Below are positions 1-64,000 of a stretch of DNA of 64,000 nucleotides, one piece after another (within the stretch, counting starts at the first letter, position 1; every line of letters begins with the position of its first letter). Below the pieces are notes generated by a model. The model searched no databases. It was not told where the DNA came from and worked only from the letters and a program-made list of their open reading frames with translations. The DNA is from Fistulifera solaris (taxonomy: Eukaryota > Bacillariophyta > Bacillariophyceae > Naviculales > Stauroneidaceae): NCBI GenBank assembly GCA_030295235.1, contig AP026124.1:744001-808000 (forward strand), written 5' to 3'. The translations under genes were made by a program, and so were the position numbers.

Positions 1-1
1 A

Positions 2-202
2 ACGTTGATAAATGAGAGGAATGATCAGTGCGAAGAATTTGACGACACGGACGTTCATATAGCAGATGACACAGTCAAATTGGAACGGGCCATTTTTTTC
101 TCTGCTGCATTTCTAGTGCTCGACTTGAATTTCTTGCTTTGGTGGGCAAAGTTTTGCATCGATCTCAAGAGAGGACGCTCGGAGCCTCGGCTAAAACACT
201 GA
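2..202 (+). CDS. C-terminal end of an unknown protein, cut by the window edge
   Basis: A reading frame is open from the first bases of the window and stops at 200-202, giving at least 66 residues. It has an acidic stretch (EEFDDTD), then a hydrophobic segment (AAFLVLDLNFLLWWAKF) that could be a membrane helix, and a basic tail. I recognise no family. It may be the last exon of a gene that begins before the window, or a chance frame. Confidence 0.3.
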   Translation, partial: TLINERNDQCEEFDDTDVHIADDTVKLERAIFFSAAFLVLDLNFLLWWAKFCIDLKRGRSEPRLKH

Positions 203-871
203 CTATCACCTAGAGATTAAGATAAAGATAGAGCTTAAGTTCCTTTTCGTATCGTGAAAGCCGTCTTACCAGGAATGCGTTTGATAAGATTGATAAGATG
301 CTCATCGTGCAACACCAATTACGGTACGGTACCGTACCAGTTACGGTACCGTACCGGTACCGGGTACCAGGTCCCTTGTACAGTACAAGTACTACGTACT
401 TGTAATACGGTGCGCCGAGAGTTCTTCATTATTTCGTGACTGGTGTGCAGTCGTGATGAAGTTCCGCCTGAACCTGCACCGGGGTCTATAGTTTTTACGG
501 ACAAGAACGATCCGTAAGAATTCTTCGACATACATATCAGGCTGCTGAAGATAGTTTTATGACAGGAAAGACCAGATTAGACGTACCACGCTTGCAGAGC
601 AAACTTAAGTTACAGGTAGCAGTGGTGGCCCGTTTTTCTTGATGATGATTCATGACTGAAGTCGTGAAAAGGTCGGCTACACTTTGGGTCACCTTGGACA
701 GTAATGGCTATAGTACGATAAGTGGCAGCCATCGGCCGACGTCGGCTGTCGGCTGCTGAAGACAATCTCTCCCATGACCATGGCGCCTCAGGTTTACCCT
801 ATCTTGAGTACCACCGAGCCTTTGTTCTGTACCCTATTCAATAACATCTCGGAAAAGAAAATAAAGGAAAT
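203..871. other. Intergenic spacer with GTAC-type microrepeats and two copies of the TGACTG/CAGTC hairpin motif
   Basis: No gene is visible. Positions 320-410 are a run of interleaved GGTACC, CCGTACC and GTACAAGTAC units. Around 430-455 and 646-700 are partial copies of a dispersed motif, a TGACTG...CAGTC hairpin followed at 646-700 by a GGTC-GGCTACACTTTGGG block, which is also the core of the satellite at 40.9-43.4 kb. The last 100 bases presumably hold the promoter of the histone deacetylase. Confidence 0.5.
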
Positions 872-2301
872 ATGACTCGTCGTGTCTCCTATTTTTACGA
901 TGCCGAGGTCGGCAACTATCATTACGGACAAGGTAAGATTTTGTCTCGCACGGTCGCGCTGTCTTTGGATCTTCGTCCTTGTCGAGCCGTTTCGAAGGTG
1001 TCAGTCTTTTAATCGAATACTTTCCTTTTTCAAAGATTGCTTACTTCTATATGTCTAATGGAAAATTTTCTCACATTAATTGGAAATTAAGGTCACCCCA
1101 TGAAGCCTCACCGCGTCCGCATGACGCACAACCTCGTTGTCAACTATGGATTATACCGCAAAATGGAGGTCTTCCGTCCTCGTCTCGTCTCCCCGACGGC
1201 TTTGACCCGATTCCATTCGGATGACTACATCAACTTTCTACGTGTCATTACTCCCGACAACATGCAAGATTATATGCGCCAGTTGCAACGCTTCAATGTC
1301 GGGGAAGATTGTCCGGTCTTTGATGGTCTCTTTGAGTTCTGCCAGCTTTACACATCGGGATCGATCGGAGGTGCTGCTCGTCTCAATGAAGACCAGGCTG
1401 ATATTGTTATCAACTGGGCCGGAGGACTTCATCACGCAAAAAAGGCCGAAGCTTCTGGATTCTGTTATGTCAACGATTGTGTCTTGGCGATTCTTGAGTT
1501 GCTCAAGAAGCATGAACGCGTTCTCTACATCGACATTGATATCCATCACGGAGATGGAGTTGAAGAAGCTTTTACGCCACCAATCGCGTCATGACGGCGT
1601 CCTTCCACAAGTTTGGCGAGTATTTCCCTGGCACTGGTGACGTCCTCGACAGTGGTTTTGCCGACGGAAAGAATTACGCAATTAATTTCCCTCTCAACGA
1701 TGGAATGGATGATGAAGCGTATAAAAATATCTTTCGTCCGGTTATTGGGAAAATTATGGAAATGTTTGCTCCGGGTGCCGTGGTGTTGCAATGCGGAGCT
1801 GATTCACTTTCCGGTGATCGTCTCGGGTGCTTCAATCTCTCCGTCAAAGGACATGCCGACTGCGTGGAATATGTTCGAAGCTTCAATATCCCCACGTTGG
1901 TTCTAGGTGGAGGTGGATATACTCTTCGTAATGTGCCGCGTTGTTGGACGTATGAAACCTCCATCTTGACGGGTGAATCGGTGAACGACGAGCTCCCCTT
2001 CAACGACTACTTTGAATATTTTGGCCCTGATTATCGGTTGCATCTTCCTGTGAGTAACATGGAGAACTTGAACTCGCCAGAATACCTTAATCGAACGCGT
2101 AACCAGCTCTTGGAGATACTGAGCCAAGTCGAACCGGTGCCGGGTACTCAAATTCAGACTGGCCAAGTGGAATCGCAACTCAATCCTAAAGAAATGGAGA
2201 TTGATAAGGAGGAAGATGGAGAAGAAGCCGAGCAAGCGGAAGAGAAAGGTGACACCGATGAAGAGGAACGAAAGGAACATCCTGCTGAACTTGCTTCGTA
2301 A
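872..2301 (+). CDS. Class I histone deacetylase (RPD3/HDA1-2 type)
   Basis: A zinc-dependent lysine deacetylase acting on histone tails in nuclear repressor complexes. Exon 1 is 872-932 ([20 protein letters not shown]), a GT-AG intron is 933-1091, and exon 2 resumes with [15 protein letters not shown], restoring the class I GQGHPMKP signature. Catalytic landmarks follow: [11 protein letters not shown] (active-site histidines), [16 protein letters not shown] (zinc aspartate and histidine), [15 protein letters not shown] (second zinc aspartate) and [15 protein letters not shown]. The C terminus is a Glu/Lys-rich tail typical of class I members. The frame breaks at a T run at 1570-1573: with four Ts it stops soon after, whereas one more T would read [20 protein letters not shown] as in all homologues. 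I treat this as an assembly indel. The family assignment is very secure; the paralogue is not. Confidence 0.93.
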
Positions 2302-3946
2302 CTTAGTCGGTCGCTAGAAAATGAACCTGATTTACTACAATATCAAGAATCGCATTAATGCTTTTTCATGAATTTTCATCTCCAATATCGTTATAAGTGG
2401 CTTTTAGAGTTTGAATTTGATCGATATTGTCGGCTAGAGTGAAAGGGGCGACCGCAACAAAAGCGCCCTTATTATGCAATCCACATTATTGGGCGATAGT
2501 TCAGCGCGCAAGCAGAGCAGTGGACATTAAGCTTCTGCTTGTGCCGTCCAAAGACGAGTGTTAGTGTTAGCATCATGACACGTTATTATTGCATGAAAAC
2601 ACAAGGAAATGAGGTACGCAGAGAAAGGTTTCTAAAAGCAGAAGCAACTACCGGTACCCAATCGACAGCCCCCTAATCTTCGACTACATCATTTGTATAT
2701 CTCGATAGAGATGTGGTATACAGTTGAGCCTTGCAATTTATGATGCATTGCTCAAATCAACTACCTTTCTTTCGAACTCCCTCCAAATAACATCATCCAA
2801 CAAATAATAAACTTTGTTACCTAAATGGTTCTCAATAATAATAACGAGCTTACCTGTACCGGTACTCCATAAATTGGGTAATGGATACTGCTGTGACATG
2901 TGAATGACTTTCACGATTCACGTCTCCGTAGTAGGATACGATACCTGGTACAGCACCGTACCGGAAACCGGTAAGACTACAAAATTAACGACCGCGTACC
3001 TGGTACCTGGTACCAGTTACCGCAACTCAAATCCGGAACAACAAGTATGATCATTCTTGTTCAGTCATGGTTCAATGATAGCCGTCATTTGAACGTCCAG
3101 TATGAAGTATCAAGCATCTTATCAAAATTAGGACAAATTTCATTGATGCCGTAATGTCTTGTTCCACGTTGTACAAAAAGGATGAAACATGACATGTCAC
3201 ATGCTTCATGCTTCGGAGCTGTGAGTCTCGGAAATGCTACGTAGTACATGTTCATTCTTTATGATACTAAGTGACTAAACTAATACTGTACTTGCTTGCT
3301 TCCGAATTGCACTCGGTTAGCCCGTGCACTGTACGCTATACTCAATTGTAAGATATGTTTGATATTATTTGTACACGACTAATCTGTGCTACTCTCCGAA
3401 ACTTTGATTAATTGGACCGAATAATAAAAACAGTTTGATGTAAGAGAAGACCTTCTCCTGAGTAATCTTATCTTCCGATTGGTTTCGTGGAGATTCTACG
3501 AAATAATACGAACCAGTCGAGTTTAGGCACCATTCGATGGATCTCCTTTCATTGTACTCATTTTCGGATGACCGGTATTCGCCAACTTTATTGTTGTAGA
3601 TCTTATATCGCTGTAGCACGTCTCGAACAGGCAACCGTGAACACTCCTTTGTTCTCATTGGTCCAAAGTGAGCGTCTGAAGTGTGTCTGATACCAATCGT
3701 ACACGATGTGCGAATGAAATGCCGTTTCGTTCTCGGCATTTCTTCCCCGCCCCTACAAATTTAACCATATACACGTGACCCTTTTCGCCGCAATTCGGCT
3801 CCTTTCACCAGTTAATCCTCAACCGGTCGAAGACGGCATAATAATCGACGCAAGACCCAGCAACACCACAACAGCAACCACCTGCCGCAAAAATATTCAA
3901 TTGAACAGAAAATACGAGTAGTGCTTTCAATTAAATTAACACAACA
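2302..3946. other. 1.6-kb intergenic region without a recognisable gene
   Basis: AT-rich spacer between the HDAC terminator and the next gene. It contains GTACC/GGTACC microrepeats around 2850-2880 and 2940-3020. A 116-codon open frame on the minus strand at 3389-3739 has no recognisable domain and is not called. The pyrimidine- and CAAC-rich stretch at 3850-3946 is the likely 5' leader of the downstream gene. Confidence 0.5.
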
Positions 3947-5076
3947 ATGGACGACAACAATATCGATTTTTCATCAATGCACGATGGTGATTATGACGAA
4001 GAAGTCTACCGTCGCATCGGGGTAGCAGCTCCCAGTTTTGGTGCTACAACGTTCGAGCCATCCTCTCTGGACCCCGAAGCCCTATCTACACAAGCAAACA
4101 AAATTCTTCATCAAGCTTCGCCACCAGAAACGTTTCGCACTGGAGTTTGGTCAGTGACGGATGATCAGATCTCAGAATTGCCTGATTTATATCAACTAGA
4201 CCCGAGCGCTGTGTTCATTCCCGATGAGTCTCCCGAACAGATCACCGCGCGAATCAGCGGAGAGCTCCGTGACCGATCGATTGAAGCCGAATTTGACCAA
4301 GAGCACGCGAAGGCTACTTGCACGACCACAGAGGGCGTTGAATTTCGAATCAAGCTGTATCGTGGCCGAGGAAAGTTCAGCAATGGAACCATCGTAGAGG
4401 TTCAACGAAGGTTCGGCACCGCTGCCAACTTCCATGCAGACACATCTGCTATTCTCGACAGAGCTCGAGGAAAGCAAATTGCGAAAGCTACTTTACGAAG
4501 CGCGAAGGACGTTTTGCCTCTTGTAGCGGACCAAGAAGATGACTACCAACCGGACGGATCTTCTTCACTAAAGATGGTTGCCAAGATGTTGAACCAACCG
4601 GGATACGACTCTCATTTCCTTGCCCTGCAAACTCTCTCTTCACTCACGGACGTTCAAAAATGGGAACGACCACAGTAAAGAGCGTTGCAAAGGAGCTGAT
4701 CAAAGGGAACAATGAAGTGGGAAACAAGATTCTCTCCATGATTCTGAATACCAACGGCGAAGATGAGACATTCAAGCTTCGAACACTAGCCATGACTATT
4801 CTTGCCAACACTCTACAAGCCGTGAGTAAAGAAGAGATCTCGGATTCACTACGAGAGCAGCTTCAACCTGTCCTTCTTCGAGAACTTCGCGCGGCACAAA
4901 AGAACCAGCGAAATGCCGTTCAAGCTGCTAAATGTGTAGAGGCTCTGCTCACTGTTGAAGACAGTAGCTTCGCCGATTACGACGAGGCGTTGAAGATTGC
5001 AATGGAGGTCGGCCGAACAAGACACTTGGCTTTGGAGCGACAGGTTGAAAAGTGCTTCAAGAAGATTCTAGCATGA
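3947..5076 (+). CDS. Unknown protein with HEAT/ARM-like helical C-terminal half
   Basis: The start is the ATG at 3947 (MDDNNIDFSSMHDGDYDEE). The N-terminal 150 residues are acidic and low in complexity. The C-terminal part (about residues 200-375) is built of amphipathic helices with alternating Leu/Ala, like an armadillo or HEAT solenoid (FKLRTLAMTILANTLQAV, NAVQAAKCVEALLTVEDS). The frame changes at the A5 run at 4656-4660: reading one further A joins LSSLTDVQK to MGTTTVKSVAKELIKGN without interruption. I could not assign a family; a chaperone or scaffold role would be a guess. The last five codons lie inside a tandem duplication that extends into the 3' flank. Confidence 0.7.
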
Positions 5077-5329
5077 GCTGACAGAGCAGATGCTCATTGT
5101 GTTTCATAGTTTCCGTTTGTAGTTGATACTAAAGTGTAAATTACGAACGATATCATTTCAAATTTGACGTGCAAGAAGTACACTTGTAAAACTAGTAATT
5201 CTAGCATGAGCTGACAGAGCAGATGCTCATTGTGTTTCATTGTTTCCGTTTGTAGTTGAAACTGAAGTGTAAATTACGAACGATATCATTTCAAATTTGA
5301 CGTGCAAGAAGTACACTTGTAAAACTAGT
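5065..5329 (+). repeat. Direct tandem duplication, period 133 bp, two copies
   Basis: The segment from ATTCTAGCATGAGCTGACAG at 5065 is repeated from 5198. The two copies differ at only a handful of positions (for example CATAGTTTCC against CATTGTTTCC). The first copy includes the final codons and stop of the gene ending at 5076 plus its 3' untranslated region, so the second copy carries a non-coding echo of the gene end. This fills the 5077-5390 gap. Confidence 0.9.
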
Positions 5330-5390
5330 GGCATGATGAGCTGCGAATCAAGATAGATTTAGCGTCTCTAATGAATTAAGTAGGGTGTCG

Positions 5391-6881
5391 TCAAGCTGCT
5401 TCATTCTTGCACTTGATACAACCGCAATGAAAGAGATACTTGGCATAAAGTTCTCGTTGTCGTTTGTGCCGTCCAAGCCTTCCTGTGGCGGACTGTGGTC
5501 CAGTTCCGATGTAACTAATAGTAATCTCCTCTCCTGATTCTATGGTTTCTTTGGCAACTAAATCAACATGATTGTCAACAAATTCTTGCGATAAGACCTC
5601 CGCATTAGGACAGCATGAATGGTTGATGCGCGAGATAAGAAGAAAGAGCGCAACAATCTCGGGAGCTACCTGTGCATCAACTTGACGATCCATACCTCTC
5701 TGTAAAGACGATGCACCCAGGGCTCGCGCAACATGGTTTTGCACTCCAAGGTGCTTTGCTGAGTTATCTCGTCCACCAATTGATCTTAAAAGGGCGGCAT
5801 AGTAAGGACGAAATGGACTCTGCGTCCTTATTCCAAATCCATTTCGTGCAGCAATAGATGCCAATCGACCTAGAAGCTCCGACGAAAGTGTTGCTTGCTC
5901 TACAGCAGAAATTGCAAAGCTTTCGACCAAAGCGTCGTAGAGCCATTGTAAGTTGTAAGTCAACTTTCCATCCGCAGTGCATACTACAGGCTCTCCCAGT
6001 TCAAGCGCTGTCAAATCTTCTGCATTTCCGCACATTGTCAGGATTGAATCTTCCATCCAAAGCTTGGATGCTGCGCGAAAATGTTGTACGTTTATCACAA
6101 ACAGGCGGGATGCCAACATGAGAGCAGGCTCCACATCCTCGATCATCTCTTCCTCTATCTCCTTACTTCTGGGTAACTGAGTGTAATAAGGTATCTCTCG
6201 CTGTATATCAGTAAGCTTGCAGCAGTCTCCTGTCTGACTTTGATAATTATTGTAGCAGCCTGGAGAGCAAAAGTGACTCTGACATAATTTGTAACGTCGT
6301 CTACCAAACATGTCTATTTCTACGTTACCTTCAGCCTTTCCATTGGAAAAGACCAGATTGGATATAGGCCAGAGATGAGGAGATGGTAGTTGTTCTGTTT
6401 CCGAGACACAGCAGGAGTGTATCGGTTCCAGAGAGCGAAAGCAAAACTGACAAGCTCGAATCGTGGCCCCAAAAAGTTGACTGGCTACGGCTGCACGCTC
6501 GGTGAATATCACTTGTCCTCTTTCGATCCGTTCGGTTGCGACCAAAACATTCCCTCGACCTTCCGAGGACAGGTCCACAATACGCACGTGAGGACGAAGG
6601 TTGCCTTGCGGATTACTCCTGTGAGAGTTGAGGAAAGCTTCGTCCCAAGGAAAGGATTTCGACACGGAAATATCGTGATGAATAATCTTTTGTGGATTTG
6701 CCTCCTCTTTCTGTCGATTGTTGTGCAGAAGATTTGCATCCGACACGCTACCTTGCTCGGGTAAACTCTGATTGTCCCAAGCATCGTGCGTGAAATCGGA
6801 GGACGTCAATCCACCCAATAAATATTGTAAGCCTTCTTCCGTTTCCCTCGACGAGTCGGAACCGTCTTCGTCATGGGTCAT
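5391..6881 (-). CDS. SET and MYND domain lysine methyltransferase (SMYD-like)
   Basis: A predicted SAM-dependent protein lysine methyltransferase of 496 residues from the ATG at 6881. The frame is open further upstream but without an ATG. After an acidic, low-complexity N-terminal 80 residues comes the start of the SET fold (VRIVDLSSEGRGNVLVATERI), interrupted by a cysteine cluster resembling a MYND zinc finger (CQFCFRS, then CQSHFCSPGC and GDCC). The catalytic SET half has INHSCCPNAEV, the NHSC motif that binds SAM and forms the pseudoknot, and GEEITISYIG. A post-SET CGCIKC lies near the C terminus. This order (split SET, MYND insert, post-SET) is that of SMYD proteins. The substrate cannot be told: histone and non-histone targets are both known in the family. 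Confidence 0.85.
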   Translation of the reverse strand: MTHDEDGSDSSRETEEGLQYLLGGLTSSDFTHDAWDNQSLPEQGSVSDANLLHNNRQKEEANPQKIIHHDISVSKSFPWDEAFLNSHRSNPQGNLRPHVRIVDLSSEGRGNVLVATERIERGQVIFTERAAVASQLFGATIRACQFCFRSLEPIHSCCVSETEQLPSPHLWPISNLVFSNGKAEGNVEIDMFGRRRYKLCQSHFCSPGCYNNYQSQTGDCCKLTDIQREIPYYTQLPRSKEIEEEMIEDVEPALMLASRLFVINVQHFRAASKLWMEDSILTMCGNAEDLTALELGEPVVCTADGKLTYNLQWLYDALVESFAISAVEQATLSSELLGRLASIAARNGFGIRTQSPFRPYYAALLRSIGGRDNSAKHLGVQNHVARALGASSLQRGMDRQVDAQVAPEIVALFLLISRINHSCCPNAEVLSQEFVDNHVDLVAKETIESGEEITISYIGTGPQSATGRLGRHKRQRELYAKYLFHCGCIKCKNEAA

Positions 6882-7342
6882 AGTGAATTGATCGAAGGAA
6901 CGAAAGACGCATTCAGTGGTTACAGTCGGTTCTAAGCCAAAGAGCAAAGGTCTTTTGCGATGAAATGAAATGAAATGGCTTCATTTTTTTGACGGTAGGA
7001 AACTTTTCCGCGTCGCACTGTCAACCGTAGAACGTCGCATCCTGCACGATGAGACTTCGTGTATCCCCCAAATAGTTAAATCCCTTTTTCTATAGACCTT
7101 TGAAGTGCAATCAATCGTGAACACGGATCGATCCGAGTGAATGAATGAATCGTGACAACGACATGTGACATGTGTCCCATCAGCTCTCGTCAGTGTGCTT
7201 GGCGAAGAGGGTCGCGTTTTTCCACCGCACACCTCCATTTTGTTGTCATTTCATTTGCATTACTTGTAACCACTTTCATTATCCACGACAATCGTGTTTC
7301 TAATTACTTTCTCTATTTCTCATTCATTTACATTGAAACACC
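6882..7342. promoter_or_regulatory. Divergent promoter region between the SMYD-like and J-domain genes
   Basis: This 461-bp spacer separates two genes transcribed away from each other, so it must hold both promoters. No clear TATA box or known diatom element stands out. GAAATGAAATGAAATGG at 6961-6977 is a short pentamer repeat, and TGAATGAATGAAT occurs near 7138-7150. Confidence 0.4.
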
Positions 7343-8521
7343 ATGCCATCACCCAACTTGAATTCGGAAGACTATTATCAAATTTTAGGAGTTGCGCGAA
7401 ATGCTGACGATGCCGAACTGAAAAAAGCGTATCGTAAGCTGGCCGTCAAGGTAAGTCGATTCATTAATGTAATATTCACACCATCGTACGCGTGTTCGGC
7501 CTGTCTCTCACTTTAACTCTTTTTTTCTGTCGGTCTTCATCATCAATTATAGTGGCATCCCGACAAAAATCCCGATAATGAGGAGGCCACCAAAAATTTT
7601 CAAAAAATATCCGAAGCCTACGCGACCTTGTCGGACAAAAAGAAACGTGACATGTACGATCGGTACGGAAAAGAGGGAGCGAATATGGCGGATCAAATGG
7701 GAGATAATGCTCCGGGAGGACACTTTCCGGGAGGAGGTTTTCATGGAGGTGGAGGAGGAGGCTTTCCGGGGGGTTCGTTTCACTTTTCCGGCGGGCCGGG
7801 TGGTCACATGAGTCAGGAAGATGCCCAAGCTTTCTTCACGTCGTTCTTTGGTCATGATGATCCTTTTGGTGGATTTGGTGGAGGCGGCTTTGGTGGACCT
7901 CGCCGGTCAGTTCGACAGGATCCGTTCGCTTCGATGTTCGGCGGAGGTGGAATGCCGGCTGGAATGCACGGAGGTTTTGGAGGTATGCCAATGGGTGGAG
8001 GAATGCCACAAAGACCACGCGTCAAACGATATGATGCGATTCCTAATGGTACCATTGTTTCACTAAGAGATTTGGTCAGCAAACCGGAACGAAATGGAGA
8101 TCGAGGAGAGATTCAGGATTTCGATCCAGCCACCGGCCGTTACACGGTAATACTAGAAGATACGGATGAAGCGCTGCGTGTCAAACCGAGTAACTTACTA
8201 CAGCATGTACACGTCAAACTGAATGGTATTGAGAGTCAACCGGAACTCAATGGTGCGCGAGGGACTGTTATTGCTTGGAACTCTCACAATGAGCGCTACA
8301 ACATTTACGTCATGGACAAATCTCGCGTTGTGAGTCTCAAACCGACAAATGTGATTCTAGACAACGGCACAGTCGGTATGATTGTTGGTTTGGTGTCGAA
8401 ACCTCATCTCAATGGAAAATATGGTACAATCAAATCATGGGTACGAGATGCGAACCGTTATGAAGTCCAAGTCTCTGCTGATCAAATCTTACGTTTGAAA
8501 GTAGAGAACATCCGCGTGTAA
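7343..8521 (+). CDS. J-domain (DnaJ/HSP40) protein with C-terminal KOW/SH3-like repeats
   Basis: A co-chaperone predicted to stimulate an HSP70 ATPase. Exon 1 (7343-7450) encodes [20 protein letters not shown] through helix II; a GT-AG intron spans 7451-7552; exon 2 (7553-8521) resumes with [20 protein letters not shown], which carries the essential HPD tripeptide. A Gly/Phe/Met-rich linker of about 110 residues follows. Instead of the usual zinc-finger and client-binding domains there are three repeats of about 55 residues, each with the core KPxxNGxxGxI followed by RYxV ([45 protein letters not shown]). They look like small beta-barrel KOW/SH3-like modules. The total is 359 residues. The chaperone call is firm; the role of the repeats is unknown. 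Confidence 0.9.
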
Positions 8522-8601
8522 TTATTTCCCCATAGCGATATCAAAATCATAGATTTTAGTTAGCAGTTGTAGGTTCAATGACAATATGATGAACAAAAGA
8601 A

Positions 8602-10450
8602 CTAGTTTGGGTGACCAGGAAGCGAACCGATCGCGCAGACATCCCATTTCGAACATCTCACCCAGCACTTTCTTAACGGCGTTTGACGGGCGTCGTAAGG
8701 TTCTTCTGCAGCGGCGGCTTTATCGCTCTCGACAAGCATACTGTTATTTTCGATGCTCTCTGCCAGTTGTGGTGTTCGCGTTGTGTCACAATTGTCGCCA
8801 AATAATAGCTCCTCCATTTCTTCAAGCGATAACGCTGCTGGCAAAATTGGTTTCGTTCCATCGTGACCAACCGCTTTGTCCTGGCTACTTTCCTGCATCA
8901 CAACCTCTTTCTCTGGAATGCATTTCGCACCAAAGTATCTGACACGTTCATCACCCAGCATATCTTGGAACAATTTTGCAAGGATATAGCTGGACGACGA
9001 CGGGTCAGTCAAACCGTCATCTTCGCAGCGGTCACATAAGCTATTCAAAGGGAGTTGAAGCGACCGCAACGAGCGGCAATGGATGGTATCGCCTGACTTG
9101 TAACATTTAAGTTCAGACCCTAGAATCGGAAACGTTTGCACGAGAGAATCTTTAGAAAGTAAGCAACGAACCCACTGTTCTAATAACGAAATCTTTGTGA
9201 CAAGATCGTCGCTACTGCTGCTGCTCTCTTGATCAATTGCTTCCATAGAAAGTAAAGCATCCATCAAGTGGACCAAAATGGTTGTTAGAAATCCCGGCCA
9301 TGCCCGGCATGCTGATTGTATCAAAGGCAAGTATCGCTGCTTAAGTAACTCAAAGCTATCGTCCACACCTTGATCATACGCTTCCGCAAATAAAACGCCA
9401 CCGACAATCATTTCATCGAAATCCGGGCCTTTCCAAATCAGATAGGAAAGTAATGCGTGTCGCAAAATATTCAAAGGCACATTTGCTTTGACAAACGCTT
9501 GTCCACACGAGGCACACGTCGATTTTCCCGATGCCAGTTGAATGATTTTGACGGCTTTCCGTGGCTTCTTTTGTATTTTCGCAACGGGTGGCTTTCGTTT
9601 TGGTCTTTTTCTTCTTTTCTTGCGTTTTCTTGGACGTAGATTGGAGGACGGCAAAACGATTGAACGAAGTACCCAGCTTTGATTGTTGAAAAGGGAATAA
9701 GAGCGCTTTCAGTTCTGTCTCCTCGAACTTTTCCTGTTTCCGATCTGGTGGTTCACTCTTGACAGAAGGCTTATCTTCGGGTAGTGTCACCGGTTCCTCG
9801 GTCTCAAACACATTTTGTAGCGCGGCCTTGTGATAAGCTTGCAATAATGAATTCGCGTCGTTCCAATGATCAAGCTTAGCTCTCGCAAGAGGATCCCAAT
9901 AAACCTGACGAAAGTAGTGCAACAACGATTTCGCGGATAGACGCAATACGGCCATTGACGGAAGTTGATTGTGCGTTGATTCGTGTCGAATGCCGACCAG
10001 CCACGAAGGAATACCGAGTTGCTGACACAAGACAGCGACACTCGCAGCGTTCACTCGCTGCTGCTGTAACACATCTGCCAGTCCATTGATGGCACGTAAA
10101 ATAGCACTCGAATAAGCTAGCCTCAATTCCGTCGACGATACGGTTGCCTGCATGTCTCGCAGAATGATCTGAGCTAAGGCTGCAGTTGACTCGATCGAAT
10201 GTGACATGGCATTCGTTCGTGACTTCCAGATATTCACCTGCTGCAACGCATCTTCCAGTCGTGCGATCACTGATGCTCTGTAGCTCTCAGTTTCAGGGGT
10301 GATAATCTGGTCGTTGCTTTGCAACAATTCCGGAGAAAGAAGTAGCGCTTCGCCCACTCGTTCAAATTCAAAAACGTCCCTCCACGGATTCAATCGTGCA
10401 TGTTCGCGAAGCCTCTCATTCCGTCGAAGTTCCTGTGCCGCATCCAGCAT
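8602..10450 (-). CDS. LAS1-like pre-rRNA processing endonuclease subunit
   Basis: The LAS1 family cleaves internal transcribed spacer 2 of pre-rRNA together with the GRC3 kinase during 60S ribosome maturation. The start is the ATG at 10450 (MLDAAQELRRNERLREHARL). The diagnostic stretch around residues 145-185 reads LGIPSWLVGIRHESTHNQLP then SMAVLRLSAKSLLHYFRQVYW. The RHxxxH element (RHESTH) is the family's HEPN-type nuclease motif. A lysine-rich linker (about 9590-9640) contains a one-base shift; past it the protein continues in the next frame with CASCGQAFVKANVPLNILRH and a long helical, acidic C terminus ending at 8602. The tail is divergent from yeast LAS1, so the family call rests on the N-terminal half. 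Confidence 0.8.
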
Positions 10451-11138
10451 TCTGACGCCGCAATGGAATGTTCGTATGGTTAATGGTTCCCCCGAATGGG
10501 TTTATTGGTTGTAATGAAGTATGAAGAATAAAATTGATGGTTTCGTTGTTAATAAGTAAGGCGGATGTCATATCCGGGTTGTCCCTGAATCGACAAGTTT
10601 CCTACGGCGACTACGCGAAAACCCCGTAGGGATTGCAAGCACATCAACTTTCGCTTTTCTCTTTGTTTGCGCTTGAAAACAAGCAAAATGGCAGATATCT
10701 ATCATGAAATGGAATACATTGGTGAAAGCAAATGTGATTCTCATGTTCATGAGACCCTATAATCAAAGAGCTATGACAGTATTGCTCTTTGTCTTTCAGA
10801 TCCGGGTTGCCCCTGTATCGATAAATTTCTCACCGGGTACTTGTACCAGTACCGGTACGGTACCAGGGAACAGCGTTAAAATTCTGCCTCGTCGTAGACG
10901 CTACGTAGAATCTTGTACTGGGAGGCAGAATTTTAACGTCCTTCCCAGGGTACGGCGGCTACATACGTGAAAACTGCCTAAACTTTCGAAGCACAGCCGT
11001 TTTTTGTTTTTTATACAATTTTGAACGGTTTTATTGACATCGAATGACTTTTTTTATGTTTTATTGACATCGACTGAATGAGGATGCAAATCAATTGTTG
11101 TTTTGACATGTGAGCATAAGCAAAAGAGCCTATTCAAC
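10451..11138. other. Divergent spacer with short duplicated block and a foldback element
   Basis: The region lies between LAS1-like (minus) and E(z) (plus). A block of about 33 bases, ATCCGGGTTG-YCCCTG-ATCGA-AA-TTTC, occurs at about 10573 and again at about 10800. GTACC microrepeats are at 10838-10866, directly followed by the foldback element listed separately. TTTTATTGACATCGA is repeated at 11028 and 11062 just upstream of E(z). Confidence 0.5.
10866..10946. repeat. Foldback (hairpin) element, copy 1 of 2
   Basis: Perfect 17-bp arms CGTTAAAATTCTGCCTC (10874-10890) and GAGGCAGAATTTTAACG (10922-10938) flank a 31-base loop that itself contains CTACGTAG. Outside the arms GGGAA (10866-10870) pairs with TTCCC (10942-10946) across a three-base mismatch. 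A second copy, near identical in arms and loop, is at 46772-46850. It could be a tiny non-autonomous DNA element (MITE-like) or a structured RNA. Confidence 0.8.
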
Positions 11139-13144
11139 ATGCCAACGTCTGCCTGTTCGAGAGCGGACATCGAGAAAGAAGTTCGAAGTGTATTCCAAAA
11201 CATCAAAGAAAAGAGACGTCACCAGAAAAGCGCAGATTTGGAACAAAAACTGAAATGGAATGAAATTGAGAGTAACAACTACGCGCATCTCAGCGACGAT
11301 CGACCGAAACACATCATTCGTCGAACACCAGTTCCGAGCCATGGTCATCCACCCAAACATTTTGCTACCCTGTATTACGAAGGAGAGCCATCGCGTGTCA
11401 CGGCGGCAACTCCTACGCGCGTACCCCTGGCCGAACCGCTGCCCAAAAGCATTCTACATGCACCCATCAGTCGGTACAACTGCTCTTCTATGATCGAAGA
11501 TCCCATATTCATTCCGTATTTGGGCGACGACAATGTAGATCATACTTCCATCCTTTCGGAGCAAGAGTTGGAGATTCGGATTAAAGCAACGGAAGAAGGT
11601 CCGCCGATGCTTCGCGACGAAATGAATTTCATTGTCGATCAGGCTCTTTTGGAGTGTTCGATCATTAAAGGAACTATTGTGTGGGAACATGACGAGACGA
11701 CGGAGTATGTTCTTTCGGCACTCGCACAATGTGCCTGTCTCAAGCGAGCACGCATTCAAGAGCGTTATGAAGTGACGATTCTTCCGTTTCATCCCTCAAC
11801 ATCAAACAACAATTCCCGTATTGCGACGAACACGGAATATGATAGTAACATAACCAATCCACTGCAAATGACCATGTGTGGAGAATGTGTTAATGAAGCC
11901 CCAGTTGTCAAAGACCAATTGGATGCCGACTACCTCCAAGATATGGACTCCTTTCGCGCACTTTTCTGTCGAAGATGCCTTACCTACTGTTGCTCCATAC
12001 ACGGTTTAGAGTCCAAGCCCAGCTTGGAGTTGCAACAGAACCTTTATCAAGAAATGGATGCATCGAATTGTTTTCCTTCGTTGGGGATTGAATTAACAGA
12101 TACCGACATTCGTTTCGACCAAGTCAAAGAACTATCCACTTTTCAAAAGACAATGTGCAAACGAGCTTTTCTTATGTGTAATGGGGAATACAAGCGGATT
12201 TCGCTTTTACTCGGTGCGCCGGAGCACTTGATCCGATTGTTTGTCCGTGAGCACAATTTACAACTTCCACCGAAGAGAGACAAAGCTGCAGTCAAGCTAC
12301 GAGCCAACACAATCAAGTATTATTCAGTGAAGAACTACAATCAAAAGTGGTACAATGCGACTAAGGATGCTGAGATTCATCCATTTTTCACTCCGTGTTG
12401 TCACGAAGAAATGTGTTCCGAGGAGACCTGTAGTTGTATCCAGAATCGATTCTTCTGTACTCCAGCCTGTTGCTGGGGTGCAGCGAGCCCTAACTTCTTT
12501 AGAGGTTGTGGATGTAAGGGTAGCTGCAACGCCAGCAATTGTACGTGTTTCGCGGCAAAAGGGAATGTGATCCCGAACTGTGTTCCTGTCGCACATGTTC
12601 CGACCCACCGGACAGACCAGTATCGAAGCAGGTATGCCGCAATGACAACATACGAATGCGTCGACATGCCCATCTACTAATAGCTCCGTCGGCTGTTTCG
12701 GGATGGGGGTGCTTCACGAAGTACGCTCTGAAGAAAGGTGAATTCATACACGAATATGTGGGGGAACTCATTACTCAAGAAGTCGCAGAGAAGCGTGGTC
12801 AATTTGACGATGCCAAGAATCGTAGCTACCTGTTCAACTTGACGTCCGATTATGTACTCGACGCGTGTAGGATGGGAAACAAAACCCGATTTATCAATCA
12901 CTCGGACAAGCCGAATGTCGAAACAAGAAACGTATTTGTCAATGGTGATCAGCACGTTGCAATGTTCGCGCTTGAGCACATTGATGCCGAAGAGGAGCTC
13001 TTTGTCGACTACCGCTATAATGTGTCCATGAGCAATGATCTCATCGAAATCGCAAAGTTTGAACCGGAGTGGCTATCTAACGGTAGACAGGTGCAATCGT
13101 CAAAGAAACCCAAGCACGGTAAACGCAAGCGGGGTAAACGATGA
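11139..13144 (+). CDS. E(z): Enhancer of zeste homologue, Polycomb (PRC2) H3K27 methyltransferase
   Basis: The catalytic subunit of PRC2, which places H3K27 methylation and silences genes. The start is ATG 11139 (MPTSACSRADIEKEVRSVFQ). Order: divergent N terminus; SANT-associated MCSS-like block with FRALFCRRCLTYCCSIHG; the pre-SET cysteine-rich CXC domain (CSEETCSCIQNRFFCTPACC, CGCKGSCNASNCTC, then RECDPELCSCRTC); and a C-terminal SET domain with SGWGCFTKYALKKGEFIHEY, GNKTRFINHSDKPN (SAM-binding NH) and EELFVDYRYN. The cysteine spacing of CXC followed immediately by SET is diagnostic of E(z). The A run at 12557-12560 appears one A short: the frame passes from ...CTCFAAK into RECDPELC in the +1 frame. 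The basic C-terminal tail (KKPKHGKRKRGKR) is probably a nuclear localisation signal. Confidence 0.93.
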
Positions 13145-13198
13145 ATAGTAACAATTGAAATACAATTTCTTTTTATATATTCCAATCATTTTTTGAAT

Positions 13199-14866
13199 TT
13201 ACATCGTACTAAAATCGTAATCCTCCGCAGAGGCAAGGCCCTGTTGGATGTCCTTGTCCCCGTCATCCTCCATCTCTGTATGATCAGTCATTTCATCGTC
13301 GCTGCTGTTTGTGTCCCCGTTTGAAAAGAACTGAATGGCATCTTTAGAAGCTTCACCCATTTCAATTGTCTTTCCCGCATCCTCTAGCTTCACAAAATCC
13401 ATTTCGTCCATTTCACCAAGATGGTTTAAAACTTCAGCGTCAAATTTCGAAAGATCAAATTCAGTGGTAAACTTTGAGATGATTTTAGCATCGTTCGCTT
13501 TTTTCAGGGCCAGAGTTCCTTGGCGGAACAGTGTAAAACGGAATTTTACCATGATTCCAATCCTTTAGCACGGCTCGCGCAGCAGCAACTTTATCAGGAA
13601 TCCCCCCTTTCAACACACGCCCAAACGATCGTGCAACCATGGCCAAGAACATCATTACATCACCCGGTGGAAACGCAGGGATGCTATACGTCATGAGCAA
13701 GCTCTCGTGGTTGCAACGCTGAAGCAAGGCTGCAACCGCTGGAATAGGATCTTCTATGGATTCAGCGTCTACGCAATTGCCAAGCATCGCCGAGCGGTCA
13801 TCGAAAACCACGCCCGGGCTATCCAAGAGGCGTACGTTGCGGTCAAGAACAACTTCTTGCATGGAAGTGGTAAAACCGGGACGAGGGCTCACACCCACTG
13901 ACCTTGTTCTTTTCAACGCGTTTATGATGCTACTTTTTCCTACATTTGGGTATCCGATAATGCCAACAACAATCGCCGTCTTTGATTTTCCACCCGATCC
14001 TCCAGTGCGAGCATAATTCTTTAATAACTGGAGTAAACCATCCATACCTAAAACCGTTGCTGAATTCGCCGACGACGCTTCGTCTTCGATCGTGGTCGAA
14101 CCCCAAACGCTACTCGCTTTGATGGCAATAGTCGGATGAGACCGCCTCAAATATGTTAGCCAGCTACCAACTACTTCTTTGGGAACTAGATCGATCTTAT
14201 TGAGTACCAAAACCATTCTTTTATCGGAGTGGGAAAGAAGAGCATCTTCGACGGATGGATGAATGCGTGACCCAAGAGGATCACGGGCATCAAGAACTTG
14301 TAGTAGCACGTCTGCTGTGTCGACGACCTTTCTTAATTCTCGCAAATACTGCAAAGTAGAGACAAAAGTAAGTGTAAGATGGAATATCTATGCATGGCCG
14401 GTAAAGTGGTGTCAAAAGTACGTACGGCACGTCGTGACTGCTGGCCGGCCGCGACCGTTCCGTCACTCTTTTCTTTCTCCACTTGACCTCGACCCTCTTT
14501 TGCCTCAAAATTTGCTTTGTCTTGATTGGCTTGTTCCATTAGCTCTTGTACAGTTCTGGCTGTTCCGCCTTGCTCCTGGTGAGCCCTTAGTGCACGAAGG
14601 TCGGATTTCCTACGTTCTTTCGTTTCCGCTTGCAACTGCTGTTGTCTCTCACGCTGACGCTGAATTTCCTTGAGTAGATCCTGCTTGAAAGGCCAAGAGT
14701 TGGGAATGCCTGGGTCATTCTTTGATTTTCCATGTCGGATTACTCCATTCGCAGCATCTTGCTTGCTCTGCTTCTTGCGTTTCCGGTGCGTTTCGAGCGT
14801 TCTTTTCTGAATCTTGTACTTGTCTTGCAGCGTTGTGCGCTTTGACTTGCCCTTCTTTTTCACCAT
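13199..14866 (-). CDS. Nucleostemin/GNL3-family nucleolar GTPase
   Basis: A circularly permuted YlqF/YawG-type GTPase of the nucleolus, needed for pre-60S ribosome assembly and export. Exon 1 (14426-14866) starts MVKKKGKSKRTTLQDKYKI, a basic and coiled N-terminal region that targets nucleoli in the family. The intron is 14349-14425 (GT-AG). Exon 2 starts YLRELRKVVDTADVLLQVLD. The permuted motif order is seen: DARDPLGSR, then G4 NKIDLVP, G5-like KASSVWGS, G1 GYPNVGKSSIINAL, G2 GVSPRPGFT and G3 LLDSPGVVF. An extra base in the run at 13499-13504 (T6 on plus) moves the frame: PFYTVPPRNSGPEK continues as ANDAKIISKFTTEFDL to the acidic C terminus. GNL3, GNL3L and NUG1 are not separable here. Confidence 0.9.
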
Positions 14867-15264
14867 GCTTTACAGTCGCGAAGTTTTTATAAAAGGTTTG
14901 AGGCAAGGAGTATTGTTGTTGATAAAACAAATAATAGCACTTGCAAGGTGCTCAAATGGAGAAAAGAAAAAAGATGGTTGGTTGTTGCACAAAACACAGC
15001 TTGTGTTGGTGTGAAGTGCAGACGTTGCTTTCGTAAAGAACTCTTATCTCTTATTATTAATTTACTCCGTATCTTTTCCGTTGAGCCTTGGGGTGAATTC
15101 GTTTTGTCGCAATAAGATGCCACGTCGTCTCACTCTAAGCTGTAGAGTCACTTAATGCTGTGGAGATTTCTGAATACCACGTCACACATCTACTATGTCA
15201 TTAAGTCTTACGGTACTCCGAAAGGTAAGAAAATCCTGAACAAACTGATCATCACCTTTTTGTT
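14867..15264. other. Spacer between the GNL3-type GTPase start and the TPI stop
   Basis: This 398-bp spacer should hold the promoter of the nucleostemin-family gene (minus strand) and the 3' flank of TPI. I see no gene, repeat or recognisable element in it. Confidence 0.4.
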
Positions 15265-16220
15265 TTAGACAGCGACAAGCTCAGGCTTTGGAACAAAGTT
15301 GATAATGCGACTAAACTTGGACGCATCTAGAGAGGCTCCTCCAACAAGCGATCCGTCAATATCTGGCTTGGCCATTAGCCCATCTACTGATTCGGGTGTA
15401 ACGCTTCCTCCATACAGGATGCGCGTCTTGTCGGCAATTTCTTTACCGTACATTTCGGCCAGGATCCCGCGGCACATCGCATGAACCTCTTGCGCAATTT
15501 CAGGGGTGGCAACTTTGCCAGTTCCGATAGCCCAGACTGGTTCATACGCAATCACAACCTTATCCATGTCCTTTGGTGCAATTCCCGCGAGTCCTTTCTT
15601 AAGTTGAACTTCGCAAACAGCACTGACCAGATTCTGCTCGAACTCTGCTTCCGTTTCACCGACGCATAATACAACGTTCATACCGAGACTAATAAGTAGT
15701 CGGCATTGCTTATTTATGTATTCATCGGTTTCTTTGAAAATAATTCGGCGTTCTGAGTGACCCGCTAGTGACCACAGAATGCCCATACTCTGGAGCATAA
15801 GGGGAGAAATTGCTCCAGTAAATGCCCCATGCGTCTCGGGTGTGATCATCTTTATTTTGCAAAAGCTTTTGAGATCCTTTCATTCCAAATATAACGTCGA
15901 ATGACTTTCAATTTCGTCTTACCTCGGCGCCGACAGAAATCTTGTCGCCGACTGCGCTTTGGACTGCCTCAATGAAAGGAAAAGGAACGAATAGTGAAAC
16001 ATCTCCAGGAGATCCTGCGGAAACCGATGCAGCTATATCTGTCGCCAACTTCACCGCTTCCGCCTTTGTTTCCGGATTCAGTTTCCAATTTCCGGCAATA
16101 AATGGTTTCCGATGGGCTAGCAGATCCATCGGTAGCCGAAAAGGCGTCATTCTTCGGCAGAAAAGCCAGAGACTGGCTAGCGAGGAACAATAGTAATAGT
16201 GATCCGTAATAAAATTTCAT
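15265..16220 (-). CDS. TPI: Triosephosphate isomerase with bipartite plastid-targeting presequence
   Basis: Interconverts dihydroxyacetone phosphate and glyceraldehyde 3-phosphate; in the plastid it serves the Calvin cycle. The ATG at 16220 gives MKFYYGSLLLLFLASQSLAF, a signal peptide ending in an ASAFAP-like SLAF-LP motif, the diatom signal for plastid import. The intron is 15850-15922 (GT-AG, phase 0). Catalytic residues are all present: GNWKLN (Lys), SLAGHSERR (His), AYEPVWAIGTG (Glu), and the phosphate-binding ILYGGSVTP and GSLVGGASL. The A4 run at 16139-16142 is probably one base too long: with three, DAFRLPMDLLAHRKPFIAGN reads through. The mature part has normal TPI length (about 250 residues). 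The enzyme call is certain; plastid location follows from the presequence. Confidence 0.95.
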
Positions 16221-16717
16221 TTTTTGCAATTGTTTCAATTTCCGATGAATGACAACAGCAGAACCTTGAGTGGTTTGAATCTCTTTCTTGTCCGAGTTCT
16301 GCTCGAAGCTGCAAGCCGAAGGTGAGAAGGGAATGCAAATGATGACGTGTGGCCAGTGACGCAGGTAAGTAGTTATGTGCACTCTTTAGATGACAGTGAC
16401 GTCAAATTCAAGTGTTGGTGTCCGTCCGTCGGACAAACTTCCCCGTTCTCCGTTCGCTTTCTCCCTCCATCCGAGGCCTGCCTGTGCGCCGGTCACGACC
16501 ATGGTGGGTGAACAAAAGCAAAGCGCAAAAAATAAAGAACCTTATTTTTCGCTACCAGGTACCATCAGTATTGTAACACGTAATATTTCTCCTGAAACAT
16601 AACAACAATCATCGCAATTCATGTCATAAAGCGAAACAGATGAGCAAGATTCTCCTGTGATTATAGTCAGTTCAGATATCTTTTTCTGTCTCGCTGTTGA
16701 GAAGTAAGCGGCAAGCG
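16221..16717. promoter_or_regulatory. Divergent spacer between TPI and a small membrane-protein gene
   Basis: This 497-bp spacer should contain the promoters of both genes. TGACGTCA-like sequence (AGTGACGTCAAAT at 16394-16407) resembles the palindromic CRE/bZIP-binding core; in diatoms such motifs are linked to CO2/cAMP-responsive genes, but here that is only suggestive. Confidence 0.35.
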
Positions 16718-17062
16718 ATGGCCTACGCATCACGCGGTCGAACCATGGCCGAAGTCATTCTGGCTGCCATATTTGTTGGCTTTTTGACTGGCTTCGTTGC
16801 TGTACTCTGCATTGGAAATTACTTTCGAGCCAAACGAGCTATGGAACGACAGCGGCAGCGTCGATTAGCTCATCTGGCCGCGGGTGGCACTTTCGATTCA
16901 CCTCGCAGTAATTATTCGTCGTCGGGAGCGTCATCCACCGGCGGCGAGCAACAAATGCTACTAACAAGGCAACAACTGGATGGTCGAAGAAAACGCGGAG
17001 ACGAAAATCTGCTTATTCTTAACGAGAATTCCAGACCCGCAATGAATCTCATCCGGGTATGA
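16718..17062 (+). CDS. Small single-pass membrane protein of unknown function
   Basis: A 114-residue protein starting at ATG 16718 (MAYASRGRTMAEVILAAIFV); the frame is open seven codons further upstream but without another ATG. One hydrophobic helix (about residues 11-35: VILAAIFVGFLTGFVAVLCIG) is followed by a strongly basic stretch (RAKRAMERQRQRRLAH), so the C terminus is probably cytosolic by the positive-inside rule. The rest is Ser/Gly-rich and likely disordered. No family recognised. Confidence 0.55.
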   Translation: MAYASRGRTMAEVILAAIFVGFLTGFVAVLCIGNYFRAKRAMERQRQRRLAHLAAGGTFDSPRSNYSSSGASSTGGEQQMLLTRQQLDGRRKRGDENLLILNENSRPAMNLIRV

Positions 17063-17205
17063 CGTGGTCAGCTTTTTAAATAATATCATATCACACAATG
17101 ATTATTAACTGCTATATGTCCCATTCAATGAAAGCTAATATAATTAGTATTAACGGGTTACTTGTCACATCCCCCAACGCTCACATCCGTAGTCGTTCCG
17201 CGCGA

Positions 17206-18044
17206 CTACATCATTGAGTCACCGGCAAATGGAGGGCATCGATCACTCTTAAAGTACCGCTCCAAATTGGGACGATCTTTCATCCAAAGGTAATATTCCT
17301 TCAAGGCAGGAACTTCGCATTTATCCCACGCCATATCATAGAATTCTGTATTGAATTGAACAACCGACGCATCAAGGACGTGGAACAAAGCAAAGTCGGC
17401 GTCTGAAGTGTGAAAATGAGTGAGTAAGTTGACCTGATAATGACCACAACGCAAGGAAGAGCACCATAATGGCACGTACATGTTACATGGTCTCCCCCAG
17501 CTACTGGCTTGTGAGAGCCAATTTTCTTCACGACTTTGTTGAAATGATGAAGATAGATGGGCATGCGTTTTTTAGAAAATTCCTTCGAAGCCTTGTCGCC
17601 TTCTTCCTTCTGATCTTTATACGAGAGCTTGTCTTCCACGGGATGGAAGCTGCGACGTCCTTCCGATATATAGTCCAAGGCATTGAGCATAATAGAATCG
17701 GCTCGAGCTCGTTCCGCGGCCGATTTCGGTGCATAACCCAAGTTCTCTCCCAAATAGACCAGACAAGCCGCAACTTGATTAACGATCAATTCTTCTCCCT
17801 GCGCGGGACGATGCCAGATCGCCGGAGGGAACAACAACGGAAACGGTGCAACGTCCTGATCAACATCTTCCGGTGTGCCGCGAAACATATCCATGACGCC
17901 CGTGGGTCCGTACAAATTGTCGGAACTATTTTCGTACTCCACACCGGCATCTTCGAGCATGAGACGGAGAAACTCGCCGCGGCCTTTGAACGAGAGGGGT
18001 CCGTGATATAAAATAGTCCATTCCGGAGGAGGGCGGGGTGTCAT
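17206..18044 (-). CDS. Glutathione S-transferase-like protein (sigma/alpha/pi-type fold)
   Basis: The start is ATG 18044. Exon 1 (17480-18044) has a thioredoxin-like N-terminal half: WTILYHGPLSFKGRGEFLRL, in which the Tyr of the active-site region and RGEFLRLML match GSTs, then a loop ending in the helical domain. The intron is 17403-17479 (donor GTACGT, acceptor CAG); splicing gives GDHVTYADFALFHVLD, the conserved N-capping box of GST helix 6 (Y/V-ADFxLF). Exon 2 (17206-17402) ends KEYYLWMKDRPNLERYFKSD. About 253 residues in all, slightly long because of an insert (LFPPAIWHRPAQGEEL) between domains. Probable detoxification or isomerase role; substrate unknown. Confidence 0.85.
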
Positions 18045-20204
18045 TTTACTACAGAATGTATTTTGGCGAAAAGACGATAGTTACGAACGATTGTTATGCT
18101 CGAACGAATCTTTCGTTAAAACGCGAGCGAGCGACGAGGAGGCCAAAAAAACATTCGCAGTTTCAGCGTGTCCCGCGTCTGGATATTCAATCTATGATTC
18201 ACGAGTCGTCAACAGTCTAGTCTATAGTCGATAAGACGGCAAGTCTGTCCGTGAATCCTTAGTGACATTTATGAATCCAGTCTTACTACGACACGGACCG
18301 ACATTGAGAACCCGGAACCCGGATACAAAGTAAGGCAGCTACGACACGGTAGCGGTAGCTGGCAGCTATGGAAAACGTTTGCTAAAAATGGATGCCATCT
18401 CATCGAAGCTCAAAACAACTATCAACATACATTTATAGATCCCCTTAACAAGAATTGACATTACTTGGAACATCAAACACAGAAAAAAGCAAAGATATTT
18501 ATCGACAGAGGCGGTAGGTTATCGGTACCGGTACACGTTACTGTACCTGGTACCCCCGGTTATGGCAGCTACGGTAGCTGGCGGCTGTGGAAACCTTTCC
18601 AAATCATGACTGCCTAACTCGCTTGTGCTTCTAACGCATTCATATATTCATAGTGGGAATAATCTATGGAGAAAACGGTATCCTGTAAGCTGAAAAATAC
18701 ATGGCAGCGCTTTTCCCCCGAACCGTGTAGAGACGAATTACGTCCATCAGCCCCCGAGATCCCCACCCTTTAATTTCGAGAGAACTCTTCACTGTGCTTA
18801 CGACGCGGGCAACTCATTGCTTTTTCAGTGTTAAATGGTGACTTTGAGCTACAAATTGTAGCTTCACGTATCTCACTTGCAAGCAACAAGCGGGCTTAAT
18901 CGGTCTCTGTTGACAGGTCTGACACCGGATTCAAAGTATGCGCTTTAGTAGCTTCCAATTTTTGATTGATCAGTCTTGGGATTATCCATTGATTAACGGA
19001 AACAATCTTGACCCAAATGACTCCACGACAAAGTTTCAACAAAGTCTGTTCAACAAAGATATCATAGTAATCAATGACGGTGTCGATCTCCCGCACCAAA
19101 TGCGTTGTTGAGTCTCCCCAATACTGCACAAGCATACAAACGAACCAAAGGGGAGATGATGTCGGAAAATGCTCGATACGAAGCGGCCTTTTTCAAAGTC
19201 ATCCCTCAGAACAGTAGTCGCTCTTTGTCGCTATCCATGTTCACATATTTCGTCGACCTAATCGACCAATCAAGACATATTAATGGCGCGTGGAACGCTC
19301 GAGAGCTCGATGCTCGATCGGGTTTGTCAGCGGAGATAAGAAGTTTGCCATCAATAACCGACGGGAAGGGGGAGTTTTGAGCAGACGGGGGGAGTCCCGT
19401 CAAAGTGAATCATTATCAAGTAAGAACGTCATATTGCTTGAGTGTGCATCGGTCAATCGCCTAACGTGTCGCCTGCGACAGCCTGCAGACGTCGGTGTTG
19501 CATTCTTCTTATTTGAAGCGTTCCATGTCGAAAAGTGACCTGCCGAACGATGATGGCTAGTCATATGAGGAGAATTCACTCCCAAGAAGCGACCAAATCA
19601 TATTGGTAAGAAAAGACGTGCTCATTGATGATGAATGTTCATTAGAAAGTGCAATGAATGTAACTATCACCGACTGTCGCTCGTCGAGCATCGAAGTCAA
19701 AATGTCTTAACAATCAATAGAAAAGGAGACGTTGAGCGCCTATTGCGGGATCCGACACATCCATGTCTTCTGAAGCACAAGGATTGAGTCATATCATGGA
19801 AGAAACGACATGATGATTCGATAGAATATCTTTCAAAAGGTCGCTCAATGACAACACATGAGCCACAATTTTCTTCGGGCTTTTTTTACGGGCAAATACC
19901 TTCCATTTTTGGCCCTGTTTCGACAGTAGGGCTAATTGTACAAATCTCGCAGCGGGATCGAAGTCGCATTGCGTGTCGCAGTGTGTTTACAAAATTTCGT
20001 CGTAAGGTGTACGGACAGACTGGGCCCTCGTTTGAGGTTCGTGACTAAAAGGCGACATTTCCCGGGACACACGTACAGTCCACTAAGTAGGAAATGTGCG
20101 TAGACTTTGAAAACCGACTTTCATTATTCACCTTATTGAAGCAGTTCATTACACTTTCTTTACATCATTTACTTTCTTACTTTGATCAAGCTTTTCATAC
20201 AATT
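18045..20204. other. 2.1-kb intergenic region with dispersed short repeats
   Basis: No convincing gene. It holds a pair of GGTAGC-rich blocks (CGGTAGCTGGCRGCTRTGGAAA at about 18350 and 18570), GGTACC microrepeats at 18520-18555, and two members of a dispersed motif in which an ATTCACGAGTC-like block is followed by TCTGTCCGTG (18186-18230 on plus, 20007-20045 on minus). Short open frames at 18896-19135 and 19105-19403 have no recognisable domain. Confidence 0.45.
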
Positions 20205-21779
20205 ATGGAGGGGACTTCCACATTAGCGGATGCTCTCCTCGACGATCTCGATGACTTGTCGGATGTCGAAAACGAACAAAGCTCGGAAGATGCGGCATAC
20301 CGCAGTCCACCAGACGAGGCAACCGAGAAAGCGACAGTCTTTCTCGATACGAATGGCGTAGAAGAAAACTTTGTGCATTCGAAGACTTTGCAGAATCACT
20401 TATTAGCGATTCGCTCATCGCCATCAGCTACCACGAAGGAGGAGAGAGAACGTGAACACGAAATGATTGTGCAATCTAACAAACTGTTATCGAGATTGTC
20501 CGATGAATTGGTGGTCGCGCACGGCAATCTTCGGAGTGCCTATGCGCCCAAATTTCCCGAACTTGAAGATATTCTTCCCAATCCTATACAGTACACAAAG
20601 GCGGTTCGAGTCATTGGAAATGAAACGGATATTGCTAAAGTCAATGATGCTCTCAACGATTTTCTCAACAGCAATCAGATCATTACCCTTAGTATTGCGG
20701 GCAGCACGACGTCGGGTCGGCCCTTGAATGAAACAGAACTAGACACTCTTTTTCCATAGCTGATTCGGTCGAAGAAATACTTAGTATTCAAGAGGAAATT
20801 ACAAAATTTGTTGAAGGTCGTATGGAGGGCTTGGCTCCCAGTATTAGTGCTTTGATCGGGCCTTCTTTAGCGGCTCGAATGATTGGACTGGCGGGAGGAC
20901 TGAAGCCTTTTTCGAAGATTCCAGCGTGCAATTTACAAGTTTTAGGACAGCACGTCCGGACGAGCGCGATTCAGAGCACTCGTGTCTTGTCGAATATCAA
21001 ACATCATCAAGGAATATTAGCGGAATGTGATCTGGTTAAAAGATGCCCGATAGCTCTCCAAAAAAAAAGCGCTCAAGGCGGTTGCGGCCAAATTAGCTCT
21101 GGTCGCGCGATGTGATTTTGTCAATGTTGATGCGGGGCGATCGCGAAATGCATCCGCGGGGCACAGCTTTCGACACGAATTAGAACAAAAGTTTGAAAAG
21201 TGGCAGGAGCCAGATAAAGCGCAGACGCTGAAAGCACTTCCAAAGTAAGTTATATGCAAGCATTTGCTCGGGGTGGATTGCTACCGAAGACAGAGTCTAG
21301 CTTTAACCTTTTTACAATGCTCACACGAATTCTTTGTTTTTTCTAGACCGGATTTGACCACCAAGAAGCGCAGAGGAGGAAAGCGGATGAGACGGTTAAA
21401 AGAACGCTACGAAGAAACTGCATTGATGAAACAAGCAAACACTAGAGCGTTCTCAGCCCAAGCTGGTGAGTATGGAGATGACGCCATGGGATTGACAATG
21501 GGATTGTTGGGTACATCGGGAGAGGTGGGTACTGGTGGCATACGAAAAACAACAGAAAAGCGAAAGATGAAGCAAGCAAACACGAAAGCATCACGGAAGC
21601 GAGCTGCACAGATGAATGCCAAGACTACTACCAGTGGTTTGGCAAGTAGTATGGTGTTCACCCCGGTGCAAGGAATGGAGTTGGTGAATCCTGATGCCAA
21701 CAAGGAACGGGTCGCGGAAGCTAACCGAAAATGGTTTGGTGATAACGCAGGTTTCATGTCAGCTCTGCCCAAAAAGTAA
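20205..21779 (+). CDS. PRPF31: Pre-mRNA splicing factor PRP31 (U4/U6 snRNP)
   Basis: Binds U4 snRNA together with 15.5K and bridges the tri-snRNP in the spliceosome. The ATG at 20205 gives MEGTSTLADALLDDLDDLSD. The NOP5/Nop domain follows (PKFPELEDILPNPIQYTKAV, then VEGRMEGLAPSISALIGPSL and ARMIGLAGGLKPFSKIPACN with VLG), and then the PRP31-specific basic C terminus (KPDLTTKKRRGGKRMRRLKE). The intron is 21245-21346 (GT-AG), joining LKALPK to PDLTTKK. Two run-length anomalies occur: T5 at 20749-20753 is one short (frame moves to SIADSVEEILSIQEE), and A9 at 21060-21068 is one long (frame moves to ALKAVAAKLALVARCDFV). Both are in codons conserved in all PRP31 proteins. Confidence 0.93.
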
Positions 21780-21825
21780 TATTACTAGTTTTGTTAGATG
21801 CACGCCCTTTTATATACATTCTATT

Positions 21826-23974
21826 TTAAAGTGCTTTCAATGTGCCAAACTTTGGTGGTTTCGGTAGTCGGCCGCCACGGATAGAGTTCCTGTTGCGCTT
21901 GTCTATCAGTCTTCGCAATCGGAAATCGGACACCTCCTTTGTAATTATTATCTCTCCATCGGCTCCAAGTGGTAGTGATCGACTTCCGTCTGCACTGCAG
22001 ACTTTTCCCCCGAATGCATTTCGATTCCAGTCCGCTGGAATTGCTTTATTTCCTTCCAAATTTCGGCAAGACGAAATAACAACATCAATGAATCGATCAG
22101 ATGGGACGGACTTCTTGAATTCCAACAGAACCGATTTATTTACCATCCCTGCATCCCGACATAAATCGAAGACTCGTTCTGCAAATTTCTGCCTAGTAGG
22201 CAAGGATAAAATCAAAGACTGGCAAGCTTTCAGAAGCGACGCAAAGCTACTGGAGTCTGGTGTAGTAGCGTGGGAGCAGCGGGCGGCTTGAACAGCGTCC
22301 AGTACCTGACCGAGTATCTTCATTCCTTCCGCGTCTGATTGAACGTTCGCAGAGGCGCATACTTCGATGAATTCATTCAGTACAGCGACTTGATCGCGAC
22401 GTGAGTGCGAACAATTTTGCTCATCCATGTTGCGATAAAAGCGATCCAGAATATCCCTTGCTCGATTCAGTTTATCGTCCGTTGTTCTGTTCTTCAAAAG
22501 GCGGAGAACAAGGCGGTAAGTCGCCGCGTTGGGTTTATCAGCAGACGATGATTGCTCCATTTTAAGAAGGAGCTTTTCTGCTTCTTCCCACCGTTGTCCT
22601 TCTATGGTCAAAGCCTCCAGTACGTCATTATAGATTGATGTTGTTGGTCGCACCAGGACGGTTGAACTCTGATTGTGTGCTACATCCATTTCTCCAAGCA
22701 ATTCAAGCACACGATTTACAGCCTGGGTCTGAAACATTCTATCATGCTTTGCATTGAGAGCCTCATGCTTCCACGTTCGAATAGCGGCTTCGTAGCAGAT
22801 TGTGTCTGGGACCAAGAACCATTCACCCATTCGCTTCAATACACGGTCCACCAGTGTTTTCCCTAGATCCGTGAGCTCAGGTCTCCGGGCAGCAGTTACA
22901 AGAATAGATCGATAGCAGTTGCTATCAAACTGTACAAAAGTTGTTCCTCTGTCTAGTGCATGATCCAGTAGATTCGTGACGGACATGGCTTTTTCTGGAG
23001 CATGCTGGTCTCTGAAGAACACCCAACAAGAGTGAGACTTTGCGCCCATTTAAATAAATGAAGTCAATTAATACTTACTTGGCACGAGTCCACGAGTCGA
23101 GCACTATACGATACTCATCAATCGATGGCTCCATGTCGCGATTCCCCTCATCCAACAATCGCAGCATCCGCCGCAAAAACCCCGTCGCCGTAAAGGCGCC
23201 TCGTCGTTCCCCACTCCAAGCCCAAGCGCGTATCATGAGACGGTACGACTCAGCATTCGGATTCACAATATTATTGAAAATACTTTGCGCCCGCGTTCCT
23301 CTCCAGTGCTCGTGACTATAAGCCCATATTCGCAGTAAAGCATTGGATGATTCGGTCGATGGGGGCAGCTGCTGGCACAGAAATTGAGCACGCTGAGGAA
23401 TACCCCGTAGCTCTTTCCGCAAAAACGAACGACGGTGTCCCGCTTGTGTGGTGGAGGCCCAGAGTGCTAGTATTTGATTCGCACGCGCAACAGCTGCCGG
23501 ATTGTTCTGTTCTTCGGACGATTGACCGAAGCGCCGAGGAGACCACTGGGGATACAATCGATCCAGTACCGAGTGTGCGCGATGAGCAGAATCAATCATT
23601 GCCGACAGCTTTGAGTCGTTATTTGTTTCGTCTTCGTAATATGAAGCAGATAAATCAGCGTGATATCGTATCCATGCATCGAGTAAATCGGGGGCGATAA
23701 ATTGTTGCTCCTCGAGAGACAGTGCTTTCCAGCGTTCATGTTCCTGGATCGGTGAAGATCTACTGTTTATAGTCCTCTTAAGATCATTCTTCAGCGGTGA
23801 TTGGAAATCGTCATTGGTGGCGAATGAACGCTTGATTGCAGTAAAGCAACAAAGTCCTGATCGTTCGACGGACCACTTTTGACTTGTCGTCGACAAAGAA
23901 GTCAAGGAACGAGCCGCATGGCTACATTGTCGCGCTACCTGCGAGCTACTCCGTTGTATAAGATATCGATACAT
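21826..23974 (-). CDS. PPR-like organelle RNA-binding protein
   Basis: Exon 1 (23079-23974) begins MYRYLIQRSSSQVARQCSHA, Arg/Ser-rich and without acidic residues, as in mitochondrial presequences. The intron is 23012-23078 (67 bp, GT-AG) and splicing gives WTRAKDQHAPEKAMSVTNLL. The body is made of helical pairs of the 35-residue pentatricopeptide type: NAESYRLMIRAWAWSGERRG, SIDEYRIVLDSWTRAK, SNCYRSILVTAARRPEL, TSIYNDVLEALTIEGQRWEE, NAATYRLVLRLLKNRTTDD. Such proteins bind organelle transcripts and act in processing, stability or translation. The repeats are degenerate, so no RNA code can be read. The total is about 693 residues. The upstream part of the open frame (to 24316) lacks homology-like features and is not included. 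Confidence 0.8.
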
Positions 23975-24372
23975 AATTTTTAAAAGGAAAACAAAGATTG
24001 TGCGGTGTTCTAAAGGACAAATGGCATTGAAAGTATACCAGGGCAATTTGTTATCACACCTCTTTCTTTGATGCATGTTCGGCATAAAATCGTCCGACGA
24101 CCGACGGCCAGGAGCGATTGCGGAATGAAGATACTTGTACTTGTAGACTTGTAGATGATACGCGATACCTGGTAAGAAGCGAAGGGCGAAGGTAGGCAGC
24201 GCAGCAGGACGAAGTATTTGCCGTTCGTCCTTCACCCGTTTCTCAACATCATTCGCCATCCGTTTGCTAATTTCACAGAAAATATTTTCATTCTTTCCAG
24301 TTATTATTGTTGGCATTGACGTTCAGGGCAACAATATCAGTACAATCCTACCACTTTGATCCGCCATTGAAC
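23975..24372. promoter_or_regulatory. Divergent spacer between the PPR-like and YTM1 genes
   Basis: Both flanking genes point outward, so their promoters lie here. A frame remains open through it on the minus strand but shows no conserved sequence. A short TACTTGTACTTGTAGACTTGTAG repeat lies at 24131-24153. Confidence 0.35.
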
Positions 24373-25759
24373 ATGTCCGACTACTCTTCTTCGTCCGATA
24401 GTGACGATGGCGAAAAAAGTTCGTATTTCGCTCAAACTTTCAGCGAGTTGCAACCAGCACGACTTGGAAGTATCGTCGGAACCAGTCGCCGTTCCGGTCG
24501 ATGTGACACGCAGAGGACTTTCTGCCATCATCAATCATTTGCTGGATCGGAAACAAGCGGAGCCGAAAGAAGAAGACGAAGACGATGACAGTAGTAAATT
24601 GCCTTCCTTGAATTTTGATTTCATTTTGGGGTCGAGCAATAAATTGTTGCGAACTTCGGTGGGAAGAGAAGCCCGTCGTCAGGGGCACAATTTCGAACAA
24701 GCCATTACTATTACGTACTTTCCTTCACAACCGGCACCCGAAGATCAAGGAGAAAGTGAACCGATGCCGGATTGGATTGGGGCCTTGTCGGCGGTATCCG
24801 GAATGGTCTTTGCGGGATGTTATGACGGTTCTTTGCAAGTTCTGCATGAAGAAACGATGGAGCCTTTAGTGCCGCGCGTCTTTTCTCATACAGGAGCCAT
24901 CAAATGTATTTCATCTGTAGCACGCGATGATGATTCGTATTACGTGGCGACAGGATCTATGGATCATTCCCTCTCGGTGCAACTCTATCAAGACCAAGCA
25001 TTGCAACAAGTGGCGTCGTGTATAGAAGGTCACAATGCGGCAATATCAAGTGCTGATTTCGGCAGCAGTTCTCAGCTAGCAAGTGGAGATTGGGGCGGTG
25101 AACTGTATCTTTGGAATTTAAATCAAGACATCTCAGAACAGGCGACCGTGAAAAAGGCCAAGAAAGACAAAAGCAGTGAAACAGCTAGTCATTTTCGCTC
25201 TTTAACACCCACTGGCTCCATGAAAGCACATTCCTCGCAAATCACTGGTATTGCGTGGAACAGTTCGGATCAAATGATAACAGGTAGCTGGGACCATAGT
25301 ATCAAAGTGTGGAATGTGGAACGCCAAGATTGTTTGCTAACGCTGAACAGTTCCCGCGTGGTCACCTGTTTAGACGCCTCTCGGGTCTCGGCGGCATTAG
25401 CCACGGGACATCCCGATTGCACAGTCCGTCTTTGGGATGTCCGCACGAAATCCGAAACATCGTCCTGGTCCGTGTCCGACAACACCTTCCGTCCCAGTCA
25501 CAAAGCATGGGTCTCCGCGGTGCAGTGGTTCGATGCTTACCAATTGGTGACAACGAGTCATGATGGTATGGTGAAATGGTGGGACATTCGATCGTCTCTT
25601 CCGTTGCATTCGATACGCGCGTTTTCTAAAAACAAGGGCCTCGCACTGTCGACCACATCTTCGGCCATTTACGTGGGTGGGACGGACAATCGAGTGAAAC
25701 GATTACAAATACCGCAAAGTGGTATGGATGTACATGAAAAAGGAATCGCTAAACAATAA
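24373..25759 (+). CDS. WDR12/YTM1, WD40 ribosome biogenesis factor of the PeBoW complex
   Basis: YTM1 works with NOP7 and ERB1 in pre-60S maturation and is removed by the AAA ATPase REA1 through its ubiquitin-like N domain. The N-terminal Ubl/NLE domain reads KVRISLKLSASC...VTRRGLSAIINHLLDRKQ, matching the family's GLSxIxNHLL. About seven WD40 blades follow, for example SHTGAIKCISSVARDDDSYY, MITGSWDHSIKVWN, ATGHPDCTVRLWDVRTKSE and LVTTSHDGMVKWWDIRSSLP. The start is ambiguous. ATG 24373 (MSDYSSSSDSDDGE) joins the Ubl frame only if the A6 run at 24413-24418 is really A5; otherwise ATG 24407 (MAKKVRISLKL) begins directly in frame. Confidence 0.88.
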
Positions 25760-25820
25760 AAAATCCTCCTTTTCGAATAAGTGTTCAAACGTAAGACTAC
25801 TCTATAAGGGCCGGATGAAT

Positions 25821-26874
25821 TTAGCATCTATTTGTTGTATCGGAGGTTGGGACGCAATGGGAAAGGGTTAACATCGATGCTGGACTATCCTCATGCGCTG
25901 AACAATTTCGTTTTCGATTTTGAAGTTGTTGATGCGTAAGAGGAACACTAAAAAGAACCAAGTTGCGTGCAGTGGCAGTCTCGTGGAAAGCGAGCTGTGC
26001 TTTCTGTGCATGGGGGTACTTCTGTGTCAAATACAACAGCAATCCGGAATAGTCGCGTACGCGCTTACCGTCTAGCAACATCCGGTGTGGAAACTGCGCC
26101 GGAAACACGCAACAGGGAACGACGCAAAATGGAATATTCAGCACTTCTGCTAATTCGAAGCAAAAATCTGTTGCCTGGTCGGGATGGAAGGCCACAATCA
26201 ATTTACATTTCTGGATAAGATCCCATGCTTTTTTCGGATCTGTTACACTGATATTCTGTGGAGCTTGCGGAAGGTCCGTATTGTTGTTTGTGATTGCCGT
26301 AGCTCGAGCCCAGTATAATACCCACTCAACTTGTTTTCCCTGTTGAGCAGCCTGTACGGCTTGGACGAGGTTTTCATCGACCCAGATGGGAAAATGCTGG
26401 GGAGTCTGAAACTCATCGGTGGGCAATGCCGGCAACAACGTCGCCAATGGCTGGTGAGTCGGCTTATTTCGAATCGCTCGTAAAGCCGCTTCGTCCGGAT
26501 ACTTTCTCAAATAGTCAATGGACCGGAGAATATGTTGATGTTGTGTAGGCCGAGGATCGACGACAATGGAACGATACCCATCTGCATTCGACAGCAGCCA
26601 CGAGAGATCACCTTTTCCGCCGGCAATGTCCAATATAACGTCGCCCTGTGATAGATAATCGCCTCCGTATGTTTCTGCGAGAAAATCACGAAACACATAG
26701 ACTCGATTCTTGCGAGAGCAAGCGCGTATACTTGGGAGTGTCGTTGTTGTCATTACAAGAAAAGATTCTTCTCGCCCCTTGCAACATTTCTTCTTGTGTC
26801 TCCAAACGAGGTACTAGAGTTTCTCTTTTAACCTTTCGTATCAATTGTTCGAGTCGGTTATCTTTCACATTCAT
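25821..26874 (-). CDS. SAM-dependent methyltransferase-like protein, substrate unknown
   Basis: The class I methyltransferase motif I is DVILDIAGGKGDLSWLL (DxAGGKGDLS binds SAM), followed by an acidic motif II (SIVVDPRPTQ). Later KLIVAFHPDQATDFCFELAE and IPFCVVPCCVFPAQFPHR form a distinctive cysteine-containing segment seen in uncharacterised eukaryotic methyltransferases. An ATG at 26753 starts MTTTTLPSIRAC, but a better start is ATG 26874 (MNVKDNRLEQLIRKVKRETL), whose helical leader runs to LLSQ and joins KNRVYVFRDFLAETYGG if one more base is present at the TT at 26710-26711. About 350 residues in that model. Fold confident; target (RNA, protein or small molecule) not known. Confidence 0.7.
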
Positions 26875-27386
26875 CGTTCACCATCAATTGTAACACCAAA
26901 CATCTCATTCAACCAATACAACCGATGCAATGTTGTAAACGTCGAATGCGAGAAAAAATCCTGTGCTACTACCAGTAGTACCAGGCCCTTGCATTTTTGG
27001 CCGAATGACTACGTAGTAGCAAAACACAACACCTTGAAAGTTCAAGATAACGGACTTCTACTAATTTTTAAAGTAGGTTTAACTCGGATCTAAGCAGAAA
27101 ATGTAGTAGGAATTGCACAACGGTACTCGATGGTTGTCGAAAGTTGCAGAGGATGCACGGACAGAGTGGACCCTCAGTCAGACTCGTGATTCAGAGAGTA
27201 AACAGAGTAACACTGACATACAATGTGCTATCAACTTACACGGGACACGCTGAAAAGAAGTGGATGGTTGATTATTATTTCTCGCATCGATCGACAGCCG
27301 CAGAACTACAAGGTATAACGTTTATGTAATACCTGGTACAGTTCCTTGAAACAAACAAAGCAATTGAACTTGAACCGACATAAAAG
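26875..27386. promoter_or_regulatory. Divergent spacer upstream of the methyltransferase and U1-70K genes
   Basis: This 512-bp spacer holds both promoters. It contains a CTACTACCAGTAGTACCAGG microrepeat at about 26970 and a copy (27155-27200, minus orientation) of the dispersed motif combining TCTGTCCGTG and GACTCGTGATTC also found at 18.2 and 20.0 kb. Otherwise nothing recognised. Confidence 0.4.
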
Positions 27387-28388
27387 ATGAGGAAATCTAC
27401 ACCCGCCGGGCAAATGACGCGCGGCGCCAATTCCGGCCCCGCCATTATGTTAATGCCGCCGCACATCCGCTCCACGTTCATGCCGAATCCTCCGTTGAAA
27501 CCTATTCCTCCTCTTACCAAACGACGGAAGCAAGAATGGCAGGGAATGACCGCTTATTTGAAGCATTTTGAAACGACTCCTCCACCGGAACGGATCGTTC
27601 AACCGACACCCAAATCTTTGCGAGAAGAACGACGAAAGAAACAAAAGGAACAAGTCGAAAATGAACTGGCGCCAAAAATTGAAGATTATCGCAAACAGCA
27701 AAAGGCCAGTGGTGGAGAATTTCAAGGAATGAACTGCTATAATACACTGTTCGTGGGCAGGTTGGCGTACGAAGTCACCGAACGAAAGTTGTTACGCGAA
27801 ATGGAAACATTTGGGCCGGTCAAGGACATTAAAATTGTCAAGGACCAAGAGGGCAAGTCGCGAGGGTATGCGTTCGTCGAATACGAACACGAAGAAGATA
27901 TGAAACGAGCGTATCGAGCAGCGGATGCCATGCGGATTGAGGGGCGTGAAATTGTCGCCGATGTCGAACGAGGACACACGGTACCCTCGTGGCTTCCGCG
28001 TCGCCTGGGAGGTGGTTTGGGAGGCACCCGATTGGGTGGGAAAGATGTTAATGTTACGTTTCCGGGTCGATTTGATCCGGCGCGACCAGAAGCTTCGCAA
28101 CCGGTGGCGCCCATGGGAGGAATGGGACGTGGTGGAGGCGGCCCTCCACCACCACCCCATTTGGGATACGGCGGTGGTCCTCCTGGTCCCGGTCGTGGAC
28201 GGGGCTTTCGTGACGGTCCTCCGCCGCCCCCTCGATTTGGAATGGGACGTGGTGGACCTCCTCCTCCGGACAGATACGGAGGACCTCCTCCCGATCGTTA
28301 CGGCGGTCCTCCAAACGATCGCAAACGCCCACGCGATTTCCCCGATCGAGATGGCGGTCGATTCGATCGCCGTGATAGGCGTTATTAA
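27387..28388 (+). CDS. SNRNP70: U1 small nuclear ribonucleoprotein 70 kDa (U1-70K)
   Basis: Binds stem-loop I of U1 snRNA and helps define 5' splice sites. A single-exon gene of 333 residues from ATG 27387. The N-terminal U1-70K signature (FMPNPPLKPIPPLTKRRKQE) is followed by a basic helix, then one RRM: RNP2 NTLFVGRLAYEVTE, RNP1 KSRGYAFVEYEHEEDMKRAY, ending with the family hallmark VERGHTVPSWLPRRLGGGLG. The C terminus is Gly/Pro/Arg-rich (GRGRGFRDGPPPPPRFG repeats) rather than the RS/RE-rich tail of animals, and finishes with RD/DR dipeptides. It ends 37 bp from the convergent ferredoxin-like gene. Confidence 0.95.
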   Translation: MRKSTPAGQMTRGANSGPAIMLMPPHIRSTFMPNPPLKPIPPLTKRRKQEWQGMTAYLKHFETTPPPERIVQPTPKSLREERRKKQKEQVENELAPKIEDYRKQQKASGGEFQGMNCYNTLFVGRLAYEVTERKLLREMETFGPVKDIKIVKDQEGKSRGYAFVEYEHEEDMKRAYRAADAMRIEGREIVADVERGHTVPSWLPRRLGGGLGGTRLGGKDVNVTFPGRFDPARPEASQPVAPMGGMGRGGGGPPPPPHLGYGGGPPGPGRGRGFRDGPPPPPRFGMGRGGPPPPDRYGGPPPDRYGGPPNDRKRPRDFPDRDGGRFDRRDRRY

Positions 28389-28425
28389 GAAGCAACTTAG
28401 TAATTATTATCATTGTTACAATCTG

Positions 28426-28959
28426 CTATACGTACGAATTGGAGTCTGCTATGTTTTCCTTTTGTTCTTCGTCAGCCATGATCTGAATCGCGTTTTCGAC
28501 GGCTCGCCACACACGATCGACATCGTCTTCATAGAGAATTCTTTGAAAAACTCGTTGTGAGAATTCAGAAGCAGTCATGCCTTCTAAACTCACAGGGCCT
28601 ACAAAATCGTCGTGTTCAATCCCGACACACGGAGCTTGTTGACATGCGCCAAGACACGGAGATTCTTCAATTCGTATAGTAGAATATCGGTCTTGTATGC
28701 GCGAATAAAAAGCTACAAATGTAGCGTATGGATCCATATTCAAAGCTTTTCGTTTCGCTGCACACGACGTGGAACAACAGGTCAATATTTTGAATTTCTC
28801 CGCCGCATTTGATTGTGAGTTATTAGTTTGAGGGTTCGTCGAGTTGTCGTGAGCCATGAAAAGTGTGTGCCTCATTCGACATTCTGTCAAGGAAGGACCA
28901 AAGGCCAGCGCCGCTGATGTCAAGGACAGCACGCTAGAAACAAATAAGCCGAAATTCAT
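28426..28959 (-). CDS. Plastid-targeted thioredoxin-like [2Fe-2S] ferredoxin
   Basis: The ATG at 28959 gives MNFGLFVSSVLSLTSAALAF followed by GPS: a signal peptide with an ASAFAP-like cleavage site (A-F), so import into the complex plastid is predicted. The mature domain has the four-cysteine pattern of thioredoxin-like 2Fe-2S ferredoxins (NuoE type): ILTCCSTSCAAKRKAL, then ESPCLGACQQAPCVGIEHDD. A Gly-Pro-Val and an amphipathic C-terminal helix follow. About 177 residues. In-frame Met codons also occur further upstream, but only the chosen start puts the signal peptide at the N terminus. Role in electron transfer is inferred; the partner is not known. Confidence 0.8.
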   Translation of the reverse strand: MNFGLFVSSVLSLTSAALAFGPSLTECRMRHTLFMAHDNSTNPQTNNSQSNAAEKFKILTCCSTSCAAKRKALNMDPYATFVAFYSRIQDRYSTIRIEESPCLGACQQAPCVGIEHDDFVGPVSLEGMTASEFSQRVFQRILYEDDVDRVWRAVENAIQIMADEEQKENIADSNSYV

Positions 28960-29074
28960 ACAGGGTATGCCATGAATCTCTACTGGTATAAATGGTTTAG
29001 GTAATTTAGGTCGAACCATTATAGCGGCGAGCATTATATTTTCTGGGCATATGGTGAGTGTAAATGACACAAAC

Positions 29075-30745
29075 CCAGATTGTTTGGGAAACTGAAAAAA
29101 TAAAAAACTCACCCAGATTTTCTGGGGACGTTGAAAATACAACTGGTCCAGATTTTCTGGACCAGTGTAAAATTCAACTCCCCCAGACTTTCTACAAAGT
29201 AGGAAACTGAGAATGCAACCAGTCCAGATTTTCTGGGGAGGTTGAAAATACAACTGGTCCAGATTTTCTGGACCGGTGTAAATACCATTCACCCAGATTT
29301 TCTGGGGACGTTGAATATACAATTGGTCCAGATTTTCTGGACCAGTGTTAAATGCCACTTCCCCAGATTTTCTGGGAAACTGAAAATGCAACTAGTCCAG
29401 ATTTTCTGGACCAGTGTTAAATGCCACTCACCCAGATTTTCTGGGGACGTTGAAAATAAAACTGGTCCAGATTTTCTGGACCGGTGTAAAATAACCCTAA
29501 CACAGATTTTCTGGGAAACTGAAAATAAAAATGCTGGTCCAGGTTTTCGTTAAATACCACTCGTCCAGATTTTCTGAGGCCGTTGAAAATACAACTGGTC
29601 CAGATTTTCTGGACCATTGTAAAATACCCCTCACACAGATTTTCTGGATTTTGAAAATGTAAAAGCTGGTCCAGATTTTCTGGACCAGTGTAAAATTCCA
29701 CTCCCCAGACTTTCTGGGAAACTGAAAATAAAACTGGTCTAGATTTTCTGGGGAGGTTGAAAATACAATTGGTCCAGATTTTCTGGACCAGTGTAAAATA
29801 CCACTCCCCCAGATTTTCTGGATGTTGAAAATACAACTGCTCCAGATTTTCTGGATGTTGAAAATACAACTGGTCCAGATTTTCTGGATGTTGAAAATAC
29901 AACTGCTCCAGATTTTCTGGATGTTGAAAATACAACTGGTCCAGATTTTCTGGACCAGTGTAAAATACCACTCCCCAAGTTTTTCTGGAAACGCGACAAT
30001 ACAAAAGGTCCAGATTTTCTGGACCAGTGAAAATACCAGGTACTACGGTACTACTCTCCCAGATTTTCTAAGAAACTGAAAATAAAACTGGTCCAGATTT
30101 TTTGGACCAGTGTAAATAACACACCCCCAGATTTTCTGGGGACGTTGAAAATACAACAGATCCAGATTTTCTAGACCAGTGTAAATAACACACCCAGATT
30201 TTCTGGGGATGTTGAAAAATAGAACTGGTCCAGATTTTCTGGACCAGTGTAAATAACACACGCCCAGATTTTCTGGGAAACTGAAAATAAAAAACTGGTC
30301 CAGATTTTCTGGACCAGTGTTAATACCACTGGCCCAGATTTTCTGGGAAACTAAGTGAAAATACCACTGGCCCAGATTTCCTGGGAACGTGAAAAACAAC
30401 TGGTCCAAATTGTCTGGGCCAGTGAAAATACCACTCCCTAAGTTTTTCTGGGAACGTGAAAATACAACAAAAAATGAACAACAATAATACTAAAATTTTT
30501 ATTTCTAATTTCCTAAAGTCAGAATGTAATTTTGACATTCGACTGAATTTTCCATTTTTCGTTTCATTTTGTCACAAATATTCCATCCGGCACTTCGCTG
30601 AGTAGGCTCTGGTTCAGGCTTTAGTGCTAGTAGTGCTCCAGATTTTCTGGAGATGTTTAGTTACCACACGCCCAGATGGACACAGGAAAACACTCACCCA
30701 TATTTTCTGGGAATGTGAAAACTCCTGGTGACGTGAAAACGCTTG
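29075..30745. repeat. Minisatellite of about 40 hairpin units (CCAGATTTTCTGG array)
   Basis: Every 33-38 bases there is a hairpin core CCAGA-TTT-TCTGG. Two flavours largely alternate: an extended one, TGGTCCAGATTTTCTGGACC followed by A, with 9-bp arms, and CCCCAGATTTTCTGGGG. Linkers are conserved too (GTGTAAAATACCACTC and ACGTTGAAAATACAACT). The dense part is 29075-30470, with decayed units at 30636-30660 and 30695-30712. From 29809 to 29960 the array collapses to a regular 33-bp unit. The minus strand stays open for up to 195 codons through it, but that is an effect of repeat periodicity. It fills the divergent interval between the ferredoxin-like gene and the amidohydrolase. Confidence 0.92.
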
Positions 30746-30915
30746 GACATCGCCCATCGTAAACAAGGGGAAATTTTTTGCCTGTCGATGAGCGGCAGCA
30801 ATTTTTTTACTTTATGAATGCCACGATCATTGACAGCGCAAGCACCTCGAAACATAGCACAGTCTCTCCAACTTCTTGATTCGTGTCTGTATCGGGTGGC
30901 GTTGGCAAAAGGCGC
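30746..30915. promoter_or_regulatory. Short unique stretch before the amidohydrolase
   Basis: About 170 bp of non-repetitive DNA between the last decayed hairpin unit and the ATG at 30916; the only unique sequence available as proximal promoter. No known motif stands out. Confidence 0.35.
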
Positions 30916-31878
30916 ATGAAAATCGGCCCGTTTCTTTTCACGCGAAGTGCCATTTTCGCCGCCATTTCCTCTTCTTCGTTAACGACTGTTATGGCACTCT
31001 CTGTAATCGGAACGAACCGTATCAAAGTTATTGATTCTCACTTGCATGTATGGGCTAGTCCTGAAGAGGCCGCTGTAAAGTTCCCCTACGTTCAAGATCC
31101 TCCGGATTCTTTGAAAGATCGAGCATCGGCGTCATGTCTTATACGAGAAATGGAGGCGGCCGGAGTCGATGGGGCACTCATTGTTCAGCCCATCAATCAT
31201 AAATTTGATCATTCGTACGTAATCAACGCAATACAGACGTATCCGGATCGGTTCAAAGGAATGATGTTGTTTGATCCGAGTACGGGTGAAACAGACGCCA
31301 TGGCGCAACTCCGGGACTTGAAGGAAAAAGGCTTTGTAGGTGTGCGATTTAACCCATACCTCTGGCCGAAATTAGATGAAAATAAGTGGTCACCCATGTC
31401 CCAAGGTGTGGGACTGGCATTTTACAAAAGATGCGGGGAACTAAAGATGCCGGTAGGAATTATGTGTTTTCAAGGTTTACATCGTCATTACGACGATATC
31501 CTTGCCTTACTGGCAGCCTCACCTGAGACCACACTCATCCTGGACCATTTTGGCTTTACGACCCTCGATAGTGATGCTACGTTTGATCAGCTGCTGAGCC
31601 TAGCACAATATCCAAACGTATATGTGAAGATATCTGCATTGTTCCGCTTGAACGACAATCCACCTTTTACAAAAGTAAAAGAAAGACGTTTTATCCCGTT
31701 GTTGAATGCGTTTGGAGCCGATCGTCTCATGTATGGCTCAGACTTTCCTTTTGTTTTAGAGCAGCCCAATGGTTACGGCATGGTGCATCTGGTCTCATCA
31801 TGGATAAAAGAAGAGGACGTGAGACGAGCAATCATGGGAGGAACAGCGGAACGTGTCTTTGGCGTTTGGGAAGCCTAA
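30916..31878 (+). CDS. Amidohydrolase-2 family TIM-barrel metal hydrolase/decarboxylase
   Basis: Starts at ATG 30916 with MKIGPFLFTRSAIFAAISSS, which is Ser-rich with basic residues and may be an organelle presequence; the enzyme proper could also begin at the Met of MALSVIGTNRIKVIDSHLHV. Metal-binding signatures: IDSHLHVW (HxH on strand 1), GVRFNPYLW, a histidine in LILDHFGF, and the terminal aspartate in LMYGSDFPFVLE. This pattern belongs to PF04909, which includes lactone hydrolases, 2-pyrone-4,6-dicarboxylate hydrolases and aminocarboxymuconate-like decarboxylases. Length 320 residues is usual. The substrate cannot be predicted. Confidence 0.85.
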   Translation: MKIGPFLFTRSAIFAAISSSSLTTVMALSVIGTNRIKVIDSHLHVWASPEEAAVKFPYVQDPPDSLKDRASASCLIREMEAAGVDGALIVQPINHKFDHSYVINAIQTYPDRFKGMMLFDPSTGETDAMAQLRDLKEKGFVGVRFNPYLWPKLDENKWSPMSQGVGLAFYKRCGELKMPVGIMCFQGLHRHYDDILALLAASPETTLILDHFGFTTLDSDATFDQLLSLAQYPNVYVKISALFRLNDNPPFTKVKERRFIPLLNAFGADRLMYGSDFPFVLEQPNGYGMVHLVSSWIKEEDVRRAIMGGTAERVFGVWEA

Positions 31879-32043
31879 TTAGCTTTGTTCTCTACTTAGA
31901 AAAGCTTGGAAAAGGAGGCGCTAAATATATTTACTAAAGTTTAACTTACAATGCCGTGATAGGGGCAAACTACCTGGAAGTAACATTGTCAACGTAACGC
32001 CGGTTCGTGTTCGTGCCTGTTCAACGTCTTTTTACAATATTAT

Positions 32044-33860
32044 CTACTCACTTGGCGTATCGAGCACGTTTTTTCGCTCTTTCATCCGGAGTATTGATCT
32101 CACGAAGAGTTTGACTGGCCTTTTGCGTGCTGTGATGTTCAGCACCTCGTACCAAGAATCTTCTGTCCCGTTTTCAAGCTTGAGAAATCGGCCACCGCGC
32201 TGATGAACGAGATCCACGAGTTCTTGACTAATGAGTGTCTTCTCGTTCTTGTCGGCTTCTCTGTATCGCTCTTGGAGCATTTCTTTCAGCTCCAAATAAG
32301 TTTTGTTTCCAGGATGGTGATTCGTTCGTCCTCCTCTGTAGCGATGCGGTCAGTTGTGTGATATAATCAGAGCGACCAAGACTTCTCTCACGCTTACCTT
32401 CCAAACAGCACGTCTTGACTGTTCACTTCCACAAAAACCTTTTGAGCCGGTTCATGAACTTTACGCTGACGCTTGCGTTTCGGCTTGTCGTCTCCTAAAC
32501 TCTGTCGTCGGAGCATCTCTTCTTCACGAGGTTGCATTGATGCGAGAGCCATTGCTGCTTCAGCGGCCGAATTGTCGCCTCCATTGTAAGCTGGCGGTCT
32601 AGTCACAATAGGATTCTGTGCAAGCATTGGGTTGTCAACCGCCTGCCAGTTAGGCCGGAGTGGAACTTGAGCAACAGGAATGGGAGACACCGTACTGGCT
32701 CCATTTACCGGTAGAGCTCCCTGCATTGGCAGCTGTCTCGCTGATAAATCCCAAGCGTTGACATGATTGGTCTGAGAATTCAGTAATGCCGATCGAAAGC
32801 GTTGTTCCATCTCAAGCGACACTCCTCGAGGAAGGAACTCTTGCGTGTTAGTCAAGAAAACAGAGTTCTGTGGTGAAATCCCGCCGAAAGTCTTTGATGA
32901 CTCCAATGTTTTCAGCAAGTCTGAGGTAGAAAAGTCAACCGATTTCAACATGCTGTCCATGAAAGCAATGCTCGCATTTCTTGCTGCAATGTCAGTACTT
33001 CTATCGTTGTTATTTTGACCCGCATTCATCCAGCTCATGCTTTTCATGAACTTCATGAAAGGAGAATCTCCGTTATCCTCGGTGGGTCGGGCGTCGAGCG
33101 TTTTGAAAAATTTTAAAAGTTCATGATCTCCACCGATACTACCTGGCAACAGGTTGCTAAAGTCTGTGGGATTATTGTTGTTCGTACCCACCGATCTCAT
33201 ACCAATCGAACTCAGCATAAATCTCCGAAAAAGTTCTTTGTCCTCCACGTCGAATCCTGCCATAGGTGAGGGTAGCGTAGCAGTTGGCTCTTGCGCTAGA
33301 ATTTTGACTGGGGGAGGACCTGGTTTCCCGTCATTTTTTCGACCGTTTGTACCAAAGCCCGCCGGAGTATCTTTGGCCTGTTTCATGAAATCTCTGACAA
33401 ACTGCGCATCTCCACCGCCCTTTTTCGTCTCTACAAAAGAAGGTTTCGCAACTCCTTTGGTGACACCCAGAAAAGAAGATCCTGGATTTTTGGAATGGTC
33501 AATTATCTGTGTCGTTACAGCAGTATTTCTCGCGATGTTGAAATCTTTGGGGTACGTCCCCATCGCCGCAAGCTCGGTGGCTCGTTCTGTGCCTACGGAT
33601 CTCTGCATCAAACTAGGAAGATCTCCTTGTGTGAAGATTTGACTCGTAACTGTCTGAGAACTTTGAGATCCCGAAGAATGCAATCGAATCAAATGCTGCA
33701 AGTGACTGGCGTCCGTGCTTCGGGACAGTGAGTCACGCAACATCGCCGTAGTGGGGTCGTTGCTTTCAAAGAGTCTGCGATAAAAAGCGGCTTCTTCGAC
33801 AACGTCTTCCGCCGACACTTTTCGATCTCGATCAAATGACATGTCTGGTTTCGGTGCCAT
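32044..33860 (-). CDS. DUF6824 domain protein (diatom-expanded family)
   Basis: Exon 1 (32398-33860) starts MAPKPDMSFDRDRKVSAEDV and encodes a long Ser/Gly/Met-rich, probably disordered region followed by a basic patch (KPKRKRQRKVHEPAQ) that could be a nuclear signal. The intron is 32336-32397 (62 bp). Splicing restores SQDVLFGR-GGRTNHHPGNKTY, the signature of DUF6824, continuing VDLVHQRGGRFLKLENGTED and the tail SWYEVLNITARKRPVKLFVR. This domain is abundant in diatoms and other stramenopiles, where it is suspected of DNA binding or regulation, but its function is not established. The intron sits inside the signature itself. About 585 residues in all. Confidence 0.82.
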
Positions 33861-34318
33861 CGACGCGAGAGAGTGCACAGGTCAATTTGCCTTGTCTTCT
33901 TTGCTTGACGCTGCGTTGGGTTGATGATTGCGTTGGAGACGTGCTCTCTCGAAAGGCCTGCTGTACGTTTGGACGAGAGATTATTGCCACGTTCAAATAC
34001 CAGGTTGAGTATTACTCCGTGTGGTTACGTTACGACGTGGTCATTTGAGCGAGACTAGAGGAAAGAGTACCACAGTCCGAAATCTAATCCGAAAACGCCT
34101 GTCCGTCTGGTCTACTGTACGCAAGGGAATGAGATATGAGTGTGAGTTATTGGTTATTGTGGCGTGAGTCACGCTTGGAGCAGAGCCACTCTTCGTTTTT
34201 CGCGTCACGACAACAAGACAGATAGCAAAAGCTGCTTTCACTACCAGGTATTCCCTTTCAGATCCTTTTTCATTACAGTACAATTCTCGATACTGTGTTA
34301 TCTTTGTCAATACAGAAC
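33861..34318. promoter_or_regulatory. Divergent spacer between DUF6824 and DUF501 genes
   Basis: A 458-bp region carrying both promoters. No gene or repeat seen. Confidence 0.35.
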
Positions 34319-35203
34319 ATGAGCGGCACAGAAGAGCCAACCCAGTCCACCAAATTGCTCAGTCGTGCCAAGGGACGAGCAGCTCGTCAGCGCAGACGCA
34401 AGCTACGCGACATACAAGAGGCAGAAGAAGCCTTGCGCGAAGGTCGAAGCTCATCGGCGTCAACGTCAATTCCCAGTGATCGAAGCTCTGTTTGGCCTGC
34501 TGTTCTGGATTGTAGAAGCAAATACGGCTGGAGTCAAGAGGACGAGATGGCGCTGGTGGGTCAATTGGGCTACCTTCCCGGAAACGCCATCGGTGTATGT
34601 GCTCGAGCGAGTGGAGTGACTTGTTTAGGCGACATTGATGGAGCTGAGCCTGTTGTACTAAAATTGTACCCTATTGCAGTCAGAGAGGAGTGTAGCGGCT
34701 CGTCTGCGGGTGGGCGTCGAAAGGCTAGAAAAAGAACGCGACAGGCAAAGGACATTGCGGACGCGTCCGATGCTTTTTCAGAAAAGCATCTTATCGAACC
34801 CTTCCCTACAATGTACTGGGTAACCAGCCCTATGCTTCGAATTCTAATATCCAAACTGGAACTAGAGTCTTTCGGTGTGAGACTTAAAGAGAAGCTCGAG
34901 TCGGAGACGGAAAGCCTGGAATCAATGAGGCGTGCCCATGTGGCATACGGTAAAGCGCGAAAAGAACTTTTGAGTGACTCAGATAGTGCTCTGATTATGG
35001 AACGAAAGTGGGAGTCTGCATTCGCCGAAACAAGGGGTGTTGCAGGCCTTCGGCATTATTCTGCAATTAAATGTTTACACGCTCATGCCGCGCACTTCCT
35101 GAGTGGTGAGAACGGTTCAAAGGATAATGCTGTAGGACGTTGGGTAATGGAAGAAGTCGAAAGGAGACTTCGTGAAGAAGGGGATTCTTCAAAGTGTGAA
35201 TAA
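34319..35203 (+). CDS. DUF501 family protein
   Basis: 295 residues from ATG 34319 (MSGTEEPTQSTKLLSRAKGR). An N-terminal basic helix (RAARQRRRKLRDIQEAEEAL) precedes the DUF501 domain, whose marker is the motif PFPTMYWVTSPMLRILISKL (family form FPTxYWLTCPxL); MEEVERRLREEG closes it. DUF501 is best known from actinobacteria and also occurs in plants and algae; it has no known function. A Ser-rich, Arg/Lys-rich insertion (SGSSAGGRRKARKRTRQAK) is peculiar to this copy. Likely single exon. Confidence 0.75.
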   Translation: MSGTEEPTQSTKLLSRAKGRAARQRRRKLRDIQEAEEALREGRSSSASTSIPSDRSSVWPAVLDCRSKYGWSQEDEMALVGQLGYLPGNAIGVCARASGVTCLGDIDGAEPVVLKLYPIAVREECSGSSAGGRRKARKRTRQAKDIADASDAFSEKHLIEPFPTMYWVTSPMLRILISKLELESFGVRLKEKLESETESLESMRRAHVAYGKARKELLSDSDSALIMERKWESAFAETRGVAGLRHYSAIKCLHAHAAHFLSGENGSKDNAVGRWVMEEVERRLREEGDSSKCE

Positions 35204-35630
35204 GATGTCGTTGTTTCTTTCTTCCGCGGGCCCTTATTCAACATAATAGACCAACAGAACTATTGAGCTAAATTTAATTTTGCTTCTAAGAGGGTCTATA
35301 TGAACTAAGTTGGAACCTAGAGTGTTAATCGTCGATCGACGATGGCATGCGTTGATTCTAGGGCGCTCTAACCTTAGATTTTCGAAGAAGTACAACCCGC
35401 CTTACAACATTCCGAAATGTCGTAACGGCAGTAGCTTTCGCTGCTTCCCGAAAACGTCCAAAGTGTCCGTTGTTGAATTAACGTTACGGTTCTTTTCCGT
35501 TGATTTAATACAGAGCGCAACGTGCAACGCCGAACGTGTGAAACGCTGGGTTCGTCTTCATCTTCGTTATTGTAAAAGAACTAATACTTTAGCGAACTAA
35601 TTGCGTTGACCTTTTGAATGATACTTCAAA
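35204..35630. other. Spacer with a 16-bp perfect palindrome
   Basis: No gene. ATCGTCGATCGACGAT at about 35326-35341 is a perfect palindrome. TAGAGTGTTAATCG upstream and GATTCTAGGGCGCTCTA downstream give some further, imperfect symmetry. The stretch after 35500 is the likely leader of the OSCA/TMEM63 gene. Confidence 0.4.
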
Positions 35631-38600
35631 ATGGATCGATTTCTTGCCTATAACTATGGCTACGACTACTGGAGCAACTCGACAAATCAAACGGATACAG
35701 ACTTTGATTCAAATTTACACGCACCTGAAGATGTTTCGGTTGATGCAGTTGTCACAAGTTTGTACTTCAACTCGGTTGTTTTCTTACTTCTCATGACATC
35801 TTATGAGTGTTTACGTCGTGTTTTACCGACTGTTTACTCGTCACAGAAGAAATTGGATCATATTATGCATCCTCAACGCACGTCGGATGAAATGGATGAG
35901 TATCACCAACTACATGAAAAAGAAAAGCTGTCTGATGCCAAGTATGTTCCACCAACACATGCTTTCTCGCAAAACGAACCTATGAAAAGTCTTGATAGTT
36001 GCGAATCAACTGGGTCTTCATCTCTATCTTCTCTGCCTGATGATATGCCTCTTGATTGGGTTGCGCCGGTGTTTGGTGTCCCCTGGTCGAAAGTTCGAAA
36101 AACGGCCGGTCTTGATGGCTATTTCTTTCTACGTTACATTCGAATGAATATCCGAATCACAGCAGTCTCAACATTTTGGTTTTTCTTGATCCTGGTTCCT
36201 ATTTATGCAACGGGGAACGGCAACGAGATGTACCCAGCGCAGGGATGGTACCGTATTTCGGCTTCAAATTTACCTGCTACAGGCTGGCGCATGTGGATTC
36301 CATGCCTATTTGCGTACTTGTTTACTGGCTTCATCTGCTTTGTTATCAAGCAAGAATATAGGCATTTTCTTGAGCTGCGTCAGGATTTTCTTGCGAGAGG
36401 TGTTTCTCATGTGGACCCTCAGCAGCACTACTCTTTGATGATTGAGGACATTCCGTACGAGCTTCGAAGTGACCGGGCTTTGAAAGAGTATTTTGAGAGC
36501 TTGTTTCCTGGAAAGGTGCACTCAGCAAACGTTATTTTAAATATTCCCGATTTGCAGGAAGTATCAGACCGTTGTACAAGGGTTTGTCGACGATTGGAAA
36601 AGAGTATTGCGTATCTCCATGCGTACGGAGAGAGACCAACCCATATTGTCGGTAGAGGGCGACTTACGGTGCTCGGTGTGGACTTACAGCCACTGGATTG
36701 CCGACAGTGCTGGAACGCGGATGATGAGCCGGTATTATTAGCGGACGATCACCTCGCGCAGCGTCCGCAAAGGGTGAACGCGTCGATTCAATCTCCTACT
36801 ACACACAAGATCTTGCAGCTCAAAGTCGCACGTTGTTTCGAATGCAACGTCAGAAGTCTCAAGTCGCTATCTCTGGAAACTTGTCAATCAGAGCAGATAA
36901 TTGGTTTGACCAAGTCGTGATGGAAATATCGGAAGTGGCGACCAGAATCATGGATGATTCCGTCATTGACAACGATTTAATATCCCCCAGTAGCTCAAGC
37001 GGGCGTTTTCCTGGTCGCCCGAACACTGCGGAAACGATGACATCCCAGTATGGCTCTATAAGTTCTGTTGCTGTTTCAGAGCGGCTATTTCGTGTGCATA
37101 CAACTGAAGCCGAGCTCAATGCTTCTGCTTCGCGGCTCATACAAAATGATCACCATCTTGTAAGTTGATTTGCGTGTACAAGTGTGCTATCGAACGACCA
37201 ATCTCATGACAGTATGGTCAATCAATATTCAAGGGTGGAAAGGAATCTGTTGAAAATTTTCAGACGCCTTTCGGGGCGGAACAGTATAGCTCGACAATAC
37301 GACGGTGGGCTGGCCGACTTGGCCTAGATTTCGTGGTTGCTATATTCAGGTTACTCAATAAGCAGATTGATGTTGCATTTGAAGGCGTATTAGGGTCGAC
37401 CATGTCTTCTACCGGTTTTGTCACTTTTCTTGATCTCTCGTCAACCACTTGTGCTGCAAGTGCTATCCTTTCCGCCAAGGCTAGTGTTTTGTCTGTTTCA
37501 GTTGCTCCTGAACCGAGGGAAATCATCTGGGCCAACGGCCACGTTTCAAGGAGCACGCGCGAGAGGCGTGAGCATATAATTGAAATCATCCTCGCTCTCG
37601 GTATGATATTGTGGAGTTTCCCGTTAGCCTTTATCCAGGTCTTTGCTAAAGCCAGAAACTTGGCCGAACTTCTTCAGATGGAATGGATACTCGAATACGA
37701 AGATGGGGCGCTATTTCGACTTATCAATGGATATCTACCGGTCGTTGCTTTGCTTTGCCTCATTTTGATTCTCCCCGTCATTTTCGAATACATTGCCGTC
37801 AAAGTCGAAAAACGGAAGACGTTCACCGACGTCCAGTCCTCTATGCTCTGTCGGTATTTCAATTACCAGCTTGCGAACATTTACATCACCGTAACGGCTG
37901 GTTCCCTTTTAAAGAGTCTGTCGATAATCATCGAACATCCTCAGAACCTCTTACCTTTGCTCGGTGAATCTCTGCCAACAATGGTTGGTTACTTCGTCGC
38001 TCTACTCGTGACAAAAATCATGGCAGGTTTACCAATGGTCTTTTTGCGCTTTGGGGCATTGTCGAGGATGCTTGTTTTGAAACTACTCTCCTACGAGCCA
38101 GCGATGTCTCAAAGAGAGCTTGACGCTGTGTATCGGCTTGAAAATGTGCAGTACGGCTGGGAGTTTCCCACGCAGTTACTTGTTGTGGTAATCGTTTTCA
38201 CCTACGCCATCATCTGCCCAGTGATTCTTCCATTTGGCTTGGTTTACTTCCTAGGGTCGTTGACGGTTTACAAGAAACAAATTTTGTACGTCTACAGCCC
38301 CGTCTATGAGAGCGGTGGAGCCATGTTCCCATTGGCCGTTCAGCGAACAATTTTCGGACTTGTCTGCGGTCAAATGACGTTGCTCGGATATCTTTTTACA
38401 AGAGCATGCTACTACCAAATGATATTCCTTTGGCCTCTTCCTTTCATGACATTGGTTTTGATGCGGTATTTCCAGAAAACCTACGTAGAACCGGCTGCCA
38501 AGTTGAGTTTAGAACGAGCACGTGAATATGATCGGCTAACAAGTGTCCTTGCCGGGGGTCCTGGAAGCACTAGGTCGAGCACCGTAAGCCACGATGCGGG

Positions 38601-38802
38601 TATTGCGTTACGAGAACGCGAATTCGACAAGAACGCTTATCGCCAGCCAGTTTTGACGGAGCTGGCCACAGAGCCACTTACATATAGACGTGGAGTTGAC
38701 GATGACGAGACGATTGAAGTCCAGCGAAGACTGAGAGAGATTAACCGATTTGCCTCGCAAACAAGCGATTCGGAAAAGGAATCTGCCTTAAAGGTTTCAT
38801 AG
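35631..38802 (+). CDS. OSCA/TMEM63 (CSC1-like) mechanosensitive or osmosensitive cation channel
   Basis: A multi-pass membrane channel of the anoctamin superfamily. ATG 35631 (MDRFLAYNYGYDYWSNSTNQ). Transmembrane segments: VVFLLLMTSYECLRRVL, ISTFWFFLILVPIYAT-like (about residue 185), WIPCLFAYLFTGFICFVI, then a cytosolic RRM-like region (HYSLMIEDIPYEL). The family signature RVDSISYYTQDLAAQSRTLF appears only if the run at 36769-36774 (AAAGGG) has one more base. An intron is 37160-37263 (phase 0), after which GAEQYSSTIRRWAGR leads to AFEGVLGSTMSSTGFVTFLD (the family motif GxAFVTF) and PEPREIIWANGHVSRSTRER, then at least seven helices including LFKxx-like pore region LLLVVIVFTYAIICPVILPF. About 1,020 residues. 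Ca2+-permeable stress-gated role is known for plant OSCA1 and yeast relatives. Confidence 0.9.
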
Positions 38803-38926
38803 TTCAGTAGTATTTAGACTCTTTCATTATTTTTATAGGTAAACAAGAGAGTCTGGTCTTAAAACTAAATCTTATTCAATTAACAGGGTTTTAGCATATA
38901 TCCCAAAGGCAATCTCTTTCGTTTTA

Positions 38927-39175
38927 TTAACAAACAACGCAGCATCCGCCCTCACCCGACGTGCCCGTGGACGTGTGGTATTGGTTTTGCTCAACGGCAC
39001 CTCCTTCTGTCACTAAAAATCCGTCTTGGTCTTGAGCAGCTAGAATGTTGGATATCACACGATTGCAGGCTACGCTGGTGTTTTCCGCAGTACCGACAGC
39101 CTTTAGAGTCTTGTTCAGATTGCTGAGATCGATTTCCAGAGTTTGTAGTTGAGTAAATCCGTTTTCATCCGTCAT
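38927..39175 (-). CDS. Small CaaX-terminated protein, possible heterotrimeric G-protein gamma subunit
   Basis: 82 residues from ATG 39175 (MTDENGFTQLQTLEIDLSNL). The N-terminal half is a likely amphipathic or coiled-coil helix (LEIDLSNLNKTLKAV); then TSVACNRVISNILAAQDQDG resembles the helix 2 region of G-gamma (ACxxLIxYxxxxxxDP), and the protein ends GEGGCCVVC, a C-terminal C-a-a-X prenylation box (CVVC) with an adjacent Cys. Size, helix and CaaX all fit a gamma subunit, but sequence similarity is weak. It is convergent with the channel gene, 124 bp apart. Confidence 0.5.
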   Translation of the reverse strand: MTDENGFTQLQTLEIDLSNLNKTLKAVGTAENTSVACNRVISNILAAQDQDGFLVTEGGAVEQNQYHTSTGTSGEGGCCVVC

Positions 39176-39639
39176 TTTCGCGAATTAAACTCTGTCGTTC
39201 CTCACGATATTCTTTGACTTCAGCGTAGGAGCTGGCGATATTATTTTCACGTCGGTCTGATTGCAACAGTAATTGCCTTCAGCTGAAATTACAAGGTTTG
39301 ATTTCCAATGTTATGGAATTATTGAATCATCGTTATCATCATCGGCGGCGGATGCAAAGGAAGCGTTGCGTGCTTGTGTTGGCGTTGTGCTGGTACTGGT
39401 AGAGGTAAAGGTAAATGTCACCTCGGGTTTGAGTGCTTTCTAAACTATTGTAGGTTCACGGTTAAAATATCTCCATCCCTTATTGAAAAAAATCGGTGTT
39501 CTTTGGCATCACGGAAAAGGCGTTCGGTATCAAATAACTAGTGTTACAAGCAACACAAGTCATTGCCGTGCTTGCTCTCGTTCAGCGCGAGAAACTAATA
39601 ATGTTACTGTACAATATTTAAGCATGGCGGTTCAGTGTG
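39176..39639. other. Spacer without recognisable features
   Basis: 464 bp between two minus-strand genes; contains the promoter of the small CaaX gene and the 3' flank of the lipin-like gene. A GGTAGAGGTAAAGGTAAATG microrepeat lies at 39400-39420. No gene is seen. Confidence 0.35.
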
Positions 39640-40650
39640 TCAATCGAATAAGTATTGCAAGAGAGCTGCATCGTGGTAACCCGCGAAACCTTTGAGCACT
39701 TCTTGACATAAAGCGGTCCGTCGCGGCAAGCATATACATCCTTCCTGGCAACGTCGAATAGTGGATCTAGCCCCAATGATCAAGATGCGGCAAGTTGGGA
39801 CACCAGCATCGCGATACGCAAGTTCATCCGCGATGCAGTTCCCGATTCCTCCCCACAGGAAGCGCGCCGGATCTGTGCACCCAATATCGTTGTAAGGCCT
39901 TAAAAGACACAATTTTAAAGCCTTGTATTTGTGGATCCTTACGGATGCGTCCATTTCCATTTTCAACACACCCGCTAGTGTACCTGTAAACCCAATGAGA
40001 GGTCCTTCGGGCAAACCAAAACCATCGTGTTGTGCCTCAGCAAGGAACGTGCGAGTAGGCTCCGCCATGGCTATAGGTCTTGCTGTCAAATACAACAGTC
40101 GCAACCGACATGGAGCTCGCTCCACGAGTTGAGATAAAAATTGACAAACACCAGGGTGGCACACAGTATAGTTTTGTAAATATACAGTGGCCAAGAATGC
40201 TGGTATGGTAGAGGATGAAATGGTCCTATCCACATCCACAATGCAGATTTTGTCTCGATAATCCCAGACGAAGATGTTGGTGGGAACGATGCTAACAATG
40301 CGGTGATGTTGGTCCGTCAACACAAATCGCGCCGTATTTCTTCCCGGCTGAAGTAGTTGATCCAGAAATCGCAATGAGTCCATGCGATGAGCAGCGGCGT
40401 TCTCCGCGTAGTTCATATGATTGAGTTTGTGTGTCACTTCTTCTTGAATCTTCCCATGGCGCACTGCAAATTGGAAGTATGCGCCGACCTGCGATTTGAC
40501 TAGTAATCTCAAAGATAAACCCAACTCATGAATATTCTGGCGTCCAACGGTTCCACCGTACCAACAAACTACATCCGAGCACGAATGTCTTTCTTTTCCG
40601 CACAATAAAATCAGATCATTGGAACATCCTATCGAGAAATCGTGCTCCAT
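39640..40650 (-). CDS. Lipin-like LNS2-domain protein (Mg-dependent phosphatidate phosphatase family)
   Basis: 336 residues from ATG 40650 (MEHDFSIGCSNDLILLCGKE). The C-terminal two thirds match the LNS2 HAD-type phosphatase fold: NTARFVLTDQHHRIVSIVPT, IFVWDYRDKICIVDVDRTIS (catalytic DxDxT as D-V-D-R-T), LLYLTARPIAMAEPTRTFLA (motif II region), GLPEGPLIGFTGTLAGVLKM, KALKLCLLRPY and GGIGNCIADELAYRDAGVP (GxGNxxxD-like motif). Lipins make diacylglycerol from phosphatidate, a step of storage lipid synthesis. The catalytic motif has Arg where lipins have Gly (DIDGT), and no N-LIP domain is seen, so it may be a divergent or regulatory member. Confidence 0.75.
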   Translation of the reverse strand: MEHDFSIGCSNDLILLCGKERHSCSDVVCWYGGTVGRQNIHELGLSLRLLVKSQVGAYFQFAVRHGKIQEEVTHKLNHMNYAENAAAHRMDSLRFLDQLLQPGRNTARFVLTDQHHRIVSIVPTNIFVWDYRDKICIVDVDRTISSSTIPAFLATVYLQNYTVCHPGVCQFLSQLVERAPCRLRLLYLTARPIAMAEPTRTFLAEAQHDGFGLPEGPLIGFTGTLAGVLKMEMDASVRIHKYKALKLCLLRPYNDIGCTDPARFLWGGIGNCIADELAYRDAGVPTCRILIIGARSTIRRCQEGCICLPRRTALCQEVLKGFAGYHDAALLQYLFD

Positions 40651-40864
40651 CGGCTGAGTTGTGCGTTGACGAAACGAGAGACGCTAAAATTACTGCAAAT
40701 CGCCCATCCGCTCTGGGCTAAAATTCATATAGCCTTATAAGAATTCACTTCACTCTGTGTCATAAGTAAGTTTCCTTTAACTTCGAAAGATTAAAGACAA
40801 TGCTGCGATGAGGTTATCAAAAGCAATAATAAAAGCCAAATGTCCTCATGTTTCGGGATTGTTT

Positions 40865-43390
40865 GCTTCGTGACTGATTTGCAGTCATGGCGAAAGGTCG
40901 CTTACACTTGGGCCTAGAGTAATTACAATAATCGACGATCCGCTTAAAGTTTTTCGACGTCTAGCATTGTGACGAGGACGGAAAATGCTTCGGAAGGTAT
41001 AATTGTCGTGCAAATGACAAATGTAGCCTCATTCCTCATTTAATGGGAGTTCGAAATGAAGGTGCGGTAGAAATTTTGGCTCGAAAGCACTTTGCTTCGT
41101 GACTGATTTGCAGTCATGGCGAAAGGTCGCTTACACTTGGGCCTAGAGTAATTACAATAATCGACGATCCGCAAAGTTTTTCGACGTCTAGCATTGTGAC
41201 GAGGACGGAAAATGCTTCGGAAGGTATAATTGTCGTGCAAATGACAAATGTAGCCTCATTCCTCATTTAATGGGAGTTCGAAATGAAGGTGCGGTAGAAA
41301 TTTTGGCTCGAAAGCACTTTGCTTCGTGACTGATTTGCAGTCATGGCGAAAGGTCGCTTACACTTGGGCCTAGAGTAATTACAATAATCGACGATCCGCA
41401 AAGTTTTTCGACGTCTAGCATTGTGATGAGGACGGAAAATGCTTCGGAAGGTATAATTGTCGTGCAAATGACAAATGTAGCCTCATTCCTCATTTAATGG
41501 GAGTTCGAAATGAAGGTGCGGTAGAAATTTTGGCTCGAAAGCACTTTGCTTCGTGACTGATTTGCAGTCATGGCGAAAGGTCGCTTACACTTGGGCCTAG
41601 AGTAATTACAATAATCGACGATCCGCTTAAAGTTTTTCGACGTCTAGCATTGTGACGAGGACGGAAAATGCTTCGGAAGGTATAATTGTCGTGCAAATGA
41701 CAAATGTAGCCTCATTCCTCATTTAATGGGAGTTCGAAATGAAGGTGCGGTAGAAATTTTGGCTCGAAAGCACTTTGCTTCGTGACTGATTTGCAGTCAT
41801 GGCGAAAGGTCGCTTACACTTGGGCCTAGAGTAATTACAATAATCGACGATCCGCAAAGTTTTTCGACGTCTAGCATTGTGATGAGGACGGAAAATGCTT
41901 CGGAAGGTATAATTGTCGTGCAAATGACAAATGTAGCCTCATTCCTCATTTAATGGGAGTTCGAAATGAAGGTGCGGTAGAAATTTTGGCTCGAAAGCAC
42001 TTTGCTTCGTGACTGATTTGCAGTCATGGCGAAAGGTCGCTTACACTTGGGCCTAGAGTAATTACAATAATCGACGATCCGCAAAGTTTTTCGACGTCTA
42101 GCATTGTGACGAGGACGGAAAATGCTTCGGAAGGTATAATTGTCGTGCAAATGACAAATGTAGCCTCATTCCTCATTTAATGGGAGTTCGAAATGAAGGT
42201 GCGGTAGAAATTTTGGCTCGAAAGCACTTTGCTTCGTGACTGATTTGCAGTCATGGCGAAAGGTCGCTTACACTTGGGCCTAGAGTAATTACAATAATCG
42301 ACGATCCGCGAAAGTTTTTCGACGTCTAGCATTGTGACGAGGACGGAAAATGCTTCGGAAGGTATAATTGTCGTGCAAATGACAAATGTAGCCTCATTCC
42401 TCATTTAATGGGAGTTCGAAATGAAGGTGCGGTAGAAATTTTGGCTCGAAAGCACTTTGCTTCGTGACTGATTTGCAGTCATGGCGAAAGGTCGCTTACA
42501 CTTGGGCCTAGAGTAATTACAATAATCGACGATCCGCAAAGTTTTTCGACGTCTAGCATTGTGACGAGGACGGAAAATGCTTCGGAAGGTATAATTGTCG
42601 TGCAAATGACAAATGTAGCCTCATTCCTCATTTAATGGGAGTTCGAAATGAAGGTGCGGTAGAAATTTTGGCTCGAAAGCACTTTGCTTCGTGACTGATT
42701 TGCAGTCATGGCGAAAGGTCGCTTACACTTGGGCCTAGAGTAATTACAATAATCGACGATCCGCAAAGTTTTTCGACGTCTAGCATTGTGACGAGGACGG
42801 AAAATGCTTCAGAAGGTATAATTGTCGTGCAAATGACAAATGTAGCCTCATTCCTCATTTAATGGGAGTTCGAAATGAAGGTGCGGTAGCAATTTGGCTC
42901 GAAAGTTTTGCTTCGTGACTGATTTGCAGTCATGGCGAAAGGTCGCTTACACTTGGGCCTAGAGTAACAACAATAATCGACGCTCTGCAAAGTTTTTCGA
43001 CGTCTAGCATCGTGACGAGGACGGAAAATGCTTCGGAAGGTATCTCTATAGTGAAGCTGACAAAATGTAGCTTCATGGATAGGACTTCGAAACGAAGATG
43101 CGGTAACAATTTGGCTTAAAAGAAGATTTTTTCGTGACGGAATTGGCAGTCGTGGTAAAGTTGAGAGTCCACATTAAGCTATAGTAAATACAGTAATCGA
43201 CGCTCTGCAAAGATTTTCGACGTCTAGCATCGTGGCGTTCACCGGAAATGCTTCGGAAGGTGTTTTCATAGTGGTATTGACAGTTGTAGTTTAGTTTGCT
43301 TATCGACTGAACAAAGTGTAGGTTGCAGTTTGGCTCAGAAGAATGTTTTTGAATTGCAGTCATCTGGCCAACAACCTCAGTCTAAAGCAG
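40865..43390. repeat. Satellite-like tandem array, 227-229 bp unit, about 11 copies
   Basis: Units begin (GCTTCGTGACTGA) at 40865, 41094, 41321, 41548, 41777, 42004, 42231, 42459, 42686 and 42910. A diverged unit starts near 43131 and a remnant near 43343. Units 1-9 are nearly identical. Variants are shared between non-adjacent units: CGCTTAAAG in units 1 and 4, GTGATGAGG in units 3 and 5, which indicates unequal exchange. Each unit carries the hairpin TGACTG-atttg-CAGTCA and the downstream block AGGTCGCTTACACTTGGGCC. The 66-codon frames seen in each unit on the minus strand are a by-product. Between 40651 and 40864 is the promoter-side spacer of the lipin-like gene; 43391-43720 holds nothing recognised apart from the leader of NUP54. 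Confidence 0.95.
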
Positions 43391-43720
43391 ATGACAGCCA
43401 CCTTGCTCACCACCTACAGTGACCTGGCAATCTGAGGGATCTAGGCAGAACCTAGAATGATGGATTGTGTTTTGGTTCTGTCATAAAGATGGGACATGCG
43501 AGATCGATAAACTTCATCGCAAAACTCTGTGTCCTACTGGCAATAGGTACTGTTTATCAGAGACTTTCGTGGTGCCATTTCGACCAAAGAGCGGCTGGGT
43601 CGGGCCGCCAGCAACATCTCGTGCAATCAATGAACATCATTCATTCCTGATAACATTGCAAGGACCCAAATCCAGGACTTTAGTACAGAAGCATTTTTAA
43701 TATCGAACAACTGAATTGGC

Positions 43721-45049
43721 ATGGTGACTTGGGGAAGCAACACGATACACACTGTTCCGCAGCGTTCTCCAGCACCGACGACCACTTTTGGGTCACCAGC
43801 TCCTTCGACTAATTTTGGGGCGCCGGCAGCTTCATCGGGTTTATTCGGGAGTGCTTCTCCCAGCACCGCGTTCGGTGGAACTCCTTCGTCGAGCGGGATT
43901 TTTGGTTCTGCGCCGTCGTCCGGAAGTTTGTTTGGTTCGACACCCTCTTCGGGGACGTTTGGTGCTCCTGCTCCGTCGGGTGGATTGTTTGGGTCCGCAC
44001 CGGCGCCCTCGACAGGTTTGTTTGGTTCCGCACCTTCTTCTGGAAGTTTGTTTGGGTCTACGCTAGCGCCGTCGGGTGGATTGTTCGGTAATACTAGCAA
44101 CACTTCCTCGGCTCCTTTCTCCTTTTCGAATGCGGCACCATCGTCGGGTTTGTTCGGTGCTCCCTCGACTTCTGGATTCAGTCAGCAGCAACAACTGCCT
44201 CCCACTGTTCCACAACAAGCGGCTCAACAAGCTTTGTTGGATGCATCGGCTCGTCAAGAAGAATACCGTGTACAAAGTGCTCTAGAAAAACTCAACCACG
44301 CCTATCAGGGCACCGAAATTGCGACCGACACAAAATCGGCACATTTCTCGGTTACACTGTACCATTCCGTTTCTCCGGAAATTCGTCAAATGCAATCGTT
44401 GCAAGGTGTAGGCTTGGATGGGAAGCCATTACCGATTGCTCCGCCACGGCCGCCACAAATATCCGCAGACGATTGGACGCGGGCGGTTGTTTGCAATACG
44501 GATCATGAGAATTACATGCCAGTTGCCGTGGTTGGTGCTCGGGCACTCCAAGCACGAGTCCAGGGTCAGCAGGAACAAGCCAATACATGCATCCAACAGT
44601 TGAATGACATTCAAGAAACAGCCGAAGTCATTCGCGACCGAAATCACGGTGCGAATGCGCGACTCGTCGAAGCCGAACGGGAACAAGCTCGCCTGCGCAA
44701 GCGAATGCTAGCTGTCATGCGAAAAGTAGAAGTCTTGCGTTGCTTTGGTCATCCTTTACAACAAGGTGAAGTAGAAGCCATGCACAAACTCGCGGAGGTG
44801 GAGAAGCAAATTTATCAGAATATACAACCGGTGTTGCAGCGTCTCGCAGAAAATGTTCGCGCGAATGCTCCTTCGCAACCACCGACCGTGGCCTTACCCA
44901 ACGATTTGGATGAACTCAAAGGTGTCTTGACGAAGCATCGGGAGGCTTTGAGTCGTATGACGACAGCGGTGCAGCAAGATAAGGGCGACCTAGAATTGAT
45001 TCAAAAGCGAGTACAAATGAAGGCTCCTTCTTCATCCAGTTTGTTCTAA
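43721..45049 (+). CDS. NUP54: Nucleoporin NUP54/NUP57 (FG-repeat, central channel)
   Basis: Part of the NUP62-NUP58-NUP54 complex lining the nuclear pore channel. The N-terminal 150 residues carry FG repeats of FGS/FGA/GLFG type (SGLFGSASPSTAFGGTPSSS, GGLFGSAPAPSTGLFGSAPS, SGLFGAPSTSGF) which bind import receptors. Then comes the conserved NUP54 alpha/beta region (VTLYHSVSPEIRQMQSLQGV) and a coiled coil (ARLVEAEREQARLRKRMLAV, VEVLRCFGHPLQQGEVEAM). The protein ends SSSSLF. ATG 43721 (MVTWGSNTIHTVPQ) gives 442 residues; these first residues are not family-like, so a short upstream exon is possible. Confidence 0.88.
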   Translation: MVTWGSNTIHTVPQRSPAPTTTFGSPAPSTNFGAPAASSGLFGSASPSTAFGGTPSSSGIFGSAPSSGSLFGSTPSSGTFGAPAPSGGLFGSAPAPSTGLFGSAPSSGSLFGSTLAPSGGLFGNTSNTSSAPFSFSNAAPSSGLFGAPSTSGFSQQQQLPPTVPQQAAQQALLDASARQEEYRVQSALEKLNHAYQGTEIATDTKSAHFSVTLYHSVSPEIRQMQSLQGVGLDGKPLPIAPPRPPQISADDWTRAVVCNTDHENYMPVAVVGARALQARVQGQQEQANTCIQQLNDIQETAEVIRDRNHGANARLVEAEREQARLRKRMLAVMRKVEVLRCFGHPLQQGEVEAMHKLAEVEKQIYQNIQPVLQRLAENVRANAPSQPPTVALPNDLDELKGVLTKHREALSRMTTAVQQDKGDLELIQKRVQMKAPSSSSLF

Positions 45050-45286
45050 TATAAAGTAGTAAGACAAAAATTTCTCGTTTGTTTTCAAAGTCAAGTCTAC
45101 GATCTGGATTGAACATTTTGATTGTTAACGAAACTGCTTATACTGTAATATAATCTCTACGGACTAGTACTGTCGGCATTCTGGTTTAATGCAATACTCA
45201 ACCACATTGCTTCACGATATTCTTCGGGAACGAGATCATTTGTTGTCATGGCTTCCCTTTTGAATCTCTACGCAAGAAATTATGCA

Positions 45287-46585
45287 TCAAAGACATGAGT
45301 CCTCGTGCAGCATGTGCGGAAATAGTGACGAGACCAACCGTGAGGACTGCTGCCGTGACTGCGGTTGGAATTGTGACCCCGCTGTTATAATATTCAATGC
45401 ATTCAGCATCATTGGTGCCACGATGATTCCAACTGCACCGCCGATGGTTGTGGAGACTTTCATTTTCCGAGAGTCGACCACCGAAGAATGAGAACTAAGG
45501 ACGGGAACCGTTTTGAGAGGGACAGCGATGGGTTTCATCATCGTCCGTGTAACAGGAGCTACAGGAAGGTCCAAACGCATGATAGGAGAAGGAACTGGAA
45601 GTGGTGCAGTCATAGGAACTTGGGATTCCGGGAACTGCTCCTTTTGTAAGTACTCTGAAGTGTGCCAATGAATTGCAAAGGGTAATTCGATTTTCGGAAA
45701 TGAGTCCGGTGAAGCACCACAGAAAAAGCCCATTACACCACCAACCATGAGCACAAGAGCTATGCGAACGACCACCGACATATTGTTACTCTCCGGCGAG
45801 GAAGTGTGCATAAAAGCTCCGGGTCGTTTGGTTTCGTGCGTCAACGGTGAGATGTCGACAGCGGTACTTGCCTGCCCAAAGACTTTACAAGAGGCCCCTT
45901 CGAAGAGCGATAGCGAGGTCATGGTACGTTCTCGAGTCCTAGTTCGTACGAAATGATCATGTGGAAGGTGTTGTAAGGTGAACATCCCCGCAATGCACGT
46001 TTTATACGCTTGAAAGATTTCCGCCCAAGTAATAAACGCCTCCTCGTTCTCGTCGAAAGCTGGATCTTCAGGAGATGTCGCCTTTCGCGTTAACAATTTC
46101 AGAACCATCATCAACTGGCGATCGGCCAACATTTGTTCAGTCAGTGCTGTTTTCTCCTCGAGTAAATCAACGGCTTTTTTCAATGCGGAAAACGATATCT
46201 CGCGTGTCAATAAAGTTGATTCTGCGACAGACCAAGACAATGATGTCTTTTTCCCGGATGGCTTCTTCTTTAAATTTACCCCAGCCAACTCTTCCAACCG
46301 CTCGATACAGGGACGAAGGTAATCCAGAGTCGCCATGTCTTCAGCTTCCTGTTGACGAACCATCGTCTCATAGCGCAACAAATATGCCAAGGCCTCTCTG
46401 TTTTCCCCTCCCTCTCTAAGGTGGTGGATAAGAGCGTCGTGTCCGTCAAGAATGAGAGCGTCATCGTCATCCTCCGTTAAACTTGGGGCAAGGCAAGGCT
46501 CGGGACGTGTATCAATTTTCATGGTTGTATTCCCTCTTATTTCACTGTCGAGAAAAACAAATGTGAAGAGATGAACATGCACCAT
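45287..46585 (-). CDS. Unknown membrane-associated protein with two hydrophobic segments
   Basis: 432 residues from ATG 46585 (MVHVHLFTFVFLDSEIRGNT) or 411 from the next Met (MKIDTRPEPCLAPSLTEDDD), which looks the better start because the acidic soluble region follows. Residues about 50-210 are helical (ENREALAYLLRYETMVRQQE, LEEKTALTEQMLADRQLMMV), reminiscent of a solenoid or coiled coil. Then comes a membrane helix (MSVVVRIALVLMVGGVMGFF), a Pro-rich stretch (MTAPLPVPSPIMRLDLPVAP) and a second hydrophobic stretch near the C terminus (TIGGAVGIIVAPMMLNALNI). No family recognised. The 3' neighbour NUP54 is convergent, with about 240 bp between. Confidence 0.6.
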   Translation of the reverse strand: MVHVHLFTFVFLDSEIRGNTTMKIDTRPEPCLAPSLTEDDDDALILDGHDALIHHLREGGENREALAYLLRYETMVRQQEAEDMATLDYLRPCIERLEELAGVNLKKKPSGKKTSLSWSVAESTLLTREISFSALKKAVDLLEEKTALTEQMLADRQLMMVLKLLTRKATSPEDPAFDENEEAFITWAEIFQAYKTCIAGMFTLQHLPHDHFVRTRTRERTMTSLSLFEGASCKVFGQASTAVDISPLTHETKRPGAFMHTSSPESNNMSVVVRIALVLMVGGVMGFFCGASPDSFPKIELPFAIHWHTSEYLQKEQFPESQVPMTAPLPVPSPIMRLDLPVAPVTRTMMKPIAVPLKTVPVLSSHSSVVDSRKMKVSTTIGGAVGIIVAPMMLNALNIITAGSQFQPQSRQQSSRLVSSLFPHMLHEDSCL

Positions 46586-47141
46586 TTTTGTCTTTCACCT
46601 TCATGTTCGTTCTCTGCTTCAAATACCAATGTCCTACAATGTGTAGACTACCTTTTCGCAACGGAAATCTATTGGCTATCTCATTTACGAGAACGATCTT
46701 TTTTCGCTATTGGTAAAAACACCTTGGCAAAAGGTGGCACATGAGACAAGTCAAAATAAATTGTCTTACTGGGGAACGGCGTTAAAATTCAGCCTCTTCG
46801 TAAACGCTACGTAGAATCTGTACTGGGAGGCAGAATTTTAACGTCCTTCCTGATGACTACCTACATAGTACGTAGTACACATCAACACACAATGCTCGTA
46901 CTGGTGGACAGACGGTTTTGCTGGCCTATGATGATCGTGACTGAAATTCAGTCGCGGTCGATTCAAACCAACAATAACAACCTACCACTACAGCAAGGAG
47001 AAAATAAATACGGAGTATAAGTAAAGTGAACCGGTAATAGTCGTTACGGAAGTACAAGTACCGGTAGCCTTACAAAAAGCAATGCAGCATGGCCCTCCGT
47101 CATCGGGGAAACAAACTTAAATTTTAGTTTAAACAAAGAAT
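46586..47141. other. Spacer holding foldback copy 2 and a hairpin-motif copy
   Basis: No gene. The stretch includes the foldback element at 46772-46850, a GTACGTAGTAC microrepeat near 46870, a copy of the TGACTG...CAGTC motif at 46928-46950 and GTACAAGTACCGGTAG at 47051. Confidence 0.5.
46772..46850. repeat. Foldback (hairpin) element, copy 2 of 2
   Basis: Arms CGTTAAAATTCAGCCTC (46780-46796) and GAGGCAGAATTTTAACG (46827-46843) pair with one mismatch. The loop is nearly identical to copy 1 at 10866-10946 (ACGCTACGTAGAATC...GTACTGG shared) and the outer GGGAA...TTCC is kept. The similarity ends at the outer bases in both copies, giving a unit of about 80 bp. Confidence 0.8.
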
Positions 47142-48184
47142 TTATACTTCTGCACCCGTTTTGGCGTCAACACATTTGGCATTAGGCAATCCTCGACAGC
47201 ATACCGTACAACAGCTGCATTGGACTTCCGGATTCGGTCCTAAGCAATCCACAATCAGGCTTTCCAGTTTAAGATTACAAATCGCTTGTGGAACACTACC
47301 CACGAGGTTGTTATCGTGTAAATCAAGGACACGAAGCTTCTTCAGCTTTCCTAGCTCTGCTGGAATTGTACCAGTTAAGAAGTTGGCGTACATGTCTATG
47401 ACCTCGAGATCTTTCAAGCTCGCCAACTCCTTGCCAGGTAGAGTGCCAGCAAAGTAATTTCCGAACAAACGTAGCTCCCTGAGCTTTCGCAAACCCGCAA
47501 TTTCTCTATGCAAATTACCAAAAAAGCCGTTCATATGCAACTCTAGAATCTCCAAATTTCGTAGACCATCCACGATCTTGTAGGGCAACACGCCCTGGAA
47601 ATCGTTCGCATGCATGTCTAGCTCCTTTAATTGGTCAAGCAAGTACAATTCACGCGGTAAAATTCCGTCCAGCTTTAAATAGCCCAACGCTAGCTTTTTA
47701 ATTTTCTTTCCAATCGGAGTACACTTCACACCATACCAGTTGCATTCGTGATGTTTGTGACTCATCCAATGTCCTTTGGCAGCTTCGGCACCAGGTTCGT
47801 CGACGGCCATGAACCAGTCCCATGATGTTGAGTTTGACTTGGTCGAGGCGAAATGCAAAACCGACAATGCGTAGCGCTGAAGAAAAAAGACTTCTTGATC
47901 TTCCCTTGGACTGCCGCCGATCTTGGTATAAGATCCAGCATGCCGCTTGATGCTGGGCACTCGAACTCAAGAGTAGCGACTGTTTACCAGTGGCCTCTAC
48001 TAACCACTTAAGTTCGGTCTTCTGACGGGAGGAGGAGATCGGATTGCGTTTGTCGCACATGTAGAGCAAGTCATCCGTCAATACCACCGGATCCTTCTTG
48101 ACTTTCTGACGCGCCTCCGTCAGCAAAAAGAAAAAAAGTAATTAGGACAGTTAATGCAAACGGCGTTCGAATAGAAAGCTTCAT
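47142..48184 (-). CDS. Secreted leucine-rich repeat protein
   Basis: ATG 48184 starts MKLSIRTPFALTVLITFF, a signal peptide, which joins LLTEARQKVKKDPVVL if the T runs at 48125-48137 are one base shorter. A second shift lies at the C3 run 47903-47905: shortening it joins QAACWILYQDRRQSK to EDQEVFFLQRYALSVLHFAS. After a CNWYGVKC cap there are about five plant-type (24-residue) LRRs: LRNLEILELHMNGFFGNLHR, LRELRLFGNYFAGTLPG, LEVIDMYANFLTGTIPAELG, LRVLDLHDNNLVGSVPQAIC. It ends with a cysteine-rich cap (VQCSCCTVCCRG). No transmembrane helix or kinase follows, so the protein is probably extracellular or secretory. LRR proteins of this kind are numerous in diatoms. Confidence 0.82.
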
Positions 48185-48542
48185 TTTATCCAATTCTGTA
48201 TCTTGATAGGCGACAAATGAGTTGCTTGAAGTCGATCAACACAATTGTCATCCGATCAGCGTGCAACGCCGGGTGCAAGGTGGAACTTGAATGATGTGTT
48301 GGCTCATAACCCAGTCTCCGACCGCAGGACAGAAGTGCGGCGCGCGTCAACGAACAGGTCCTCCCATGTTGTCTCATACTAATTACGTCGGGTGGATTTA
48401 ACATTAAGATGTTTCCCCAGTCGGTCTCGTTTGCGCGATCTGTACTTAAGAAAAAAATGAATTGACGTTTGACATTTAAGTGAATGTTGCGCGAGCATGC
48501 TTTCAAAATATATGGACGTGCAGCGCTCCTTTGAAACCTTCT
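48185..48542. other. Spacer between the LRR gene and the transposon
   Basis: About 360 bp of unique DNA, the likely promoter region of the LRR gene on the minus strand. No gene or repeat recognised. Confidence 0.35.
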
Positions 48543-48546
48543 CTAA

Positions 48547-51500
48547 CCGATATCCGATCACCCCCCTGATATCCCATATGGGATATCAGTACCGGTCAGA
48601 AACTGTAATTATACCTGGTACTGTTTCTACGCAAATGTACTAATGATGCTATGAAATCATGGATCTTAAGTTATAAACCTTTGCAAAACTAACATATCAT
48701 TGGTTGTTTCCATTGAAAGTCACCGAATAGTGAGTTGACTATATATAGATTACTAATTTTAATTTTTTTTCTTTCCTCTGTTGTTTGTTGTTGTCTGCAT
48801 CTTCTTGTAATGGGCAAGTGTCAACTGTCTCACATCCTCATTTTTATGAGCCTCACTGAAGCAATCGTGATCACTCTTACCATTGAAAACAGAACAAAGG
48901 GGAATTCCACAAGTTTCACATCTGTACCTTGACCTACTGTCCTTTCCTTGAATGGAACAATAGGCACATTTGGATCTCTGGTCATTAGGAATCTTCTCAG
49001 CCCTATGTCCTGCCATTGCCACATTCGGTTCATTTCCAGACATCTCTCCTGCAAGACTGGAGATTAGTTTTCCTTTGAACTCCACAATATTTGTTGGCTT
49101 ATAATCATTGACTCTTTGCTTCTGTGACTCGTTGTACAAGACAAGAGCATTAGAAGTCCCAACATCCAGCAAATAGAAGAAGAGTTTTAACCACCAACGA
49201 CTTAGTCCCATCACCGTCGAAGTTACAGTGCAACCGGCGCATATCCGCCAAGTCAACACCCCCATGTATTTGTTGTAGTGTGCAATTGAGATTGGTCTTG
49301 GGACTGTAACAATCCCACCTTGCACTCTTCGGCGACACTCATCGAAGTCATGATTATTGCTGTCATTCGAAAGGCAGTAAACCATTTTACTGTCTTTCCA
49401 ACACACCAGACCAGCATAGAAGACCCCACCACTTCCATCATTCATCTTTAAGCGAAACTTAATAGCATCTCCTCTTTTCATGGACTTAAACACCGGTGAA
49501 TTCTTGGCTAGTCGCACATCTTTTGGTAGTCTGTTTGCAACAACGGTCCCCGTCACATAGATATCATTTTTTTTCAGCGCCTTCATCAGATCAACTGATG
49601 TATAGAACCGATCCACATAAACAGTTCTGTGAGTACCAAAGAATGGGCTCACCAGCTTCTCAACTACCTGAACAGTTTTCTTTTGTTGACTTCATCTGAT
49701 TCATGTTCGCCCGTAGGTCGCTTTTCCGGTGTAAACAAGAACACGAAGGACATATGCTGTTTCAGCATCAGTCAACACATATACTTTGATCCCGTACCGT
49801 GCTGACTTAGAAATGATGCGCACTTTGAACTTCATCCTTCCAAATGCACGAATGAGAGTCTCATCAAGTGACAATTGTTGGCCAGGTGAAAATAATCTGG
49901 AAAAGCGGTCTTCCAGGTAGTCCCGTACTTCTGCTATCTTATAGGCTGGATCATAATTGTCTCCTGTTGGTTGATTGGTTACAGAGCAACAGTGAAGAAA
50001 TCGAAGCATCTTGTGGAATTTTCGCCCACTCATAATGTTTTTTGCAGCCTGACATTCAAGGTATGGATCGTCTGAGAACCAGTTTGATGGCTTGTCTTTT
50101 CGCTTTTGGATACTCATAAGGAATAACACCGCAATGAATTGCTCCAGATCATGCCGTGTAACATCCTTCCAATCTTTTGATCGTAGCTTTCCGTATTCGT
50201 TCGTATGAAACACTATTCTATCAAGTAGTGTTTTCTTGAAAATTTCCCTCCAGGCACGAATCGGTGTGTTGACATCAATGGGACTGCACAACAGACCCGT
50301 TATAACTCGTTCGCTCCTGCCAACTGTTGTGTGGTGGATCCGGAAACTTTCCATTGGATTCGGCTCCATAGCCTGGAAGATGACATCCTTTTCCCAAGAA
50401 TCCCCAAGAGGCTGCGTTTGATTATTGACTTCATCAATCAATTCATCAGTGAATTCTTCCCGACTTTGCTTTCTTCATCAGAAGAAACTTCCTCCTCCCT
50501 CCAGTCGTCAGGCAGATCCAGTGTCAATGTGGTGGGAGCTTCCAATGCATTCGGATGTAACAAGAACAAGCAACTCAGACGAATTGACCAAAAGTGCTGA
50601 AAGCGAAATACACGGACTGTTGACTGCACATCTGACCAAGCACGATGCGCTTGGTCAGGGTTTTCACCAGTGACATATTGAAAAAGAGAACCAAGGTTGT
50701 AAGCTGGCGGTGCTGCCAAATTTCTTTGAGAGACAGCTTTTTTTGCCATTTCTATCGTGGTCGATAGCAAACCCAAACCTATGATCTTCAAGGATATGAT
50801 GTTCAAGATTGTATCTTTTCAATTCAGAAAGCAAGAAAGGAACATCAAACCGTTTCCCATTGTGCTTAACGAGGACGATGTGATCAACACGAATGTCGGA
50901 TTCTGATGCACATTTTTGCATTAAATGGATGAAATCTCTTGCAACAACTGGGAACAATGGAGAATTCTTAACCATATCATTGGTTATTCCAGTCAATGCA
51001 ATGATTTCATCCGAAATCATCTTGCTTGGATGGATAAGTTCGCTGAATTGGCCATCTTCGACTTGAATACCGGATGGATTCAAAATCTGTGCCGACAATT
51101 CAATGATTTCGTGAAACTTTTTGAAAATCCAGTGGTCTCCAAATCAAATACAACATAAAGAATATGTTGCCAGTTAAGTATAGGAGGGAATCGAGGAACA
51201 AAAGCAGGCATGGGGAGGTGTTGGTGGTGCCACAATAACATCATTTTGATGTACGGTCGTGTCAGGCACTGAATTTTGGGCTGGTAAACGGTTTCGCGCA
51301 GGACAATTCCGTTTGTCATGACCTTCGGCTTTTGCAAAGGCCACACTTTCGTTTTTTTTGGTTGTTGTTGTTGATCATTATCAACCAGATTTGCAGGAGA
51401 CGCCATGGTGATCGAGATATTGGAATGAGAAAAAGGGCCTTGTGTGGGTGACAGACAGAGCAAAAAGTGCCGACGAGGTGCTCGATATAGCAGATAATAG

Positions 51501-51676
51501 GATTTGCAATGTCTGCCTAATTTAAAAACAAATTTCAGAACCAATTTACTTAAATAACAAGGATTACAATATCAAAATGGGGATTTCGAAAGTTAAACAG
51601 AGATTAAGTTAGGTAACGAAATCTTCGCTAAAATGGGGTATGATATCCCAAATGGGATATCATGACCGGATATGGG
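48547..51676 (-). mobile_element. piggyBac-type DNA transposon, 3.13 kb, with CTAA target-site duplication
   Basis: Left end CCGATATCCGATCA (48547) and right end TGACCGGATATGGG (to 51676) form terminal inverted repeats (CC-ATATCCG-TCA). Each is followed inwards by a 22-bp palindrome TGATATCCCA..TGGGATATCA at 48567-48588 and 51641-51662. CTAA lies directly outside both ends (48543-48546 and 51677-51680) and reads as a target-site duplication. piggyBac elements normally duplicate TTAA and begin with CC; a CTAA target is a known minor alternative in the family, or both copies reflect a changed TTAA. The single coding unit runs on the minus strand. The well-matched ends suggest a fairly young insertion. 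Confidence 0.85.
48759..51406 (-). CDS. DEDDh exonuclease - piggyBac transposase fusion (coding unit of the transposon)
   Basis: ATG 51406 (MASPANLVDNDQQQQPKKTK). First a DnaQ/RNase T-like 3'-5' exonuclease: Exo I VVFDLETTGFSKS, then HEIIELSAQILNPSGIQVED, Exo II HNGKRFDVPFLLSELKRYN, and Exo III AHRAWSDVQSTVRVF (H-x4-D). After an acidic linker comes the piggyBac DDE core: SFRIHHTTVGRSERVITGLL region, QQLSLDETLIRAFGRMKFKV (Asp), YGIKVYVLTDAETAYVLRVL (Asp), VEKLVSPFFGTHRTVYVDRF (Asp) and FYAGLVCWKDSKMVYCLSND, ending in a zinc-ribbon or PHD-like CAYCSIQGKDSRSRYRCETC plus IPLC and HDC. About five one-base anomalies, mostly at homopolymers (near 51107, 50750, 50455, 49705, 49680), interrupt the frame, yet no ordinary stop separates exonuclease and transposase. 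They look like those in host genes, so the element may be intact in the cell. Confidence 0.8.
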
Positions 51677-51765
51677 CTAAAATCTTTTCTCGATGTGACG
51701 ATTTGTTGTCGCACACAATCGCATCTTCTTGTTGTTTGGAATACTAGGAGAACACTGAGGTTAAA
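51677..51765. promoter_or_regulatory. Short upstream region of the coiled-coil gene
   Basis: Only 89 bp separate the right transposon end and its CTAA from the ATG at 51766, so the insertion sits in the promoter or 5' leader of the following gene. Confidence 0.45.
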
Positions 51766-54700
51766 ATGATGAAAACACCCACAAAGTCCAGACTCTCTTC
51801 GAGTCCATTGTCTACTTTCTCGCCGAACAAGCTCTTCGGCTTGAAGCAGTCACCCGATCCTCCTGGTAAAGGTAGTGATACTCGCAAATCAGCAGCAAGT
51901 GATTCGAAAGTGAAATTTTCTCCACTTAAGAAAGTGATTACTTCACTTGATTCAAGAGATTGTTTGGGAGACTCGGTTAGGCTTCTACAAAGTAATCTCG
52001 AAGAAGCACGACTTGATAACATTTCGGACCATCTGGACCAAGCAGCCAGAGATGATTTTGCGAATGATGGACAAGACGAAAACAAAGACACTGCTTGGCT
52101 TCTGAATATGTTCAAGAGCTTAGAGAAGAAGCATTCAGATGACAAGTCTGATTGGGATAAGCAGCTGCAACAAGAGAGAAAGAGCAAGTCGTCCTACAAA
52201 AACAAACTCACTAACGCGTACAAGGAAAAACTGACATGGCTCGAAAACCAGCTACAGAAAGTAGGCGAGACTCACTGCGCGGTCAGCAGAGATGTTGTTT
52301 ACAGTGAAGGCAAAACTTTGCATGAAGCTTCAAGTGGAGAATCTTCTGGGACGGCGAGCACCTCGAGTAACAGTCAACGCTGCGGAGGCGGAACACAAAA
52401 CAGTTCCCCTGCCGTTGGCGAGAAAAGCTCGATGTCGACAATATTATCACCCGATTCAGTCCGCAGGGTTCAACTTTTAGAGCAGACGTTGAATGACACA
52501 CTGCGGCAGTATGAGTCTGATCGTGCCGTATGGGTCAAAGCGCTGGAGGAAGCAGCAGCCGTCACCCAGGCCGGTGAGCAACTTTCATCCTACCAGGAAC
52601 AGCTTTTGTCTGACTTGAAAAAGCAGTTAGCGGAAGAACAGAAACAACATAAGAAGAAGTGGAAAGAACAGAATAATGTATTGAAGAACTTGCTCACTTT
52701 GACTGAAACTCAGTTTCAGCATGAGAGGCAAGAGTGGGAGCGACGGGCTAGTGAATATGAACGCACCATCGAAAAACAAAATCAACTCGCTTGTGAAGCC
52801 CAGGAAAGGTTAAAACTCGATCTAAGCGAGATCACAAAGGAAAATATATCCCTCCAGGATGAAAAATCGAGCATGGAAGAGACTTTGGCGAAGATGCAGG
52901 AAGAAAAAAGCAGTGATGAGCCGACAGGTCAAGCAGCTTCAGAAAAATCTAATGGAGACACCGGGTAGTCGCGGCAATGCAGTAAGCGGAAGTCGTTTTC
53001 AAGCGCTCTCTCCTTCTCGACGAACAGATTGGGATGATAGACTCGACCGCGCGATGGTCGAAAGGGACTTGTACAAACAGGAAGCTAGTCAAGCTGCGAA
53101 GAATCTCGAAGTCGAGAGGAAGAAATGGGAAGAGCACTCTGAAGAAGCATTGAAGGCTGAACGTAGAGATGCTGCCGATCGACTAGAAGCGGAGCGAAAA
53201 ATATGGGAGGAAAAGATTGAGGCTAAAGAGAAAGAATGTGTAGAAATTCGAAACGGATGGGAAGCCGAGAGACAGCAATGGGCTGAAAAACAGGAAAACC
53301 TGGTAAAGGAGTGGGAAGAGGAAACACGAAACCAAATCGAGGAGCTTCAAAAAATCCATGCAGCCGAGTTGAGTGAAATGCAGTCTTCGGACGACGAACT
53401 CGCAGAAAATTACAGAGAGGCTCTTGAAAAGAAGAATGAACTTGTTTTGCGCTTAAGAAGAATGGAGCAGCAACGCAGTGAAGAGAAGGGCACGTGGAAG
53501 CTACAACTTGAAGGGGCTCTTTCAGAGTCGCGGAGGGGTGCCTTGACTGTGCAGCAATTAAAAAAAGAGATTGCCGAAGAGCGAAGACGTCGGTCAGAAG
53601 AAACCGAGTTATTGCGCGATGAGCTGTCCCACACGCGACTTCTTCTCTCCAGTAAGACCATCCATGATGCTCAGCCTAGTGGTATAACAGAGCATGTTAT
53701 GAAGCTTCATGAAGAGCTCGAAAAAGCCAGAGAAGGCACCGAATGTCAACTGGCAATGTTGCGCGAAAGTCACGCTCGAGATATTCATCGACTAACAAGC
53801 GAACTTGAAATACTTGAATCGCAAAACGGAGCGCTTGTTGTCGAGCTGAAACGACAGCAAAAGATCAGGAATGAAGTAAACGAGGACGAGCTTACTCTGA
53901 AAAAGTCACAAGAAAATCAATCGTTGGAGCATTGCTTAGCTATACAGGAAAAAGAAGAGGAAGTCAACAAATTAAAATCGAAACTTGAAGATGCAGAACA
54001 ATTTCGAGAAAAAATAGAGCAGGATTCGATCTATCTGGCGGAAAAACTAGATGCGGCACGCAAAGATGCAAAACAATTCGAAGATAAGTTGAAAGACGCC
54101 AACGAAGAACACTTCAAAAATACCCAGGAATATGCTGTCCAATTGCAAGCTGTACAAGAAGATTTGTGTAAAGCAAATGAAGACAAACAAGAAATTGAGC
54201 AACAGGTGGCTGCTGTAACGATAGAGAACAGGAAGCTTGTGGAACAGAACCTGGAATTGACTGGGATAATCGACAACCTAAAGCAGAAAATGGAAACGCT
54301 GGTGAGCGTATTGTCGTCCGACATAGAAACGGTCGAAGGGCGACCTTTTGAGCCTAACTCGATGTCTCCCACTGAAGCCCTTTCAACCCTCGAAAAATTT
54401 ATTTATTCACTGGCGTCCCGCCATAGCATGATTAAAGAAAGTCTTGAGCTTAGAGTTGAAATACTTTCTGCCGAGAACGACAAGCTTAGATTAGGCGAGA
54501 AAACCAGTACTTCAAGGCTCGAAAACGCCTTAGAGGAACTTCGACAGGACATCATCTCAATCAGATATATGATGGAGGCAACGCGAAAAACTGACCAGAT
54601 TTTGGAAGAATCAAGTTTTGACATTTTACGAGCGAATCTGGAGCAAATCCAAAACAACCTTGATGACGTCGCAGGTGAAGCGGCACTTCAGACCGAATCG

Positions 54701-55641
54701 TTCTACGAGTTCCGGAAATTAGCAGAGAATCATTTTACGGGAGCCGAAAGTAATAAAGACGATAAAACTTCTGTCGAGTTTCAGCATAATATATTGTCAG
54801 AAATGGCCATTCTCCGAGACGGCCTAGCAAAGATCATCAAGAATCAGAGCGAAGAACTACAACAACCAAAGAGAGAATTAGAAAAAGTTAGAGAAGAATT
54901 AAAAGAGGAAAGAACGAGACGCCAAAAAGCGAGGCTGACATAGCAACTCTGAACGAGCAAGCAAGTGCATACACTGACGAATTGATGCATTTACAGGCCG
55001 AAAATGCGAAACTGGAAGTACTTCTCCAGGAAGCGGAAGCGAAAGCAAACTACGCATTAACATGCCAACCGCAACATACAAACGAGGAAGATTCTCTGGC
55101 TTCTGAACACGTAAGCTTTGGGCGCGCGGCGTCGTACTCAGGAGATTCAACTCTCCTCGACGAAGCTTTGGCGTTAGCGCAAGGTCTCAGTGATTTCGTC
55201 CAAGGAAACAATAATAATGAACATGAAGTCAATGTCTTGGAAATTATGGAGAACCTGGCAGGAATGATTGATAAACAAGACAAATCTGACAACGCATCAA
55301 TGCCACGCCTTGAGATAAGCTACCCGAGAGAAAATGTATCAGCCTTTATCCAAAAGACTAACAATGTGTCTCGCCAGTCAATGTCTACCGAAGATCCGAA
55401 ACTGTCTGTATTCGTTGAACAACTTTACGGCCGATGCCAGTTACTTGAACGTGAAAGGTTAGAGATGATGGAATTGACTCTGGATCTCTTGGAATCTACG
55501 CGACGATCAGGGAAGGCGGAGGTAGAAGCTGCGTTATCAATCGCGAGGCGACGAATTGCAGACGATTTCAAAAGGATGCGAGACGAAAACTCTGCCACAC
55601 GAGAAGATCTGTATCACAAAATTTGTTCGGGTCACGACTGA
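51766..55641 (+). CDS. Long coiled-coil protein (about 1,290 residues)
   Basis: ATG 51766 (MMKTPTKSRLSSSPLSTFSP). An N-terminal Ser/Pro/Thr-rich, basic region with SP/TP sites (SPLSTFSPNKLF, VKFSPLKK) may be phosphorylated. From residue about 100 the protein is almost wholly heptad-patterned and Glu/Lys/Gln-rich, with repeated W-x2/5-E units (WEEHSEEALKAERRDAADRL, WEEKIEAKEKECVEIRNGWE, WAEKQENLVKEWEEETRNQI). Two run anomalies shift the frame: A6 at 52904-52909 (one too many: MQEEKAVMSRQVKQLQKN) and A5 at 54924-54928 (one too few: RQKSEADIATLNEQAS). The family is unknown; centrosomal, kinetochore, golgin or myosin-tail-like scaffolds are all possible. Similarity to such proteins would be compositional only. 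Confidence 0.75.
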
Positions 55642-55699
55642 AGGTCTTCAGTTTTACTCCCTACCTTGTAGACATCTTTACTGAAAGAAAGCTTTAATT

Positions 55700-58600
55700 C
55701 TAATAATTGCTCATCATTTCAGACAAATTTTTAAACGCTACCTGGGCAGCAGCCTGCCGTTGCCTGTCTTTTGCTATAAACGAGTAGTTACCAGTGGCAA
55801 CAACCATCGTGTGTCCGTGCTGGTCAGACAGCAGGCGAACGAAAAGAGTACCTGATCTATGAACAAACTGGCGCCCTAAGACCGATGTTCGACGATTTCC
55901 CAAATCGAATTCGTCAAATTTGATGCATTTGAGAATAGATTTTGCATCCGTGTAAAATACGCCGTCGTGGATAAAGTCCATCCCCATCAATTTCCTATCA
56001 ATATTGCTAGCTCTCTTTTGTCTTTCACCAAGAAAATTTCAGGGGCGCGAAACGGATTTAGGAATACATTCCTGGATACGGTTATTTGCGGGAAAGGCTT
56101 CAAGTCCAACCCGTATTGCGTACATCGTCGTTGCAGCAATTGAATTTGGTTGTCTACCTTCCCCGAACTCGCTACAAGCCAATGTAACATTATTCTGTAT
56201 GACCAAGAAGTGTCAAGCGTAGAGTCAATGACGACTTCCATCCACTCTAAAGCGTCTCGTTTATTTTTCCGTAGGTCAACGTAAAATCGCTCCATCGAAT
56301 TGCGAGCGATACCCGGGGTAGACGAAACTTGATCGGTTTCTGTTTCAATTTTATCCGCTTTTTTCACGATTTTTACATTCAAGTCCGTCGTCTGAGAATC
56401 GTCCTTCTCCCTAAGTTTGTTTAGATATTCAAGTAGACGGTGAAATTTATCCAAATACTCCTGCTCAGCGGCATCACTATCAATTTTGGGAGGCACCAAT
56501 CCAAACATAATCCTCCTGAATCGCATCCCTTCTCGCATTTCTCGGTCGTCATCGCCGCAAATTATTCGGTCAACTTTGTTCCATATGTAAGGCCGGTTGT
56601 ATTTATTAAAAGTTTGAGTGACTTTTTTATACTGCTTGGTTTCAGTGCAAAAACAAAGATACTGGTATTGTACGGTGTTGGATTGAGAGCTCTGTGCCGT
56701 CTTTAAATCATAGCGTGTGACTTCGATGATATCAGTCCCCTTATCATAAGTGAGCACTTGTAAACGATGACCCATGGATAGGAACTGACGCATAGTCTCA
56801 GAATTCTCATCAGAAATTGAAGAGTGTGGGTAACCTCTATTCGCGAGTCCGTCTCGAAGCGTTTCACGCCTCAGATTACTCGCATTTACGTGTGACGGAG
56901 GTACAAGCTGGTAATCTTGAATGAGTCGTTGTCGAACCATTTCCATGAGAAGATCCTTGTTAGAGGAGTAAAAGGTCTTGTCAAACTCTTTCAGGGTAAT
57001 GTTATGGATACTGAATGTGAAGGCATGATCAACTTCACTTTGTGTCGGAAAGTATCCTACATATGTCGGTAGAATCGCGGGTGCGGTCAGGCTTTTCCAG
57101 TTAGGCCCCGTCCGCCGTCGGAATTCTAACTCGCCTGCTGGAAACACATGGCTCCAACGTCGACGATTATGCGAGTTTTTGGCTAAAACCTCATCTTCGT
57201 CCTGTTGACGAAATGGGTTGAACGCTTTCTTTCTTTTCGAACTGTATGCATTTTTACCTTTTGAACCGGTGTCGCGATAGTTCGGTCGATGAGATGAAGA
57301 AGTGATGCGGTTGTTTCCGACGATCATTTGTGAACCAGTAGGTGGACTCGAGGGAAGACCGTTAAAACCACTAGAACCAGACCCAGATCCAAATCCTTTT
57401 CCAATGTGTGCGTTATTCAGTCTAGACTCAATAGCAGTGAGACTACCAACGATTGGTCCCTGGGTGGCAGATATTGTAAAGTTAGATCCTTCTGTATGAA
57501 AGAACCCGAACCTAGATCCACTTGCTTCTGCTGTGATGTCCCTTCGCCCCGAAATTGGTGCCGGTGGTAGTAATAGCGGAGATAGTCCCACCGGAGCGCT
57601 CTCCCAAAATGCCTTGGAATTCGAGCCGAAGAAAAGAGAGATCCACTACTTGTCCCTTGTCCAAGGTAAGACGACTCCTTCTCAGCCTCTGTCCTAGAAA
57701 CAGATGACGCCCGATATTGTGCGAGGGCACCTCCTATCCCTCCAGGTACACCGCTGCCCTGACTAGCTATCGTTCGCCTCTGACCAGAAAACACCCCCAT
57801 TCCAGATATCGGAAGGTGCTTTGGACCATTCCGATTCGTATTTAATTCAGCACAAGCAACAATCGGTTCTGTTAGAGGAACAAGCTCCGGCGACACGGTA
57901 ACCCGAGAAGAAAGGGCGTCTCTAGATTTCATCATCAACCGCAGATTCTGGAAAATATCAGAGCTACCATCTTCACCTTCCTCATTTTCTCGAGTAACGA
58001 TGATTTTATTCTCGTGGCGGGTACGTTCAAAGTCAAGAGACGGGCATCGCTGTATCTGTCCGTGTGGAGAAAGGAAAGACTGATCGAACGACGCTCCAAG
58101 CAAATGGTTGGATATCTGGCTTGCAAAACTGGAAGACTGACTAGATTTTTCGTGAATGTCAAGCTCCTCTTGTTTTGTCGGACTTGCGATGATTGGAGCG
58201 GAACGCGATGTCGACTCAAAAGATTCATTCCCGATAGATACCTTTCGGTGATTCATAGTCGATAATTCGCCAGCCGACGCGGGCTTCGATTCCAAAGCAC
58301 CCCATTCTACTGGAGTTGATCCGTCATCATCACTGTCCACTGTAGAAATTTCGTCGCGTTCCTTTTCAGCAACAGAATTGCTCTGCATATCCAACAAAGC
58401 CCTTAAAGGCGATGGCAAAGTTCCGGTATTACGTGGTCGACATGCCTCTAGAATGTCATAGAAATCGCGACCTGCGATTAGCTGTCGTTCTTGTGTAAGG
58501 TGCGGAGGCTTTCTGGGAGATGAAGTACCATTTAATGCGACGGAGAACGACTTGGGACGAAGCAAGGGGCTGCTATTCAGCTGTAGCGCAACTTCCTCCT

Positions 58601-61051
58601 TAGGACGAGGTAGTAAAAATCCGTTTGGAGCCACAGAAAGATTGGTCGGTCTGACGGCGCTAGAGTCATGGGTAAATTCAGTTTTCTGCCTTGGCCTCCC
58701 AAAGCATCTGAATCGCCGTCATAGCTCGCAAAAGAAAGATTCATCCAATGGGGTACCTCGTAGAAAGTTCCCGACCCATCGACACTCTCAGGATCGACGT
58801 CCTGATAAAGATTGACGTAAAGAAAAAATGGAGCAGTATGTAGAGGGGGGAGACCAAGGGAAAGCATGTCGGAACCAATTCCATTGTCCATCATTCGTTG
58901 GTAGGAAATACCAGCGAGTCCTTTGTCAACTTCGAAAACACCATTACCTGCTGATATGACAACAATACTATTTCCGGTCCTATGAAGGTCTCTGTCAAGG
59001 TAGTGATATTGAAGTAAATTAAGTGTCACATTGATCGCTTCCAATACATTTCCTTGGCTTGCAGAAGATGGCCGCCTGGACTGGGATCCCGACTCCAGGT
59101 TCCATTGCACCTCGATAGGATAACGAACAAACGCTTCCTTAACACTAACAATGAATGTCTCCCAATCGGAAGGATTCTCGTGCTCGATAACTAGTCGAAA
59201 GTGATCTTCGTACTGTCGACCGTATATATCCCTGTTGATGTCCTCATCAAGCTCTTTCTCATTTGCAAAGGGACTTCCAGAATCTCCCACAAACGTTCGG
59301 CTGAAGAAAATAACAGTTACAGAATGAGTGGTATCCAGTTCTTTCCACTTTGCAAAAAGCTGGTGCAATATATCAATCAGTCTATCGAAATATATTTCAC
59401 AGCGACTCAAAGGACGATTACTTTCAAAAGGAGAAGAGTATTCCCACATTTCGCGGGACATTTGCACCAACCACATAATTCGCGCAGATCGAGACCGAAA
59501 CGTGATAGTTGTTGCCTCTGTTACGATTCCCGAACGCGCCAGCTTGTCCCTATGTCGAATTTCTTGTGCGTAAGCTTGGAATCCTCTCGTTGGTTCAAGT
59601 AAACGTTGTCCCTCATAGATCCAACTCCCAATCAAAGTCTCTTGAAATACATGCATGTCCCCTCTCGATATGAATTGATCCTTTATCGTAACCACCACGA
59701 AATCCGCCGAAACGGTGTCCAAAACCAATGCTTTGTCGTGCTCATTGATTTTACTGATCGTCACAATATCATAGCTAGATAACTCATAGAGATCCGCCAC
59801 ACGACGTAAAATAGAAACCTGCGTGCGTGCTGAGCCTTTCAAAGAAGTTAGTGACTTCTCCGTGACTTTCATCACAAACGACATGCGTAAATTGTGGGTG
59901 CTCGATATTTGCGTCCAGATATCATCGTCCACTTCAAAGTCATCGTCCAAATCTTCACTTCCCGTCCCCAAGTTGCCAGCCGGTGGTAGTTGCCCCGACC
60001 ACCCAGTCTGGTTGGATTGCAAAGTGCCGAGTGCTGTTTCTACCGTCATGTCCGAAATTTCTCGTTTATGGTGAGACTTCAAAATGCTTCGACTGGGCTT
60101 GGTCGTCGGCGTCCCAGTACTACCACCGCCACTTACGAGAGGCTTGGTAGTACGGGGATAATCAGCGGTTGATGTGCGGGCTCTCGGAAAGACGGGAGGC
60201 ATTCTGCCTCCTGGAGGCATATTCAAAGATGTGACGACCGTTTTGGTGGGAGGAGGAGGTGTGTCAGGAGTTGTTCCATCCGTAGAAGCGAGTGAAGCCA
60301 TAATTTGTTTGGAAGTCTTCGGCGAGTTCGATGGAGACGAAGGTGCGTCATAGCGGGTGTTATCTCTCGATGAAGTCGTCGACACTGTCTCCATATGATT
60401 CATGGTTTGCTCTCTCATAGTTGCTTTGGTTCCAACGCTATCTTGCTCCTCGTCCGCATGCTCCGAATACTGCAAGGAATTGACAACCGACAGTGTTGTT
60501 CTGGCTTTTATATCAGCGATTTCTTCCGAGAAAGGATCTACAGCTTCGATGTTGACGAGTTCCGAATTGTCCTTCGACGGCGATCGCTTATTGTTCTCGA
60601 CAGAGCCAGAAGCGGTGCTATTATTGTCCGTCGGCGTGACGCTTTGCGGTACGCTTGTGACCGGGCCGGATGATGCAGGATTGCGGCGTATAATGCTAGC
60701 GGCATTTGAAATGATGCGGTTCGAGGGAATAGCAGCGCTGTTGTTGATCGATGACGCCCCAACTTTGTTATTGTTCATTTGTGCTGGGTTCGGATCCCAA
60801 ATTCTGACTTCAATGAGATCTCCCACTTCCAGTTTTCTATAAGAAGATGCAGGTGCGGCTGAATCATCATGAGACGCATTGTTCGCGGAATTCTTCGAGT
60901 TGCTCCCCATCGAAAGCGTGTGTAGGGCAGCTCCATGAGGATCTTGGTTCGCACCGGGTGTATTGAAAATGTCGGGATGGACGCATATTTCCGTCCCATC
61001 AAAAGCAAGAGCCTCGTGCACGTTTAAAGAAATCAAACCGGATGTTAACAT
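55700..61051 (-). CDS. IML1/DEPDC5 homologue, GATOR1/SEACIT GTPase-activating subunit
   Basis: The catalytic subunit of GATOR1 that turns off RagA/Gtr1 and so TORC1 when amino acids are short. ATG 61051 (MLTSGLISLNVHEALAFDGT) corresponds to the family N terminus. Hallmarks: TIKDQFISRGDMHVFQETLI, ITFRSRSARIMWLVQMSREM, SVTVIFFSRTFVGDS, GNVLEAINVTLNLLQYHYLD, RTGNSIVVISAGNGVFEVDK, MLSLGLPPLHTAPFFLYVNL and VPHWMNLSFASY, then a long disordered stretch, RRRWSHVFPAGELE, SWSYRIMLHWLVASSGKVDN and the final FIHDGVFYTDAKSIL and FVHRSGTLFVRL. Three one-base anomalies break the frame (near 58685, somewhere in 57420-57600, and at 55988-55993). About 1,780 residues. No DEP domain is visible between the serine-rich middle and the C-terminal region. 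A GC-rich tract with G19 lies just upstream. Confidence 0.88.
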
Positions 61052-62154
61052 GTGGAAAGGAATGTCTCATGCTAAATGAACAGTTTATTTCTTGTGAAAG
61101 AATTCTGGACAAGTATTTTGCATCGCAATCAATGGAGTGCCAAGGGGGGGAGGGGGGGGGGGGGGGGGGCAGAAAGATCAACATTAAGGAGAGGGATTAC
61201 GGGGTCTTGCGCGGTGCGGGAAAAAGATGACGACACTTAATTAGAACCGATTTCGTAATGCAATGTATTGCCTAAAATTGGACCGTAATAAAACAACTTT
61301 AATATCGACACGTTTGCAGAACGTTTGAAGGTTGATAAGACTACTCGTAGATACCAGGTACTAGGTACTGATAGCAGTCGGACTGGCTTGGTCGATACTT
61401 GGTTGGTAATGGATTCATGATGATGATTCATGAATATCAAATCAAAAGTCTTAACGACATTGCGAATCGATATGTGTCTTGCCAACGCTGTCGAACATAA
61501 CTGGATTGTATGCAAAACAATTGAGTCCCAAAACGCTTGCAGAACGGATGTAGGTTGGGTAGGCGTTTGGTTCGGAAGTATGTTGACTCATGACTCAAAT
61601 GCAGTCGTGGGGGAATACGGTCAACACTTTGGGTATATAGTGAAAATAAAAAATGTGAACCTTAATAAACCATCTGAAGAACCTTAAAAAATTTAAAACA
61701 ACGATGACTCACCAGTTTAATCAACGTTAGGAGTCGATACGCGTGTTGAAAAAGTTGCCTAGAATAATAAGGGCCGTAATAAAACCATTGTAACATGATA
61801 ATAAGATTGCAGAACGAACGGAGGTTCGGCAGCAGTCTGACCCCGAAGAAGATTGACTCATGACTCAAATGCAGTCGTGGTAAAGTCCAGCTAACATTTT
61901 GGCCCTATACCTGGTACTCACGAACGAACGGCAAGAAGATTGACTCATGACTCAAATGCAGTCGTGATAAAGCCCAGCCAACATTTTGGCCCTATACTCA
62001 CGAACGAACGGCACGTACGCTGTACGTCTCATTGTTCGGACCGCTGACCGCTGAGCCGATTGCATGCACCGTTATTTTTTGCAGCACAACAACAACATCG
62101 GGAAGCAAGTCTTGCGGCAAAGCTTGTTGACTATAGAAAGCAAAGTTTCCAGGA
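61052..62154. other. 1.1-kb spacer with a G19 tract and three copies of the TGACTC/CAGTCG motif
   Basis: No gene is visible. G7-A-G19 lies at 61144-61170. The motif GACTCATGACTCAAATGCAG followed by TCGTGG occurs at about 61588, 61856 and 61942, each followed 15-25 bases later by an AACATTTTGG-like block; the last two are almost identical over about 60 bases. Related elements are at 0.4-0.7 kb, 46.9 kb and in the satellite. The promoter of the uS9m gene must lie at its right end. Confidence 0.55.
61144..61170. repeat. G-tract (G7-A-G19), possible G-quadruplex
   Basis: Seven Gs, one A and nineteen Gs, about 95 bp upstream of the IML1 start; on the IML1 coding strand this is a C-tract. Such runs can form G-quadruplexes on one strand. 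The exact run length is unreliable given the run-length errors elsewhere. Confidence 0.85.
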
Positions 62155-62992
62155 ATGTCTTTTAAATCACTTCACAATACGCTGATTCGACACACCCTTA
62201 ATAGCATCAAGCGTCCGGGCAGTCACGTTCATGCTAGCAGCGTTTTGACGTCACATCGATCGCTCTCTTCGGAGGAAACATCGGCTCTCTTCCGCTTTCG
62301 TCGAAGTAACCAATTGAGTCATATCTTGAACGACGACCGCGGTAAGCGACCGAATAGTGTGATGCTGTTTCCCGGTGACTACCAGGATGATGCTGAAAGT
62401 ATGTGGGATGACGACGAGGATGATTACGAAGCGAGCGAAACGATGGGCGGATACGAAAGTGACACCGGGGGAGAGCAAACACTCAGCGAAACAGACCATT
62501 TAATTGAAGAGCTACGCCGCAGAGAGGCCGAAGATCAAGCTCAACGTGCGAAGTGGATTGAGAATAGCTTGCCTCCCGTCTGGAAGTCTGAGATTGATGA
62601 ACGCGGAAGAGCGTATGGGCGTGGTGGACGAAAGAAGGCTGCAGCACGCGTTTGGATTCAGCCGGGGTTCGGTGAAGTCACGGTCAACAAAAAAATCGTT
62701 CGTGGATTATTTTCCGCGCATGTCGGATCGAGATTTGATTTTACAACCTCTCGTGGCCACGGAGACGTGTGGTGACTTTGATGTGCAAGTCATGGTGCAG
62801 GGAGGAGGCTTGACCGGCCAGGCGGGGGCTGTGCGACACGGTTTGGCTCACGCACTTAACAGTTACAACCCGGATTTGTATCGACCGCCACTGAAGCGAC
62901 TTGGTTTGTTAGAACGCGATGCTCGCCGAGTCGAGCGAAAGAAAGTCGGTCACAAAAAAGCCAGAAAGTCACCTCAGTGGGTGCGTCGTTAA
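62155..62992 (+). CDS. Mitochondrial ribosomal protein uS9m (S9)
   Basis: ATG 62155 (MSFKSLHNTLIRHTLNSIKR), Arg/Ser-rich with few acidic residues: a mitochondrial presequence. An acidic N-terminal extension (DDDEDDYEASETMGGYESDT) precedes the S9 domain: GRGGRKKAAARVWIQPGFGE, VTVNKKSFVDYFPRMSDRDL, FDVQVMVQGGGLTGQAGAVR, HGLAHALNSYNPDL and the conserved C terminus RVERKKVGHKKARKSPQWVRR, whose last Arg contacts the P-site tRNA in the ribosome. The A7 run at 62689-62695 is one too long: six As give NKKSFVDYFPRMSD. About 280 residues, longer than bacterial S9 because of the extension. Confidence 0.92.
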
Positions 62993-63037
62993 AGCAGTAC
63001 TGAGATTCACTTGACTACACAAGAATAGCCTATAATA

Positions 63038-63945
63038 TTATCTAGAATCTGATCGTTTACGATACGCCCCGATCCAGTTAATATCCGTGTCATTCGGATC
63101 CAATTTCCACGACCAGTCACCAAAGAATGGAGGCTTCGTTAACACCATGCCCGACACGTCGACTTCTTCCATATCCACATGATTCATTAAGCGCGCTACC
63201 TCGTCCGGTGAACGGTATTCATGCCAATTGTGAGTCCCAATAGGAATATATCTCATAATGTACTCGGCTCCAACAATAGTAGCAAGGTGGCTTTTCATGG
63301 TGCGATTGATTGTTGAAAGGAACAGCAAACCATCGTTTTTCAAAAGAGCCGAAGCTGCTCCCAGCAACGACGCGGCATCAGTCGAATGTTCCAGTACTTC
63401 TAGCAAGCAAACCATATCATACTTTTTGTCCGAGTGCTCATGCGCAAACGTCTCCACTGTTTTCCCACCTTGATAATCAATGGTTCGTGTCCGAGGATGA
63501 AGTGCTGCGTGCTGTTTGGCGGCTTCCACCAACCTTACACTGGGGTCCAATCCTGTCACGGTGGCGCCTAGTCGAGCCAGAGATTCACTGAGTAAGCCCC
63601 CACCACAACCAATGTCCAGTGCCGAATATCCTTCCAGAGGATGCGCCGACGAAACAATCGTATCTTCCTTCTTAACAAGATTCTGATAGACCATTTCACG
63701 GATATATTTCATTCGGATGGTATTCATGGGAATGAGAACGTTCTTTTCGGATCCCACCAGTCCTGATCCATGGCACTAAATTTGTCCACTTCCGAAGACG
63801 ATACAGAGAAAAGACGACGCGCATGCGAAGGACGCATCGATGCGGTATGAGGAATACAAGATGAGGCTGTAAGGAATGGACGGGTGCTTCGTCGCACCGT
63901 TGCCCCACTAAGAGATGCGGGGCGAAGGAGCGATTTCGATCTCAT
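63038..63945 (-). CDS. COQ3: COQ3 ubiquinone biosynthesis O-methyltransferase
   Basis: Mitochondrial SAM-dependent enzyme that methylates the hydroxyls of the ubiquinone ring. ATG 63945 (MRSKSLLRPASLSGATVRRS) is an Arg/Ser-rich mitochondrial presequence. The conserved block FSAMDQDWWDPK continues as NVLIPMNTIRMKYIREMVYQ if the run at 63744-63747 (T4 on plus) has one more base. Motif I is YSALDIGCGGGLLSESLARL, motif II TVTGLDPSVRLVEAAK, and later MVCLLEVLEHSTDAASLL and LFLSTINRTMKSHLATIVGA, all typical of UbiG/COQ3, as is the final FFGDWSWKLDPNDTDINWIG. About 302 residues; single exon. Confidence 0.93.
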
Positions 63946-64000
63946 GGCTGATTCAGGACGATGAAATGAACAATATATTTTATATTATGAAAAAATGCAA
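63946..64000. other. Upstream end of the COQ3 gene
   Basis: Only 55 AT-rich bases remain; no other gene is seen at the right edge. Confidence 0.3.

Follow-up and report, generated by a model that had tools for sequence, protein, structure and literature searches.

The 64,000-nucleotide stretch of Fistulifera solaris DNA analyzed here (hereafter the window) contains a complete transposon of the piggyBac superfamily, 3130 bp in length and with its coding strand on the minus strand. Its features are as follows, with positions counted from the first letter of the window.

48543..48546: left target-site duplication, CTAA (TTAG on the coding strand), the same as at 51677-51680
48547..51676, minus strand: whole transposon, its ends identical in all five copies found and its flanks different
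48547..48560: terminal inverted repeat at the transposase-tail end, CCGATATCCGATCA, 14 bp
48567..48588: perfect palindrome of 22 bp, TGATATCCCATATGGGATATCA, bp 21-42 from the tip
48759..50474, minus strand: coding region of the piggyBac transposase, with frame breaks in the window copy near 49.7 kb and 49.2 kb
48843..48971, minus strand: cysteine-rich C-terminus of the transposase, with a Cys/His pattern
49860-49880, 49596-49625 and 49240-49263, minus strand: catalytic Asp motifs of the transposase, window copy
50438..50509, minus strand: junction, where the acidic linker of the exonuclease frame overlaps the opening of the transposase frame; broken in all four full copies
50606..51154, minus strand: DEDDh exonuclease domain (PF00929 in the open C35 copy, coordinates transferred by hand)
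51128-51148 (ExoI), 50835-50864 (ExoII) and 50630-50650 (ExoIII), minus strand: exonuclease motifs
51303..51348, minus strand: CCHC zinc-knuckle pattern (CX2CX4HX4C), exact in four of the five copies (C35, C29, C8 and C4) and split by one extra base in the window copy
51376..51406, minus strand: two candidate start codons, at 51404-51406 (MASPAN...) and 51376-51378 (MINNNN..., which in C35 shares its frame with the knuckle and the exonuclease)
51641..51662: near-perfect palindrome of 22 bp, TGATATCCCAAATGGGATATCA, bp 15-36 from the tip
51663..51676: terminal inverted repeat at the exonuclease end, CCCATATCCGGTCA read inward, 14 bp
51677..51680: right target-site duplication, CTAA

The limits of the element given in the earlier note, 48547-51676, are exact, as the tips and the flanking CTAA both match, and its statement that the terminal repeats lie outside the two modules is likewise borne out. 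The tips, both read inward, match at 12 of 14 positions, and the transposon termini are 5'-CC. On the homeologous contig C1, the target site is present once, as CCAA. Across the 64-kb window, 20-mers with at least 18 of 20 positions self-complementary begin at five start positions, two of which are the end palindromes of the element; among those five, the left-end one alone contains a perfect 20-bp palindrome. Near-palindromic stretches are also seen at window positions 3000-3060, one of them around CTGGTACCTGGTACCAG. In piggyBac, the C-terminal zinc domain of the transposase is described as binding a 19-bp palindromic internal repeat located at about bp 17-33, and the two ends are described as unequal (PMC7351741). 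The inner palindromes of the present element resemble that repeat in placement, and the unequal ends of piggyBac offer a further likeness; judged by this resemblance, the left-end palindrome is a likely candidate for the binding site of the C-terminal zinc domain of the transposase.

When the entire assembly (51.7 Mb in 61 contigs) was searched at the DNA level, with counts that are lower bounds, at least four full-length copies of about 99.5% identity were found: the window copy on contig C2 and those on C35, C29 and C8. A fifth copy, on C4 (L031) and accounting for two rows of the search, is internally deleted to 1352 bp and retains the start of the exonuclease, and the remaining row of the search, on C1, is flank alone without the element. 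Exact 4-bp target duplications flank all five copies found: TTAG on C2, TTAA on C35, C29 and C4, and CTAC on C8 (L030). Two of the five insertions are thus off TTAA, with a central TA in all five, and the element may be less strict about its target than known piggyBac elements are. The C4 copy has a TTAA duplication of its own despite its internal deletion, meaning that it either moved in trans or was deleted after moving; inspection of the deletion joint, which has an overlap of about 1 bp, indicated no repair route.

F. solaris has been described as an allodiploid diatom (PMC13276009), and the assembly contains paired homeologous contigs (C1/C2, C7/C8 and C34/C35, plus the pairs carrying host exonucleases). 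Empty homeologous sites were present for all three insertions checked (C2 on C1, C35 on C34 and C8 on C7), with 78-90% flank identity between filled and empty sites. The 4-bp site is single in each, and its letters differ from those of the duplication (CCAA/CTAA, TAAC/TTAA and ATAC/CTAC, respectively), so that the empty sites give the boundaries of the insertions and not the exact pre-insertion target. Since the target duplications and the empty homeologous sites bracket the whole unit, the exonuclease and transposase move together, and the whole unit, exonuclease included, has transposed. The near identity of the copies indicates that this movement was recent. A chance or misjoined insertion was considered and rejected, as four full copies at about 99.5% identity share the architecture in different flanks and three have empty homeologous counterparts. 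The exonuclease is present in all four full-length copies found, no copy without it was found in the genome (the shorter C4 copy has lost internal sequence but still contains the start of the exonuclease), and no unrelated insertion boundary was found at 50.4-50.7 kb; together with the bracketing of the unit, these results uphold the view of the earlier note that the exonuclease belongs to the element.

The exonuclease module recognized by the earlier note is a full-length match to PF00929 in the C35 copy (profile 1-164 of 164, E 2.7e-22), where one open frame of 355 aa contains both the CCHC knuckle pattern CGLCKSEGHDKRNC and the complete DEDDh domain. The knuckle pattern, which the earlier note does not mention, has a weak Pfam score (AIR2-like ZnK, E 0.015, sub-cut-off). 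The catalytic letters are D and E in ExoI, D in ExoII, and H and D in ExoIII. The motifs FDLETTG, GKRFDVPF and AHRAWSD are retained by every one of the four full copies, where each can be read in one frame or another, and share a single frame in C35 only; in the window copy, FDLETTG and AHRAWSD are in one frame and GKRFDVPF in another. All eight motifs sought in the four full copies were readable in some frame, except the knuckle split in C2. At the place where C8 has LVAHNGKRFD, the other three full copies have LVKHNGKRFD; AHN is also found in a PolC chain. When the domain was compared with solved chains, the best match was a PolC-type DNA polymerase (E 7.2e-9), over a region that is presumably the proofreading part of the polymerase, followed by ERI1 (E 5.1e-6) and, lower, TREX (E 2.6e-4); an Exuperantia domain match was sub-cut-off (E 1.3e-4).

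These matches bear on the substrate of the enzyme. ERI-1-type exonucleases degrade small RNAs, and the CCHC knuckle is a module that binds single-stranded nucleic acid; the position of ERI1 as second-best solved relative and of the knuckle pattern directly upstream of the exonuclease would be consistent with an enzyme that acts on RNA, degrading small RNAs with the help of the zinc knuckle and so weakening host silencing of the transposon. This is the main functional rival to the trimming of transposon or donor ends, the role that we prefer, and we consider it unlikely, as the best solved match is a DNA polymerase, the TREX DNA exonucleases match too, and the position of the domain beside a transposase suggests action at DNA ends.

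Recent capture of the domain from the host was a further candidate. When frames of at least 100 aa from the eight other PF00929 loci of the genome were compared with the C35 exonuclease, phmmer reported nothing up to E 10 and the best blastp match was weak (E 0.049); recent capture from these loci is therefore not supported. In searches of collections expected to hold few eukaryotes, no relatives of the exonuclease were found in viral contigs, and no relatives of the transposase outside this genome were found in viral contigs (by the sequence itself and by a three-row alignment), phage records (by the sequence) or genome contigs (by the alignment).

The piggyBac DDE transposase reported by the earlier note is evident in the window as a match to PF13843 (DDE_Tnp_1_7) at 49146-50267, covering profile positions 1-348 of 349 (E 1.4e-62) with two stops inside. 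In the C8 copy, the match covers profile positions 29-348 (E 3.4e-62), and the transposase frame is open for 484 aa and broken just upstream. The C8 transposase matches piggyBat (2.3e-34) and piggyBac (8.8e-19), and residues D117, D201, D321 and D324 of its open frame, corresponding to the catalytic triad and a fourth Asp, are invariant with the piggyBat and piggyBac segments. The third Asp motif of the window copy, GGVDLAD, is in a different frame from the remaining transposase motifs. The cysteine-rich C-terminal end, also described by the earlier note, is present as a pattern at 48843-48971, for which no profile score is significant (piggyBat second alignment, i-E 12; zf-HIT, E 0.016, sub-cut-off).

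Other piggyBac-like sequences are present in the assembly. An unbroken 992-aa frame on C11 (L033:3059-6034) matches PF13843 in part, over profile positions 3-189 (E 6.4e-11), has a C-terminus rich in cysteine, and is possibly a domesticated piggyBac gene. Loci on C26 (L034) and C9 (L035) belong to a distinct piggyBac-like family with interrupted frames; the 538-aa frame of L034, taken alone, has no Pfam match at E 0.01.

One point of the earlier note is not confirmed, namely that the exonuclease and transposase apparently form one reading unit: the motifs are in different frames in the window, and all four full copies break at the junction. No open frame runs from exonuclease to transposase in any of the four full copies compared, and both halves of each are broken, save that the exonuclease domain of C35 is whole. 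The junction break is the sole break common to all four in the exonuclease-transposase stretch; a second shared break near the coding start is possible, if one of the ATG choices holds. Because each full copy has frame breaks, none is shown to be autonomous, and the copies, about 99.5% identical, are too alike for a measurement of selection.

The pattern of differences among the copies helps to interpret these breaks. Among the four full copies, 13 indel events were counted against 14 columns with substitutions (position 1178 falls in both counts), while the homeologous flanks of the window copy differ by 563 mismatches and 19 gaps (12 of them single-base) in 5768 columns, so that indels are far in excess among the copies (13:14 vs 19:563). 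Four other homeologous pairs, 85-89% identical along roughly 3.2-3.4 kb, show between 21 and 36 gaps; coding and non-coding sequence is mixed in these stretches. As most breaks differ between copies and indels exceed those between homeologs, most of the frame breaks look like assembly indels and not decay. A neighboring LRR gene (window 47145-48141, minus strand) is broken in the window and open for 408 aa on the homeologous C1, its break being likely an assembly indel. A coiled-coil-like gene (window 51748-55638, plus strand) adjoins the insertion; it includes a 705-aa piece without a Pfam match, and its break near 52.83-52.97 kb is common to both homeologs. Contrary to the idea of assembly indels everywhere, all eight host exonuclease matches lie in stop-free frames of 230-659 aa.

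This last observation, with the unbroken 992-aa frame on C11, indicates that breaks do not occur everywhere in the assembly, and it can be read together with the breaks in all four copies to mean that the exonuclease is a harmless passenger of one lineage without any role, borne by copies that may all be dead and owe their movement to a source element outside the assembly. The contigs of the other piggyBac-like family (C26 and C9) lack any PF00929 match, which points the same way. We find this account quite unlikely: the catalytic motifs are kept, in some frame, in all four full copies, most of the breaks are copy-specific with an indel ratio that points to the assembly, and a useless passenger would not explain the recurrence of DEDDh and DEDDy exonucleases in Kolobok and Dada transposons.

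The shared break at the junction requires separate consideration, and two proteins, an intron or a genuine ancestral break are all possible there. In a codon score calculated on the C8 copy, the coding signal leaves the exonuclease frame and continues directly in the transposase frame, ahead of the first ATG of the latter, and the highest value of the whole table falls in the transposase frame upstream of that ATG. The score is a crude one, computed in 25-codon windows without a significance measure and trained on 21 open frames, one of which is the piggyBac-like frame of L033; as it stands, it favors a single coding unit in which the copies have a base-level break in common. A programmed -1 frameshift was rejected as a candidate, since no standard -1 slippery heptamer was seen when the junction sequence between the two frames was examined by eye. 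An intron is formally possible: going by sequence, the stretch tested offers 24 GT-AG pairs that would connect the two frames, although none was judged convincing.

On the same data, the shared break could be genuine and the element could make two separate proteins, the transposase being expressed from its own start through internal initiation, a second promoter or splicing. The commonness of this one break to all four copies, the in-frame ATG at 50369 and the 24 GT-AG pairs that could link the frames by sequence alone all argue for this arrangement, which we regard as possible, if on balance doubtful. The codon score of the transposase frame already peaks upstream of that ATG, there is no convincing donor among the 24 pairs, and an intron would excise coding-like sequence; moreover, the break common to both homeologs of the coiled-coil-like gene indicates that shared breaks may arise meaninglessly in the assembly. 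The choice between one protein and two is a question of architecture, and two proteins would be compatible both with end trimming and with action on small RNAs.

Our preferred explanation, to which we give about an even chance on the basis of the domains, the conserved motifs, the target duplications and empty sites, the codon score and the precedent of KolobokD, is an end-trimming piggyBac transposon with an added zinc knuckle and DEDDh exonuclease. A piggyBac transposon would have acquired a zinc knuckle and a DEDDh 3'-5' exonuclease upstream of its transposase, the two enzymes probably being made as one protein, or as two proteins from one transcript. The C-terminal zinc domain, bound to the palindromes, would hold the transposase at the ends, where it would cut via the piggyBac hairpin route. 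The exonuclease, brought into the same complex, would trim 3' ends: either those left recessed where the donor site is broken or, on the transposon itself and prior to joining, stray 3' flanking bases at its ends. Trimming of the donor site would spoil seamless rejoining and favor repair from a template, which could restore the element at its old site. The active-site motifs of both enzymes are present in all four full copies, not all of them in one frame. To our knowledge, the known chemistry of piggyBac needs no exonuclease. In the scheme presented in PMC7351741, the cut frees a 3'-OH that closes a hairpin by attacking across; once opened, the hairpin leaves a 4-nt TTAA overhang, the complementary donor strands allow seamless repair, and no exonuclease is involved in the scheme as given there. 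An extension of the end-trimming model that we hold to be improbable is that two TTAA superfamilies, piggyBac here and KolobokD, each gained a DEDDh exonuclease for a common purpose, to resect donor ends so that seamless rejoining is prevented and the gap is refilled from the sister or homologous chromosome. If true, a cut-and-paste element that makes no gain becomes one that retains its old copy, and the same enzyme might relax the preference for TTAA, as seen in the insertions at TTAG and CTAC.

The combination of exonuclease and piggyBac transposase may alter how the element exits from and re-enters the genome. Because its excision is scarless, piggyBac is used widely in genome engineering, and a natural exonuclease-bearing piggyBac transposon would provide a ready-made system for examining what preserves or abolishes scarless excision and by what means cut-and-paste elements become more numerous.

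Comparison with known systems shows both shared and distinct components. Like piggyBac and piggyBat, the element possesses a DDE transposase with four active-site Asp residues, a 4-bp TTAA-type duplication and CC... tips, and its Cys/His-rich pattern lies at the place of their cysteine-rich C-terminal domain; unlike them, it carries a DEDDh exonuclease together with a CCHC knuckle pattern, and two of its five insertions are not at TTAA. A few piggyBac families are reported to encode a KolX-like protein (PMC9587614), so accessory-bearing piggyBac elements are already known, but their accessory protein is KolX-like and not an exonuclease. The same paper describes KolobokD as a TTAA transposon carrying a DEDDh exonuclease likened to Exuperantia, TREX and ERI1, for which its authors proposed end trimming (PMC9587614). 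By that description, rather than by exonuclease sequence, KolobokD and the present element are both DNA transposons with TTAA duplications and a DEDDh exonuclease of Exuperantia/TREX/ERI1 similarity, whereas KolobokD has a Kolobok transposase and 5'-RR tips where this element has a piggyBac transposase and 5'-CC. Dada elements of Laccaria and Ectocarpus are also DDE transposons with a DnaQ-like 3'-5' exonuclease, described as a DEDDy enzyme inside the transposase domain and proposed by the authors to act in 3'-end processing (PMC3706591); here, in contrast, ExoIII is of the h-type (AHRAWSD), the domain lies upstream of a piggyBac transposase, and the superfamily and target differ. The idea in the earlier note that the architecture might be undescribed thus fails for transposon-borne exonucleases as such, which are published in KolobokD and Dada, and stands for the piggyBac pairing, no piggyBac element with an exonuclease being among the matches listed in the open-licence literature. 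The recurrence of exonucleases in several groups of DDE transposons, two of them TTAA-specific, suggests a need for end processing that is absent from current models of these elements.
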